This document shows, piece by piece, positions 1 to 64,000 of a stretch of DNA of 64,000 nt. The position numbers and the translations under genes were made by a program. The notes under the pieces are model-generated. The model saw nothing but the letters and a program-made list of their open reading frames with translations, did not search any database and was not told where the DNA came from. The stretch comes from Hirudinaria manillensis (lineage: Eukaryota > Annelida > Clitellata > Hirudinida > Hirudinidae): positions 6,040,142-6,104,141 of the forward strand of contig CM067532.1 in the NCBI GenBank assembly GCA_034509925.1, written 5' to 3'. The stretch's first letter is position 1. Every line of letters starts with the position of its first letter.

Positions 1-295
1 TTTATTTTTGTTTTAATCAGAATTAGGAACTGATTAGGAGCAGTTCTAAGTCATTTTAAGTGTATCCGTTAAGATGTAATGTTCCATGTTGGGATTTAAT
101 TAAATAATATTGCATACAAACTCGTTATACTAAAACAAAAAGAAATAAAATAAATGGTTTAAAACTCAAAATCTAACTTATTATCAAACATTTTTTATGT
201 TTCAGTTGTTTCGACATGCAATTTTCTTTGATAATAAACAAATCAATTAAATATTATCAAGTTTAAAACATGGGCTCCTTGCAATTATCACATTT

Positions 296-613
296 TCATG
301 TGATATCCGATGACTGAACACACTCAAAACAGTATATTAACACACAGTTACATAAGCAAATAACTACTTCGTCATAGATTAACATCATTCCAGTCTTCAT
401 AATTCGATGCTTCGTTCGAAGTTCAAATGCGAACTGCCATTTTCGATTCCACGGCATCCTAAATTTTGCGAAAGTTTGTACCCATTGTGGACATTCCTGC
501 TCAAGTGATTCATAGTGTAATGTTGTAGAAAATTGACGGAGCAATTTCTGATAATTACAGCCATCTGAAACTTCATTAAATCGAAGTTTGAAAGTCGTAA
601 TGACTTTCCTCAA
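296..613 (-). CDS. Possible exon of an unrecognised gene
   Basis: An open minus-strand stretch of about 105 codons at the left edge. Its translation is compositionally protein-like (mixed charged and aromatic residues, with Trp-rich segments around residues 43-60). I recognise no family. No flanking exon was confirmed, and the initiator codon may be internal to an exon. It could be a last exon of a gene lying towards the LTR element, or a chance ORF in AT-rich DNA. The first 300 bases and 614-1096 show nothing else I can support. Confidence 0.2.
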   Translation of the reverse strand: MRKVITTFKLRFNEVSDGCNYQKLLRQFSTTLHYESLEQECPQWVQTFAKFRMPWNRKWQFAFELRTKHRIMKTGMMLIYDEVVICLCNCVLIYCFECVQSSDIT

Positions 614-1096
614 ATTTCGAATATTGAAAAGATGGATGACGCGGATTCGTCAGACTCAAAGACACTTCGTGACCAGTAATGCGCGTTTACACTTGCAAAT
701 TCTTTCATTTAGATGATTTATAAATCAAAGTTCTTTCGATCTATTGTTAATCGGATCCCAGATTAACATGTGGAGCACATTAAATAACCAATCAGTCACT
801 TGATTTCATATCTTAGTCGTGGCCTTTCGTCGACCATTGGTTCGTTTTAATGAGAAACACTTTTTTTTTTATAGAATCCTTAATTTTAAAAAGAAAACAA
901 ATAAAACAGATATTAAAATGATTATTAGAATTGGTTAAAAACGTTTCAATAAACACTTGACTTCCTCATAACAAAATTACAAATACTTAAATGCAATACG
1001 TAATCCGTTAATATGTACGTCTTTTAGAAAATTTTGTGATTATAAAGAAAAGCTTTCCTTGTTTCTATTTAACGCTACACCTTCGCGAATTTATAT

Positions 1097-1385
1097 TGTA
1101 ATAACCCGGGGTCCTCAAACTAATTATAGAAGGTCAGGTTTATTGAAAGTTGTCAGATGGCTTGGAAGATGTAAAATGCTTAATTGATTAAGTCTTGAAA
1201 TCTGCTGTTTCTATTACTCTCGCTCTGCTTTCCGAGGTAAATCCATTTGTCAAGGTACATAACCAAAGAGTCTGAATAGCACCAATTTAATTCTCAAATT
1301 ATATTGCCACTAAATTTAATTAATTATTAAATTAATTAATCGGCAATATAATTTTAAATATTATTCAATTTCTAGGGATCCAACA
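1097..1385 (-). repeat. 3' LTR (in element orientation)
   Basis: A 289-bp LTR that appears identical to the copy at 2485-2773 by direct reading. It contains a short palindromic AT-rich segment (taattaattattaaattaatt region, about 1318-1340). The end of the second internal ORF runs into it. Confidence 0.88.
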
Positions 1386-2403
1386 CTGCCCCCTCCTTAA
1401 ATCTGTTCGTCCCGAACAGACATCTATTCCCATTTTCATTTTTACTCTCGGAATAGGATCCGATCTTCCAACAATCTCATGGCTGCAAATCCCAGATCCA
1501 TTTGCTTTGTCATCTTCTGGGATTTCTGTCTCCTCCCTTTTACTTCTGCGTCCCGCAAGTTTCAGCCGCGGAACATCGCCATTTCTATGCACGCTCTCCT
1601 GCTCCGCGTTGTCGCCAGATCCCAGACTCTCCTCAGGATCACCTGCTCCACTTTCCATGCTATGCACTCTCCTGAAATCCCGAGCACTCCCTTCTGTTAT
1701 TTCCAATGGAGCCGAAACATCCGCTGGTAAATCCATGGGCTGTTCTGTAGACTCTACTTGTTCCACCATCAAATCCGTGCGCTCCACCGGCAACTCCACG
1801 TGACTCATCAGTAATTCCTCCGGCTGCACCAATAACTCCACATGATCCACCGGCAAACCTACGGGCTCCTCCGAAAGCTCCACTTGCTCCACTAACACCT
1901 CCGTGAGCTCCCCGAGCCCTGCCGACGACTCGACCTGATCTGGTAACTCTATGGGCTCTAACGTCGAGTTCTCTAAGTCTGCCATCACGCACAGAGTTTC
2001 TGGAGACACGCACGCACTGTGGTCGGGTGTGTCTTCTAATGACTCCATCCCAATGCTGCCAGAAACGGTACTTGGAACATCAGAACTCTTCTCAGTAGAG
2101 TTTCCACCAGAAAACCAAAGAGACATCCTGACATGGAACCGCTGTGTTTTCCAAATTGCCCCTAATACTCCTCCTCCACTCCCTAAAATCCTCTGTGCAC
2201 TTTCTCAGAAGATCACGAAATTCTTCCTTTTTTTTATCGGATGGATTCTCAAATTCGTATTCCTCCGGGTCATGGCCATTCTCTGTCAGCCATGCCCCAA
2301 GTCGCTCCCGTATCTCAGCTTTCGTGCCTTTCCAATCCAGGCCACGATCTCTCAATTCCTGTCTCAATCGAGGCACGTACAATTCATCCAAGTACTTCGG
2401 CAT
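1365..2403 (-). CDS. Gag-like region of the LTR element, two overlapping frames
   Basis: The first reading frame (2403-2092, 103 codons) starts with a SAP-type helix-extension-helix motif, seen as a leucine-rich helix, a loop with Gly-Leu-Asp-Trp-Lys-Gly-Thr-Lys and a second helix. This motif is known in gag-type proteins of some animal Gypsy-like elements. A second frame (2126-1365, 253 codons) overlaps it by about 35 bases and is acidic, with imperfect repeats rich in Val-Glu-Leu-Pro-Val around residues 60-130. Whether the shift is programmed frameshifting or a mutation cannot be told here. No enzymatic domain follows. Confidence 0.6.
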
Positions 2404-2484
2404 CCTTCACTTTTCAACTAAACAAGCTTCTACCTTAGTTACTTTTGGACACCCTTTAACTCTAAATCTCACTCCTGACACCAA

Positions 2485-2773
2485 TGTAATAACCCGGGGT
2501 CCTCAAACTAATTATAGAAGGTCAGGTTTATTGAAAGTTGTCAGATGGCTTGGAAGATGTAAAATGCTTAATTGATTAAGTCTTGAAATCTGCTGTTTCT
2601 ATTACTCTCGCTCTGCTTTCCGAGGTAAATCCATTTGTCAAGGTACATAACCAAAGAGTCTGAATAGCACCAATTTAATTCTCAAATTATATTGCCACTA
2701 AATTTAATTAATTATTAAATTAATTAATCGGCAATATAATTTTAAATATTATTCAATTTCTAGGGATCCAACA
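2485..2773 (-). repeat. 5' LTR (in element orientation)
   Basis: A 289-bp LTR with the same sequence as 1097-1385. The minus-strand leucine-tRNA-type primer binding site begins immediately inside it (2471-2484). The absence of visible differences between the two LTRs points to a very recent insertion. Confidence 0.88.
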
Positions 2774-2962
2774 ATATGTTGGACAATATCAATTAAAAAA
2801 ATGTCATCCTAAGGTATGTCAGTACGGATATGATAATAAATGAGTGTAACACAAAAAATCAACATGTCAGTCTTTCTAAAGTGCTCCTAGTAAAGGACTT
2901 TAATACGTAAATTAACAGAGTTTGGATCAGTACTAAACTATTTGTAAAGGTTATGAAATCTT

Positions 2963-4535
2963 TTAATAAGGGCTCTGAGAAGAAAGGTCAAGATTTGGGT
3001 CTCGTCTATACCAATTTTTGGACCAAATTGACGGTGGCAAGCCGTGGAACGACGGAAATGGAACGCAAGCAAACGGCTGTTGAGGTTGATGGAATGCAAA
3101 CGAGCCGACACCTCTCAAATGACCTGGCATGCCAAAAAATGGAGTTGATGCCAGTTCTCCTTGGCTGGGTTTCACAATCGACTTGGATTTGGTCTGCTCC
3201 GATGTCAAACTCTTGATGGAGAAAGGAGAATCGCTGATCAGGGATGCTTGAGAATCAACCTTTGATTCGCTCTGCACGTTTGACTCGCTGTCAGGATCGG
3301 ATCTGCGGCTAATGGTGGGGTTAATGACTGGTCCCTGAGCAATCGTGGAGCGGTAGGTTTTCAGGGCGAACGGATGAAATGGAGACAGATACATAGAGGG
3401 AGTGGCTGGAAGAATTACCTTCTTTGAACTCGAAGCAAACGAATTTGGTATTCCCGGCGAAAACATTCCGTTAGGTGTCGTTGATGGGGCCCTTTCCGGA
3501 TCGCAGTTGAAGTGATCGGTCTGATTTAAGGACATCACAACATCATAGTGTCATAGAAAGTTTTACTGAATGCCAAATAAGTATTTACTTCTCCCTGTTG
3601 AACACCTGCAGTTGAATCCGACGAGACTGGATCTGCGTGAATCAGAGAACTGAGCTCAGAAGCTACTGTTGAGAGAAAGAGAGCCTCACATACATGTATG
3701 TATTTCAATGGCAGTAATTGTTTCTCACCTTTTTTGATACTGTCCATGGCAATTTTTGGATCGTTGTTGTAGAAGTTGAGAATTATGAGGGCAAGTGCAC
3801 TGATGTGGTTTCCCTCCGTTCTTGAGGATGGCTCCGATTCTGGTTCTGATTTTTCGCCATCTATTATTTAGTTTTAATTGTTTGTGTTTATTTTTTTTGG
3901 AAGCGCAAAATATTTTGAACAAGAATATAAAAATCATGTCATTGCGCATTCTTGAAATTTATCAATTTTTGACGATGGTCTGGTGACAGTTATTGATGAA
4001 CAGTCACTAAAATTAATAAACTGGAAAAACGAAATGACTTTAATTCATTAAAAAATGAAAAATGTTTTGAAATTCGCTCTGCGAGCTCACCTCTTTCGCC
4101 CGTCATTTTTGATGTTATTCCGCTAGATTCCGCCACAGGATTGTTCTGGGCCTGCATGATTTCTTGCATCTTTATTTTGTCCAGTTCTTGTCTTCTCCTG
4201 AGAGCCACATTCTTTGCCATGACCTTCGTTTAAATAAAACTTTATGATAAATTACGTTCGAAGAAACGCGACAAAATATAAAATCAAATGAAAATATAAA
4301 TGAAGATAAGTTTCAAGTCGAAACTCTTAGAAGAAATTCTTCCAACCTTTTGTCGCATTCTGACGAGTTGGCAAAGACCACAGTTGCAGTTTCTATAAGG
4401 GCAGTACGCCTTGTGTCCTTTCAAAGTCGTCTGGACGCCATGGTTGCGGCAGTGGGCACATCTGGGATTCCTACTCGAGTTCACGATTTTAGAGTCGTCG
4501 ACTTTTCTATTTTTTTCAGAAATCAAATTCTCCAT
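2963..4535 (-). CDS. DM-domain (doublesex/mab-3 related) transcription factor
   Basis: Five exons: 4535-4347, 4223-4091, 3860-3729, 3665-3589 and 3520-2963. All have GT..AG junctions and compatible phases, giving about 362 residues. The DM domain starts near residue 22 (PRCAHCRNHGVQTTLKGHK), continues with the Cys/His zinc ligands of the intertwined double zinc site, and crosses the first intron into the recognition helix (VMAKNVALRRRQ). Exons 3-4 encode a helical segment (ALALIILNFYNNDPKIAMDS) with the hydrophobic spacing of the UBA-like dimerisation modules found in DMRT and Doublesex proteins; this is inference. The last exon is Ser/Pro-rich and low in complexity. The family acts in the nucleus in sex determination and neuronal or gonadal differentiation. 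The subfamily (DMRT1, 3, 4/5, dsx-like) cannot be assigned by eye, so no symbol is given. Confidence 0.9.
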
Positions 4536-5600
4536 TAGCGATGATTTCCAATGAGAGTTTCGCGTTTACCATTCCAGTCGAATGTTCAAAATGTTAATTG
4601 TCCACAAGTAACAATGGACCTTCTCGATACAATTATAAACCCTCGTCGAAAGAATCGAGCTGGGTCATTTATCTCTCCGAAGTATTCATCCGCAAAAGAC
4701 CCAAAACGCAAAAATAGTTCCCGATCGGATGTGTGCGCTTACTAAGAGAGGAGTTGATGTCATTTTATTAAATAGTGAGTAATTGGTGTACTGCGCAGAC
4801 GCATCGATGATCGATGCCTCGAATTAAGACATTGTTGGAAGTCAAATTCTTAGGGCATCGTTGCAACACCAGAACCCGGTGACAAATTGCCACCAATTGT
4901 AAAGATTCCACTTAAAATTATCTCTCGACAACAGAACCATCATTTTAACCCCTCGCATCCAAGATGTTCTCTCACTCCTAATCAAAAATTCGATTTTGAT
5001 GGATGTGCCGATAAACGAAGATTTCGAACAGGAACTTAGCAGACGCTCTCTTTGCACTAGCGGTCGTCAGAAACGCGCAAGAATTCATTCGTACATCATC
5101 AGCATCAGTTCGCGACATATTGTTTTTACTTTAAATTATCACAACTTTAAAGTGTTCTCCCTTCTTAGGTTGACTTTTAGCACCTTGTTGGCGTTTTGGT
5201 TTGGAAAGAAAGAGGAGATGGATTCAAGTTGATTCGGGTGGATCGCAGCTAAAGAAAGTCTTCCATTTGCTAGCTCCTTAATCGCTCTTAAGAAAAGCCG
5301 AGGCTGTCATTGGTTCAAAACTTGAAGCTGCTTTGATTGATTCTCGTTGGAGACTTCCACTTTGAACGATACCTCCCACATTTTAGATGTAATTTTTAAC
5401 AGATTAGTTTTTATTCTTTTAAATAATCTGCTATGAAGTGTAGCTAAAAGAAGGTATTCTGCAGCTCACATGTTCTCATTGAATTCATTACGCTTATCGG
5501 GTGCAGATTATAACTGTATTTTTAAAAATATTTCTAATGCAAAGTGGAACTTTTTATTCAAAGTACGTAGAATGTGATTGCTTGCATAATTAAAATTGAT
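4536..5600. other. Region upstream of the DMRT gene
   Basis: About 1 kb with no convincing exon. It includes the presumed DMRT promoter and 5' UTR. Short open frames exist on both strands (for example plus 4996-5232), but none shows a recognisable motif or splice support. Confidence 0.5.
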
Positions 5601-7112
5601 TCAGACGGATGTCATCGGGTGCTGGTCCTTGCACAGCGACTTGTTGTTCCACACGAATTTCCTGCTAAGGCAGTTTGCATCACATGAAACCTTGTTACAC
5701 ACTTTTCAAATGTCTCTAGCACGACCATAACTAATGCGTCTTCAATTCTCACAGCCGAACATGTCCGCAAACTTATCAGGAACCATGAAGTTTCTCAGCG
5801 TCAATTATTCCATGGAAAGGAATTTGCTCCACCTCGATCGACGTTACAACAATTTCCACTGGGTGTGGATAGTTGGAACTAATCTCGATGGAACTCAGCG
5901 TCTGTTGCACCAAGTCACCTTTCGTTCGTTTGATTTGTGCCTTTGAATTTGTAGACGGAAAGAAAAAAGCGCCTGTGGACAAGTTATTAGGGCGATCCGT
6001 CAAATTAATTATCTGCAAAAATACGCTCGGAGTGCATTTTCCGTTTGGCAAACAACGGTACACATCGACGCCGATCGAATTCCGTGCGATTCTCCGAACA
6101 AACTTTGTTTTTCAATTAGATCCCCTCTCGACTGCTGCTTATGGGGAGTGCTTTTCTAAATTAAATAGAAGTCATCTCGGTTAAAATAATCGTCATTGAG
6201 ACGCTTTGAAAGAAAGATAATAAAAAAAAGCAAAGTGTGCGCAGTTGTTTGATTTATGGAATTTATCAATTTCTACTTCGGGCGATCGCACATCGCCACG
6301 AAAATTAAGATTTGTTTTTGATCAAGATGTCGAGTGCGCAAACATAAATTTTGGGCCGCCAGGAGTTTTAACGGTAGCCACTCTTTTAAGGCGCTACATT
6401 TGAACCTTAAAAGGAAGATTTTGGGGGAAAGAATGTTAAAAAGATCAAACGAAGGTTTGAAAAAAACTGATGATGGTATATAAAATGAAAAACATTTGCT
6501 TATATCTGTTGACATTAGTAACATCAACAACGCAATTGTTTCTTGTTTAAACATTAGCCAGGAGAGGCACGCCCCTAACCGATCAAACAAGAATTATTAA
6601 CAACAGATTAAGAAGAAATTGAGGAAATCCAATCAAATTTCGAGGATTGTATCAACCACCGAAGCAAAGCTAATTATCAACCCATCACGCCTTCATAACA
6701 CGTCGAGATTTCGTGGTTTGAACATCATTTTCAGCATTCTATTGCCTTTAATCGACTGAGGCTCTCGCTCGTAATACTGCCATGCAAAAGATTGTCAAGG
6801 ATAGACAAACTCATTAACTCATTTGGGACTTTTGGATGAGTTTCAAAGTAATGATAAAATCAAGAACATGTACCCAGCCTGGTTGGGCGCAATCTTAATG
6901 AAGGCTCGATAAGGGAGTTAGGAGATTGTAGGCCAATTTAAAAATTATTTATCTATGTTATAAATAAATCATTAAGTGCCTAGAAAGTAAGTAATATTGA
7001 ATACGCCCTTACCAGAGCAGCGTTTGAACTCGAATGTTGTTCAGAGAGAATAGATTTGACCAGGCATCTTAATGTATTTTCAAATGAGGCCCAATTATCA
7101 AAGCTCATCGTA
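5601..7112 (-). CDS. Possible unrecognised multi-exon gene, Cys-containing product
   Basis: Several minus-strand open segments look coding and can be joined by splice signals. One runs from about 7112 to 7012 and ends at a good GTAAGG donor. Another lies at about 6860-6760. A third runs from about 6108 to 5771 with two candidate N-glycosylation sites (Asn-Leu-Thr, Asn-Leu-Ser) and a CLPNGKC motif. The last is 5701-5601, containing VSCDANCLSRKF and ending at a TGA. The 68-bp intron between the last two has compatible phase, but its donor (GTTCCT) is weak. The cysteines and glycosylation sites suggest a secreted or extracellular protein. I recognise no family and did not find the 5' end. Intermediate exon structure (6.2-6.7 kb) is unresolved. 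Confidence 0.3.
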
Positions 7113-10100
7113 AGCGAAGACAGGAAATAAACATTGCAATGAACGTAAACAGACAACCTGGGAATCAAATATTGGCGACACGCAGAAAATGGAGGAATTA
7201 AAAAGTTCGGAACACTTCTTGGAGACGGTCAAGATAAGTATCTAATAGCATGATCGATGGACAAAATAGTTGTTTATTGCCTTTTAAGCGGAATCATATT
7301 CGGGGCAGATAACTTCAAGCCAAGATTGATCGTACACAGCTTGAATCGATTTGAATCAATTTGTTATTCTTTGTTCTTATCAACATTCGTAATTGTTCAG
7401 CTTTTGATTGGACGACTCGAGACACATTCTTGTTATCGAAAACAATCAAATTTTAAATGCCTTTCTAAGCAATGAGATTGAATGAAATTCCTTCATGTTG
7501 CCGGAAAATCATTCGTTCGGAGAAATTGAGAAGTTACACCTGACTCATGTTTTATTCACTTTTTTCTCCCTCAAAACCAGAAAATCTTCGTGGTTGCATA
7601 ATATTTATCAATAAGTTATTGACGATTTGCGAAAAAATAATTAGTGGTCAAAGCTGAACAATTATTAATTATTGTTTGTGGTTTTTAGCGATTTAAAAAT
7701 AATGTGATAATATTAAAAACCTAATGAGCAGACGGATGTGCAATTGAACCGGAGTTGCACGTATAAAATGCTTATGTGTGCACAATGTTGATTAACATCA
7801 ACCGATTTAGAACCGAATATCTTATTTTTCAACAAAAAAAAGGCATTCTAAAAATAAACTCCAACGAATCCAGACTTCTGGCCAATAATTTCGGAAACTT
7901 AATTTTCTGAAAATTATGGAGTGAAAGTGTTTTCCACGGAAAAAGTCTTTTAATTGCAACGTTTTGAACTTACGGATTTCAGAAACAATTAGTTCCATGA
8001 ATAACAATTCGTAACAAGAAGGAAATGGTCTCAGATTGCGTTTCAGTTGAGTGCCTTTCATCAACTGGTTCTAACACATCCAACTCCCAGAATGTTCTGA
8101 CTCTAATTGGCGTTTAAATACGAGAGAGTGAAGAAAAATTTTGTTTTTTGATTGTTTTATTATGGCTTCGCTTCAACCAAGGAAAATATTGAATTTTGCT
8201 TTATTTCATGGTTTAGGAATTTGCAAGTAAATTTGTTAAGGAAATGTTAACCAGGTCGAAAATATCTTCTCGTGACCAGAATTTCACCAAATGATTTTTC
8301 CAAATGAAGACCTTGCTAGGATACTTTTAATTTAGGTTTTTTGCAGAATATAGCTCTCGCAGAGGGCGGACCTAGAAATTTGGCAGTGGAATGTGTTAAA
8401 ACCTAAACTAATAATCGACCTGGGGACAGAATCATTGGATGGTGACACCGAGCATGTCTTGTTTATATTCTAAATGGCCCTACTGGCCTGTAAGTTTGTA
8501 TGAATTTAATTGTTTATGTAAAGCGATTAAGTGAAATTAAAGAAAACAAACAAAATGTCAGGAAACAGATGAGATTTGCCACCAGGTTTTATGATAGGAT
8601 ATTCATTAACATTAGGGATGAAGTTCTCAGACGATATCGTGTGTCATCTTGAAACAAGTACGATTTAAACAGCGAATTAACTTCCTATTTGTTCAAAGTA
8701 ACTTTCCCACAATAATGAGTTTACAAATTTTTATAAAATTCATGACATCAAATCTCTTGTTCTGTTATTCTTGTGCAGTAGCCAAGAATTACACAACTGC
8801 AAAGTTAATGGAAGATATTTGAATTCGGTCATTTTTTTTTATTATTCTTCGCAAAAATTTCATCATAAATCCGAATATTTCGATGGCTCTTGATCGAGTT
8901 TGCTATCTCATATTATTTGATTTCCATTTTGGAAATTTAAAAACTTCCATTATTCCAAACTTGGTCCTCTTTTGGATCACTCTGCTGATCTATGGAACTA
9001 TGCGAAGTTAAACCAATCAATTAATAGGTATTTTAAAGGTAAGAATCTAAATGTTCTATAAATAACTATATTATACTATATAAATAAGTCACAATCTAAT
9101 GCTAAAACAAAAAGAGTGTTCGGAAAGGCATTTCTGGAAAAGTTATACAGAACAAAGATGCACAACTTGGTGTAAATAGAAGCTTAAATATAAGTGGTCA
9201 TACTTTATGTATCTTTCAATCTAGTCTCTAGCCAAGAGAAAGATGAAGGAGAATCCAAGATAATTCATCCGATAAAAGGGTCAATTTGATGTAAAGTGAG
9301 TATAACTGAATGACTAATCTCATTTGTGATATCCTTTTATTTCCTCCACCTTCAGTGCATACAATTCACATCCTTCATCCGACTTTTATATTAGACATTG
9401 GACCACCTCTTTCGAGCTTTCAGAACTAATTAAATGAGCGTCGCATAGTTTAGTTTAGCAAAGTTTATCGATATTCCATGTGTATCACGAGACTGCCTTC
9501 ACTTCAAATCCCTCAGTTTTCGTTTTTTAAGCGGTTAACTATGAAGTCAGTGGCACGAGAATGGCCATGTCCATAATTTTTAACCACTTGAACCTTCTTT
9601 TCCGATCATAGCCGACGACCATCTTGAGAATTCAGGGGCTGATCGAACAACGAGCATGCTCTTATGTTTCTTATTTGAGGATAAATTTGCACCGAAAAAA
9701 TCGATTAATGCAGTAATACCTTTATCCGCATTTACTCCTATATTCAGAAATAACTATTCACGGCCTTTTCTGTCGCTGCATAGCCTTCCAGATCACATGA
9801 CAGGAAGAGAAACCAACGCGAAACAGGGGATTATTTAAGGTGAGGTTCAGTTCCGGAGACATGCTAGTTAACGCTCCCAATTACAGCTCGAACGGTGTGC
9901 GACCCTCGCCAAATAAACAATAATCTCTCATTTCTTGAGATTGAAAAACGAATGGTCGGTTTAAACTTCTAGCGAATACTTCTGCAACTGATTCGAAGAA
10001 CAAGCTTCACTGCTGCGACTATCGAAAGCCTTACGCAATTGCGCTAAATAATTTATTACGCATAAGAACGCATTAACCTAATTAATGGAATTCTACCAAA

Positions 10101-10744
10101 CGTTTCAATAGATCTAAGATACCAACTCATCTTTCCCAAAGGGTATTCTTTTATCGTTATCTCTAATAATTCAGAACATTGTTTGCTATTCCACCCTCAC
10201 CCAGTCCTTTTCACTGACTCCATAATATTAACCCTCATTCAGAATCCCAAGAGAAAAGAGCGAATTTAATAACTCAAATGAACACCAAGACTTCAGCAAA
10301 TCTCCTATGATGTCATGGAGTTACAATATAAAAAAAACTGAAAGGAAATGTCATCAACATTCGATTCAAACTTAAAAAATGCAGAACATCTCTTGCAAGG
10401 GTAATAATAGTGTCCTAATAGTTTTTGGAGGATTAATTCTTCTCAATAGAATAATTAAGCAACAGAGGCCAAAAGAAGAGTGAAAAGAATTTGAGCTGGA
10501 GCCTAACATATTCTTCACTTGACTTGATTTGCCTGCAAAGTCTCGAGGCTTGGTTGTGGTTCTTTACAACCTGCAGGATTAATTTATTCAGATTAATTGA
10601 TATAGGTAGTGTAAAATGGACAATCAAATGAGCAATAAGAAATGACTTCTTATTGTTGCCAACAAATATTAAGGCATTTGCAATATAAGCTTCATTAAAC
10701 ATTAAAGTCAAAACAAAAAAAAACTATGCAATGAGCATTGAATG
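7113..10744. other. Intergenic region without recognised genes
   Basis: About 3.6 kb of AT-rich sequence between the tentative gene at 5.6-7.1 kb and the SNAPC4 3' end. Only short open frames occur, without motifs, splice logic or repeats that I can name. The last few hundred bases would hold the SNAPC4 3' UTR. Confidence 0.5.
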
Positions 10745-13700
10745 TTAAGCTCCACATTCACAAATGTGATCATTTACCTCATCAGATGCCATGTTTTTCT
10801 GAGTTCCAAGCAAAGATTCCCTCATGTGTTCAATGATTTCGTTATCTTCCTCATTTGCAAGGTCTTTTTCAAACAAAAGCCCCCCTACGAGGTCTCTATT
10901 TATTTTTTGATTCGTTAAAAATGACTTCCCCAAAATTCTCGAAGACGCGACGAATTTTTCAATAGGAGTTCTGCTCCATGGCTCAGGAAGGCTTAAGTTT
11001 TTAGGAAACTGAAACAGTTTTGCAGACTTAATCAGATGTTCTCTGTTATTCATTAAGTTCCCAAAGGCTTGCAAAGTGGATCTGTTTGGAGGAAGCAGTG
11101 GAATATTTCTGGGATGTTCTCTGTTTTGTTCAGAAACTGGCAACTTTAGAGCCTGTTTGTTAATTGTTAATGGCAATGTTAATTGCAAATTAATAACTTA
11201 CACCTAGTGCTTATAAATAATATTTTAAATTATATATTAAGTAATATATAATTATAATTAAGCAATATGTAATACATATATACATATAAACATACTTAAA
11301 GTAATGAATAGTTATAATATAATTATGTATTAAGCAAAAGCTCACATTTTCAAGCAAACCCAGGAACTTTGCTTCAATTTCATTGCTGAAACCAGGTTTT
11401 GACTTTTGCTTAGACTTGTATTCATCAAAGATTCCTAGAATCACAATAAGAAATATAAACTACAAAAAGACCAAACAACACATTGGGCCAAGTAAAAAAA
11501 AAAGTTTGGAAATCAAAATGCTTACTTTTTTTGCTAATTCTGGCATACAATTCAGAGATTTCAACATCAATGGATCCCTCTGTTTTCTTCGATATTTCTT
11601 AAAGAGTCAATAACCAATGAGTCAGTATTTATTGGAAATATAATATTCAATAATTAATCAATACCTGTGCCAGTTTTTCCAGGTGTTTGCTTGTCTGCAC
11701 CTGCTTTACTTGTATTGGCTTTTGTTGTTTTATTCTTTGATTTCTCCTGGGAGTTGATTACTTCTTCATCTGAGCTCAAACTAATTTCACTTTCAGAAAT
11801 ATCCTCATCTACTACATAAGATTTATTTAGTGATCTTTTTCTTAGTGAGTAGGACTGCTACAAATAAAATTGCAAAAAAAAAATCAAAAAGACAATAAAA
11901 AAATATGAAAAATTTAAAAGACAATTGCTTACCGATGGTTTAACATCTGTATGACACTTTCTGTAAGTGTTTACGTGCGGATTTCTCGGCGTTCGTTTAC
12001 AGTGTCCTTTTGGAGCTTCTAAGTCTTGGTTTGAACCTAAGATGAAGAAATATTTATGGAATCAGGTCTTAAAAATTCAAAATCTAGTAATATAATAAAT
12101 GCAATAGCATACTTTCAGTATCTGCAGTTATACAACTTTCCTGGGAATCCTATAAAATCAAATCACAAATCAGATTATAATTATAACAAGTTAAAAAAAA
12201 CCTTCAATAACGAGATTACTTTGGCTTTATCCTTTTCCTACAAAAAAAATTCATTTATTAGCAAATATTAAAAAAGATGAAGAATTTAATATGTTAAAAA
12301 TAAACTATAAAGTACCCTTTGTTCGTAATGTATGAGTCTTTTGTATCTGATTAATATCTGGTTATCCGATCGGTTAGGCAAAAACTCGGCAGATATCTTA
12401 GACCACTGGCCCTCTGAAAATTTTATTTAGAAATTTAACAATGTTATAAAAATGAATGTTTTGCAACCATTCAATATAAAGATAGCTACAGATTCAAAGT
12501 CCTGCTATGTTATTACGATGAATAATTAGCATTAATAATTTAAACAAAAATAGAAATGATAAAGTTATAGCCATAAGTAAGAGAATAAAGCAACTCTTAA
12601 AGCATGCATAGTATATTGCTTATTCCATAATAAAACTAAAAAGTGGCAATGCAGGTTACAAACTCAATGCACAACAACTACCTCTCATTCGCTAACTTGA
12701 CATATAAAAACTCAGTTGATGTTAACTTATGCTAGTCCAAGTTATAATACAAAATTGATACCAGGATTTGACAAATAATTCAAAAAAAGACATTAAATAA
12801 ATTACTTAATCCATGTATCTTGATAGCTTTCCACAGTATGTTGTCTTCGTCCCGGCTCCAAAATCCAGCCTTCCAACATTTGTCTAATGAATTTTTATAC
12901 CTGTTTGAACATGCAAACAATAATACAAAATGCAAGAATATATAATGTCACATCCAATGCATTTATGACAAGACTAACCTATCCCTGCATTGAGCACTGG
13001 TTTTGCCTGGGACATATTTGGCAATCTTCATCCAATTATTACCAAATACTTTATAAGCCTCAATTAATTTCTGTAAATTAAAAAAATGTTTCTTATAATT
13101 CAAAACATCATGAGAATTAATAAGCTATTTAAAAAAATGTGTGCCATACCTGATCTAAGTCACGATGCCATCTGGATCTGTAGGAGAACCTTGGCTTCAG
13201 CTTATTCCAACGATGTGCACATTCTTCAGCAGTCTTTGTTATTACAATTTTTGAAACTGAAATAAAAAACAAACATGAGCAACCAGCTCACTCCTTAATT
13301 TAGCTATGATCGTAAAACCACTCCAAAGCCCACCTTTTGTCCAATTTATTTCTGCATTATTCTTTGAATACTTAGATACAACTTTCTCCAATGTCCTATC
13401 TTCCATGGTTGACCATTTTCTAAAACAACCAGTTACATAAAAAAATCAGTTACACAAGCAATTGGTGCATTCAAAATATGATACTCACTTCTGGAGGACA
13501 GGATTAAATTTGGTCTGGTATCTTTTCATACATAAGAAAGCACTTCTACCAGTCTGAAATGATTACAGAGTAAATATTGCAAACATTATCTAATTGCATA
13601 TTTTGTAATTAAATGGACAAAAATTTTAAATAGACTAACTAGAACAGATGATAAACATTAAGCATCATTAGAGTTACTAAGTCATGCAATCATAGTGTCA

Positions 13701-15544
13701 AGTACCAATTTGTACCCACCCCAAGTAATTCAGCAATTTTGTCCCAATTCCTCCCCTCAAACTGTTCTGAAAGTTTAACAAGAGTTGAATCTTCTTCTTG
13801 AGTCCATTTGGATTTGTTAATCATAGGATGAGCAACATTCTTCCAAAAGTTCCTGCAATTTTCTGCTGTCCTTTGTTCTTTCAACTGAAAACAAAATGAC
13901 ATGAAACATTTTTTCTTGCTTTCATTATTTATCATTTCAAAGTTTAAGCTATTAAAACTCACATCAATCGTAGAAATCTTTAGCCAATCAATTTCATCAC
14001 TGTCTTCTGGCAGTCCATATACCTTATCTGTGTTGTTCCTACAAATTATTTATATATACATATGCAATACATATCAACCAGAACAAGATGTATCTCATAA
14101 ACTATTTCTGACTTCCAATACACTCACTTAATTTCAATCATGGCTTGGTCAATAGCATTTAAACTTTTCTCTAGCTTTCTTTTTTCTTTACTTCCATCAA
14201 TTGCATCATCATACTTTGTGTATTCAATCTGCCTCCTGAATTAGTATATAATATCACTTAAAATTAATTTAAATTAAACATTAAAAATGAAGTTCATTGA
14301 AAGATATAATTACCTATTCAGAAGAGGTCGGAGTTTCCTCTGCTGGATATCATTTTTCACAGATTCCATCAAAATGTCATTGTCTTCAATAGTCCCTAAA
14401 TATTACAAAAGTTGCTAAACATTAAAGCAATGAAATATTAAAAAAAGTTGACACAATAAGACAGACAAGCGTGAAAACACTTACATGGCTTGGATGGCCT
14501 CGTAAAAGCACCAACTTCTTGCGATGCATTCTTAGCAATTGTGTCAGGGTTTGGCTTTGGATACTGCAAAGATTAATCCAACTTGTCATATTTGCCAAAA
14601 TTATACAATAATAATATTTAAGAAAAAGAGTTTTTCTGACCGATCCCTCAAAATCTTTGAAGTATGGTTTCCCAAAAAGAGTCAATGCTCTCCTCTTAAA
14701 TGGAATTTCTGAATCTGCATCATTAGAATTTCTTAACTCAGTCTGTAAGCAACAAGACGTCATATATTATATACTTGATGTTAAACCCATTTAACACACG
14801 ATGGTTTGAGTGAGGTACAAGATGGTTTAGCTAACATCATTACTTTTATTATTATTATTATTACCGAAAACCTACCTGTTGGCGCTTGTTTTGTTCAAGA
14901 GCCACTGAGATGACAGCTAGGATTGATCCCACTTGTGACTGATTTTTCCTATTTGAAGCCAATGATAATGCGAGTAGATCAACTGGCGCCTAATAATAAA
15001 AACATAATTATTTCTCGTCTGGATAGAGATGTAAGCGCAAGAAAAATAATAATGAGTATAAATTTATGATGCTGATTTTGAAAATCTTAGTTCAAGTAAA
15101 GATTATTGGATTAAGAGTTATACTTACAGGAGTTCCATCATAATTCAAATTTGAATCCAACTTCAGTGTTGGTGAAAGGATCTTGCTGATAGCTAAAAAA
15201 TATTAATCAGGATATGAATAAGTATATTGAAAAATTTTATCAACTTGAAATAATATAGAAATTTGAACATATTGAAATATTTAAAAGCACCATAAACTGA
15301 TTAGCATCACAGCCCAAGAATTTAGAATTCTAGACTATCCAAAATTATGCAAACAAAAATTTTAAAATAAGAAGTCACCTTTATCAATTGACTCTCCCTC
15401 ATCGGCGTTTAACTCGGCAGAGTTTGATGAAACATTTGTGGGAATATCGATGACAAGTGAATTTTCGCCAAATTCAACATCAGCTTGCCGTAACTTGGCT
15501 ATCTCACTATTAATTATATCAATGTCGTTGTTTGGCATTTCCAT
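10745..15544 (-). CDS. SNAPC4: snRNA-activating protein complex subunit 4 (SNAP190-like, Myb repeats)
   Basis: About 22 short exons on the minus strand encode roughly 830 residues. The start is taken at 15544 (AAAATGG context). Exon 1 ends at 15379 and exon 2 is 15192-15128. The N-terminal third includes the PYFKDFEGS segment (exon at 14641-14752) that precedes the Myb array in SNAPC4 proteins. Successive R2R3-like Myb repeats lie in exons at 13884-13720 (SKWTQEEDSTLVKLSEQF), 13557-13489 (a CMKRYQTKFNP third helix), 13420-13149, 13073-12805 and 12416-12314, that is four to five repeats as expected. The tail is Ser/Lys-rich and ends at 10745. SNAPC4 binds the proximal sequence element of snRNA promoters for Pol II and Pol III. 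The protein is shorter than the human one, mostly in the C-terminal part. It is divergent to the neuropeptide gene. Confidence 0.88.
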
Positions 15545-16799
15545 TTTGCTGTAAATATTTGTAATCAATATTATGACACAAACCTATCTCATATTTTCAT
15601 TGTCAAAACGTAGGCTTTCTCCAAAGATCATGTAACTAAATTAAAATGCGTCACTTAATATTTATTACATTTTGAAATATTAATAGAAAAATACATTGTA
15701 ACATCAATAATAAAATAACTAGTATCGCGTTCAACAACATTTAAAAAACTGACATTTAAAGTTTGAGCTACTGCCAAAAAGTTTAATTAAATAAAATGAA
15801 CTAATAAAAGCGATAATGGCATTTTACGAATAGCGATATATATTTGTAAAGTACATTACATTATTATAGTAATGAATAGAATTTGCAAGGGTCTAAGACG
15901 CGCCCGCAATGAAGTCAGCTAGTCAGCTAAAGAGGTGAAGGACCGGATGAATTCCGCAGAACTCATAGATGTTATAGACCACCGATGTCCGAATTTTTTC
16001 TTGCGGGCCACATTCAGTAAGATAACGCAAACATCTGGGCTATTCACTCGATATGAAGTACATAGTGCTACACAATTTAAGACATAACCTTTATTTTCAC
16101 ACCTGATTTATTCTTCGAGGCAAAATGATTTAATAAGTAATGGACAATGTCACGGCTGTGTTCTAGACTCCAATCCCACGTCAATGCACCTACATAGCAA
16201 GTTCATGAATATTGCCATCGAGTCTGCTGACTCCACTTTGATCATAAAAAATAATATGTAAATTATTTATTTGTACAGTCGTAGAAAAAATGTTGTGGCC
16301 AACATAAGACGTACATTACGTAAGCCTAACTTAAATTAAAACAATAATTATGAAATCCAACATGATCCAGTGTGAGAAAAACCTTAACATAAACAGAATG
16401 TGGTCGTGCTGAGAATTAAAAAAAAAACATTTACTCCAAATGTTTTTCTTGTGCCTGAAAGTCTCCTCAGCTTTTTTGCCAATCCATTCAAAATTCCAAG
16501 TCCATGTTTATTGCCACGGATGCATTAAGGAATATTATCACTGCAAGTAACAAAATGACATAATCGAGCCAATGTTCACGCGCATTCCGCTACAGTAGAT
16601 GTATTTTAGGTTTAATTCTATTTAAAAAAAGTAATAACACATCTAGGACTTCAAGTCACGAAAATGACATAATCGAGCAAATGTCGATCAAAAACTGTCA
16701 ATTGTCGTGATTGACGTTGAATGGTTACGCGTGATTGAAGAAAAATAATAGCCAAGAACTAATATAAACTCTGGACATTCGAAGGCAGAGCGGTAACGG
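15545..16799. other. Divergent intergenic region between SNAPC4 and the neuropeptide gene
   Basis: About 1.25 kb with no gene. It must contain the promoters of both neighbours. A 24-bp motif occurs twice (16552-16575 and 16661-16684), and a TGACGT half-site of CRE type lies near 16711. A TATAAA at 16763-16768 is only about 35 bases before the start codon, so it may not be the functional TATA box. Confidence 0.55.
16552..16684 (+). promoter_or_regulatory. Duplicated 24-bp motif upstream of the neuropeptide gene
   Basis: Two direct copies at 16552-16575 and 16661-16684 share the core AAAATGACATAATCGAGC and differ by one base over 24. They lie 225 and 116 bases before the neuropeptide start codon. 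The spacing and the near identity suggest paired binding sites for a factor (inference). The core TGACATAA resembles bZIP-type sites. Confidence 0.35.
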
Positions 16800-18272
16800 A
16801 TGAAAATGGAGAATTATCTGGTCTCACTTATTTTGTGCCTTGCTCTGAGTAGCGCAGTCTGTCTAAGCGCCCCAACAAGTAATATTAATGAATTTTTAAA
16901 TCAGAAATGAACGTTGCGTAAAAGCAAATTAACGATTTCTTGAAACGCAGACAAAGAGTTAGAAACAAGAGCACTGCTCGGGGACACTCTAGGTGGACTG
17001 CAAAATCTTGCCGATTTGGACGTTGCCGGAAAAAGGGTCTTGACACTGGGCAAAAGAGATCTCTTGAGCGGTCTGCTTGATGGAACAGAGAACCTTGCCG
17101 ATTTGGACGTTGCTGGTAAAAGGGTCTTGACACTGGGCAAAAGAGACCTCTTGAGCGGTCTCCTTGATGGAACAGAGAACCTTGCCGATTTGGACGTTGC
17201 TGGTAAAAGGGTCTTGACACTGGGCAAAAGAGATCTCTTGAGCGGTCTGCTTGATGGAACAGAGAACCTTGCCGATTTGGACGTTGCTGGTAAAAGGGTC
17301 TTGACACTGGGCAAAAGAGATCTCTTGAGCGGTCTGCTTGATGGAACAGAGAACCTTGCCGATTTGGACGTTGCTGGTAAAAGGGTCTTGACACTGGGCA
17401 AAAGAGATCTCTTGAGCGGTCTGCTTGATGGAACAGAGAACCTTGCCGATTTGGACGTTGCTGGTAAAAGGGTCTTGACACTGGGCAAAAGAGATCTCTT
17501 GAGCGGTCTCCTTGATGGAACAGAGAACCTTGCCGATTTGGACGTTGCTGGTAAAAGGGTCTTGACACTGGGCAAAAGAGATCTCTTGAGCGGTCTGCTT
17601 GATGGAACAGAGAACCTTGCCGATTTGGACGTTGCTGGTAAAAGGGTCTTGACACTGGGCAAAAGAGACCTCTTGAGCGGTCTCCTTGATGGAACAGAGA
17701 ACCTTGCCGATTTGGACGTTGCTGGTAAAAGGGTCTTGACACTGGGCAAAAGAGATCTCTTGAGCGGTCTGCTTGATGGAACAGAGAACCTTGCCGATTT
17801 GGACGTTGCTGGTAAAAGGGTCTTGACACTGGGCAAAAGAGATCTCTTGAGCGGTCTGCTTGATGGAACAGAGAACCTTGCCGATTTGGACGTTGCTGGT
17901 AAAAGAGTCTTGACATTGGGCAAAAGAGATCTCTTGAGCGGTCTGCTTGATGGAACAGAGAACCTTGCCGATTTGGACGTTGCTGGTAAAAGGGTCTTGA
18001 CACTGGGCAAAAGAGATCTCTTGAGCGGTCTGCTTGATGGAACAGAGAACCTTGCCGATTTGGACGTTGCTGGTAAAAGGGTCTTGACACTGGGCAAAAG
18101 AGATCTCTTGAGCGGTCTCCTTGATGGAACAGAGAACCTTGCCGATTTGGACGTTGCTGGTAAAAGGGTCTTGACACTGGGAAAAAGAGATCTCTTGAGC
18201 GGTCTGCTTGATGGAACAGAGAACCTTGCCGATTTGGACGTTGCCGGTAAAAGGGTCTTGACTCTTGGCTAA
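16800..18272 (+). CDS. Tandem-repeat neuropeptide precursor (VLTL-amide and a 19-residue amidated peptide)
   Basis: Two exons: 16800-16878 and 16951-18272. They are separated by a 72-bp phase-1 intron and encode about 466 residues. Exon 1 is almost entirely a signal peptide (M-K-M-E-N-Y followed by LVSLILCLALSSAV) with likely cleavage near Cys-Leu-Ser-Ala. Exon 2 has a short spacer ending in Glu-Thr-Arg, a diverged first peptide (ALLGDTLGGLQNLADLDVA), then fourteen units of 29 residues. Each unit is DLLSGLLDGTENLADLDVA-GKR followed by VLTL-GKR. Gly-Lys-Arg is the classical signal for dibasic cleavage and C-terminal amidation, so the predicted products are fifteen copies of a 19-residue amidated acidic peptide and fifteen of VLTL-amide. 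The last copy ends in Gly at the stop codon, which still allows amidation. I do not recognise the family. Secretion by neurons or gland cells is inferred. Confidence 0.9.
17057..18269 (+). repeat. 87-bp tandem repeat array, 14 units
   Basis: Each unit starts near AGA-GA(T/C)-CTC-TTG-AGC. The period is exactly 87 bp, so every frame stays in register and both strands appear open throughout. I see only synonymous differences between units: GAT or GAC, CTG or CTC, AGG or AGA, CTG or TTG, GGC or GGA. Units 2 and 8 share one variant pair and units 6 and 13 share another, which suggests duplication of a block of six or seven units. Confidence 0.95.
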
Positions 18273-18385
18273 AGACCTCTTGCAACTTTTTCTGGAAAAC
18301 GGACCCTTTACAATATGAATATTTATTCATTAAATTCTTTTAAATTCAATGTTATGCAATGGCATGTAAGTCATGCTGGTCAAAG

Positions 18386-18391
18386 AATAAA
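18386..18391 (+). promoter_or_regulatory. Polyadenylation signal of the neuropeptide gene
   Basis: An AATAAA hexamer 114 bases after the stop codon, in the short AT-rich 3' flank. It is the first canonical signal downstream. Confidence 0.5.
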
Positions 18392-19850
18392 CTTTGGCAG
18401 TTTCAGATTTCGTTTTGTATTGAAATCGCCTAAATGATTTTAGAATCGAACTGTAATTGTCTGCTATTTCTGGTACTAAATTCAGTTAAGTTATTGCCTT
18501 AATCGGAAAATGGATTTATCGATTGAAACAAAAAACATTAAGACCTAGTCTTAGAAATTAAATTAAATCAGAAAATAAATTCTCAAAGCAATTTTCTTCA
18601 TGCGAGATTTCTTCAAGGTATGCAGATATATCTAGATGACATATGACTTGGCTTAACTTAATTATAATTTATTGTCGTTTATGAAGAATAATGCCTGCGT
18701 AATATACTACTCTTTTTCAAATCAATAACCAAATTTTGAAAGTGCTATTTTAAATATTTTTATTGAATCTGATAACACGCTCCCTCCGTTTTAAAATATT
18801 CAAAAAGCCATCTTCTCTTGTGCTGAAATATTTAGATCTCCCGTTGCCTTCTTGTATAATTTACATCCCTGCCCTTTGGAACTGCTTTGGCAGCTTCAAA
18901 CCCGATGGTGGTAAATCTTCCCCCTCGTGAATATTTTGAAGGCCTTTGTGCTTTCCCTTATCTCGAGATTTGTTTGTCTACAGCTTCTCAGTCTCTCTCA
19001 TAACTTAGATTCCCCAAACCCTTAACATGCAGTCCCATTCGTGGTTTTGCTGTCTTCACAGTTTCAACGCTTTCTAGAAACGAAAAGACTCACATATCGA
19101 CAGCTTGGGATTCATGAATTTGAAGAACGTCGTTTCTGGATTTCCCCAACAGAACATGAAGTAAAAGGCAACACTTTTCCACTTGCGAGTAATGATTGAA
19201 AAGTGGTTCAATACATCCAACAATTTAAATAACGAACACCTAAGTCATAAACTGCAAACGTCTTCGTAGAACATGTACATTTTAAGAGAATTTATGACCA
19301 AGGTTTTCCATCTGCTAAACCAAGGTTTTGTAGTCCAAAGAAATCATTAAAAAAAAACTTGGATGAAAGTATCTACTAACATGCAGATGCCTGCAGTGAG
19401 ATACAGATGAAGTAATTTAATCTGACTTAGTTAGAAATAATAATGAAAATAACTCAAAAAGCCATGATCAACATCTCACAATTGCCTAACCTGGAACAAT
19501 CTAAAAATCAGAGCAAGACTTTGACTATAGTTTATAAATTCAAATAATGGTTCACAATATTTCTCGGCCAAGTCCTCGACTTGCTCCTACGCTTGAGAAA
19601 CGAATACCCCACCAGAGACTAAACAAACTTAGTGAGACTACAATAGGAAAGCATCCTGGCTCACATAATAAACTTCTGGATGGAATTATCCACCATCGAG
19701 TGCTTGGCTCAATTGTGAAAACAGATGAGCATGGATGTCATCTGATGGGAACATAAAACTGAGTTTGATTAAACATCAACTGTAAGCAAATATGCAGCAA
19801 AGTGTCTCGAACAAAAATATTTCTCTACATCAAATCAAGACATTTGTGCC
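18392..19850. other. Convergent intergenic region
   Basis: About 1.45 kb between the neuropeptide gene and the HECTD1 stop codon. It holds the HECTD1 3' UTR on the minus strand. I see no further gene or repeat. Confidence 0.5.
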
Positions 19851-22800
19851 TCAGTTCAAGTGAAAGCCTTTTTCCTTCGTAGCAGCAAGCAAGCGTTCTC
19901 TCAGAATTCCTTCCGAGGAATATTCCGGCAGCTTGAGATAGTGGACGCAGGTGTTCACCGATGGATAAGCATTGTCGTCGCAGTCCACTTTCCTGACGAC
20001 AGTGAGACGAGGTTGGAGATTTGCAAGACCGCCCGGTGGCAGGGACGAGCAGCCCGTGGCAAACTGGAGGAATGACTTCCTTTCGTCTCCATTCATGTCG
20101 AGTAAGACATTTATGAGCCTTTGGAAACCAGGGCTAAAAAGAATTTCACAATTTTAAAGAGGATTTTAAGAAAATCATCACAGCTTCAACTAACTTTCAA
20201 AGCATATGATTGAATACAAAACTTGTGCACATTATTTACAGTATTTCAGCACCAATGTTCCAACCAGTAATAAGAATTTATGATCCAAGATCAAAGGTCA
20301 TATAATATGTTTTACTAGATCATTGAACAATTGGATAACTGATATGAACATATAGTTTTAGCAGCCAAAGAATATGAACAAACTGATCATTGACATTATA
20401 CCTCTCCCTGGTGTATCCCAACTTAGGCTCAGTGTAATTGAGGAAGTCCTCCTTGGTCCACTGCGGATACTGCTCCCCGCACAGGATGGTTTGCAACTCC
20501 CCCGGATTAAATACAAACAACTTCTGCATGGGGAAGACTGCATCAAATCCAGCTAGAAATACAATCAATGACTCAATCAACATAAAAAAAAAATCTTTAT
20601 TAAGTTGCACTTGTACCAAAATAATTAAGACCTCAATATCCCAGATTTATCACTTAAAATTTATATAAACTTATTCATCTTACTTCAAATAACTGCAAAA
20701 CATCAATAAAAATGTACCTCTTAAGGCTTCCATTTGTCTCTTTATTCCAGTTACCAAACAGAAATCAGTGACTAGTTCTATGTATTCTGATATGTTCCCT
20801 ATGGTGACATGCTATCAAAAAACAGATAGTTTCAGTTTATAGATTGCCAAATTCAGATTGTTAAACTTCAAAGAGAAATCTACAGAATAATAAAACCAAT
20901 ATGGCCCTGATGAACATTTAATTAGTTTAGTAATAACATGGTAGCATCTCATCGAAGGTGAGTTAAGTTAAATCTTAATAACAGATTCAAGCAAAAAGAA
21001 ACCTCATGCTCTCCTCCAGGTTTCAGCTCATAGGATTCATAGCCATAAACTCTCGATGAAGGATTGAAAACAAATGTCAACCTGTCAAAATGAAACCAAT
21101 TAGAAGTAATCTATTTGTATTTCTTCAAACTAAACGGTCAACAATCCACAACAGACTCACTCGAGGTCCTCAACTTTTGTTTCATGACCGTCATCAAGAA
21201 ACAGTTGAGACAACAACACGGATTTTTCATCAGACGAGAGCGCGTCGTCATCCAAGATCTGCTGCTTTTTTTGCGACAACTTCATTAATTGGCCCAAAAA
21301 TGTAGCCCTAGTGAAAAGTATTCCACAGATCAATTTTTTTTTCCCCAGAAATTGTTGTAATATAAAAATTGCTATGTATTCCTCAATCAAAATAGCTCTA
21401 ACAATATTATTATATTTATTATAGTATCTTGCTCAAATTATAAAACATCTTCTGAATCACACCTGTGTTCATCCATTGTTTTGAAATCATCCATATTCAG
21501 CAAACCCTTGAACCAAGGCTGAACTTCAATATTCAAGCAGCTTTGCTGAACAGAATCACAAGGGGTTGAGAAGTTGCCCCCCTCTGTAGGGGTGAGATCA
21601 TCATCAGGTACCTCGGCTAGAAAATGAGTCGAAGACTGCAGAGGCAAAGCCAGGGAAATTGAGTGTTGTTGATTGTAAGAACTTTGCACGTCTGCCGTGG
21701 GATTTTCAGACGTAGAAACGCGTAATTCTTCTATAGACTGTCGCATGGCGTCACCACTTTTTGCATCCTTACTTAAACCTGGAGATCGAGGAAGTATATT
21801 TTAAGATCGCAGTCGTTTAACGACAACAGAATAAACGTCCAAACCGGAAGTTGAAAACGAAATCTGTCGAAAACCTCCTTGCAAAACGTCGCCCATGCAA
21901 AGCATTTTCAAGAAAGGCCTCGAGAAGGGCATGTCGACGATGCGACCGTCTTGAATGCACTTGGCAAGAAAAGTTCCCATGAAGTGGAACAGGCTCTCGA
22001 TTCTGTCCACGTCGTCTGAATTCTGAGGCAGGGGAGCTGGAAACAACCCACCGCTCCTCTGAACGTAAAAACCGGCAGGTTTAACTCCGTGTCCGATATC
22101 CACCTTTCAAAAAAAAAAAAAATCGATCATAAAATGAGGCTGGCAACTGCTTAATAAAAATTTGGTTCTTGTTTCATAATTTTTTAAAAGTCATAATAAA
22201 GCCTAATAAAGAATGCAAACTTCTCTCTCGAGATCCCTGTGAATATCATCATCATCACATAGCCAAAGGCCTATGGATTTTCTTTGCAGTTCAGCTGCAA
22301 CTAGGGCATAAAACTCAAGTGAAGGTCCAAGCCCTGTTCCCTCTTCCCCTTTGAATTCAATCTAAACAAATAATAATAATAAAGAAATAATATAAAAACA
22401 AGCGATCACTGAACAATTAAAGTATAAATAAAAATGTAAATCAATAAAAATTACCAAAAAATTTAATATAATTTAATGTGTGATTGAAACATTTATAGAA
22501 GAGCATTTGAAATGAAGGAATTAATAAACATTAATAAAGAATTAATAAAACTGCACAAAGCATCATACTGAATGATCGAACAATGCTACAACGAGTCTCC
22601 AAAACCTCCCCGAAAACTGAAACCAAAACCAACCTCAAGGACGGACTTCCTGCCCGCATGGTGCTTCATGACCTGCATCGCCCACTGCATCAGAGAATCG
22701 TCTCTCGTCACCGAAACTCTTTCGTGCTTCAGTCGTCCTATCCTGAAGTCCTGAGAGTCGTCTCTTCTCATTCCGGTTCTGTTTCTGTCCAGTTGGGCAT

Positions 22801-23044
22801 CCCTCTTGTTTTGCAGCCACACTATGGCTCTGGTCGGAGATAATTTATAACCATTTATGCATTGCATGTTGCCAGGAAGGATCTCAATTGAAAGTCAAAC
22901 GTGGCAGTTTATTTCAAATAATGAAGTTGACCAAATGAACATTACCAGAATGGATAATCTTTACTTTTGTAAATTGTTATAAAATTAAAGTTAGAGTCCT
23001 AATAAAATCTAAAAGTGAAGATAAGCTAATGAGAAGGAACAGGC

Positions 23045-23093
<49 letters not shown>

Positions 23094-26000
23094 TAATAAT
23101 AATAGATCATTCACCTCGAGGTTCCAAATGCAGTGCATGAGAAGAACATGAGTCTTGTGTCAAAGGAGAATAGCATGGGAAAGTACATGGTGAGCTTCTC
23201 ACACCATTCTGGCAATGCATCGCTTGCTAACACCAGGGAATCCTTCAAAGCAAAACATTGTTTATCACAGATATCAATATTCATTATATTGCTGTATGAG
23301 TCTTTAATGTCACTAGTTGACACAGTGAGTGAGTGAGTAAGTGAGTTAACAGTAAAAACCAGTTAAATAAATAGTTAATTAAAGAAATGTTTGGAATAAA
23401 TTCCTATTGTTCAAACCTGGACTTGTTGGACCAACTTGTTGGTGATTTTCTTGCTATAGAAGTCCTCTGCAGAGACTTGAGATGTCTCTGATTTTAGGTT
23501 GCCTGTTGATTTTAAATTAGTAATTATCGATAAAACAACAATTAAACGGAACAAATGCTCGATTACTTATCAATTATGAAGGTTAATAAATAATAATAAA
23601 AACAAAAATTGAAAAAAAAAACAAAAGTCGACCTGCATCCGAAATGCCAAAGCATTCATTGGAGACGATGGAATTAAGAAGCTTCAACAAATAGAGGACG
23701 TCGTCGACAGAACAAGGTGTCACGCTCTGCTGCTCGGTTGTTTTGTTCTGCTGTACTGAACTGCACTGAGACTGATTAGCAGCTGTTTGACTGGAAACTT
23801 CCAGAAAATTCTGTTGATAAGAAAAGATTTTAAGAATTAAAAACCTGAGGTCATCCAGTACTTTGTAACTTATTAATCAAGAAGTTTCAGTATCAAGTAA
23901 AATCATTCAATATATATATAATAAATATATGTATATATTTATATATAATTGCTTTGAAAATACTTCAAAGAGCATTCAAAGCCTTAGAAAATCTTTTATC
24001 AAAATTGGTTATCATCATATCAAATCTTATTTAGATAAAAATAATGATGTGTTAGTCATGTATGGTGACAGCATATTGCTAATGGTTTTTTGTTCAGAAT
24101 GAATTTATAGCTCGTGCAACATTTATTAATTCGAACTGAAGAAATGATACTTAAATATGTATGTCTGGACATCCGTGTCTATGGCTTGGTGAACATCAAG
24201 ATGTTATCAGCAGGCTTAGAGACAATTAGGCAACAACAAATCAAAATAAATTAATTTCAAATAATGCATGCAAGGCAAGAGATTCCAAGAAAACTATGTG
24301 CAAGTCCATTAATTAAAGATGAAATAACTTGAGAAGGTGCAAAATTTAAGAAAAAAAAATCTCAGAAGATAATTTACAAAGCAATATTTTTAAAAACAGC
24401 TCCTGCAGATTAAGATTAATTGAAGTTATTGATGCCACATTTTCATAAGGCCAGACAGAAGCAACGAGCAACTAGAAAGAATTGACGACGATTTCTAAGA
24501 ACCGACTGACCTTATAGGCTTCAGTCAGTTGCAAACAGTTGCGACACTTTTTGATGCTCCTCAGAGTACCAGCCAGTTTCCAGCGCCTCAAGAAGCTGAT
24601 ATCAGCAGTGGACTGAAGGAATTTAATCAGCTGACTTTTAGACAAGAGCTTGCTACCAAGATGGGACTTGACATAAGACAGTGGCCACCAGCCCTGTAAG
24701 TGTTTAAAAGAGGAGTATGTTGCAGATCAACCAGACTTAGATGAGATGGAATTTTTATTGGGACTATCCAAGACTAGAGTTTTAGACTAAAGCTTTGGAA
24801 AGGAATTGCCTTGCAATCAACCTTGGCATGGAGCCAGTGTAAAGAAAGTTACAAGAACATTAAAAAGGAGCTCACTTGTGATTTGGATATATTATTCATA
24901 AAAATAATAAAATTGCATTATAAAACAGCAATAATGTGTAGTCTAGCAAGAAACCTAAAACAGTGATGTTCAAGAAATCAGTGACAATTGAGCCAAAGGA
25001 GCACATTCATTCAAACCATGCAAGAAAAAAAACACAAAGAACATCTTCGCTCAGAGTTCATGCAAAGAAATGAATGCAGTTGCAAAAAATTAGTTCCAGT
25101 TAAAAATTAATCCAAGTCGTAAACGATTGTCATGAACTGAAACAAAAAAATGGAGCTCACGGATAAGTTGCCTTGCGGATCAGCCGTCTCTGATTTTCGT
25201 TCTTTATAAGTTATTCTGGAAAAGAAAAAAAAGAACATTTTGTGTCATTAAACAACATTTATTTTCATGAATCGTCAAGGATTATAACTAAAATAATTTT
25301 AATTAGGAGATGCTAACATGTAGGTTGGCTCCCAGATTCTTTTAAGCCTTTCTTGTCTGTTTGTTTGAGACGTCTGCACAACCAGTTGCTGGACGTATTT
25401 GAATATGGAAGCGTTGTTGTCTGTAAGTGCAATTTCCAGCTCTGATGTTGCTCCCTGTAGGATTAAGTAATATTATCAAATGTTGCTCAAAAATTATATT
25501 ATTTAATTGTTATGGTCAAATATAGTTCAAGAATTTTACATAAAAATGTAATGAAACAAGGATCAAGGCTCAACGGTCCCAGCAAATCCTATATTTTTAC
25601 CTTAACCAATCTTATCAAGCCTCCTATTACTTAATTAATTTGCCTTATTTTTTGCCACTTTATAATGCATTCCTATTTATTTTCTGTTTTACAAGCTGCA
25701 GATTCCTGTTGCTTGTTGTTGTTGTCGGCTACCAATTCGCATTTTTCGTATTTGCAAAAGTTCCCGTCAGTAATGCTGGAAATGAAATTAGAATAAACAA
25801 GCAAGCAAACAACATACATTCTGAGAAGGAAAATTCTTTATCGTCAGGCAGAGATGAGGAGTGCCGTCGGCACTTGGACGAGTCGCAGTCGACGAGGAAG
25901 GCGACTCCGATCCCGGAGGCGGAATCTCGAAATCCTGGATCTGATTGACATTCGTTCGACCGGGTCTCGGGTCAAAAGCAGGAACCATGGAGGAAAACTG

Positions 26001-29000
26001 CCTCTTCAATATAAGTTCATCATCCCAAGCTTTCTTTCTGCCAGTACTTTCAACTCCAGACTCGCCATCATCATCCTCCTGCAAATCATCCGTCAAATGT
26101 TCTTGACAATCTCCATAACTCGATCGAGGAATATAATTACTTTTAATAACAATTTAATCTATTATATTTATTATAATCAATTTATTTAAATTTATTTATT
26201 CAAATTATTTAAATAAAAAAAAACCACAAAGTCATTTAAATTTAAGTCATATACCCCGACGTCGTCATAATCATCTTCGGTTTTGTCGTTGCTCTCCTCG
26301 TTCTCGTTTTCGTCGCACTCGTCGTCTGCTTCTGGAAGTTCATCGTCGTCCTCCAGTTCGGCGAGGAAGGTCCTCGCACGACACATTTCCAGGAAGTCAT
26401 TGTCGCTGTCGCTCGATGCCAGACTCATGGTGAGGGCGCGGCTCCAGGCTGCCACTTGTCCGCTGACCGTTTGACCTGCGGAGGCAGAGGTGAGGGTAGA
26501 GGTGGTCGTGCCAGTAGTGCCCGACGTGAGGTTCGGGAAACTCTGGGCTGCCGAAAGTAGACTGCCAGCCAAAGTCGTGGAGCCTTGGAGGATGAGTGCC
26601 ATCGTATCGATATTAGAGATGACATGATATTGTTTTTATTGTTGAAAAGCACTATAAGTAAATCACTGAATGATGAACCACTTCTTTTGAACATTATGCC
26701 ATTTTTTGTAAATTATACATTAACATGATCGAATATTACTATAATTTTGAGTATACAATAAATACTAACTAATGTGGTTATACTACCAACAGTGGTTAGA
26801 CTACTTCATGATACCATTCATACCTGGCAGCTGAGTGGAGAGAGCGAATCTGACGAGGCTACTGCACGGGTCTTCGCTGTTGGCCACGATGTCTTTGACG
26901 TTGTTTCCGATATTTCGCTTCACCACGGCAGAAAACGATTCAAACAGACTCACTGTCTGATCCACGGAGGATGTGAGATTTGGGACACTGACACTCATCT
27001 GTTGTCAGAATTTATGAATTGCATTTAATGATTACAGTAAAACCTGTGAATTGGGGCTCCTGAGAATAGGGTAAAACCTGACTTAAGGGCCGTTTTTTCT
27101 AGGAGCCAATTTTACTTTTGTTTAACATTTGACAACTAATAAAAGGGACAACCTCCTCACAGGGACACTATTTTCATGAAAAATCTAGATGTCTCTATAG
27201 GCAGGTTTTACTGTTTTAAATACTAGGTTTGAGTGTAAGTTAAGGACTTCTTAAAGTCTTTGAACTAGCAAACTAATGTTGTTAATTTCAATAAAAAATA
27301 GCCCAACAAACCTCTTGTTGCTGAGCAGACTGATTGTTATTCTTTTTAACCTCAGCACCCTTTCCTGCATGGCATTTGAAGAGAGATCCCAGTTGATGTT
27401 GCAGGGTATCCAGCCTAGCATTAGATGTAGAAGAAGCAGTCCCGTTGGTGCTATCACTCCTGCTGGCACCAGCGTTGTTGAGCGTGTTGCTGGATTTCCT
27501 GACGGTTTTGTTCGACTGAGAGTTAAACAATGAGGAAGCAAAGCGGTTGTTGCCTTCCAAGAGATGTTCTGAGAAGAGCTTCCTCATGAGGTTTGGCTTA
27601 AGAGCAGGCGAGGTAACGCTGGAGGACGTGACTGGAATAGGATTTAGGGTTACCGTCACGCTGGCCTGTGGAGCATCGTCTCCTGGCACCGTAGCCCCGG
27701 ACAATTTAGCAGCACTCGAAGCATCACGTAGCGAGTCCTCAATAGCTTCCACAGTCACTGTAACTGCATCGACGTTTCCAAACTGATGCCCGCCTTCTCG
27801 GCTCTCCGATTCTTCTCGAAGGAAGGCAAGCACGGACGGCTGGGCGACCGAGATCAGATCGGAAACCGATTCGGCGTCTTCTTCGGGAGCTTCCACGTTC
27901 AAACTTTCGACGGTCGAGTTGGCAGCATCTGCCGGTCGAGAAGGTGCAGAGGTCGTGGTGGCTGCCGCAGCGGTCGTGGAGGTGAGATTCTCTGCCGACG
28001 CGACCTGATCGAGAGGTGCGGGAACCGACCTCGTGTCCGCGTTGTCGCTCAGGCTCGGCGTCGAATTGCTTTTGCGGCTCACCAGAGTGCTCTGCCCGTT
28101 TGGCTATAAAATTGGTTAAATTTTAGAAATATAAATTGGAAATATAAATTTTGGAAATATAAATTTGTTACTAATCATTCTCGATAAAATATGTTATCAA
28201 CTGACCGCCAATGACTTTTTATTGTCTCTCCAAGCCGAAGAAATCTTGACGCGTGCCACGGAGGTGGAAGGAGCAGAAGATGAAGACGGGTTCGTCTCTT
28301 TTGGATCCTGAGCTCGAACTACCATCAGGTCAAACTTCCCTTCTGCTCCCATGCGATACGAATTCGATCCTCCGGCGTCCCAAGCGACGTCCACCCAGCC
28401 TAGAAAAATCAAACGCTTCTCTTGTAGTGACTTCAAGTAGAGTTTAATCCATGGTCAATGAAACATGAAATATTTTTATTAATATTATAGTAATATTATA
28501 TATATACCTGGGAAGGAGCATTACATAAATGATTGCAATGTCGGTGAATAATGTTAAATGACCAAAGGAATTGCCATGTAAGATTAATAAAATTTAATTA
28601 AAATAATTATCGTACCATTGTGGAGTTCTCCTGTGATGACACCCTCACCAGGGGGTGTTCCATCCTGGTCCCTCCACTTCCAATCAAGACCCCTGACAAC
28701 CCTTGCTCCTGGAACGAGACTTTTGAGTATCTGAGACTTCAAGTAGCGCCTTTGTTTGCGAATGTTGGCTTCAGACTCTTTCAAGACTTTTCCTTGTAAT
28801 GATTATTAATTTTTGTGAATTACTTCAAGAATATAAAGGCCATCTTCTTAAATTAAAAATGGCTCTAATGATAACACATGATATGCAAAGATATGTTTTT
28901 TTTTTAGCTTGAAGATTCTTTTAGGATACAAAACTGTATGAATAAAAATGTATCTGGTGGCATATCACCTGTGGCACTATCGCTTCTCAATCATTTTTAA

Positions 29001-32000
29001 GTTTCACCACATACATCATGCAATTTGACTAACCCACATCACTGCACACTCCAGTAACGGTGCCATAGAGTTCAAAACCAGAAATGGATAAGAAATGTGT
29101 CTGTCCACTTGCATTCTTTCCATTTTGTTGGATCCTGATGTGTCTCCATCCCTGCTTCTCCTCCTTTGGAGGATCAAGGGGCCAAGATGCTGTTGACCTA
29201 TTCAAAGCAACTCCTTTTATCAATTCAAATGTCAACAAATGGTAAAAATTATTTTAAAATAAAAAAACAAAGTTTGCAGACAATAATTAATAATTAACAA
29301 TATGTTAACAAATCAATATACCCAGGATCAGTGAGGCTATTGTCTTCAACATGGTTGTACAAGGTTGTCCAATTTAGACCATCCTTAGACACCTGAAGTT
29401 GCCAGTTCCTAAGAGCTGACCTCCCATAGCCTCTGGCATGCCTCAATGTGTAGCAGGTTGGTACCAGCCAAACTCCAAGATCAATGGCAAACCAGGCTTT
29501 TCTAGAAAAAGCAAGAATTCAAGCTAAAATTTGTTTTTTTAAACAAAAGCATTTACATTGTTTATTAATAATTATAAGGAAGGCTGCAATAAATACAATA
29601 AAAACAAGATGATTAGTTGACCCATAAAATGGTCCTTAAACAAACAATATGTTATTTTCTAAAAACAATTGGCAGTCGGAATGGATTGCTGACTTTTCAT
29701 CATTTGTGTGGCAGTTAACAGCAGAAGCATCCCGACTCAAAATGTCCTCCAGCTTGCCGTACGGAAGGGTCCTACCCTCCGATGAAGTCACGATGACCAG
29801 GCCATAGCTGGCAGGGTTCACCCAATCACTAACTGTTCTGTAATGGGAATTGGTTTTTTTAGCAGCTCTTTTACAACTTCCAACATTTAAAATCAAAAGT
29901 GAGGCAATAATTAAAGTCAAAATAACTTTATTATATATAATAAAGATGAATATCTTTTGATTGATTGCATTTATTTATGAAATTAATATATTATTGAATT
30001 AATATTACATTTCATGTAGATTGAGTAACAATTACCTTCCATTGGTGCCAATCCAGTAGATTAAACCATTTTCATCAAAATCCTTATGATGCACAAAAGT
30101 GATTCCTTTGAATCCAGGATTTTGAAGCAACTTAACAAAGTTTAGACTTGTCCTTTCATAGTCATACCATTGCTTGGCCACCTGAAAGATTAATAAATTC
30201 CCATGATTAAAGGAGCTAGGCACTCATATGTCTCAAATTGACCAACCATCTTGAGGAGGTATTTTTCCAACGAGGCAACAGTAGCCAAAGGTTCCATTTT
30301 CAAGCAGCCACCTGTCCTGTCTATCAGACTCGTTTCACCCGATCCTCTCTCCAGTCGGAAGCGCAGACGTCGGGTCAAAATCTGCAAGAATCAAGTAATT
30401 TGAGAATCGAGAGAATACTGTTCTGACAGAAAATATCTTGGGAACTCCTCTGCATTTGCTTTTACCATATAAAATGCCTGTGCCACAAATTCCAAAATGA
30501 ACTCTTGCAGATTAACAAAAGGATACAAACCTGCAAGCCATAAGCTGTGCCTGGCAGATCGTAGGTATAGACTGGAAGTTTTTCAATGGATTCTAACACA
30601 GCCACCAATTTTCTTACCAATGCCATCATCGGTGGAATGGCACTGTGGATCGGAAAATTTGCGAATTTCATGAGTCATTCACAATTTTATTATAAATTAT
30701 AATTTATAATTGATTTCATAACTAAGGAAATGAAAGTTAAATTAATTAAAGGCAAATAACATAAACTTTGAATTGAAGCTAAGTAGTTTTGAAAGACTGA
30801 TGTTAGATTCTCAAAATCATTCATATAATTATTATTATCGTTATTACAAACATAGACCCAGAATATAATCATAATTATGAACTAACAAATAGATTCACAA
30901 TCTTACCCATCCTTTCTATCCTTGAAAACACTTTTGAACATGCCCACCCTCTTCATCGCATGCTCTTGTCCAATTACATCGCCACTGTGAATCTACAAAG
31001 AAACGAATTTAAGAAATCTGGCATAATTAATTATCCTTAATTTAATTTATATTTCAAGTAAATAATTAAACTGACATCGAGAATGATAAGAAGGGCTTGA
31101 ATGAGACCGCTTGTGCACAGCTCATAAGCTGAGACAGTTTGTTCATCTCTGAGGAGTGACAGAATCTCCTCGAATGAACTCATCAATTCTCCTTCCCAGA
31201 TGCCCTGACATAAAAACAGATTATAAACAGCATAAAAACATTATATCAATCTGTAATTAAGGCCTTCAAAGAGACACATCCTGTCTTTTACTTGTGGATC
31301 AAAGAAGCAATAACTAACAAAGCAATTATATAGCTTTCCACTTTCCAAGAATGTCTTGTGGAAGTATTTAAACTCACAGATTTAGATTGTAAGTTGCAAG
31401 CCAATTCCAACTTCTTAATGATGTTATGAAGTCTGGACAAAACACCCCTGGGTATAGACTGCACTGCTTGAAAGTGCATCTGGTAAATGTCTTGGGCCAA
31501 TGCCCTCACCTGATTGTGAAGAGAGGATCAAAAATGTTAATAGAAAACAAGTTAAATAAAATTAAGCCAACAAAATAATTAACGTGCTTTAGTAACCTTG
31601 GCAAATAAGATTGTTTGTAGCAAAAACTTCATCATTCAGATTAGCTTCATCCATAATTATTGCTCTAAAACATAAACATCTGCTCAAAAGAGCTGCTAAC
31701 CTTTTGTCTTGTCTCTTCAAGTTTCGAAAGAAATTTCTTGTTCTTGTGGAGAGACCAGCCAGAAGTGAAGTCAGGACCAAGTGTAGTCTCAGCAGTGAAT
31801 GAGTGCTTTGTACCTCTGTTAGACTCAAACAGAAATCCAGGGTGGTCCTCTTTCAGTATCGTTGTCTGTTACAAGCCAAACAAATGAACAAAAATGAAAA
31901 AAATATGACAAAAACAAACGCTTGCAACCTGCTGCCCGTCTGAATTCTGAATATGAAGTTCGCCATCCTTCTTACAAGAGAATGTCCAGTTGCCAACGAC

Positions 32001-35000
32001 TATCCTTGGTGAATTAGTACTTGAAAGTATGGTTTGAGTCTGCAGGTTCGACTTCACCTGATTTCTGACACGTTGCAATTTCTCCATGAACTCGGTCCTA
32101 TTTTCTGCAATTAGTTTTAAAAAAAAAGTAATCATGAATGAACTCCTTCAATCAATAAAGCTTATTACATAAAAACCCTGCTACAAATTTTTTTGAAAAT
32201 AAATAAAACAAAGTGAGAAAGAAACCATAAGAGATGATATATTACAAACTTAATAAATCCACATTATTTGGAAATATGGTAAAAATATCCAACCTGAGCT
32301 GTCTGATCCTCCTTCTGGGCTACCACTGGAATACATGGTAGCCAGTTTATTGTCCAAAATAAACCTAAACCATCCGTTGCTACCATTGGAGAGTTCAAGG
32401 GCAGCTGCATCGGACCAGAGGTATATACAATCGCGACCTCTGACCAAGCACCAATCCTTCCACACGTAAGGCTTGCTTGGAAGCATTTCGTAGGCATCCT
32501 CTGCTTGCTGCTGGGAAACCTGGCTTTCGGAAGCTGGTGCTGAGACAGAAGGGTTCTGCAATCATTTCATGTTTCACTTTTAGCATCATCATTATTCTCT
32601 TGATTCAGAAAAATAAATGGAATCAGCATGCAATTCTTGAGTAAATGTATATGCTTGCAGATACAATAATTACACATTAATTAAACTAATTACATTAATT
32701 AAACATTAAACTAATTACATTAATTACACATTAATTAAACCAGAACCATACATTGATTGAATTAGCTTTCTAAACTTAAAAAAACAACACACAAATGAAT
32801 ATGCGTACTAATCTTTTAATCCTATTATCAAAACAATGGCATCTAATGAAGCAGTCGAATCAGATATCTAACATCCGCTAACCAACTCATCAGGACATAA
32901 TTAATTTGCATCTTCAGTTCCAACAACAAATAAACATCATTAAATTCCTGAAACTATTTAAGATGATTGTGTTGAGCAGAAACCTCATTAACAATAATGC
33001 CTCCTGGTCCCTTATCTTCCAATGCATCGCTCTGTGCCATATTTTGAATCTTGTTAAAGATGCCCAGTTGGACAAACTGGTCTATGAAGCCCTCTGATGT
33101 TTTCTTCATCAATTCCTGAATTATTTGCAGGGCAGCATAATGATTCTCTTCCTCTTCCTGTAATTATAGTTTGCTCAAGAAAATAACTTTTGGCAATTCT
33201 ATAGCATTATATTTTACGTATTATTTATACATATTTTGTATTCTATTTGTAATTTGAATTATTAGCAATTGTTTTTTATTTCAAAGAAACTTGGCTAACC
33301 TCTGTATTCAAGACAATAGACAAAACTTCAGCTAGTTGGGCAGCCACATTGGAAGTGCTCAGGGAGGCCTCAGGCTTAATGATCTCCTCTAGCAGAGCTG
33401 GTTGTATGTATATAACCATCTTCTTCAAAAGGGCTAAGCTGCCTTTCCTAATTATATCAATTGGAATTAAGACTAAAAATGAGAATTGATTTTTATATTA
33501 TATTATACTATATTACAATACTTCAATGATTGTTTTGTTCAACTTATCATGTTGGTTCAAAAGCAATTTACCCATCATACTGCAATTTGTTCAGTCACAA
33601 AGGTCATCACCATTCAAACAAGACTTGTTGCATCATTAATAACAACATTAAAACACTTATGTTAATGAGAAATCCAACAGTAAATTGTATTAATCATGAG
33701 AGTACACTAAGGTCACAAAATCATTATAATTATAATTATTATTTAAAAGCAGTTAATCTGAATAAGCCATGATTCAAACAGGAATAAATATAGTCATCGA
33801 ATTATTAATAGAAGCCATCATTATGAAATGATTTGAGACAATTATCAAAACGAATGCGTTTCTATTAAGTCATTTTGAACAAAGAACTTTTTAAATTATA
33901 ATAGTAAAATGCCATGAATAATTAATAATATTAAAAATAAATAATAAAATGACACTAGTAAATAAGATTCAAATTTAATCACAAACCTGACAGGCTGCAG
34001 CATAGCAGACTGGAACACCTGAATAAAGACAGGAATGAGCTTCTTCATGTAAACTGGAATCATCTCGGGATCGTTGTCAATGTGTCCTTGCTGTCCTTGC
34101 TGTGCTTCTTCGGCAGTAGAAACGCTCGTGGTACGCTCCTGACCCACGGAAGAACCCGCCGATTCCGAAGGCATCATCCACTCTCCCGGGGACTGGAGAA
34201 TCTGCATGACCTCCCTGTGACCTTCGTCTCCTCTTTCCCGGGCCTTATCCAATGCAGATTTTCCATCTTCATCTCGAAGATCCGGATTTGCCCCGTATCG
34301 GAGAAGAGTCTAAACATTACATTACAACTCACAACTATATTCATCAATGCAAGTTAAAAACATCCATTTAAGAAGACAATAAGAATCTAATCTATACCTA
34401 ATTATTTACTTTCAATGAACGATTGGACAAGAATTAATTCCTTGTCTTAAACTATAAAACCAAAAATAAACAATTCTTGATTCATATAAATTATGTACTT
34501 TCTGTAGGAAGCTAGCTAGCTTAACAATAATAATTGGTGATTTCACACATTGCATGTTCTGTCATTTTATAATGTATTGTTTATGCGATCCATTGATGTT
34601 AACAAATGGATACATGTTAAGATGTTTAAATAAACACAAAATATCTGAGACTATTAATTTAATTTCAATAATTTAATAAATCTTAATTTAATAAATTTAA
34701 ATCATTAAAATGATTTAAGTAAAAATGGAACTTAATGAATCCCTTAGAACTTTAATTTAAGAGAATTAGACTATCAAACCTTGACTATCTGTGGTCTTCC
34801 AAAGCAGGCAGCATAATGAAGAGATGATGACCGCATACCTCTATTTACATCAGCTCCTCTTTCACATAGAAACTCAACCTGAACATTAATGGATAGGAAA
34901 ATTAGAACCACCAACCCACACATCTTTATAGCTTGCTAAAGATTAATTTAATATAAAAAATGTAAAAATGAAAAGAGGTATCAAAGAGGCTACTGAAAAC

Positions 35001-37185
35001 ATTAAATTGTAAATCATAACCAACCATTTCCTGGGTTCCAAATGCTGCTGCCCAGTTCAATAAAGTTTGACCAACATCATCTGTATAATTCACCTCAGTA
35101 TCTGAAATCAAAACTTCATGAGCAACTTTCTTAATAACAATGTTGATATTACCTATCAATAATTTAGAAATATAAGCAAAAGAATTAAAACCAGATAAAA
35201 CTGAACTGCAATTGTCTATGGCATCAATGAGAGCCTCTGTGTCCTTGCTCCTGATGCAATCGATAAGCTGTCTGTGGGACCTCTCCCCGGCACTGTCGAT
35301 CCTTCGGGAGCTAGACCCGAGCGACCCCGACACTCCTGAACTACTACCCTGCTTCGGAAGGGCCTTTCTGCCCTCACAAAGTAGAACAAGAAGAAGATCC
35401 ACTAGCCTCATGGTATCCAAGATGCATCTGAAAATTAATTACAATCATAACACCACATTTATAAGCACTTTTATAATATCAAATGCCAGAGATCATAACT
35501 TGCCTTTCATCTCCTTGCAAGGCCTTTTCTATCGCATGAGGTAGTTCCGACCGAAAGAGATCGTGAGTGAAAGATTCTGAGCCCCTGCAAAGGGTTGAAA
35601 GGAGGCTGATGACGATGGAGAAACTCTGATTAGATGACTTTGCCTCTGGAGTTGTGCTCAGAGTCGAAGACACGTTGATTCCAGATGTACTCGTTGCATT
35701 CGATAGTCTCATCAAAAGCTCTTCCATCAAGCCATTTTTGGCCAAGGGTGCAGGATCAATACCCCTCCTAATGAATCTATCGGCAAGAGATGCAAAACAT
35801 CTCAAGGCACCATCAGAAACCTGCGGCAAGTAAAAATATAGCTAAGGAGTTCCTTTAACAAATAGGAAATAGTTTGGCTTACAAATTGATCTTCATCTTC
35901 AAGGAGAGTTGAAAGTGAACTGACGCACGATTCCAGCGACGGATCGTGAGGTTCCATCTTTCCACAAAGTCTGGTGACAACGGACATGGCAGAATGAAGG
36001 GTGTCTTTGTGTACTTGTGCTCCATGTTCTTTAATGAAGGTAAGGACACAATGAAGTCCTCCTGCCTCAAAGACTGCTCCTGATTCTCTTGTGCAGACAA
36101 ATTCAAGAACCTGATGTCAAAATGAATAAGGATAGTTTCATTATAAATCATTTTTCTTTACATATATCATCAGGTATGAGAATACATAAGAATGGCATAT
36201 TGAACTAAGTCTAAGTCTAAGAGTTGTGCAGACCATTTTTTTTTCAAATTCCATATTGTATCGGTTTTACTTTTGTCCCTTTTTTGGAAAGTAGGAAAGC
36301 AATATTTGTGACAAATTATAAGTATTGAAGAATGTCTAAAAAATTCTCAATCAACATGCATAAAGTAGCAATGACAGAAATCATTCTATATCATTTACAT
36401 ACCCAGCTTACACCACAAGGGAATGCCCTCAGATTGAGCATTATTTAAATGATATTTAATTAAGGAAACCCTTCAAAGCTCATTAAAATGCATAATGCAC
36501 TTCTGAATAGTGGTATGACCAATATGAGTACCCAGAGTATGATAAAATTACCTATATATTGATTGATATCTTGCCATCTCAAAGCAAGGCAAAATAACAT
36601 AAAGAAAAATAAGATAAATATTTATATAAAATAACATAAAGATAATATAAAAATTAATATAAAGATGATTTCATGCAAGTAAATCATTTAAACCTTAATG
36701 CATTGCTCGATGAGATCTTTGCTGGTCCTTGACTCCACTTCTGTGATCACGAGCCTGTTGCACAGTGCTTTGATAGCTCCCTCCACAGCAATGATTCTTC
36801 TGGTGCATTCGGCTGACACGTCCAAGTAGTAAGTTATGGCACGAGCTGTCACTTCGAGGACCGAGTCAGGTGCAGTTTCGTCCAAGAAAATCTGGCACAA
36901 AGCTGGCAAGAAAGTTCTGGGTGGGCAACTGAAAGATGAATTCATAAAATAATGATTTCCCAGGCAAAAGACTAAGTTGAATGCATAATTTTAAGTTCCA
37001 AATAATAAATGTTTTGGAAAGGAGACAAAATTAAAGTAAATTAACCTCTCAAAGCATCTGTCCACATTGTCAGACATGAGAAGAAGCATGCAAAGTTGCT
37101 CCAATGCTATAAGCTGCATGTCTCTCTCATTCCCATGTCCTGTTTGAAGCCATTCCAGCAAAGTCTCTGGATCGACATCAGACAT
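19851..37185 (-). CDS. HECTD1: HECT-domain E3 ubiquitin ligase HECTD1, complete
   Basis: About 43 exons on the minus strand give roughly 2,700 residues; human HECTD1 is about 2,600. Exon 1 (37185-37046) starts [14 protein letters not shown], nearly identical to the vertebrate N terminus. Exons 2-5 encode the armadillo-like N-terminal region. Ankyrin repeats lie at 35.1-34.2 kb ([20 protein letters not shown] and following). A SUN-like beta domain lies at about 29.84-29.03 kb ([20 protein letters not shown] onward). An MIB/HERC2 domain spans 28.8-28.2 kb ([11 protein letters not shown], then [13 protein letters not shown]). A Ser/Thr-rich linker, an acidic stretch (26.35-26.25 kb) and [18 protein letters not shown] follow. 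The HECT domain occupies 22.83-19.85 kb, with catalytic Cys in [17 protein letters not shown] and the C-terminal GFHLN. HECTD1 ubiquitinates cytosolic substrates. No lesion was seen. Exon limits are approximate. Confidence 0.95.
23045..23092. repeat. (TAA)n microsatellite in a HECTD1 intron
   Basis: About sixteen perfect TAA units, continuing imperfectly to about 23105, upstream (plus coordinates) of the exon at 23118-23243. Confidence 0.95.
27034..27213. mobile_element. Small Tc1/mariner-superfamily (pogo-like) MITE in a HECTD1 intron
   Basis: A 180-bp element with 12-bp terminal inverted repeats, CAGTAAAACCTG at 27034-27045 and CAGGTTTTACTG at 27202-27213. A TA precedes the left end (27032-27033), while the right flank reads TT, so the TA duplication is no longer perfect. 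The CAGTAAAACC terminus is typical of pogo/Tigger-like elements (known). It has no coding capacity. It sits in the HECTD1 intron between exons at 27000 and 27312. Confidence 0.7.
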
Positions 37186-38194
37186 TTTTTCCTAACTGAA
37201 AAACACCAATGTACAAGTAAAAAAGGAGAAAATAGATGTTCATTTGTATACCATGTTGTTAGATGAAAAGCAGTAGAAAACAAAGAAAAATTATTAAATT
37301 TAATAAAACCAAATTATTCAAACTAAAGCATAAATTACACATATGTATAAGTGCTTGCAATAAATCTGATAAAGTAAAAACTATAAATAATTAAACCAAA
37401 TCTGTTCCCTAACAATATAATGACAATGTCTATTACTGTTATCCTTAATTAAATATCATGGGGCATCTATCACCAGATCTCATAATTTGAAACATGAAAA
37501 GCAAGTAGAGTAAAAAAGGGGGCAATAATCTTCTTAAACAGATCGTTTTTTTATTATTTTAAATTAATTAAGAAAATCATATCTATTTCAGCTGCAGTAT
37601 TAAATAGTTAATAATTCAACTTTAAACAGCCTGAACAATAAGCAACTAAACCATTGAATCGATAAATTCTTAACGAAAAAAATTGTGATTCGTAAAAAAC
37701 TGTTGAGGATGGTGGTATGTTACCATCTAATATCAAGGTTTAAATAATGACGATCTCACACAAACATCCCAAATGTAAATTCGTCTATAAACTAGCTTTA
37801 TGACTTGGCTCGTTCACAAAAAATACCTAATTAAAATGATTACCAGCAGCACTTAAGGCGTAACCTCGAAATATATGTAATCAATAGTTTATTAACATTT
37901 AAAAATCCTAGTAATCCTGAATCATTCGACTTCCAGATCCTAATCGAGCCACTTCGAAAAACAGAGAACCTCCGAACAAAAATTATTAAATAATAATGAG
38001 AAGGTCGAAATAACCATAACAGAGTTGCCCAATCAGATAACATCAATGCTTTGCTGTACTTTGTTATTAAATAATTTTAGTTATTTTAAATAGTTTAACG
38101 CATGGTTTCAGTAATTTACCAGAAATTGTGTAATGAGAATTATACCATTTTCTTGCCTCATAGAATTGCTTACATATATGATATATATGCGCAG

Positions 38195-38225
<31 letters not shown>

Positions 38226-39163
38226 TATTTAGTTATACGTTTTATTCCGCATATTTATATTATAAATAAACGAAGTGTTACAATTATGATATGAGAAATT
38301 GGCTTAAACTATAAATATCACATTATATTTTTTTAGCAAAACATATGAAATAATTTATATCTCTTTTTTTCTAAGTGTTATTTCTTTGAACGTTTGAGTC
38401 ATGACAAGCCGCCAGACAAATTATATAGTAACAGCTGTTTCTAAGCACCTCTTCCAGATCACTTTAATAAGGAGCTCAATTTTCCATGAAGAGTTTTGTT
38501 GACTATAAAACGATAAAATCTCTCACTTTCCACTTAAGACCCTACCTATCCATTCGAAATGGACCCACTCTACTCAAGTTATGGTTCCAAGCTGTATTCT
38601 TCCATCACCAATTAAAGAACAATTTCAATTTGTAGAGTATACTTTCCTGCATTTTCCATTTAAACAAAATTCGAATTATTCTCATTGTGTGGATTCTTCA
38701 TTTAATAACTTGCTTTAGTTATGTACCCCCTAATTATGTACTCTCTTCAGTGTTTTTGTTTCAATTTTATAAATTAAATTATATATTAGATATCTGTCTA
38801 ATAGCGGAGGCTGAAGTGTCTAAGCCTCTCACTGAGCTACTTTGATTTGTCAATTTGTTGGACCAGTCTCAAGGTTTAGTTTGATTGAATTACTAGTTAC
38901 ATATCTGTTTCTTACTTATTTTTTGAAGTCTAATTATTAAACTATTTAAACATGGATATGTAGATCTACATATTTGCTTAGATTAATAAAGACTGCAAGC
39001 CTTAATTTCACCACATTTATGACAATAAGAACCAATCTCTTTTACATATCTGTCGTTATTTAGACTAAGGTTTTGGAATTCTTTCTAGAAATGACAACGG
39101 AATCAGTCCCAGTTGTGAACTTTCAGCAATCTATAAGTTATTGTTTTTATGAAATATAAACAT
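37186..39163. other. Intergenic region between HECTD1 and the RIM-BP-like gene
   Basis: About 2 kb of AT-rich sequence. It should include the HECTD1 promoter and 5' UTR on the minus strand. No gene is evident. A (TA)n run lies at about 38195-38218. Confidence 0.5.
38195..38218. repeat. (TA)n microsatellite
   Basis: About twelve TA units in the AT-rich intergenic region. Confidence 0.9.
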
Positions 39164-42100
39164 TTACGTAGCATAAAATGCAGTGACAGTAACCTTTCCA
39201 AATACGTATCCGTTTGGTAATGCCTTACCAAATGTTTCAATGATATTACCGGTTTTGAAACCCAATTCTGAATAAGTCTTTCCATCTTTAGTGAAAGAAA
39301 AGCCAGTAGGTATGTAGTCATAAAATGCGACATACTGAAATAATTGAAAATAGTTCAATTCATGGTTATATAACGTTAGATCAGAATTTACCGTATTTTT
39401 GTCATTTAAGTTTGTTTCAGGTTTTTCTGTAACTTGATATTCTGCATTGTTTCGAAGGCCAAGCTTCATACCACCTGAGTTATTTTTATTTCTGTCAATC
39501 TTTTGAAGACCATGTACTACTATTTTGGCTGGGTCTGACATTTTTCCGTCTGCCCTAATGGACGAAAGTTCAAACTCTGCAGGGAACACGGCATTGGAAG
39601 TGAAGTTCAGCATGCAATTTGAAGTCAGGGCGCCTGGTATAAAATCTTTTTTGATGCCATTCACACGGAGCTGAAAGATTTCGTTCAAAATCGGTGAAAT
39701 AACGATTTACACTCCATGTAATTCCAATCATCTGTCAATATAAATAAGATAAATTGCAATTTGAAAAAAGAGTTGAACTTTGTTACCTCATATCCCACAA
39801 TTGAGGCCTGCATTTGCTGGACTGGTTCCCATGAAAACAAAAATCGTTTCATCTCCAAAATGTCATTGATTCTAAAATTTTGTGGCGGTGGAACGTCTGA
39901 AAAAGATAACAATGTTGTAAATAAAGTTTCAAACAAAGTGAACAACTTAACATGAGCCTATATGAGCCGTTTTTCCAGGAGTTTTTCGGTAAGTTTCAAA
40001 TTTTCTAGTCGGAAATTCCACAGTCTGATCGAGTGGTTTCATTTTGCGAGCACTCGGTATATGGTCAATCTGTTTTCCACTACTGGGATGTTGTAGCATT
40101 TGTGGAAGTTTGCTTCTTTTGCCAATGTTGATGAATAAATCATCCTCTGCAGAAAGTGGTTTCTGAACTTGACTTCGGAGATTTTCAGTTTTCTCCATTT
40201 CGTATATCATGTCCTCTGCACCGTTTCCATTAAGTAAGTCTCCCGAACTTGAATATAATTTGCTAATCGGCGTCTCATCAACGTGATCGAAATAAGGGAT
40301 TTGTTCGTATATTTGGTTGAATAGGTCATGCTATGATATCATCAAAAGTCACTATTTATTCAGGATAAAACATTTTTTTCTCAGAAAATAACCTCAAGCC
40401 TATCAATGTAACTTAAGGTGAGAGGAGACAAAGCTCTGTAGTGATCACTATCTTTCAGACTATCCAAGACTTCATTCTTCAAATGGTTTGGGATTTCATC
40501 GTATTCAGTCAACTTTTTTAAGAGCTCATCCTTTGAATATATTAAACAAATTTTTTTTTCATTCTCATTAACATTTATATGCATTTTTATCAGGAAAAGG
40601 TTACAGATCTATTATACAGTGCGTGTCATAAGGTTGGGACAGGGGCTAAAGTTTTACATTTTGTCTAGTTTTCTGAAAATCCGTAGCATGTAATTGCCCA
40701 AAGTTTCAATTATTTCATGCCTCTATTCTCACTTAATAAAATTTCAATATGTTTGTGAAGCATAATTTGCATATGAATGACACTACTTGGAAAAATCCCT
40801 TTGATGTTGTTTGGAGGCGTTTCAAAGATTAAGGATGGTGTCTCTTCCTGTGCAGGAAATAGCATTTTATTACATGGACCACTACTAGTGGCTATTATAA
40901 TAAGGTTACATATATAAAGGGTAATGTTAAATAATTATTTGATTAAATAAAAAAATGCTAGTTAAGCTTATTATAATTGGATTCTTGCTGAAATGGAGAA
41001 AGGACAAATTAAGGTATTAAATGAGCTAAATAAAGTCATTTTCTGAAATTTCAAAAGTGTTTAAATGTTCCAGAAATGTTGTCAGATGATTTTTAAAGGA
41101 TCCAGATAGTTATAGAACCACCTAAGTATAAGGAAGACCTCGAGCACTGGATCATCGTCAGAAGAGAATTCTTGTTCGTGAAGCTTGCAATGGAGAATTT
41201 TCTTCAACGGGGCTTAAAAAAAAGTTGAAATTGAATTTAACCAAGTCTCCAATATGTAGATACCTTCGGAGAAGCCGATTTTTAAAGTATAGAAAGCGCC
41301 AGTAGAAGACATTCTTGACAAAACATCATAAAAGGATTTGATTGAATTGGCTCGAAGAGATGATGAGTTTGAATGTGATTTGGAGCATTGCAATTTTTCA
41401 GATGAGAAACATTTTAAGTTTGACAGTCCATATGGGTCCACATGTTATTGGCATAATGTCAGAAGTCCCTAAAATCACTCTTGAAAAGAAATTTTGGAGG
41501 TGATTGTTGGGCCGCCATTTCTTCTCTTGGTTCATCAGATGTGGTGGTCTTAAAGGGGAAACAAAATTGCTCAGAATGTGTTTAAATTATAAAAAAAAAT
41601 ACCTCCTATGCCTATACATTAGATTTAAAATGGATAAGGTTATCTTTTAACAAAATAATGGCTCCATCCACATCACAATACCAAAAAAGGTTATTTTCCA
41701 GAAGAAGAATCTATGTCTTAAAGTGGTCTGATTAGACTTCCGGCCCAAATTCCTACTGAAAATGTGTTGGGATTGCTCAATAATCAAGTATATTCTAATG
41801 TTAGGCAAAAACTTAGCACTTTGAATTGCAAAAAATGTCTGAGCGAGGAGATGATAAAGTTGGACAATAAGAGGCTGAAACTCTTGTTGAAATCAATGAA
41901 AGATCGAGTTCAGGAAGTATTTCAAAAAAAGAATGACAAAACACATTGTCAGCTTTATTTATTTTAGATTTTAAACGTTTGTTTTAACCGGAAAAATAAA
42001 GATTTTTGCTTTCATATTAGGTTCACCGACTTTCACTTTTTATCATATTTCCAGTTTTTTGCTTAAATTAGAAAATATCGTTGCCCAAAATCACTGAAAT

Positions 42101-44771
42101 TAATATCTCCCAGTAGCTAATGAACATCTACGTATCATATAAATAAATGGTTTATATATGACTTTTATAAACAAAATTATGGCTAAAAAACGTGGGTGTC
42201 CCAACCTTATGACACGCACTGTAGTATGAGTAAAGTGAACATCCTTAGGGCACATACCTTTCTTCGACACTTCGTATTTGCCAGTCCTAGTTTTGCCTTA
42301 AGTGGAGAAATTGATGTTTGAAGTTTGCTTGCAACTTTCCTCAAATTATTGTACTGGAAATAAAATAATTGCCTGTAATGTGTTATTTTTCCAAAAGAAA
42401 ATCATTGGTTCTAACAAATTCATTTTGAATTATACCTACCTTTCTGAGAAGATCCTCATATTCTACACCCGAGTGATCATTGGACAAAATACTTTTAACG
42501 TTTAAATGTTTCTGATGAAAGTTTTAGATGAATTTAAATTAATATGTTTTGTTTGCAAACTTCAATTAAATTTGTCGCAATAACAACATGAGTTTCGACT
42601 AACATCTTTATTTGTGAGGTCATCACCGATGGCTTCCAATTCCTTATACCAACTTGGATCTTCACTATTGGCCTTATTCATGTGAAGTTTAAGATCTTTA
42701 ATGACTTTTTCTAAATTTGACTGCCGTGCTTTGTAATCATCCAGTTGTGTTGACATTTCCTTGATATGCAAATCCTACAAATACATACATCCATCCATCC
42801 ATTTGCCTGCCCATTCTTTTCTATGATAATAATTGTTTACATTTACCTTATCATCTAAACCTTCAATAGCCTTTTCCAATTTTGATCTAATAAATTTTGC
42901 ATCATTTTCAGAGTCATCAAGTACATTTTTCAGCCTATTTTCCAGATCAACCAAACTGTCTTCCAGTTTAATCTTTTCCTCTTCAAGAATCCTTGTTTTC
43001 TCTGGGTAATCCTTAAGCCCAGCAATCTATAAGTTAGAAATTGAAGAATACATTTCCTTTGAATGTGTGAAATTAATCTGTTGAGGTATGATACTGATGT
43101 TAATTATAAACAACATCAGACATTAATTCTAGGGACGGTCTTTAAATATGTGGTTGGAAATCTAAATAGAATTTCACCTCGGATTTCATGATGTCCCTTA
43201 GTTCCTTCAATTCATCGTTTTCTGCTTGAAATTTTTCAGAAACACTTTGCCAGTGTTTCGCCTGACTCAATGAATTTTCTAGATCTTGCAACTGTTTGAA
43301 AACAGTCATATGAGATCTCGTCACTACACTTCAATTAACCGAGGCCACATAAATCGTAATATCGTATTATCAAATACATCAGTGATGTTAACATTAAAAA
43401 ATATTTACCCGGTTTCTATCAATTTCCGAGTCCAGAGCGACTTGGGTATTGACGCTGGCAACCAGTGGAAATGTTTGCGATCCAATATCCTGAGAATGAT
43501 GAGTTAAAAATTAGAATGAATACAAAAGCACTATCGACTTGATCAGCACTACCATAATTTTTTATTATTTTTAAAAGAATTAATTTTTTAAGACTGGCAA
43601 CTGATGACAGAATTAACCTTTAATTTGAATACTTAATATTTAAATTGATTGATATATATCAGCAGGATTTTTTAATGAATAAGTCATCATCATCATCGTC
43701 TGTGTTGCTTTTTTTATCAAGAAAATGATAGAATTCAGCATTTTGAATCTTACTTTTAATACAGCTTTATATCCGCTATTTTGTTCCAAAAGACTAATAT
43801 CGTTAATTTCCATGGAGGTGCTCCTGTTTCTTGTGACCAAACTCCTTGTCAGAGTGCTATTATCACGCCTATCTGGAAAAGAATAATCCGTCATGGAGGT
43901 TTTGTCCACCAGTTCTTGTCCCTTTCCCAGTGATTCAGTGGCAGTACTTTTGTCCTCGAACTAGGAAGAATCATTTTCTGATATATTTAAATCTACTTTC
44001 AAAGATTCACAAGCTTTTAATTCAACAGTTTACCCACCAGGTTTTGCATGACTTCTTGATATTTCCTCATTGGAATGACATCTGATTGTGGTAAAATTTC
44101 ACATCGAATGTACTCCATGTCAGGATATACTAGCGTTGCAAAATTAATATTTTCGTCATATTTGTTGTCCAGATTATTGATGATATCTGCACTTGGGAGA
44201 GGAGATGTTGCCCTTGATTGATAATTGATAGAAGTTTGCATTCCAACTGATTTGACATCTTCCTTCCGAAGTCTCCCTTGGTCATACATATTTGAATCAA
44301 CCAAATCTTCACTCTTCCTGTCATGTGCTTTGGAAGCATCGTTCATGTCATAACCGAAATCTTTAAAGTAGCCATTTGAGAGGCTGTAATTCTGGCGATT
44401 TAAACTGCAAATAATGTATTATATTTGTATGAGAAAATTCCTTCAGGTTATAAAGTTATTCTATTATCTTAAAAAGACTGACCCACCGACTCCATAACCG
44501 GATTGAAGAGATCCATCCGTAAGCGATAAGCCGACAATTTCATATGGAGAGGTGATTTGATAGGCATTGATTTGATCTTCGTCCGATGGATAGTCGAATT
44601 CAGCAATAACAGTTAGGTCGTCGATCTCGGCTGGAAATAATGAGAAAATTTCACTATTATTTGTCATTAACTTTTGCAATTTATGAACGCAAAATCTATT
44701 TACTAACAAGCCAAAGATTCTTCACGAGATGGAAAAGATTTATGACGATCTGTTAATTTCATTTGATTCAT
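39164..44771 (-). CDS. Coiled-coil, fibronectin-III and SH3 protein, RIM-binding-protein-like
   Basis: About 15 exons on the minus strand. The start at 44771 (MNQMKLTDRHKSFPSREE) joins in phase across a GTTAGT donor to the exon at about 44632 (EIDDLTVIAEFDYPSDED). The exons from 44.4 to 43.75 kb are disordered and Ser/Asp-rich. Those from 43.3 to 42.26 kb are long coiled coil (heptads such as LQDLENSLSQAKHWQSVSEK). The exon at about 39898 encodes a fibronectin type III start (PPPQNFRINDI, FLFSWEPV, VGYE), which continues in the next exon with LRVNGIKKDFIPG. The last exon (about 39335-39164) has an SH3-like beginning (YVAFYDYIPTG, then ELGFKTGNIIETFGK) similar to RIM-BP SH3 modules. RIM-BPs link presynaptic calcium channels to RIM; a testis relative is built on coiled coil. 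The assignment is inference. The SH3 ends early, lacking the usual Trp and the Gly-Leu-Val-Pro terminal motif. Confidence 0.6.
40617..40640 (+). repeat. Left terminal inverted repeat of the Tc1/mariner element
   Basis: A 24-bp terminal repeat that is a perfect reverse complement of 42198-42221. Confidence 0.93.
40980..41970 (+). pseudogene. Tc1-like transposase remnant
   Basis: Broken plus-strand reading frames. A start-like segment near 40993 is followed by multiple stops. Phe-Ser-Asp-Glu-Lys-His is visible around 41397-41415, in the area of a catalytic acidic motif. A last open piece (41764-41967) ends near the stop. It is not functional as read. Confidence 0.8.
42198..42221 (-). repeat. 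Right terminal inverted repeat of the Tc1/mariner element
   Basis: A 24-bp terminal repeat that is a perfect reverse complement of 40617-40640, followed by the TA target. Confidence 0.93.
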
Positions 44772-45661
44772 TATAGAACAAGTGAAAATCAATCTTAGCA
44801 ATATGCTGAGTTACAATACACTAAAAGTTATTTCAACGCATTCTCAGCCACTCCTCGATCAATATTTGCTTCATTACCCAAGCTGCTCCAATCAACAGGC
44901 TTGTCCGTTGCTTAGGATGTTAATTGATTCAGAAAATACAGGTGTTTCTACTTGTTAAGGAATGAGAGATTGGGAAACGTGATAAATTTCACATTTCTAT
45001 GAGCAGAGAATATCTACTTATCTTGTGATACCAGTGTAAAAAGTCGTTAAGAAAACTTTCACCTCAACGAATTAAGATTTAAAAACCAAATTATTTTCAA
45101 AATATCATTTAAACCGCATCAAAAATATTGCTTAAAATTTTATTCAAACGTATCGATTTAATTAGAAATATATATATTTACTATTGTTTTTGTTGATATT
45201 TATAATTATCGTCATTCGATCGATTCGGTGGGGCTAGCCGAGGAAGCAGGACGCTAAATTTGAATTATTTGCGATAAAGACTACATTGGGGCTATTTTGA
45301 AGTGACTTAAGGATTAAGTCTTAATCTATAATTATTGATTAATCCACATAACCAGCTCCAAATCTCAACGATAATAAAAATCGTAAGTGGATTGATGATC
45401 TACAATTTAAATGGCCTATGCCTTGACAGTCTATCCTTTTTAGTAAAAGTATTTCTTGAAGTACATCCTTTAATTAACTCGCTCATCATTATTACATATA
45501 GGTAACATTTCCACTGGATCCGAAAAACTAGTTTTATTCAGTGAGAATAAACTGTTAAACATTAGTGGTTATATGTGCTCATAGACAACAGACAACAGCC
45601 ATCGCGAATAATAAAGTTATTATTAAATTCAATTTATTTAAATTAATTAAATAGATATCAG
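44772..45661. other. Divergent promoter region between the RIM-BP-like gene and SON
   Basis: About 0.9 kb with no gene seen. It holds the 5' flanks of both neighbours. The SON start codon is preceded by TATCAG, which could be a splice acceptor for an untranslated first exon. Confidence 0.5.
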
Positions 45662-48600
45662 ATGAAGTCGAGCTCAGAAGATGCGGTCAAAAAGACAAAA
45701 AGCAAAAATCAAGAAAAGATAGAAAGCAAAAATCAAGAAAAGACAGAATGCAAAAGTCAAGAGAAAATGTCAGATTCTACAAAGCATATCAAGAAAAAGA
45801 AATCCAAAAAGTCTCCTACAAAGGAATCATCAAAGAAACCTCATAAGCATAAGAAAGATAAAAAGGCACCTAAAGAAAAAAAGTCTAAGAAAGGTGCTAG
45901 AGTTGATTGACTGTTAATAATCAATATAATGTTTTTTTTCCTGCTTTTAGGTGATAAAGACAAATCTCCAGCTAAAATCCAAGATAAAACTTCTACTTTA
46001 GACAAGGATGCTTCAAAATCATCCTCTTCTATGCCTAATTCTGTTTCTTTAAAAAGAGCTCCTCATTATCGTCAAAGTACAAAATGTAGTAATAAAGGGT
46101 CTGAAAATTCGAGAGAATCCTCAGTTGAAATAATTTATGAAGAAAAACACAACGTTGTGATGCTATCAGATTCTGAAATGATTATTGATGATAGCGATGA
46201 GACATTGAGAAAGAGACTTGAGGCTTCGGTTCAAAATGCACAATTACGATTAGCAGAAAATTTGGAGGAAAATAAAATTGCATGCAATGATATCAAATCA
46301 ATTGAAGCACCGACTTCCTTGTCTATTCCTGTGAATGATTGTTCAAAGTCCAATGTAACTTTAGAAGGAGGTGTTGTGGATATTTCTGAAATACCTATAC
46401 CTGAGACACTTTTTGCTCCTACTCCAACAAGTGATGTTATTGGACAAAGTAACCAGTCGCATAAAAAGGGTAAAAGACTAGACTTAAAAATTTCAAAGGA
46501 GAGTGTTGCCTTTATTTCATCTGGTCTGAAAATTCAAACTTCACAAAATGAAAATGGAGAAGGCAGTGGCAAAGGTAATTAACTTTAATTTTTTCTTTAT
46601 TCAAAATGGATTTTTCAATGTATTATAAATTTTAATCAGATATTAATTTTGTTTCTAGCCTTCAGTGTTTTTTTTCCAGTCAAGGTAAGTCCTCCCTTAG
46701 ATTCTAGAAAAGAAGAAGACAGAAAAAGTTCATCTAATCCTCAAGATTGCAATTCCAACAAACATGATAAAGATGGTCCTTTGGGAAAAAGTAATGACCG
46801 AACAGAAATAAAAAGTCTAGGTAAACCGTCAAAAATAGAGAAATCGACAGAAACATTAAAAGGGTCTGAATCTCCAAAAATACAAAAAATTGATGTAAAT
46901 AAGAAGAGTCAAGAAGAGTCAGAAAAGAATAAGAAAGACAGCACAAAATCCAAAGAAAGCCTGAAGAGAAGTCGATCTAAGTCCAGGGATGAGTCAAAAT
47001 CAAGGCATTCTTCAAGGAAAAAATCAAAGCGATCGAGGACTAGATCAAAATCAAAAGGTAAATCAAGGAGGTCATCCAGGTCAAAGTCTGAAAGTACCTC
47101 AAGGAGGAGACGATCTGAATCAGATAAAAACTTAAAGAACAAATCGAAAACATCTAAAAGGTCAGAGGATAGGTCAAAAACCAGGGAGGAGTTGAAAGAC
47201 AAGTCAGCAAGGGCTAGATCAAGGTCAAAGAGATCCAGGGATGGCTCGGAGGATAGAGGATCGAAGAAGAGGTCGAGAAGATCGAAGGATAGAAAATCAA
47301 GGAAAAGATCAAAGGACAGGTCGAAATCTAAAGAGAAGACCAAAGAATCCAGAGACAAATCAAAGAGGGCTTCTAGTAGAGGTCGTTCCAAATCAAGAAA
47401 TTGTTCCAAATCAGAAGAAAAACCCAGGAAGTCGAGGGACCGTTCAAAAGCCAGAAATCGTTCCAAATCAAAAGACAGGGCCAGGAAGTCAAGAGAAAGT
47501 TCTAAACCCAGAAATCGTTCCAAATCGAAAGATAGGGCCAGGAAATCAAGAGAACGTTCAAAACCCAGAAATCGTTCTAGTTCGAAAGATAGGATTAGGA
47601 AGTCACGAGAAAGATCTGCTGGTTCTAAAAGGTATTGAACATTTAAGAATTATAAGATTTTAATTATCTGCTTTGTATTTGGTCCAAAAAAGCAACAGCT
47701 ACTGAGCACAAGAATGTTGGGTAGATCGATATTGATATTCCTTAAACAACATTTTAATTCACCCTTAAATTAAATTAAACTATTAAAGGCTATTTATTAG
47801 AAACTGTGAAATAAAAATTTCACTGAATTTGTTCTTGAAGCAAAAGATCGGGCAGCAAGGATGATCAACCAAGCTTCAAGATAGATAAAGTGAAACTCAG
47901 ACAAATAGCAATGTGAGAATTTGTATGCATTATCTTTATTTTATTAATTGAAATGGGTGTGGGATAGGATCATCTCAAATCTCTAACATTATGAAAGGCA
48001 TATCTCGTAACATAAAGTTATATCTCGTTTTGAGATTGTTAAGACTATTTAGTTTATTCAAGTTTTTGTGAATCAAATAGGAATTTGTGTAATTGTTGCA
48101 ATAGGCCCATTCTGTTGAAAATAAAATAGAAATTTTAGATCAATCCTTTTAGATTAAGTTCTTGTAGAGATCTATTAATGTAATAAAAATTTCTTCATGT
48201 TATGCCATAAATGTTTCTTCTGTGAAATAATATGCTTATTTCAATAGAAAAAATGCCCTCCAAAATGCCAATCTTGCTGTTCGCCAAACCACTACCGTGA
48301 CTACCACTACTAAGCCTGAAGAAACGCCTCTTCCAAAATCTGGTGGAAAAACTCTTGAGGAACTTACAGGTTATTTTTTTATTCAAAGACTTTAATTTCT
48401 TGGCTTTAATAGCTTTTCAAATCACTGAATTGAATGCTATAAATCATTCAGAATTCTGCAAAAAGATTGCTGAAGTCAGTGCAGAAGAAATACAAGGTTT
48501 TATAGATGGCAGTACACAACTCATTGATGAAGAGGAAATGCCTTTTATCCCAGCTAGAACTAATAAGGACATGAAGGTTTGATGAGAATACCAGACTTCT

Positions 48601-50979
48601 AAATCTTTTTGTTACACTTGTTGGCAAGTCCTAATTATGATTTTTTACAGAATGGTCCCATTTTGAATCAAATGACTCTGCAAGAAAAAATGGTTCAAAT
48701 GGCAGAGATCAGCTCCCTATTTCCAGTTTCCAGTGGGAATGTACACAGGGAAAGAGAGACAACTAATGACACTGGAGTTGTTGACGTTGATGGAATGGCA
48801 CCAATTGATGTAAGTAAACTTATACATGATGAATGAGATAAGATCATCTTAATATTTTTGTTCTAAAAGGCACTACAATCCGAACCAAGTGCTGCAGACA
48901 TTTCAGTACCGAAATCATCATTTTCAAAAGATGAATTGATGGTAGGAATGTTTGTCAAATTTTTAATTAGCTGTAGTAATGTTGAAAGGGGCTATTTTTT
49001 GCTTTGTTGCTTCACAAACAGCAATTCAAACTCTAATTTATATCCACAATTAGAACAGATGAGAATGCATTATGATTAACAATTCCACTATCTTTGTTAA
49101 TTCACTTTCAGAATATATTAATGTACCACATCCCATTTTAATCCAACCAGATGTCTCGATGGGTGAGCGCAAAGGAGATTCCAGGGCAGTTCACGGGTTC
49201 AACCAACGTGCAAACTCTTTCTCAGCAAGAATTGTCTGGCAGTTATCCCCTTTGGGTTAAAAAGGTTTGATTTGACATTGATTTGTTTTATATCACGGAA
49301 TCCCAAGGAAATGACGTATGCATCAAACCGACTTAACTTAATTCTGCCAAGTCCTTAATCATCCTCGATTGTCAATCAATTCCCTTTGAAAACTCTCTAC
49401 GTTTAACATTATTCATAAACAAATTGAACGGTCACAACCAACGCTTCATTCATCTTATCCACTTGTGAATAAATCTCTGCAACAAGTTTTCTCTTACTGC
49501 AAAATATTTTTGGTCTGGTACTTCATACCTACAAAATTACATTCAGACCAAAAAAATTTTGCTTTGGCCCTTTTTAAAAGGACATCTGCAAGAGAAAGCT
49601 TGTTGATAGCAGATAAATTCAAAAAGCTTCTTGTCTCAACTTGATGCCACGCTACAGCTTCCTAATAATGCAGCTGTCACCGTTTCAATCCACAGAACGT
49701 AAGTGATGAAAATCGGCACTGTTTTTTCATTTGGTCGTTGTTAGTTTAATGACTTCAAAAAGCATTTGTTAGGAGACTTAGTAAGCCGTGTGAAATGTTC
49801 TTATTTAAGGATGCTCTAAACAACGCACCACCTCTATCGGGTGGCATCGGAAAATTGCTGCTGAAGAAAATGGGATGGAAGGAGGGTGAGGGTCTTGGAA
49901 AGAACAATGAAGGAATGGTAGCTCCACTCAGCATTGACATAAAGACTGACAGGAAAGGTTAGATATTCATTTTAATGAGCCATTTATTTTCCAAATATTC
50001 TTAAATTTATTGAGAATTGCAAATTTGTGACAGGATTAGTCTCCCCAGAAGAAGATCCTGATAGGATTAAAAAATTGGCTTTGGAGAGAGCTTTAATGCA
50101 CCAAGCCATGTTGAAACAAGCAATGTTCCAACAGGCACTTGTGAGACAAGCACTATTGATGAGACCAAATCTTCAGAACCAGGGCACCTCACAATTCCCC
50201 CAGATGCCTTCGCCATATGGCATGTTCCCTCTCCGCATGCCTCCTCCCAGGCCGAGCCTGTTACCCGCCCCTACGCCAAGCCCATTACCTGCTCCTATGC
50301 CAAGCCCATTACCTGCTCCTACACCAAGCCCATTACCTGCCCCTATGCCGAGCCCGTTGCCCGCTCCTATGCCAAGTCTACCACCTCCTCCTCCCTGTCT
50401 GCAAGATGTTTCCGAAGTCTCAGACTTTCCATGTAAGCTTTCTAATAATATACATGATTTTATCTGTACTTCAAACTTAATGTTTGTAATTGAAGTGGGT
50501 AAACATCCAGTTTCCATCCTGACTGAGATCTGTTCAAAGAACTACTGGGATCCACCAGAGTTCATTCTTCTTGAGGAGTCAGGACCAGCACATAATAAGA
50601 TGTTCAAATTTAAGGTCAATATTTTATGTTCTTACTAAATTTTAAGGTAGATAATGTGACAAAAAAAAATTGTCCCTTCTCTATGTAAGTCAAGAATTGT
50701 TGAATGTATAGGATAAAGTGGACATATACTGCCAATCATACATAACTTTATTCTGCATTAATTATTCTGATCCATATAATGTAATTTTTGAGCTTGTGGT
50801 ATATTTGGTTTTAATTCTAGGAATACTAATGGCTTTCACTACTTATTTCACAGATAATACTGAATGGAATGGAGTTTGTATCTCCTAATGGATGCCCCCA
50901 AAAGAAAACTGCAAAATTGGAAGCTGCCATTGTCTGCTTAAAACATTTAGGACTTCTGCCTCACATGCCCAATAATTGA
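45662..50979 (+). CDS. SON: SON-like splicing and DNA/RNA-binding protein (RS domain, G-patch, dsRBD)
   Basis: About 12 exons: 45662-45893, 45951-46574, 46680-47631, about 48247-48369, 48461-48576, 48651-48809, about 48870-48940, 49151-49263, 49810-49958, 50033-50432, 50496-50614 and 50854-50979. They encode roughly 1,050 residues; human SON is over 2,400. The N terminus is Lys-rich. Exon 3 is an Arg/Ser domain ending in 19-residue repeats (RKSRERSKPRNRSKSKDRA). A conserved stretch with AKEIPGQFTGSTNVQTLSQ, also present in human SON, precedes a G-patch (SGGIGKLLLKKMGWKEGEG). A Pro-rich linker follows, then a C-terminal dsRBD (GKHPVSILTEICSKNYWDPP to the end). SON is a nuclear-speckle scaffold needed for splicing of weak introns. 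The large repeat region of vertebrate SON is absent. Confidence 0.92.
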
Positions 50980-51006
50980 CATGACACATTTATATTGAAT
51001 TGTACA

Positions 51007-51012
51007 AATAAA
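51007..51012 (+). promoter_or_regulatory. SON polyadenylation signal
   Basis: An AATAAA hexamer 28 bases after the SON stop, inside the 149-bp gap between the convergent SON and UBLCP1 stop codons. The transcripts of the two genes probably overlap or abut here. Confidence 0.55.
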
Positions 51013-51128
51013 ATAAATACAAAGTGGAGTATTTCAGTTTCAATTGTGAAGTAACTAAATCATCTAAAAGCACACAAAACAAGAACATTTTGATATAATT
51101 CAGAACACAGAAACAGAGCATCAGTTTA

Positions 51129-52970
51129 TTAAGCCTGTCTAGCTTTCTTTTCTTTACTAAGATGGCTCTTCTTTGACTTATAGTAATCTCTCCAATGAGA
51201 ATGATTGAGAGTTGTAAAATCTTCCAAGGTGGAAATACACCTTAGATATTTAGCCAACTTCTTAAGCTCTTTGTCAGTGCCTCTGTTCATGTGTGCATTT
51301 TTGAAGGGCCTTATCTTGGAACATGAACAAAAAATATTTCTTTAATAATATTTGGAACCTAAAAAGAAAGAACAGAAAACATACTTTCAAACCATTTTGT
51401 GGATTCATAATAAAATTCCTTCTTAGATCATCAAACATTATCGTGTTTTGCTTGGTCCAATTGGGGAAGCGACCCCATATCACTCCTAGAGGTTTTACCT
51501 GCCAAATGGTCAAAATATATTTTTAAGCTTTTTAGAGATTAATTTGATTTTAATTAAGTCTAAATGTTTGGAAACCTCAATTATGCCATAGTTCTTCACG
51601 TCAACTGTGATCATTGCAAAGCTGTCCATCATGAAGCAAATTCTATAATTGGTGTTCTGTGTGACACCTAACTCCTTCATCTTTGCTTCAATCCATTTCA
51701 TGCTAGTGGCAGCTGAATATCAATTGCATGATAAAGAAACCAACAAATTCAACAACGGTCTATTTGTTCAAAATGATAATCATTTGTGAAGTTTTCTTAA
51801 AATTACTCAAGATCATGGCTTCTTATCCAGACCCATTCAAAGGAGAGCAAAAGCTCAAAACAATGGATAATAATTACTTAAAGAATTGTGACATGTTAGC
51901 CATTATGACAGTGTTTCTAAACACACTTGCAAGACTTAAAGATTATTGACTTTATTGTCCATTAACTTAATGATAATTTTGAGATAAATGAGGGACTTAA
52001 ATGCATTCCTTCAAGCAACAGTAAAAGTGGTTGTCATCATGTGTAGCTTTTGTACCCATTTCATTTCAGATCAAGAATTGCATACTTACACCATATGACG
52101 ATATCGTAATATTCATAAGCAGATGTAAGAAATTCATGTAAATATGGCCTCATGAGATCGCGACCAGTTTCACCAACAGATTTATGATCTGGAACAAATG
52201 AAGACATTTTATTGTTTATGGGTCTTGTATTAACTAAAATCACCCAATTCATAAAATTATAATCTTGCTCCAACTTGTATATGAATCTAAATTAAATAGC
52301 CAACCAACAGTTCAGAAATAAATTTTAAACCATAAAAATACTTGCTTACCAAATAAAGTGTAATCCACATCTAGAACTAGCAGCTTTTTACCCTCTCTTG
52401 GTGGATTCATAATCTTAAAATCATAGGTATTCACCCTCTTATCAATTTTCTGGAGATATTCCGTTCTGAATCCATGTCGCAACAAATGATATGCATTTTA
52501 ATCACACTTGAAATTGCAAAAGATACCTGTTACAGATTTCAACCTCTTCTTCTTCAATATCAAGATCGTTAACTACATCAGGGTAACTATTGGAACTTTC
52601 ACTGATTTTCATTATTTCTTCTTCTACTGTGCCTACCATCATAATTTTGCTAGTTTCTTTTAAGTTCAGTTCTTTGAGCGTTACTACATCATTAGGCGGT
52701 TTGCCTTAAATAAAAATCAATAGAATGATCAGCAAATTTTGTTATTTAAAGCTCGATATATGTTGCATCAATCTTTATACAAGAAAATGTACCGTTATAC
52801 TTTAATCCGAGAAGTTTTTGTCTCGCTGGCATGACATGTGTTTCATCAAATATCGCACTTTTGAGATCAGCAACAGTTGACGAAGAAGTTAATGTTTTTA
52901 TCTTGTAATCGCTTCCATTCCATTTTATATTTACGACCAGCTCTTCGCTCACACCCTCAGCCGACTCCAT
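51129..52970 (-). CDS. UBLCP1: Ubiquitin-like domain-containing CTD phosphatase 1 (proteasome phosphatase)
   Basis: About eight minus-strand exons encode roughly 315 residues, close to the 318 of the human protein. The start at 52970 ([19 protein letters not shown]) opens a ubiquitin-like domain ending near [22 protein letters not shown] linker follows, then the FCP/HAD phosphatase domain with the catalytic DVDYTLF motif (DxDxT/V, exon at about 52.3-52.4 kb). [20 protein letters not shown] and the later MFDDLRRNF segment complete the HAD core. The C terminus is Lys/Arg-rich and ends at 51129. The enzyme dephosphorylates 26S proteasome subunits in the nucleus and docks through its ubiquitin-like domain (known). 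Its 3' end faces that of SON across about 150 bp. Confidence 0.93.
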
Positions 52971-54214
52971 AGTAAAACGAAAGTAAACAAACTTATTCCC
53001 CATGCCTTCAGTAGTTCTAATATTCCATAGCATTACGAGTTTAAATCAGCACGGTTTACATGTAATTAAATACATTTCCAAAACATCCTACAACCGTAAA
53101 TATATTTATTTCTTATGTAAGTCAATATATGAACATTTTAATGTCATGGAAATACACTTCTATGCAGAGTACCGCCAACATAGTAAAGCCGCGAATAATT
53201 CCCTCAACGAGGAGTCCTTTAACCAAAATCATGCGTTGCGCTGATATCTTGCCAATCATAAATTTTGTTATATTAGATCACATTATGAGGAAAAATGTAC
53301 TGCAGAAATTAAAATAAGTGGGATCTGATCTGATAAATAACCAATAACCAAGGGAGTAAATTGGAATGATGCTTTCATTTATTTACAAACTATTGCTATC
53401 TCTTTGAAGGTTGTGTAATTCTCTCCTGACCTCTATGGTACTGCCCTTCTGAATTATGATTTTATTATTTGAGGTGATATATCCATCTCCTAAGAATAAT
53501 CTTTAGTGAGGTGAAGTTCTTGTGATTTAGTTAAGCAATGAAGTTCAATTTGAAACAAATTATGTCCTAATTAAAAAGTAAAATTACAACCCGTTCTTGT
53601 TTTTAATTTTTTCAACTTTAGCGCCGCACATATCAAAAAAACAGATTTACGTCCAGGAGTTAAAAATTTATCTCCACTTTCAGCGCATTAAACTTCCCAT
53701 CCCACTTTAAAAAAAAAATTTAGTCTTTCAAAGGACATGCAAAAGTGGAGAGAGGTTTCCCTAGCGATCCTCTCAAGTAGCAAAATAACATGCAAAAGTT
53801 TTTTGAGATTCATTGATAAGTTATGCGAACCATAGGGCTCACAGGAATTATTTGCTTTATGCTTTATGCTTTGAAGACAAAAATAAAATCTCTAAATAGC
53901 TAATTGCCACAATCGCTGAAAGTAAGTGATCTAAGGGATATCACGCATTCTCTGAAGAGATGATTAGACCAAATCCTATTGTCGTCTTTGTAACTCCGAG
54001 CAACGTTGCACATTAGCGAAGGCTGTATAAGGCTACTACTTGGTGAGAGTAATGCATGTGTGACGAATATTTAAGAGAAACCTCACCTGAGAAGCCTCCT
54101 TTAAAAGTAGCAAGAATTAGGTCTTCTGTTTTTCTGAGCGAATATTTCTTTATTTGAATCTAAGTGTAAAGACTTACGACTTAAATTTTTTAAGCATTTT
54201 GGACTCCAAAAAGG
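52971..54214. other. Divergent intergenic region between UBLCP1 and MOCOS
   Basis: About 1.2 kb. Short open frames on the plus strand (53002-53317) have no recognised content. It should include promoters for both neighbours. Confidence 0.5.
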
Positions 54215-57200
54215 ATGTATCAAAGAATTGATTCGGAAGAATTACGCAATTATAATCAGATTATCGAAAATTTCAGAAATAGTCACTTCAAGCACATTAA
54301 AGGTTATCTGGCACATAACAAACATGTGTTAGTTTGTTTTATTTGCTTCTTTACATAAAAAAAACTACGCACAATTTCAGAAGTATATCTTGATCATGCT
54401 GGTGCGACAGTTTATTCTGAGCTTCAGATTTCGAAATTCACAAAAGACTTGCTATGTAATACCTATGGAAATCCACATAGTAATAACGTTGCAGGCAAAC
54501 GGACATTTAAAGTGGTTGAGGAAGTCAGGCGAAAGTCTGTTATTTTCGTAAAATTTTTATGTATAACATTAGTTGCAGATCAATAAATTGAAATTATTCA
54601 ATTCGTTAGAAATGTTATTTTTTTATAGGCCTTATTATTTATTAGAACTGAAATTATACGTTTATTTTAGAGTATTGATACACCAACATCTGCTACGAAA
54701 TTGCTATGAAGGAATTTTAAAAGTGCATTACTTCGAAATAAGGCCGATATTGAAACCTAATTTGATGAATATTTGAGTTTTAACCTTTTATTATTTCTTG
54801 AAAGGACATTGGAATATTTCAACACTTCCTCACAAGAATATTCTGTTATTTTTGTCCAAAATGCAACCGCTGCTTTAAATCTGATTGCCAACTGTTTCAA
54901 ATTTGATGGATCACAAGATTTAGATCCTACTGAAGAATGTAGTGCTAAAAATTCAGTCTTTTCGAAAGAAACGACCCAACCAAATATATCGCAGTCCAGT
55001 CAAAGCAGTTGCCGGAAAGGAATCTTGGCTTATCTGGATGACAGTCACACTTCAGTCGTTGGCATGAGGGTCCCCGCCAGAGCTAAAGGAGCGAGAGTTT
55101 TATGCCGTAGCAGAGAAGATATTGAATCTGAATTAAAGGCTCAGGACTCAAAAGTATCCAAAGTGAAGTTAATTTTAGAGTTCATTTAGCTTCTTAAGAA
55201 ACGAACAAGTGTGATGATCAACTCATGGCCTTCCTAAATGTGGCGTAGTTAGAATTTAAAATCGGGAAGGGAAAACCCTTTTCGAGGCTTGGGGGAATTT
55301 CACATACTTTGTATATGGTTTAATGATTGTTGTTCGTAATTATCCACTTTTATTTTTTTGCTTTTCACACTTGCTGGGGGGAGATGTTGGCGCCTACAAC
55401 CCTCCGTCTTTTTTAAAAATAATATTGTGTTGTATCGTGTTTGCAACCTTTGGACACAAGGTCCCCTTAAGGAGGCTACAAAGTGCATTTACCCATTTTT
55501 GCATATTTTTATTTGCACATAATTACATACATTGAAAAGCCGAATAGTAAATGCATTTTTAGGAACTTTCTCAAAGTGACAGCATGAAAAGAAACCCAAA
55601 TAATTTATTTGTATATCCTGCTCAGAGCAATTTTTCAGGTAACCTTTTCATTCATCTATTATTGGAAGGAATTTTTAATGACAATAATAATAAAAAATAT
55701 TTTTACATTTTTCGTTCGTAGCTTATCGAATGAAATCATTCACCTAAAATATGCCGACAAATGTTTGAAATTCAAACTTTGAATGCAGATGCAGCGCCTG
55801 GCCCACTATCTTACTTTGCGTTGCTTATGTACGATGTCTTCGTGCCACATGTTTTGAATAATATCATTCAACAAATTTTCTTTGTCAAGAATTTAATTGG
55901 GAGTTTTTATAAAAGCACTAATCAAAATTCAAAGATATCTTTTCGAACGTTTTTTCACAATTAGATTTGAAATCAACCCCATAATTGTAGTTTCATTTAA
56001 TGTCACATTATACAATTTATAAATTATTATTTCCAATGTGACAATGGATGTACGAATATATGTGGTAAATGTTATAATTTAATTTTTTAAACGTTTAAGC
56101 TTTAAGAGACCACATCACAACCATTAATTTCACTTCACAACCCTCACTTCACCTCATCTCTTATTGTCAAGCACCCAACTCATTGTTTACAGAGATATAA
56201 ACTATAAAATCGTGAGGTATAATATAAAGCACTAAGAAGAGCTTTTAAAATCTAAAATTTAAAAAACTAAAATAAATTTAAAAAATAACCTAAAAACATC
56301 GGCACTTAACTACTTGAGGGAGTCAAAAAGAAATGAATGTTCATATGTCTTAGGAATTTGGTTTATCTTAGGTTATCATGTATCAAGTGTTTATAATTAT
56401 TTGCTGATATATTTGAATTAATCTTGTTTTTAAATAGTGGTAAATGATCGCTGAAAACGTTTACTAGTATTGACTGAGTTAATATGATGAGGATAGCGGA
56501 GGTTAATTAGACATTTACGGCAAAATACTGCTAGATTAATTAATCTGGCACGAGCAGACAGCAGAATTTTCAAAATGGCCAAATTTGATGGGCGCCATTC
56601 TTCTGAACTCAAACAATTGAGTTGAGTGACATGTTCTGTTCTAATAACAAACGATAGGACACTTTCTAAAATTTCTTTAGAATCAGTATGGATTGTCCTA
56701 AAGGCTTTTACCGCACTTTTTTGGTCACCGGTTATTCTTTTGAACATCATGAATGTTATGATGTCTGAATACTGAATGTAAGATGCATTGGAAAACTAAT
56801 GGCATAATGATCTTTCATCAGGTGAACGATATCCATTATCATGGATCAAAGAAATCAAGGAAAGTAAAACGTTCTTGGGAACAGAGAACGGATGGTGTGT
56901 ACTCCTTGATGCTGCTTCTCTCCTCACCACATCAACACTCGATCTTTCACTTTTCCAGCCTGATTTCATTGTCTTCTCGTTCTACAAAATATTTGGTTTT
57001 CCAACTGGTCTTGGTTAGAAAGGCATTCTATTGTGAAAATATGGTTTTCGATTAATCATAACTCACTTACATAATTCTAGGATGCTTGCTTGTCAAAAAT
57101 TCCAGCCACCATATGTTAAAGAAGATCTACTTTGGTGGAGGCACAATTAATTTGCTACTCCCGAATGACAACGTCGAAGTCTTCAGATCTGACTTCAGTG

Positions 57201-60200
57201 AAAGGCTTTCATGATTTACCACTTGTTGCGTTTTAAAAATTTCTTCATTTAATTAAAATTTTGTTGCTATTTTAAGGTTTGAAGATGGTACTTTGCCTTA
57301 TCTTGAAATTCTGGCTGTTAAGCATGGATTTGATTCATTTCAAGAACTGATTGGTACCTTTAGATTACATGATAAATAATTTATAAATTGGAAAATTCTA
57401 ACAAATTTATTACACGTATACGTTCTAGGGGCACCTATCGATGTTTCACGTCACACTTTTGCACTGGCTAGTCATACTTACGACGAATTGAAAAAGCTTA
57501 AATATGCAAACGGGCAAGTGGTTGTTGAATTATATCATTCAAATGAATTCGAATCTCAAGAAATACAAGGTCCCATAATAAATTTCAACGTCTTGAAAGT
57601 CGATGGATGTCATGTAGGCTGTTCACGGGTAAGTAAATACGATTACTATGCAATGTAATTAATAATTGAGTTAATTCATTATTATACAAATTATAGCTCT
57701 TTTAATTCAAGGTAAACGAAATGGCAAAACTCCATGGAATTTGTCTGAGATCAGGATGCTTCTGCAACATTGGAGCTTGTCAAAGACATCTCAACATCAG
57801 TTCCAGACAATTAATCGACAACTACCACGTGAGCCTGAATTGAATTTGTATTGAAGGGTATCACCTTTGAATTAAAAAATTATGGCTTTAAATTCTGTTC
57901 CAACTGAATGTATTATTTTCAAAGCAGTGTTACTACTGCTAATTCAACTTAAGCCATTTCTGAATTGTAATAAAACTTCAAACAAGCTTTTTTTTATAAT
58001 GGATTTTTTTTCTTTAAAGATGGGTCACATTTGTGGAGATGGGGTGGATATTATCGCTGGTCGACCAACCGGCTCAGTCCGTGTTTCTTATGGATTTTCA
58101 TCGACTTTCTCAGATGTCGAGTCGTTTCTAGACTTCATTCGCACATGTTTTCTGGAAAGAGGGAACATTTCATTGACTGAACAGGTTTGCAACATTTCCA
58201 ACCTCTGCAGAATGGGCTACCGGCTCCAAGAGATATGGATTTATCCAATCAAATCTTGTTCTGGAATAAAGGTTAATAACGAATCATTTTTCAAATTTTT
58301 GAATAATAGGTTACTGATTATGTGTACATTATTTGTAGTATAAACACAATTTAAATTATAAATTCTTGTCAATTGAAAGTCATTTAAATTGGGAATCGAT
58401 TAACAAATTAATTAATTGCTTTAACATTTATATGCATACGCTTATGTTCTTATAATTTCTCAATATATTAGCGGAGGCATGCGCTTCCACAAGGCTGATT
58501 CTTTGAGTTGTTTAATCGGTAAAACTTGTTCGAAGTTTCACTTTGTTTATTAGATGCTGGAAACTCCTCCTCGGAGCTTTCCGACAGGGATCCTCAGAGA
58601 AGGTCCCCCATCTTCGAACGTTTCGGCCCTTTGAAACCCCTGACGTTCTCCGGGGGTGGGCCGCATCCGGTGATCAGCCGGATGTCCCTGTCGGTTTCCA
58701 TTGTGCGGACTCGAAGCTTAGGCTTTGGAAGGCTCTCATTGGCCTCTTTATGCCATCACGTGCCAGACTGGAGCGACTACTGAAAGCTCTCGTTGGCTTC
58801 TTTCGTCGCTGCACTCAGTCGCTGAAGCGACGCCACCTAGCCCCTATGACTCTCAGTGGCCTCCTTTCCGTCATCCCTGCCGCCCAACAGTATCGACTTG
58901 GGCTTTAAATTTTCTTTGCAGCGGCGCGCGGTAACAGACATTTCCGTCACCGGCTCCGCGCCTCTCGGGCGATGAATTGCTTCGGTGGATTTATTCTGAC
59001 CGGAGATCGGCGGCTTTCTCCGGTCCTTTCGCTGTGGCATCCGAAGATGTTTCCTTACCTCTCATTTGCCAGATCCAGAACGAAGCTGCCTGCCCTATAT
59101 TATTAGTATGTATAATAAAATCGCTCAAAAATTTCCATTGCGAAGAGATCCCAAATTAAATTAACCCAAAATTAAATATCATATGTCGTGGTTTGAAATT
59201 GATTCAGTTAATGGTTTAATCTGCTTTTATCAGTAACGTTGATTATTTGTACAGGTGGATAGATGCCAAATAGATATAAGAGGTCTAAAAAATGACAGAA
59301 AGTGGGTGCTTCTCAATTCCTATGGCAAGGCCATAACTCAAAAAGATGTTGCTAATCTGTGCTGCATAAAATGTCAACTGCGTGACAGTATCCTGCGAGT
59401 CCATTGCAAAGGTCCATATATTTGAAAATATGTCTTCTGTTCATAAGTATTGCCTTATAATTAAATTATATTTTTGAAGGTTTTGATGACATCTTAATCA
59501 CTGATGGTTGTCTAAACTCTGAGTCAAGCATAGCCCCCACTTGCATCGGAAAAGTTTGTGGTGACAAGTCAGTTGACTGATCACAAATTAACAATTTTCA
59601 TACTTTCTTCGAATTTGAAGTTTTAACTTAAGGATTTCATTGGAAAAATATGAAGAGAAGGTCAACGAATGGTTTGCAAAGGTTCTAAAAATAAACGATG
59701 TTTGTCTAATGAAGCAAAACGACTCAGATGAACGAATGTCCAGAAACAGTAAGACCTCTGCTTTAGACCTCTTAAATATATTGAAATGAATACTTTATAA
59801 TACTTTATAACAGAGATCAATGCTTCGCTTTCATTAACGAATGAAGCCCAGTTTTTATTGATTGGTTCATCCAGTTTGGAAACTCTGTTTGAAAAAATGA
59901 GAGCAGGCAAAAGTTTATCATTTAGTGAGTATCATTTAGTCGGGGCGTGATAGTAAATGATAATGGTTATAATTGGTTGGAAGATTTGGAAGAACTTTCC
60001 AAAAGATTCAGAGCTAATTTTTTGGTGCGTACTAACACACCATTTGAGGAAGAAACCTGGGATGAAATCAAAATAGGGAATGAAATATTCAAAGTGAGTC
60101 GAGTATGGCCGATCTTTTTATAATTTGAATATATTCATTGTTCATTGTAGAAAGTTGGACTTTGTAACCGGTGTAAAATGATATGCATTGATCAGGAAAC

Positions 60201-60482
60201 GGGAATAGCTTCCAGAGAACCGTTACTCACGCTAATGAATTTTCCAAAGAGAAGGGTGAAGTCAATTTAATTATCGTCTTCTATAATTAATCTTAATACT
60301 TAATGCTTTCACCCATGCCATTGCAACAGGCGCATTTTGGGATTTTGCTGGTTCATATGAGAGGTGCAGGCGGTTCAAAACCAGTAATCATTGTTGGCGA
60401 CAGCATAACGATTTTAGAATACGATCACGAGTTCACCTCAAATAGATATAAAGACAATCTTCTTGACGAGGTGTCTAAGTGA
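54215..60482 (+). CDS. MOCOS: Molybdenum cofactor sulfurase
   Basis: About 17 exons on the plus strand give roughly 800 residues; human is 888. The start at 54215 (MYQRIDSEELRNYNQ) is followed by the aminotransferase class V (NifS-like) domain: VYLDHAGATVYSELQ, NPHSNN, QNATAALNLIANCF, DDSHTSVVGMR, and the PLP-binding Lys in FSFYKIFGFPTGLG. The sulfur-carrying Cys lies in RSGCFCNIGACQ (exon at 57713). The MOSC N-terminal beta-barrel begins at 58.2 kb (EIWIYPIKSCSGIKV) and the MOSC domain runs to 60.48 kb (NDLEELSKRFRANFLV, and a Cys-rich LCNRCKMICID). The enzyme transfers sulfur to the molybdenum cofactor of xanthine dehydrogenase and aldehyde oxidase in the cytosol. All catalytic motifs are intact. 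Two long introns (55.64-56.82 and 58.27-59.25 kb) carry extra sequence. Confidence 0.94.
55640..56820. other. Long MOCOS intron with an unexplained minus-strand ORF
   Basis: About 1.2 kb between MOCOS exons at 55562-55638 and 56821-57011. A 106-codon minus-strand open frame (56750-56430) has an amphipathic, protein-like composition but no family I recognise. It may be a remnant of an inserted element. Confidence 0.25.
58471..59096. mobile_element. GC-rich insertion in a MOCOS intron, possible unclassified element
   Basis: About 626 bp, much more GC-rich than the AT-rich intron around it, especially 58553-59090. The 6-bp ATATTA lies on both flanks (58465-58470 and 59097-59102), which could be a target duplication but may be chance in such AT-rich DNA. 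Inside is an imperfect internal duplication (about 58730-58785 and 58786-58835, each with a GGAAGGCTCTCATTGGC-like start and ending in GCGAC). Open frames on both strands have no known domain, and no terminal inverted repeats were seen. Confidence 0.4.
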
Positions 60483-61081
60483 TATGATAAATAACCTCCT
60501 TAAAGATTGTTATTATTCATTCCATTCAATAAAGGATTTACCTTCGATTTATTGTTTTTATTCACAAGTGTCATGTTAAAGTAGATAATTTTCGGGACTA
60601 CTTTAGAATAGTGGTAATTTTAACTGAGGTATTTGAGGCTCTCAAATGTTCACCCTGTTGTCAGATTAATAGAAGAATTTACCGTTTGTTCGAAAATTTA
60701 GTATAAGTGTCTGCGCGACAGAAGTAGTTCCATGACAATATATAGAATCAAGAAATGGGAAACCAAGTTAATTAATTGGCTTAGTAATTGATTTACTTCG
60801 GTCGAAGTAAAACTTCATTAGTTCAAAGACAATTTGAAACAATAATGTTAAAATGGCATAAGATAATTGCCGATTGACCATTTATACGCAGTGTCAGTAG
60901 TTGTTCTTTTTACTTGTAAATTTAAAATTTACAATTTAATAAAACTATGGAAAAATCAAATTTAATACTTGTTACATTAATAGTCATTTAATTTTGAGAG
61001 TTTACTTTATAGTCTATGGACTTTTCGCCCGCTTAACATCATTCAATTTCGACCACAATTTGTTGACATTTTTATATTTGT
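60483..61081. other. Intergenic region between MOCOS and NUP160
   Basis: About 600 bp, containing the MOCOS 3' end (AATAAA near 60530) and presumably the NUP160 promoter. No gene is seen. Confidence 0.5.
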
Positions 61082-64000
61082 ATGATGGATGCATACCGCG
61101 AGTTGCTGGTTTTTGCTTCTCCTCAGCGAAAAGAATTGAATTTTAATTCGGGTAAAGACTAATCATTTGTCAAACAACGCGCAATTTTTATTTTTTTTTC
61201 AAATTCAAGTTTTAAATTAGTTTGTTATATGCTTTTTCCATCTTCAGCTTATTTGCGTCAAATATATTTTTGTATTCTTAAAGAAAATATCAAGCGATTT
61301 TACACCACTTAACTATATGAAAATTTGATTTGCTACTTAGGTCTTAGGTAATATGAAAATAATCAAATTAATGATTTTGAATAATATGTTGATATGCTTA
61401 TACATTGTAGCTTAAAGCTTATTAAGTCATTAGCTAGAATATGTTTAGACTTCTACAAATGGTCTTCAAATCTGTTTTCTTGATAATCCTTCAAGCATCT
61501 GAATTTTTTAAATGATGAATATGTTTATTTTGTTACAATTTAGCCAACCAGAACTCCATCAAGCACATAAAGCCTTCCAAGTATGGTGGAGGATATTGTT
61601 TTCAGGAAAGTGGTTTCCTGGAATCTTCCTCCAGGAACAGATTTCTCTATTGGTATCTATCATTTGCATTTAATTTTTATCAGTGGCAATAATTTGCATG
61701 TATTAAATAATTTGTTTAAAGTCATTGGTTTATTTAGTATGATGTTATAATGTGAACTGATTTCTAAGTAATGATTTCATGAATGAGTTCATCAACCTAG
61801 TAAATGGCTCATATTTCTTCCATGTTATTGTAACAACATTTAAAAAAATGCATTTCTATTTTTGCATTAATTTGTAATTTGTCTTATGAACAATGACATT
61901 TTGGACTGTTACATCTTCCAATGCATTTAATGTAAGCATTTAAAAGGTCTTTCTTTTTAACAGGAGAATTTCTGACTCAAAGTTGGAGTTTCAAGATGTT
62001 AGCTTTGACTTTCATCTAATAGATGGGAGTATAAGCCTCGTCTTTCAGAATGCCACCATTGCTTGCGAACCTGGTATTTATGAAACGGCAGAAAAAGTTG
62101 TCGTCTTAGTAACAACAACGACAGGGATTTATAGATTTCAGTTCCCACATCCAAGAACTCTCAATGAGGTTCCCATTCAAACTTTGAGTTGCCTAAAACA
62201 AGTGATTATGAGATTAGGCCTTTACATAATTTAAAAACTAAATTTAATTAAACAGGGAAAATCAATGTTGACCTCCAATTCACCCCTGCCATCAATATTT
62301 ATGGATGTGTCATCGTCAAGCATTTTGGGATCTGCCAACTATTACATGTTTCCAAGCACCCAGTGCATGGCACAATTCACATGTGCTTCAAGCTGTCACC
62401 TGAACGATAATTCCAGTCTTTATTCCTTCTCAAATCAAAACGGGAACGTAGTCCTCTTCAATATGGCTCCTCCCCTGTTGTTCAGTAATAATTTTAAATC
62501 CATCATAGTTTTAATTCAATTGTTTTGTCTGATTTTGCAATTTATTTTGTTAAAAATATGGACTCATTATAGATGTCAAAATTCCATTCAGATACTAATG
62601 TTTCTATACACGAAGTTAAGCAAAGTGGAGTTGTTTCAAGATTTCTGGGAGGAATAGTGACATCTGTTGTTGGGTTTGTTATTTAATGCAAATTAATTTC
62701 ATAAAAACCAAGAAAAGGTCTGAAAATATGAAAACATATGAATCCAGGAACTCGGTAGAAGGTGGACAAGCCTGTTCTGATATGTGCATCCTACAAGATG
62801 CCACTGATGAGCCTTTGGTCTGTGCTGTCACATGGGATTTCAGATTAAAGATTTGGTCTGCTGATGTTGGTATCTTTATGTACTTTTTAGGATTGGTTGC
62901 CTTGTGAAAGCAGTATTTATTAAGTTATTGATTAAATATCAAGTTAGCTAACGAGAGAAAATTAAATTTTATATAATGGCTGTTTTGTTTAATGTTCCCA
63001 GACCTACGAATTGATGTTGAGTGAAGATCTGTTCACACAAGCTTCTTCATACATTGATAGAAACAAAGTGATTAGTGCTGGTAGGTGGCCCAACAAATAC
63101 AACAATTCTTTGTGATGTGATGTTTGCAATTACGAGTCTTGAAATCAATTTCTTTTGCAAATCTCAAGGCTCCAAAAACATGATAAGAAAATATGTTGGT
63201 CAAGCGAGCGATGGAGAACAGCTAATTTTAATCGGTGTATTTCTCAACATTCCAAACAATATCCAGGTTAGAACGAAGATTGCAATGTTTCATTTCATTT
63301 TCTTTCTTTCGTTCTTTGACAGCACTTTAAACTTTAAATACTGTTTGCTGTTTCAGTTTCATGTCTTCCAAATTTCCAGTTCTGGATCTTCTCTTGCTCT
63401 GCAGCCAGTCACAGTCTTTTATGATGCTCAGGTCCTTATTATTAAATAAATTATTGCAGATGTTACTGTTGGAAATAATATTCAGTTGTATAGAAATACT
63501 CCTAGTATATTAAAATATTAAATATTAAATGACATCATAATGTTGTAGGAGGAATTGATTGACTTCATAATTGATTCTGAGATGTTTTGGACAGTCTGGG
63601 CAACACAAAATTCAGACTATTTCGTCAAATTTGAGTACCTCACCAAGTAAGAGACATTAACGATCATTGTTGTTAAACACTCCTGCATATTTCCTGATAT
63701 TAAAATAAACACCTATTAAAATATCTGTGGAATATGGAATTATATTCAAATATTTCCATTTATTTCATATTATTAACAATTTTCAAATATAAAGTGATTT
63801 GGAAGGCCCCTTTAACAAACATGTTGCATGAATCTATTCAGTTCTATATATTATTAATTATTATTAATTTAAATAGTAAAGATTTGAATAGTGAAGATCT
63901 CCAACCCATGGTAATTCACTTTTTTCCCAATCAGCAAATCCATCGACTCAACGTGGACAGAAGTGATGATGAGTACAAAAATCGACGAGGAACTTGATGT
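61082..64000 (+). CDS. NUP160: Nucleoporin Nup160, N-terminal part (truncated by window end)
   Basis: At least ten exons are visible: 61082-61150 (MMDAYRELLVFASPQRKEL), about 61545-61654 (ending SSRNRFLYW), 61964-62167, 62253 to about 62485, about 62571-62669 (VSIHEVKQSGVVSRFLGG), about 62747-62868 (PLVCAVTWDFRLKIWSAD), 63001-63081, 63170-63266, 63357-63431 and 63549-63647 (EELIDFIIDSEMFWTVWATQ). The order and wording match the N-terminal beta-propeller of Nup160, for example the ELKQSSVMQRLL and EHDAFIFALCQDHKLRMWS segments of vertebrates (from memory). Nup160 is a scaffold of the Y-complex (Nup107-160) of the nuclear pore. The exons at about 63877-64000 are uncertain, and the rest of the gene lies outside. 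The second in-frame ATG at 61085 is an alternative start. Confidence 0.85.

Follow-up and report, generated by a model that had tools for sequence, protein, structure and literature searches.

The window analyzed here, a 64,000-nucleotide stretch of the Hirudinaria manillensis genome (C7:6040142-6104141), carries a gene whose product has the layout of a multi-copy amidated secreted peptide precursor, and its peptides probably act within the leech as endogenous signals, either neuropeptides or hormones. The gene belongs to a family with at least five intact members, which together encode 81 copies of a 19-residue peptide, paired with as many copies of the tetrapeptide VL[T/S]L. The kind of precursor is known; the leech peptides and the gene family appear to be new. 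The initial annotation, which called the locus a neuropeptide precursor, had the anatomy and the gene model right, and its assignment of the product to the neuropeptides stands as likely.

Anatomy of the precursor gene

Tandem Repeats Finder recovers a single strong array at positions 17007-18275 of the window, with a period of 87 bp, 14.6 copies, 97% matches, and a score of 2433. Joining positions 16800-16878 to 16951-18272 yields a translation of 466 amino acids that is free of internal stops. Splicing is needed because the unspliced frame runs into a TGA within the intron. In window coordinates, the features of the gene are as follows.

16800..16878 (+): exon 1, ATG and signal-peptide-like stretch MKMENYLVSLILCLALSSAVCLSAPT, with a hydrophobic core; present in all five paralogues
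16879..16950 (+): intron, GT-AG, 72 bp; a 65-bp intron lies at the equivalent position in paralogue C10d
16951..18272 (+): exon 2, the remaining precursor through the TAA stop, in the spliced reading
16971..17027 (+): diverged first 19-mer ALLGDTLGGLQNLADLDVA, a single Arg before and GKR after, from the spliced translation
17058..18269 (+): 14 units of DLLSGLLDGTENLADLDVA-GKR-VLTL-G(KR), the final one Gly-stop, from the repeat finder and translation
18386..18391 (+): AATAAA polyadenylation-like signal, downstream of the TAA stop

The precursor begins with MKMENYLVSLILCLALSSAVCLSAPT and continues through NKELETR and the diverged 19-mer into 14 identical 19-mers that alternate with VLTL, for a content of 15 19-mers (14 of DLLSGLLDGTENLADLDVA and one of ALLGDTLGGLQNLADLDVA) and 15 VLTL, with GKR at the joins. 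An amide-donor Gly directly follows each 19-mer and each VLTL, the final VLTL being followed by Gly-stop in place of Gly-Lys-Arg. The 14 units have one protein sequence and six distinct DNA sequences, and there is no Cys in the precursor downstream of the signal region. Long open reading frames are also present in three other frames of the array, because the 87-bp period is a multiple of three. The computed [M+H]+ is 1942.997 for DLLSGLLDGTENLADLDVA-NH2 and 444.318 for VLTL-amide. The corresponding values are 1973.007 for the Thr form of the 19-mer, 1868.012 for the first unit, and 430.302 for VLSL-amide.

Both the repeat finder and the spliced translation confirm the repeat-encoded precursor that the initial annotation had described, and its splice from 16878 to 16951 is supported by the open reading, the GT-AG ends, and the corresponding intron of C10d. 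The 14 identical units and the diverged 19-residue peptide behind a single Arg were likewise correctly identified. Two of its statements need adjusting: of the fifteen copies given for each peptide, the 15 VLTL are present as stated but the 19-mers are strictly 14 identical copies and one diverged copy, and the predicted release of every peptide through Gly-Lys-Arg applies to nearly all sites in this precursor but not to the last unit, which ends in Gly-stop.

On the minus strand, a frame with a Myb domain (13.7-14.0 kb) flanks the gene on one side and frames with HECT domains (20.3-22.1 kb) flank it on the other. Elsewhere in the window, positions 1365-2406 (-) hold a frame that by eye is SAP-like (YLDELYVPRLRQELRDRGLDWKGTKAEIRERL), followed by a Glu-Leu-Pro-rich imperfect-repeat frame for which there is no Pfam match; positions 47384-47611 (+) hold four copies of a 57-bp repeat within an Arg/Ser/Lys-rich frame; and positions 50240-50392 (+) hold a 24-bp repeat whose Pro-rich translated units, inside a 219-residue frame, resemble PAPMPSPL.

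Gene family, sequence constraint, and upstream element

The initial annotation overlooked that this gene belongs to a family. A search of the whole assembly (148.4 Mb in 23 contigs, with all 46 of the 46 candidates scored and counts taken as lower bounds) identified no fewer than five intact genes, C7 carrying one and C10 four, along with at least two remnants, one at L010 5938-6075 and one on C3 in L012. The intact genes are listed below, where L009, L010, and L011 (from C10), like L012 (from C3), are extracted stretches with their own numbering.

C7: the window gene, exons 16800-16878 and 16951-18272 (+); 15 units, 72-bp intron
C10a: L009:2529-3920; 15 units, intronless
C10b: L010:441-1223; 8 units, intronless
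C10c: L010:3246-5507 (C10:6436246 onwards); 25 units, intronless
C10d: L011, reverse strand; 18 units, 65-bp GT-AG intron

A 53-amino-acid N-terminal query found the C7 and C10 loci and nothing further in the genome. A COX1 match seen on nuclear C9 (3026446-3027786) equals the mitochondrial C23:31-1371 in score and in its count of in-frame TGA codons, and reflects either an assembly artefact or the recent insertion of mitochondrial DNA. On the mitochondrial contig, reading frames run in the order cox1-cox2-cox3-nad6-cob, an order seen in annelids; of these, cox1 was identified by a family search.

Repeat number ranges from 8 to 25 per gene, and in each of the five the count of 19-mers equals that of VL[T/S]L. 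The combined 81 19-mers comprise 53 copies of DLLSGLLDGTENLADLDVA and 28 variants, and the 81 tetrapeptides comprise 59 VLTL and 22 VLSL, with no change other than this Thr/Ser exchange. The three intronless genes retain the donor start GTAA, which leads directly into the repeat unit, and Ser-Lys-Arg precedes their first 19-mer. Donor bases would be missing from a retrocopied, spliced gene, and we therefore infer that the intron was lost by genomic deletion. The codon spelling of the arrays is locus-specific, with C7, C10a to C10c, and C10d each having its own, and judged by this spelling the arrays are homogenized locus by locus, as in concerted evolution. Within the 25-unit array of C10c, a similar variant pattern recurs about 1131 bp (13 units) apart, which suggests an internal block duplication.

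Differences among the repeat units are concentrated at silent positions. Comparison of the consensus units of C7 and C10a shows 12 base changes in 81, spread over 11 codons, none of them nonsynonymous, and the C10b and C10c consensus units equal that of C10a. The C10d unit is separated from that of C7 by 14 base changes and from that of C10a by 9, four codons being nonsynonymous in each comparison. Per site, pN/pS among the 79 main units comes to 0.12 (0.10 by cells), and the true value is slightly below 0.12, because one of the eight variants counted as nonsynonymous is an artefact, a two-base Leu-Leu change scored one base at a time. For the C7-C10d pair, the main consensus unit has dN/dS of 0.089/0.628 and the N-terminus 0.110/0.539; for the first unit, dN is 0.119 and dS is 0.651, and NLADLDVA is identical. 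By these measures the peptide sequences are under purifying selection, and such selection over five paralogues makes it very likely that the reading frames are truly coding.

The predicted processing sites are preserved as well. Throughout the family, the repeated peptides are bounded by basic cleavage sites and an amide-donor Gly, as in a multi-copy amidated precursor. This Gly is intact at 161 of 162 sites (156 GKR, 4 GK-stop, and 1 G-stop), and the array ends retain it even where Lys-Arg is gone. The remaining site, after the first unit of C10d, reads GNR, and because the unit ends in this way it is probably not amidated.

A second form of conservation lies upstream of the coding region. 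In the window, the elements concerned are as follows.

16556..16575 (+): element TGACATAATCGAGCCAATGT, copy 1, exact, at -244 in C7, from a genome-wide 20-mer search
16665..16684 (+): element TGACATAATCGAGCCAATGT, copy 2, one mismatch, at the position common to the five genes
16763..16768 (+): TATA-like box, 37 bp upstream of the first ATG, found in all five genes in an upstream alignment (TATAAG in C10d)

The 20-nt element occurs 128 to 153 bp upstream of the ATG in all five genes, with one mismatch in C7, where the two copies are 109 bp apart. Allowing at most one mismatch, there are six sites in the genome, every one at the five family genes; with two mismatches there is one additional, unrelated site, and a reversed control gives one site. 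In the upstream alignment of the five genes the element is conspicuous against diverged surrounding sequence, and common ancestry alone could account for retention of part of it.

Relationship to described peptides

Searches for described relatives were empty within the collections covered. Pfam contains no match for exon 2 (E up to 0.01) or for the first 113 residues (E up to 10), and the exon-2 frame has none at E up to 1 among the 8000 candidates listed from a protein collection, which need not include leeches. DLLSGLLDGT, NLADLDVA, VLTLGKR, and DLDVAGKR do not occur in the main texts of the open-access literature. The peptides and the gene family thus appear new within the literature and database searches made, and it is to these searches that the label "apparently undescribed" in the initial annotation applies. 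An earlier description, if one exists, would most likely be in the survey of neuropeptides in Capitella and Helobdella by Veenstra (2011). The pedal peptide/orcokinin type was set aside because its peptides have free C-termini.

Several weaker candidates were set aside. Two matches of the 29-residue unit to solved structures (E of 0.42 and 0.97) were taken as chance, and the doubled first unit reached only below-cutoff Pfam matches at E up to 10 (Latarcin, E of 0.074; INTS4_8HBD, E of 0.16). A search for the adipokinetic hormone family, run without a positive control, returned no match. The hydrophobic moments of three leech 19-mers, evaluated at the helix angle for an amphipathic helix, were not above those of shuffles (P of 0.11, 0.19, and 0.54), which counts against the endogenous-signal reading. 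In the main text of a leech central nervous system mass-spectrometry paper, the number 1943 is absent and 1942 appears only within a PubMed number.

The closest resemblance found is to PDF/cerebrin, as represented by the published peptides of scallop (PMC5996578), oyster (PMC4200219), Biomphalaria (PMC5455113), and Platynereis (PMC11008795). These peptides have 17 residues against 19 in the leech, so similar in length, and both have an amidated end, which in the leech is predicted. In a gapless C-terminal alignment, the main 19-mer shares 7, 6, 5, and 5 of 17 residues with the four, respectively. Seven positions are invariant among the four lophotrochozoan sequences given in these sources (N1, G3, T4, D6, P12, D13, and L14); the main 19-mer keeps four of the seven, Gly3, Asp6, Asp13, and Leu14, and is not filed as a PDF because Asn1, Thr4, and Pro12 are absent. 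Of the seven, T4, D13, and L14 are present in the C10d first unit.

The similarity exceeds both composition-matched chance and that to the other families in a comparison panel. Against shuffles of its own letters, the main unit gives P of 0.0014 when end-anchored and 0.017 at any offset, and the five leech forms give 0.0014 to 0.0029 and 0.017 to 0.042. The four PDFs, which are mutually related, take ranks 1 to 4 for the main unit (P of 0.00012, 0.0028, 0.0088, and 0.014, uncorrected for multiple testing) in a panel of 35 that we selected from published peptides of the scallop, oyster, and Biomphalaria sources, together with the Platynereis PDF, some of them unamidated and with many short ones omitted; the next is calcitonin-type (P of 0.03). 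For each of two first units, the PDFs occupy ranks 1, 2, 3, and 5 of the 35. Because PDF was picked by eye before testing and the panel was self-selected, the ranking is suggestive and not proof, and it points to a main 19-mer that may be described as PDF-like, but not as PDF. The initial annotation recognized neither peptide; no described family was indeed found, but the 19-mer does resemble PDF/cerebrin in the C-terminal alignment.

The precursor does not match Pfam Pigment_DH (PF06324), a model that is of no help because doubled PDF peptides of Platynereis and scallop also match no Pfam family. A below-cutoff PF06324 match on C7 (E of 2.19) was dropped; it lies in a 40-residue frame without dibasic sites. 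Queries with known PDF peptides found no separate canonical PDF gene in the genome, a result that is uninformative because a control with five published peptides (allatotropin, conopressin, sCAP/pyrokinin-like, allatostatin C, and myomodulin) found nothing either. There are 27 matches to pieces of class B (7tm_2) receptors in the genome.

The PDF-type precursor described for starfish carries two peptides (PMC4772807) and the annelid and Aplysia cerebrin precursors one 17-residue stretch (PMC2762978), as opposed to 8 to 25 copies per precursor in the leech. The family might be a radically amplified PDF/cerebrin system, with 81 copies in five genes, one common promoter element, and replacement of the conserved Pro by Ala, a proposal that we regard as tentative and somewhat doubtful.

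Predicted processing, alternative functions, and precedents

Under the endogenous-signal reading, the signal peptide would route the precursor to the regulated secretory pathway, where convertases would cleave after Lys-Arg and after the one Arg, a carboxypeptidase would remove the basic residues, and PAM would convert each exposed Gly to an amide. The C7 precursor would then yield about 15 acidic 19-mer amides and about 15 VLTL-amides. The 19-mer amide is the most likely receptor ligand, a neuropeptide or peptide hormone expected to be expressed in neurons if the former, and to act via a G-protein-coupled receptor; growth of the arrays and duplication of the genes would raise peptide output. 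The genome contains five matches to a PAM-type monooxygenase domain (PF03712), which show the domain but not an assigned enzyme, because related monooxygenases presumably may match as well and the five may include non-amidating enzymes.

It is an even question whether the 19-mer is the sole bioactive peptide and VL[T/S]L a processing spacer, a possibility that subdivides the endogenous-signal reading and does not exclude it. The tetrapeptide is short and tolerates the Thr/Ser swap (59 to 22), as a spacer might, but it shows no further change among 81 copies and a Gly follows all of them. What the initial annotation called an unusual product pair can therefore be read equally well as one bioactive 19-mer and a conserved short spacer.

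The main rival is an exocrine peptide, from salivary gland or from skin or mucus, released in bulk to the host or the environment, with copies serving yield and the 19-mer hitting a host target; we consider this unlikely. H. manillensis feeds on blood, and 81 near-identical copies over five genes, as identical amplified units and tandem genes, would suit a bulk product. The LDV triplet, in ADLDVA of the 19-mer, is also found in integrin ligands and was counted in favor of the same interpretation. Set against these points is the Gly-Lys-Arg/amide layout at nearly every site, which is typical of endogenous regulatory peptides. In the literature, PMC11724943 cites a neuropeptide Y-like peptide of the land-leech salivary gland, which favors an exocrine role, whereas the main text of a Hirudo salivary paper (PMC7191736) contains no "amidat-" words and a single "neuropeptide," concerning mammals, a slight point against it. 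It is very improbable that the arrays encode a secreted protein of repetitive sequence with a structural or filler role, such as in cocoon or mucus, and that this protein is never cleaved into peptides: tandem identical repeats and locus-specific homogenization would fit such a protein, but an amide-donor Gly and a dibasic site close nearly every repeat, both peptides are conserved, Gly is kept at array ends where Lys-Arg is lost, and repeat number varies from 8 to 25.

Multi-copy amplification has a precedent in annelids. The two Platynereis DH44 precursors carry 13 and 16 copies of a peptide that is single in molluscs and insects, according to PMC3890597; like the leech family, they multiply within an annelid precursor a peptide that elsewhere occurs once. 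The DH44-related ELH of Biomphalaria falls outside the best nine of the 35 panel peptides for all three leech queries. The scallop MIP, LASGLVamide, and PFVx7amide precursors described in PMC5996578 also hold many amidated peptides each, as is predicted for the leech, but their copies are variants of a pattern and have other sequences, whereas in the leech precursors near-identical 19-mers and a tetrapeptide take turns, the five paralogues having 81 such pairs between them.

If real, this would be a peptide system, apparently undescribed, in leeches, a classical preparation for the physiology of identified neurons, and peptidomics could draw on the exact masses given above. Because its arrays are homogenized by locus and its upstream element is seen at no other genes, the family of five would offer a clean case for the evolution of dose by repeat growth. 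Were the product salivary, it would be a new secreted peptide amide of the leech. If the link to PDF is true, a conserved circadian and arousal peptide, normally encoded once or twice per precursor, would be shown capable of massive copy amplification. The amplified-PDF reading, if it holds, would permit a test of how the dose of such a peptide is reset in an animal that feeds on blood, and would provide a leech handle on PDF signaling.
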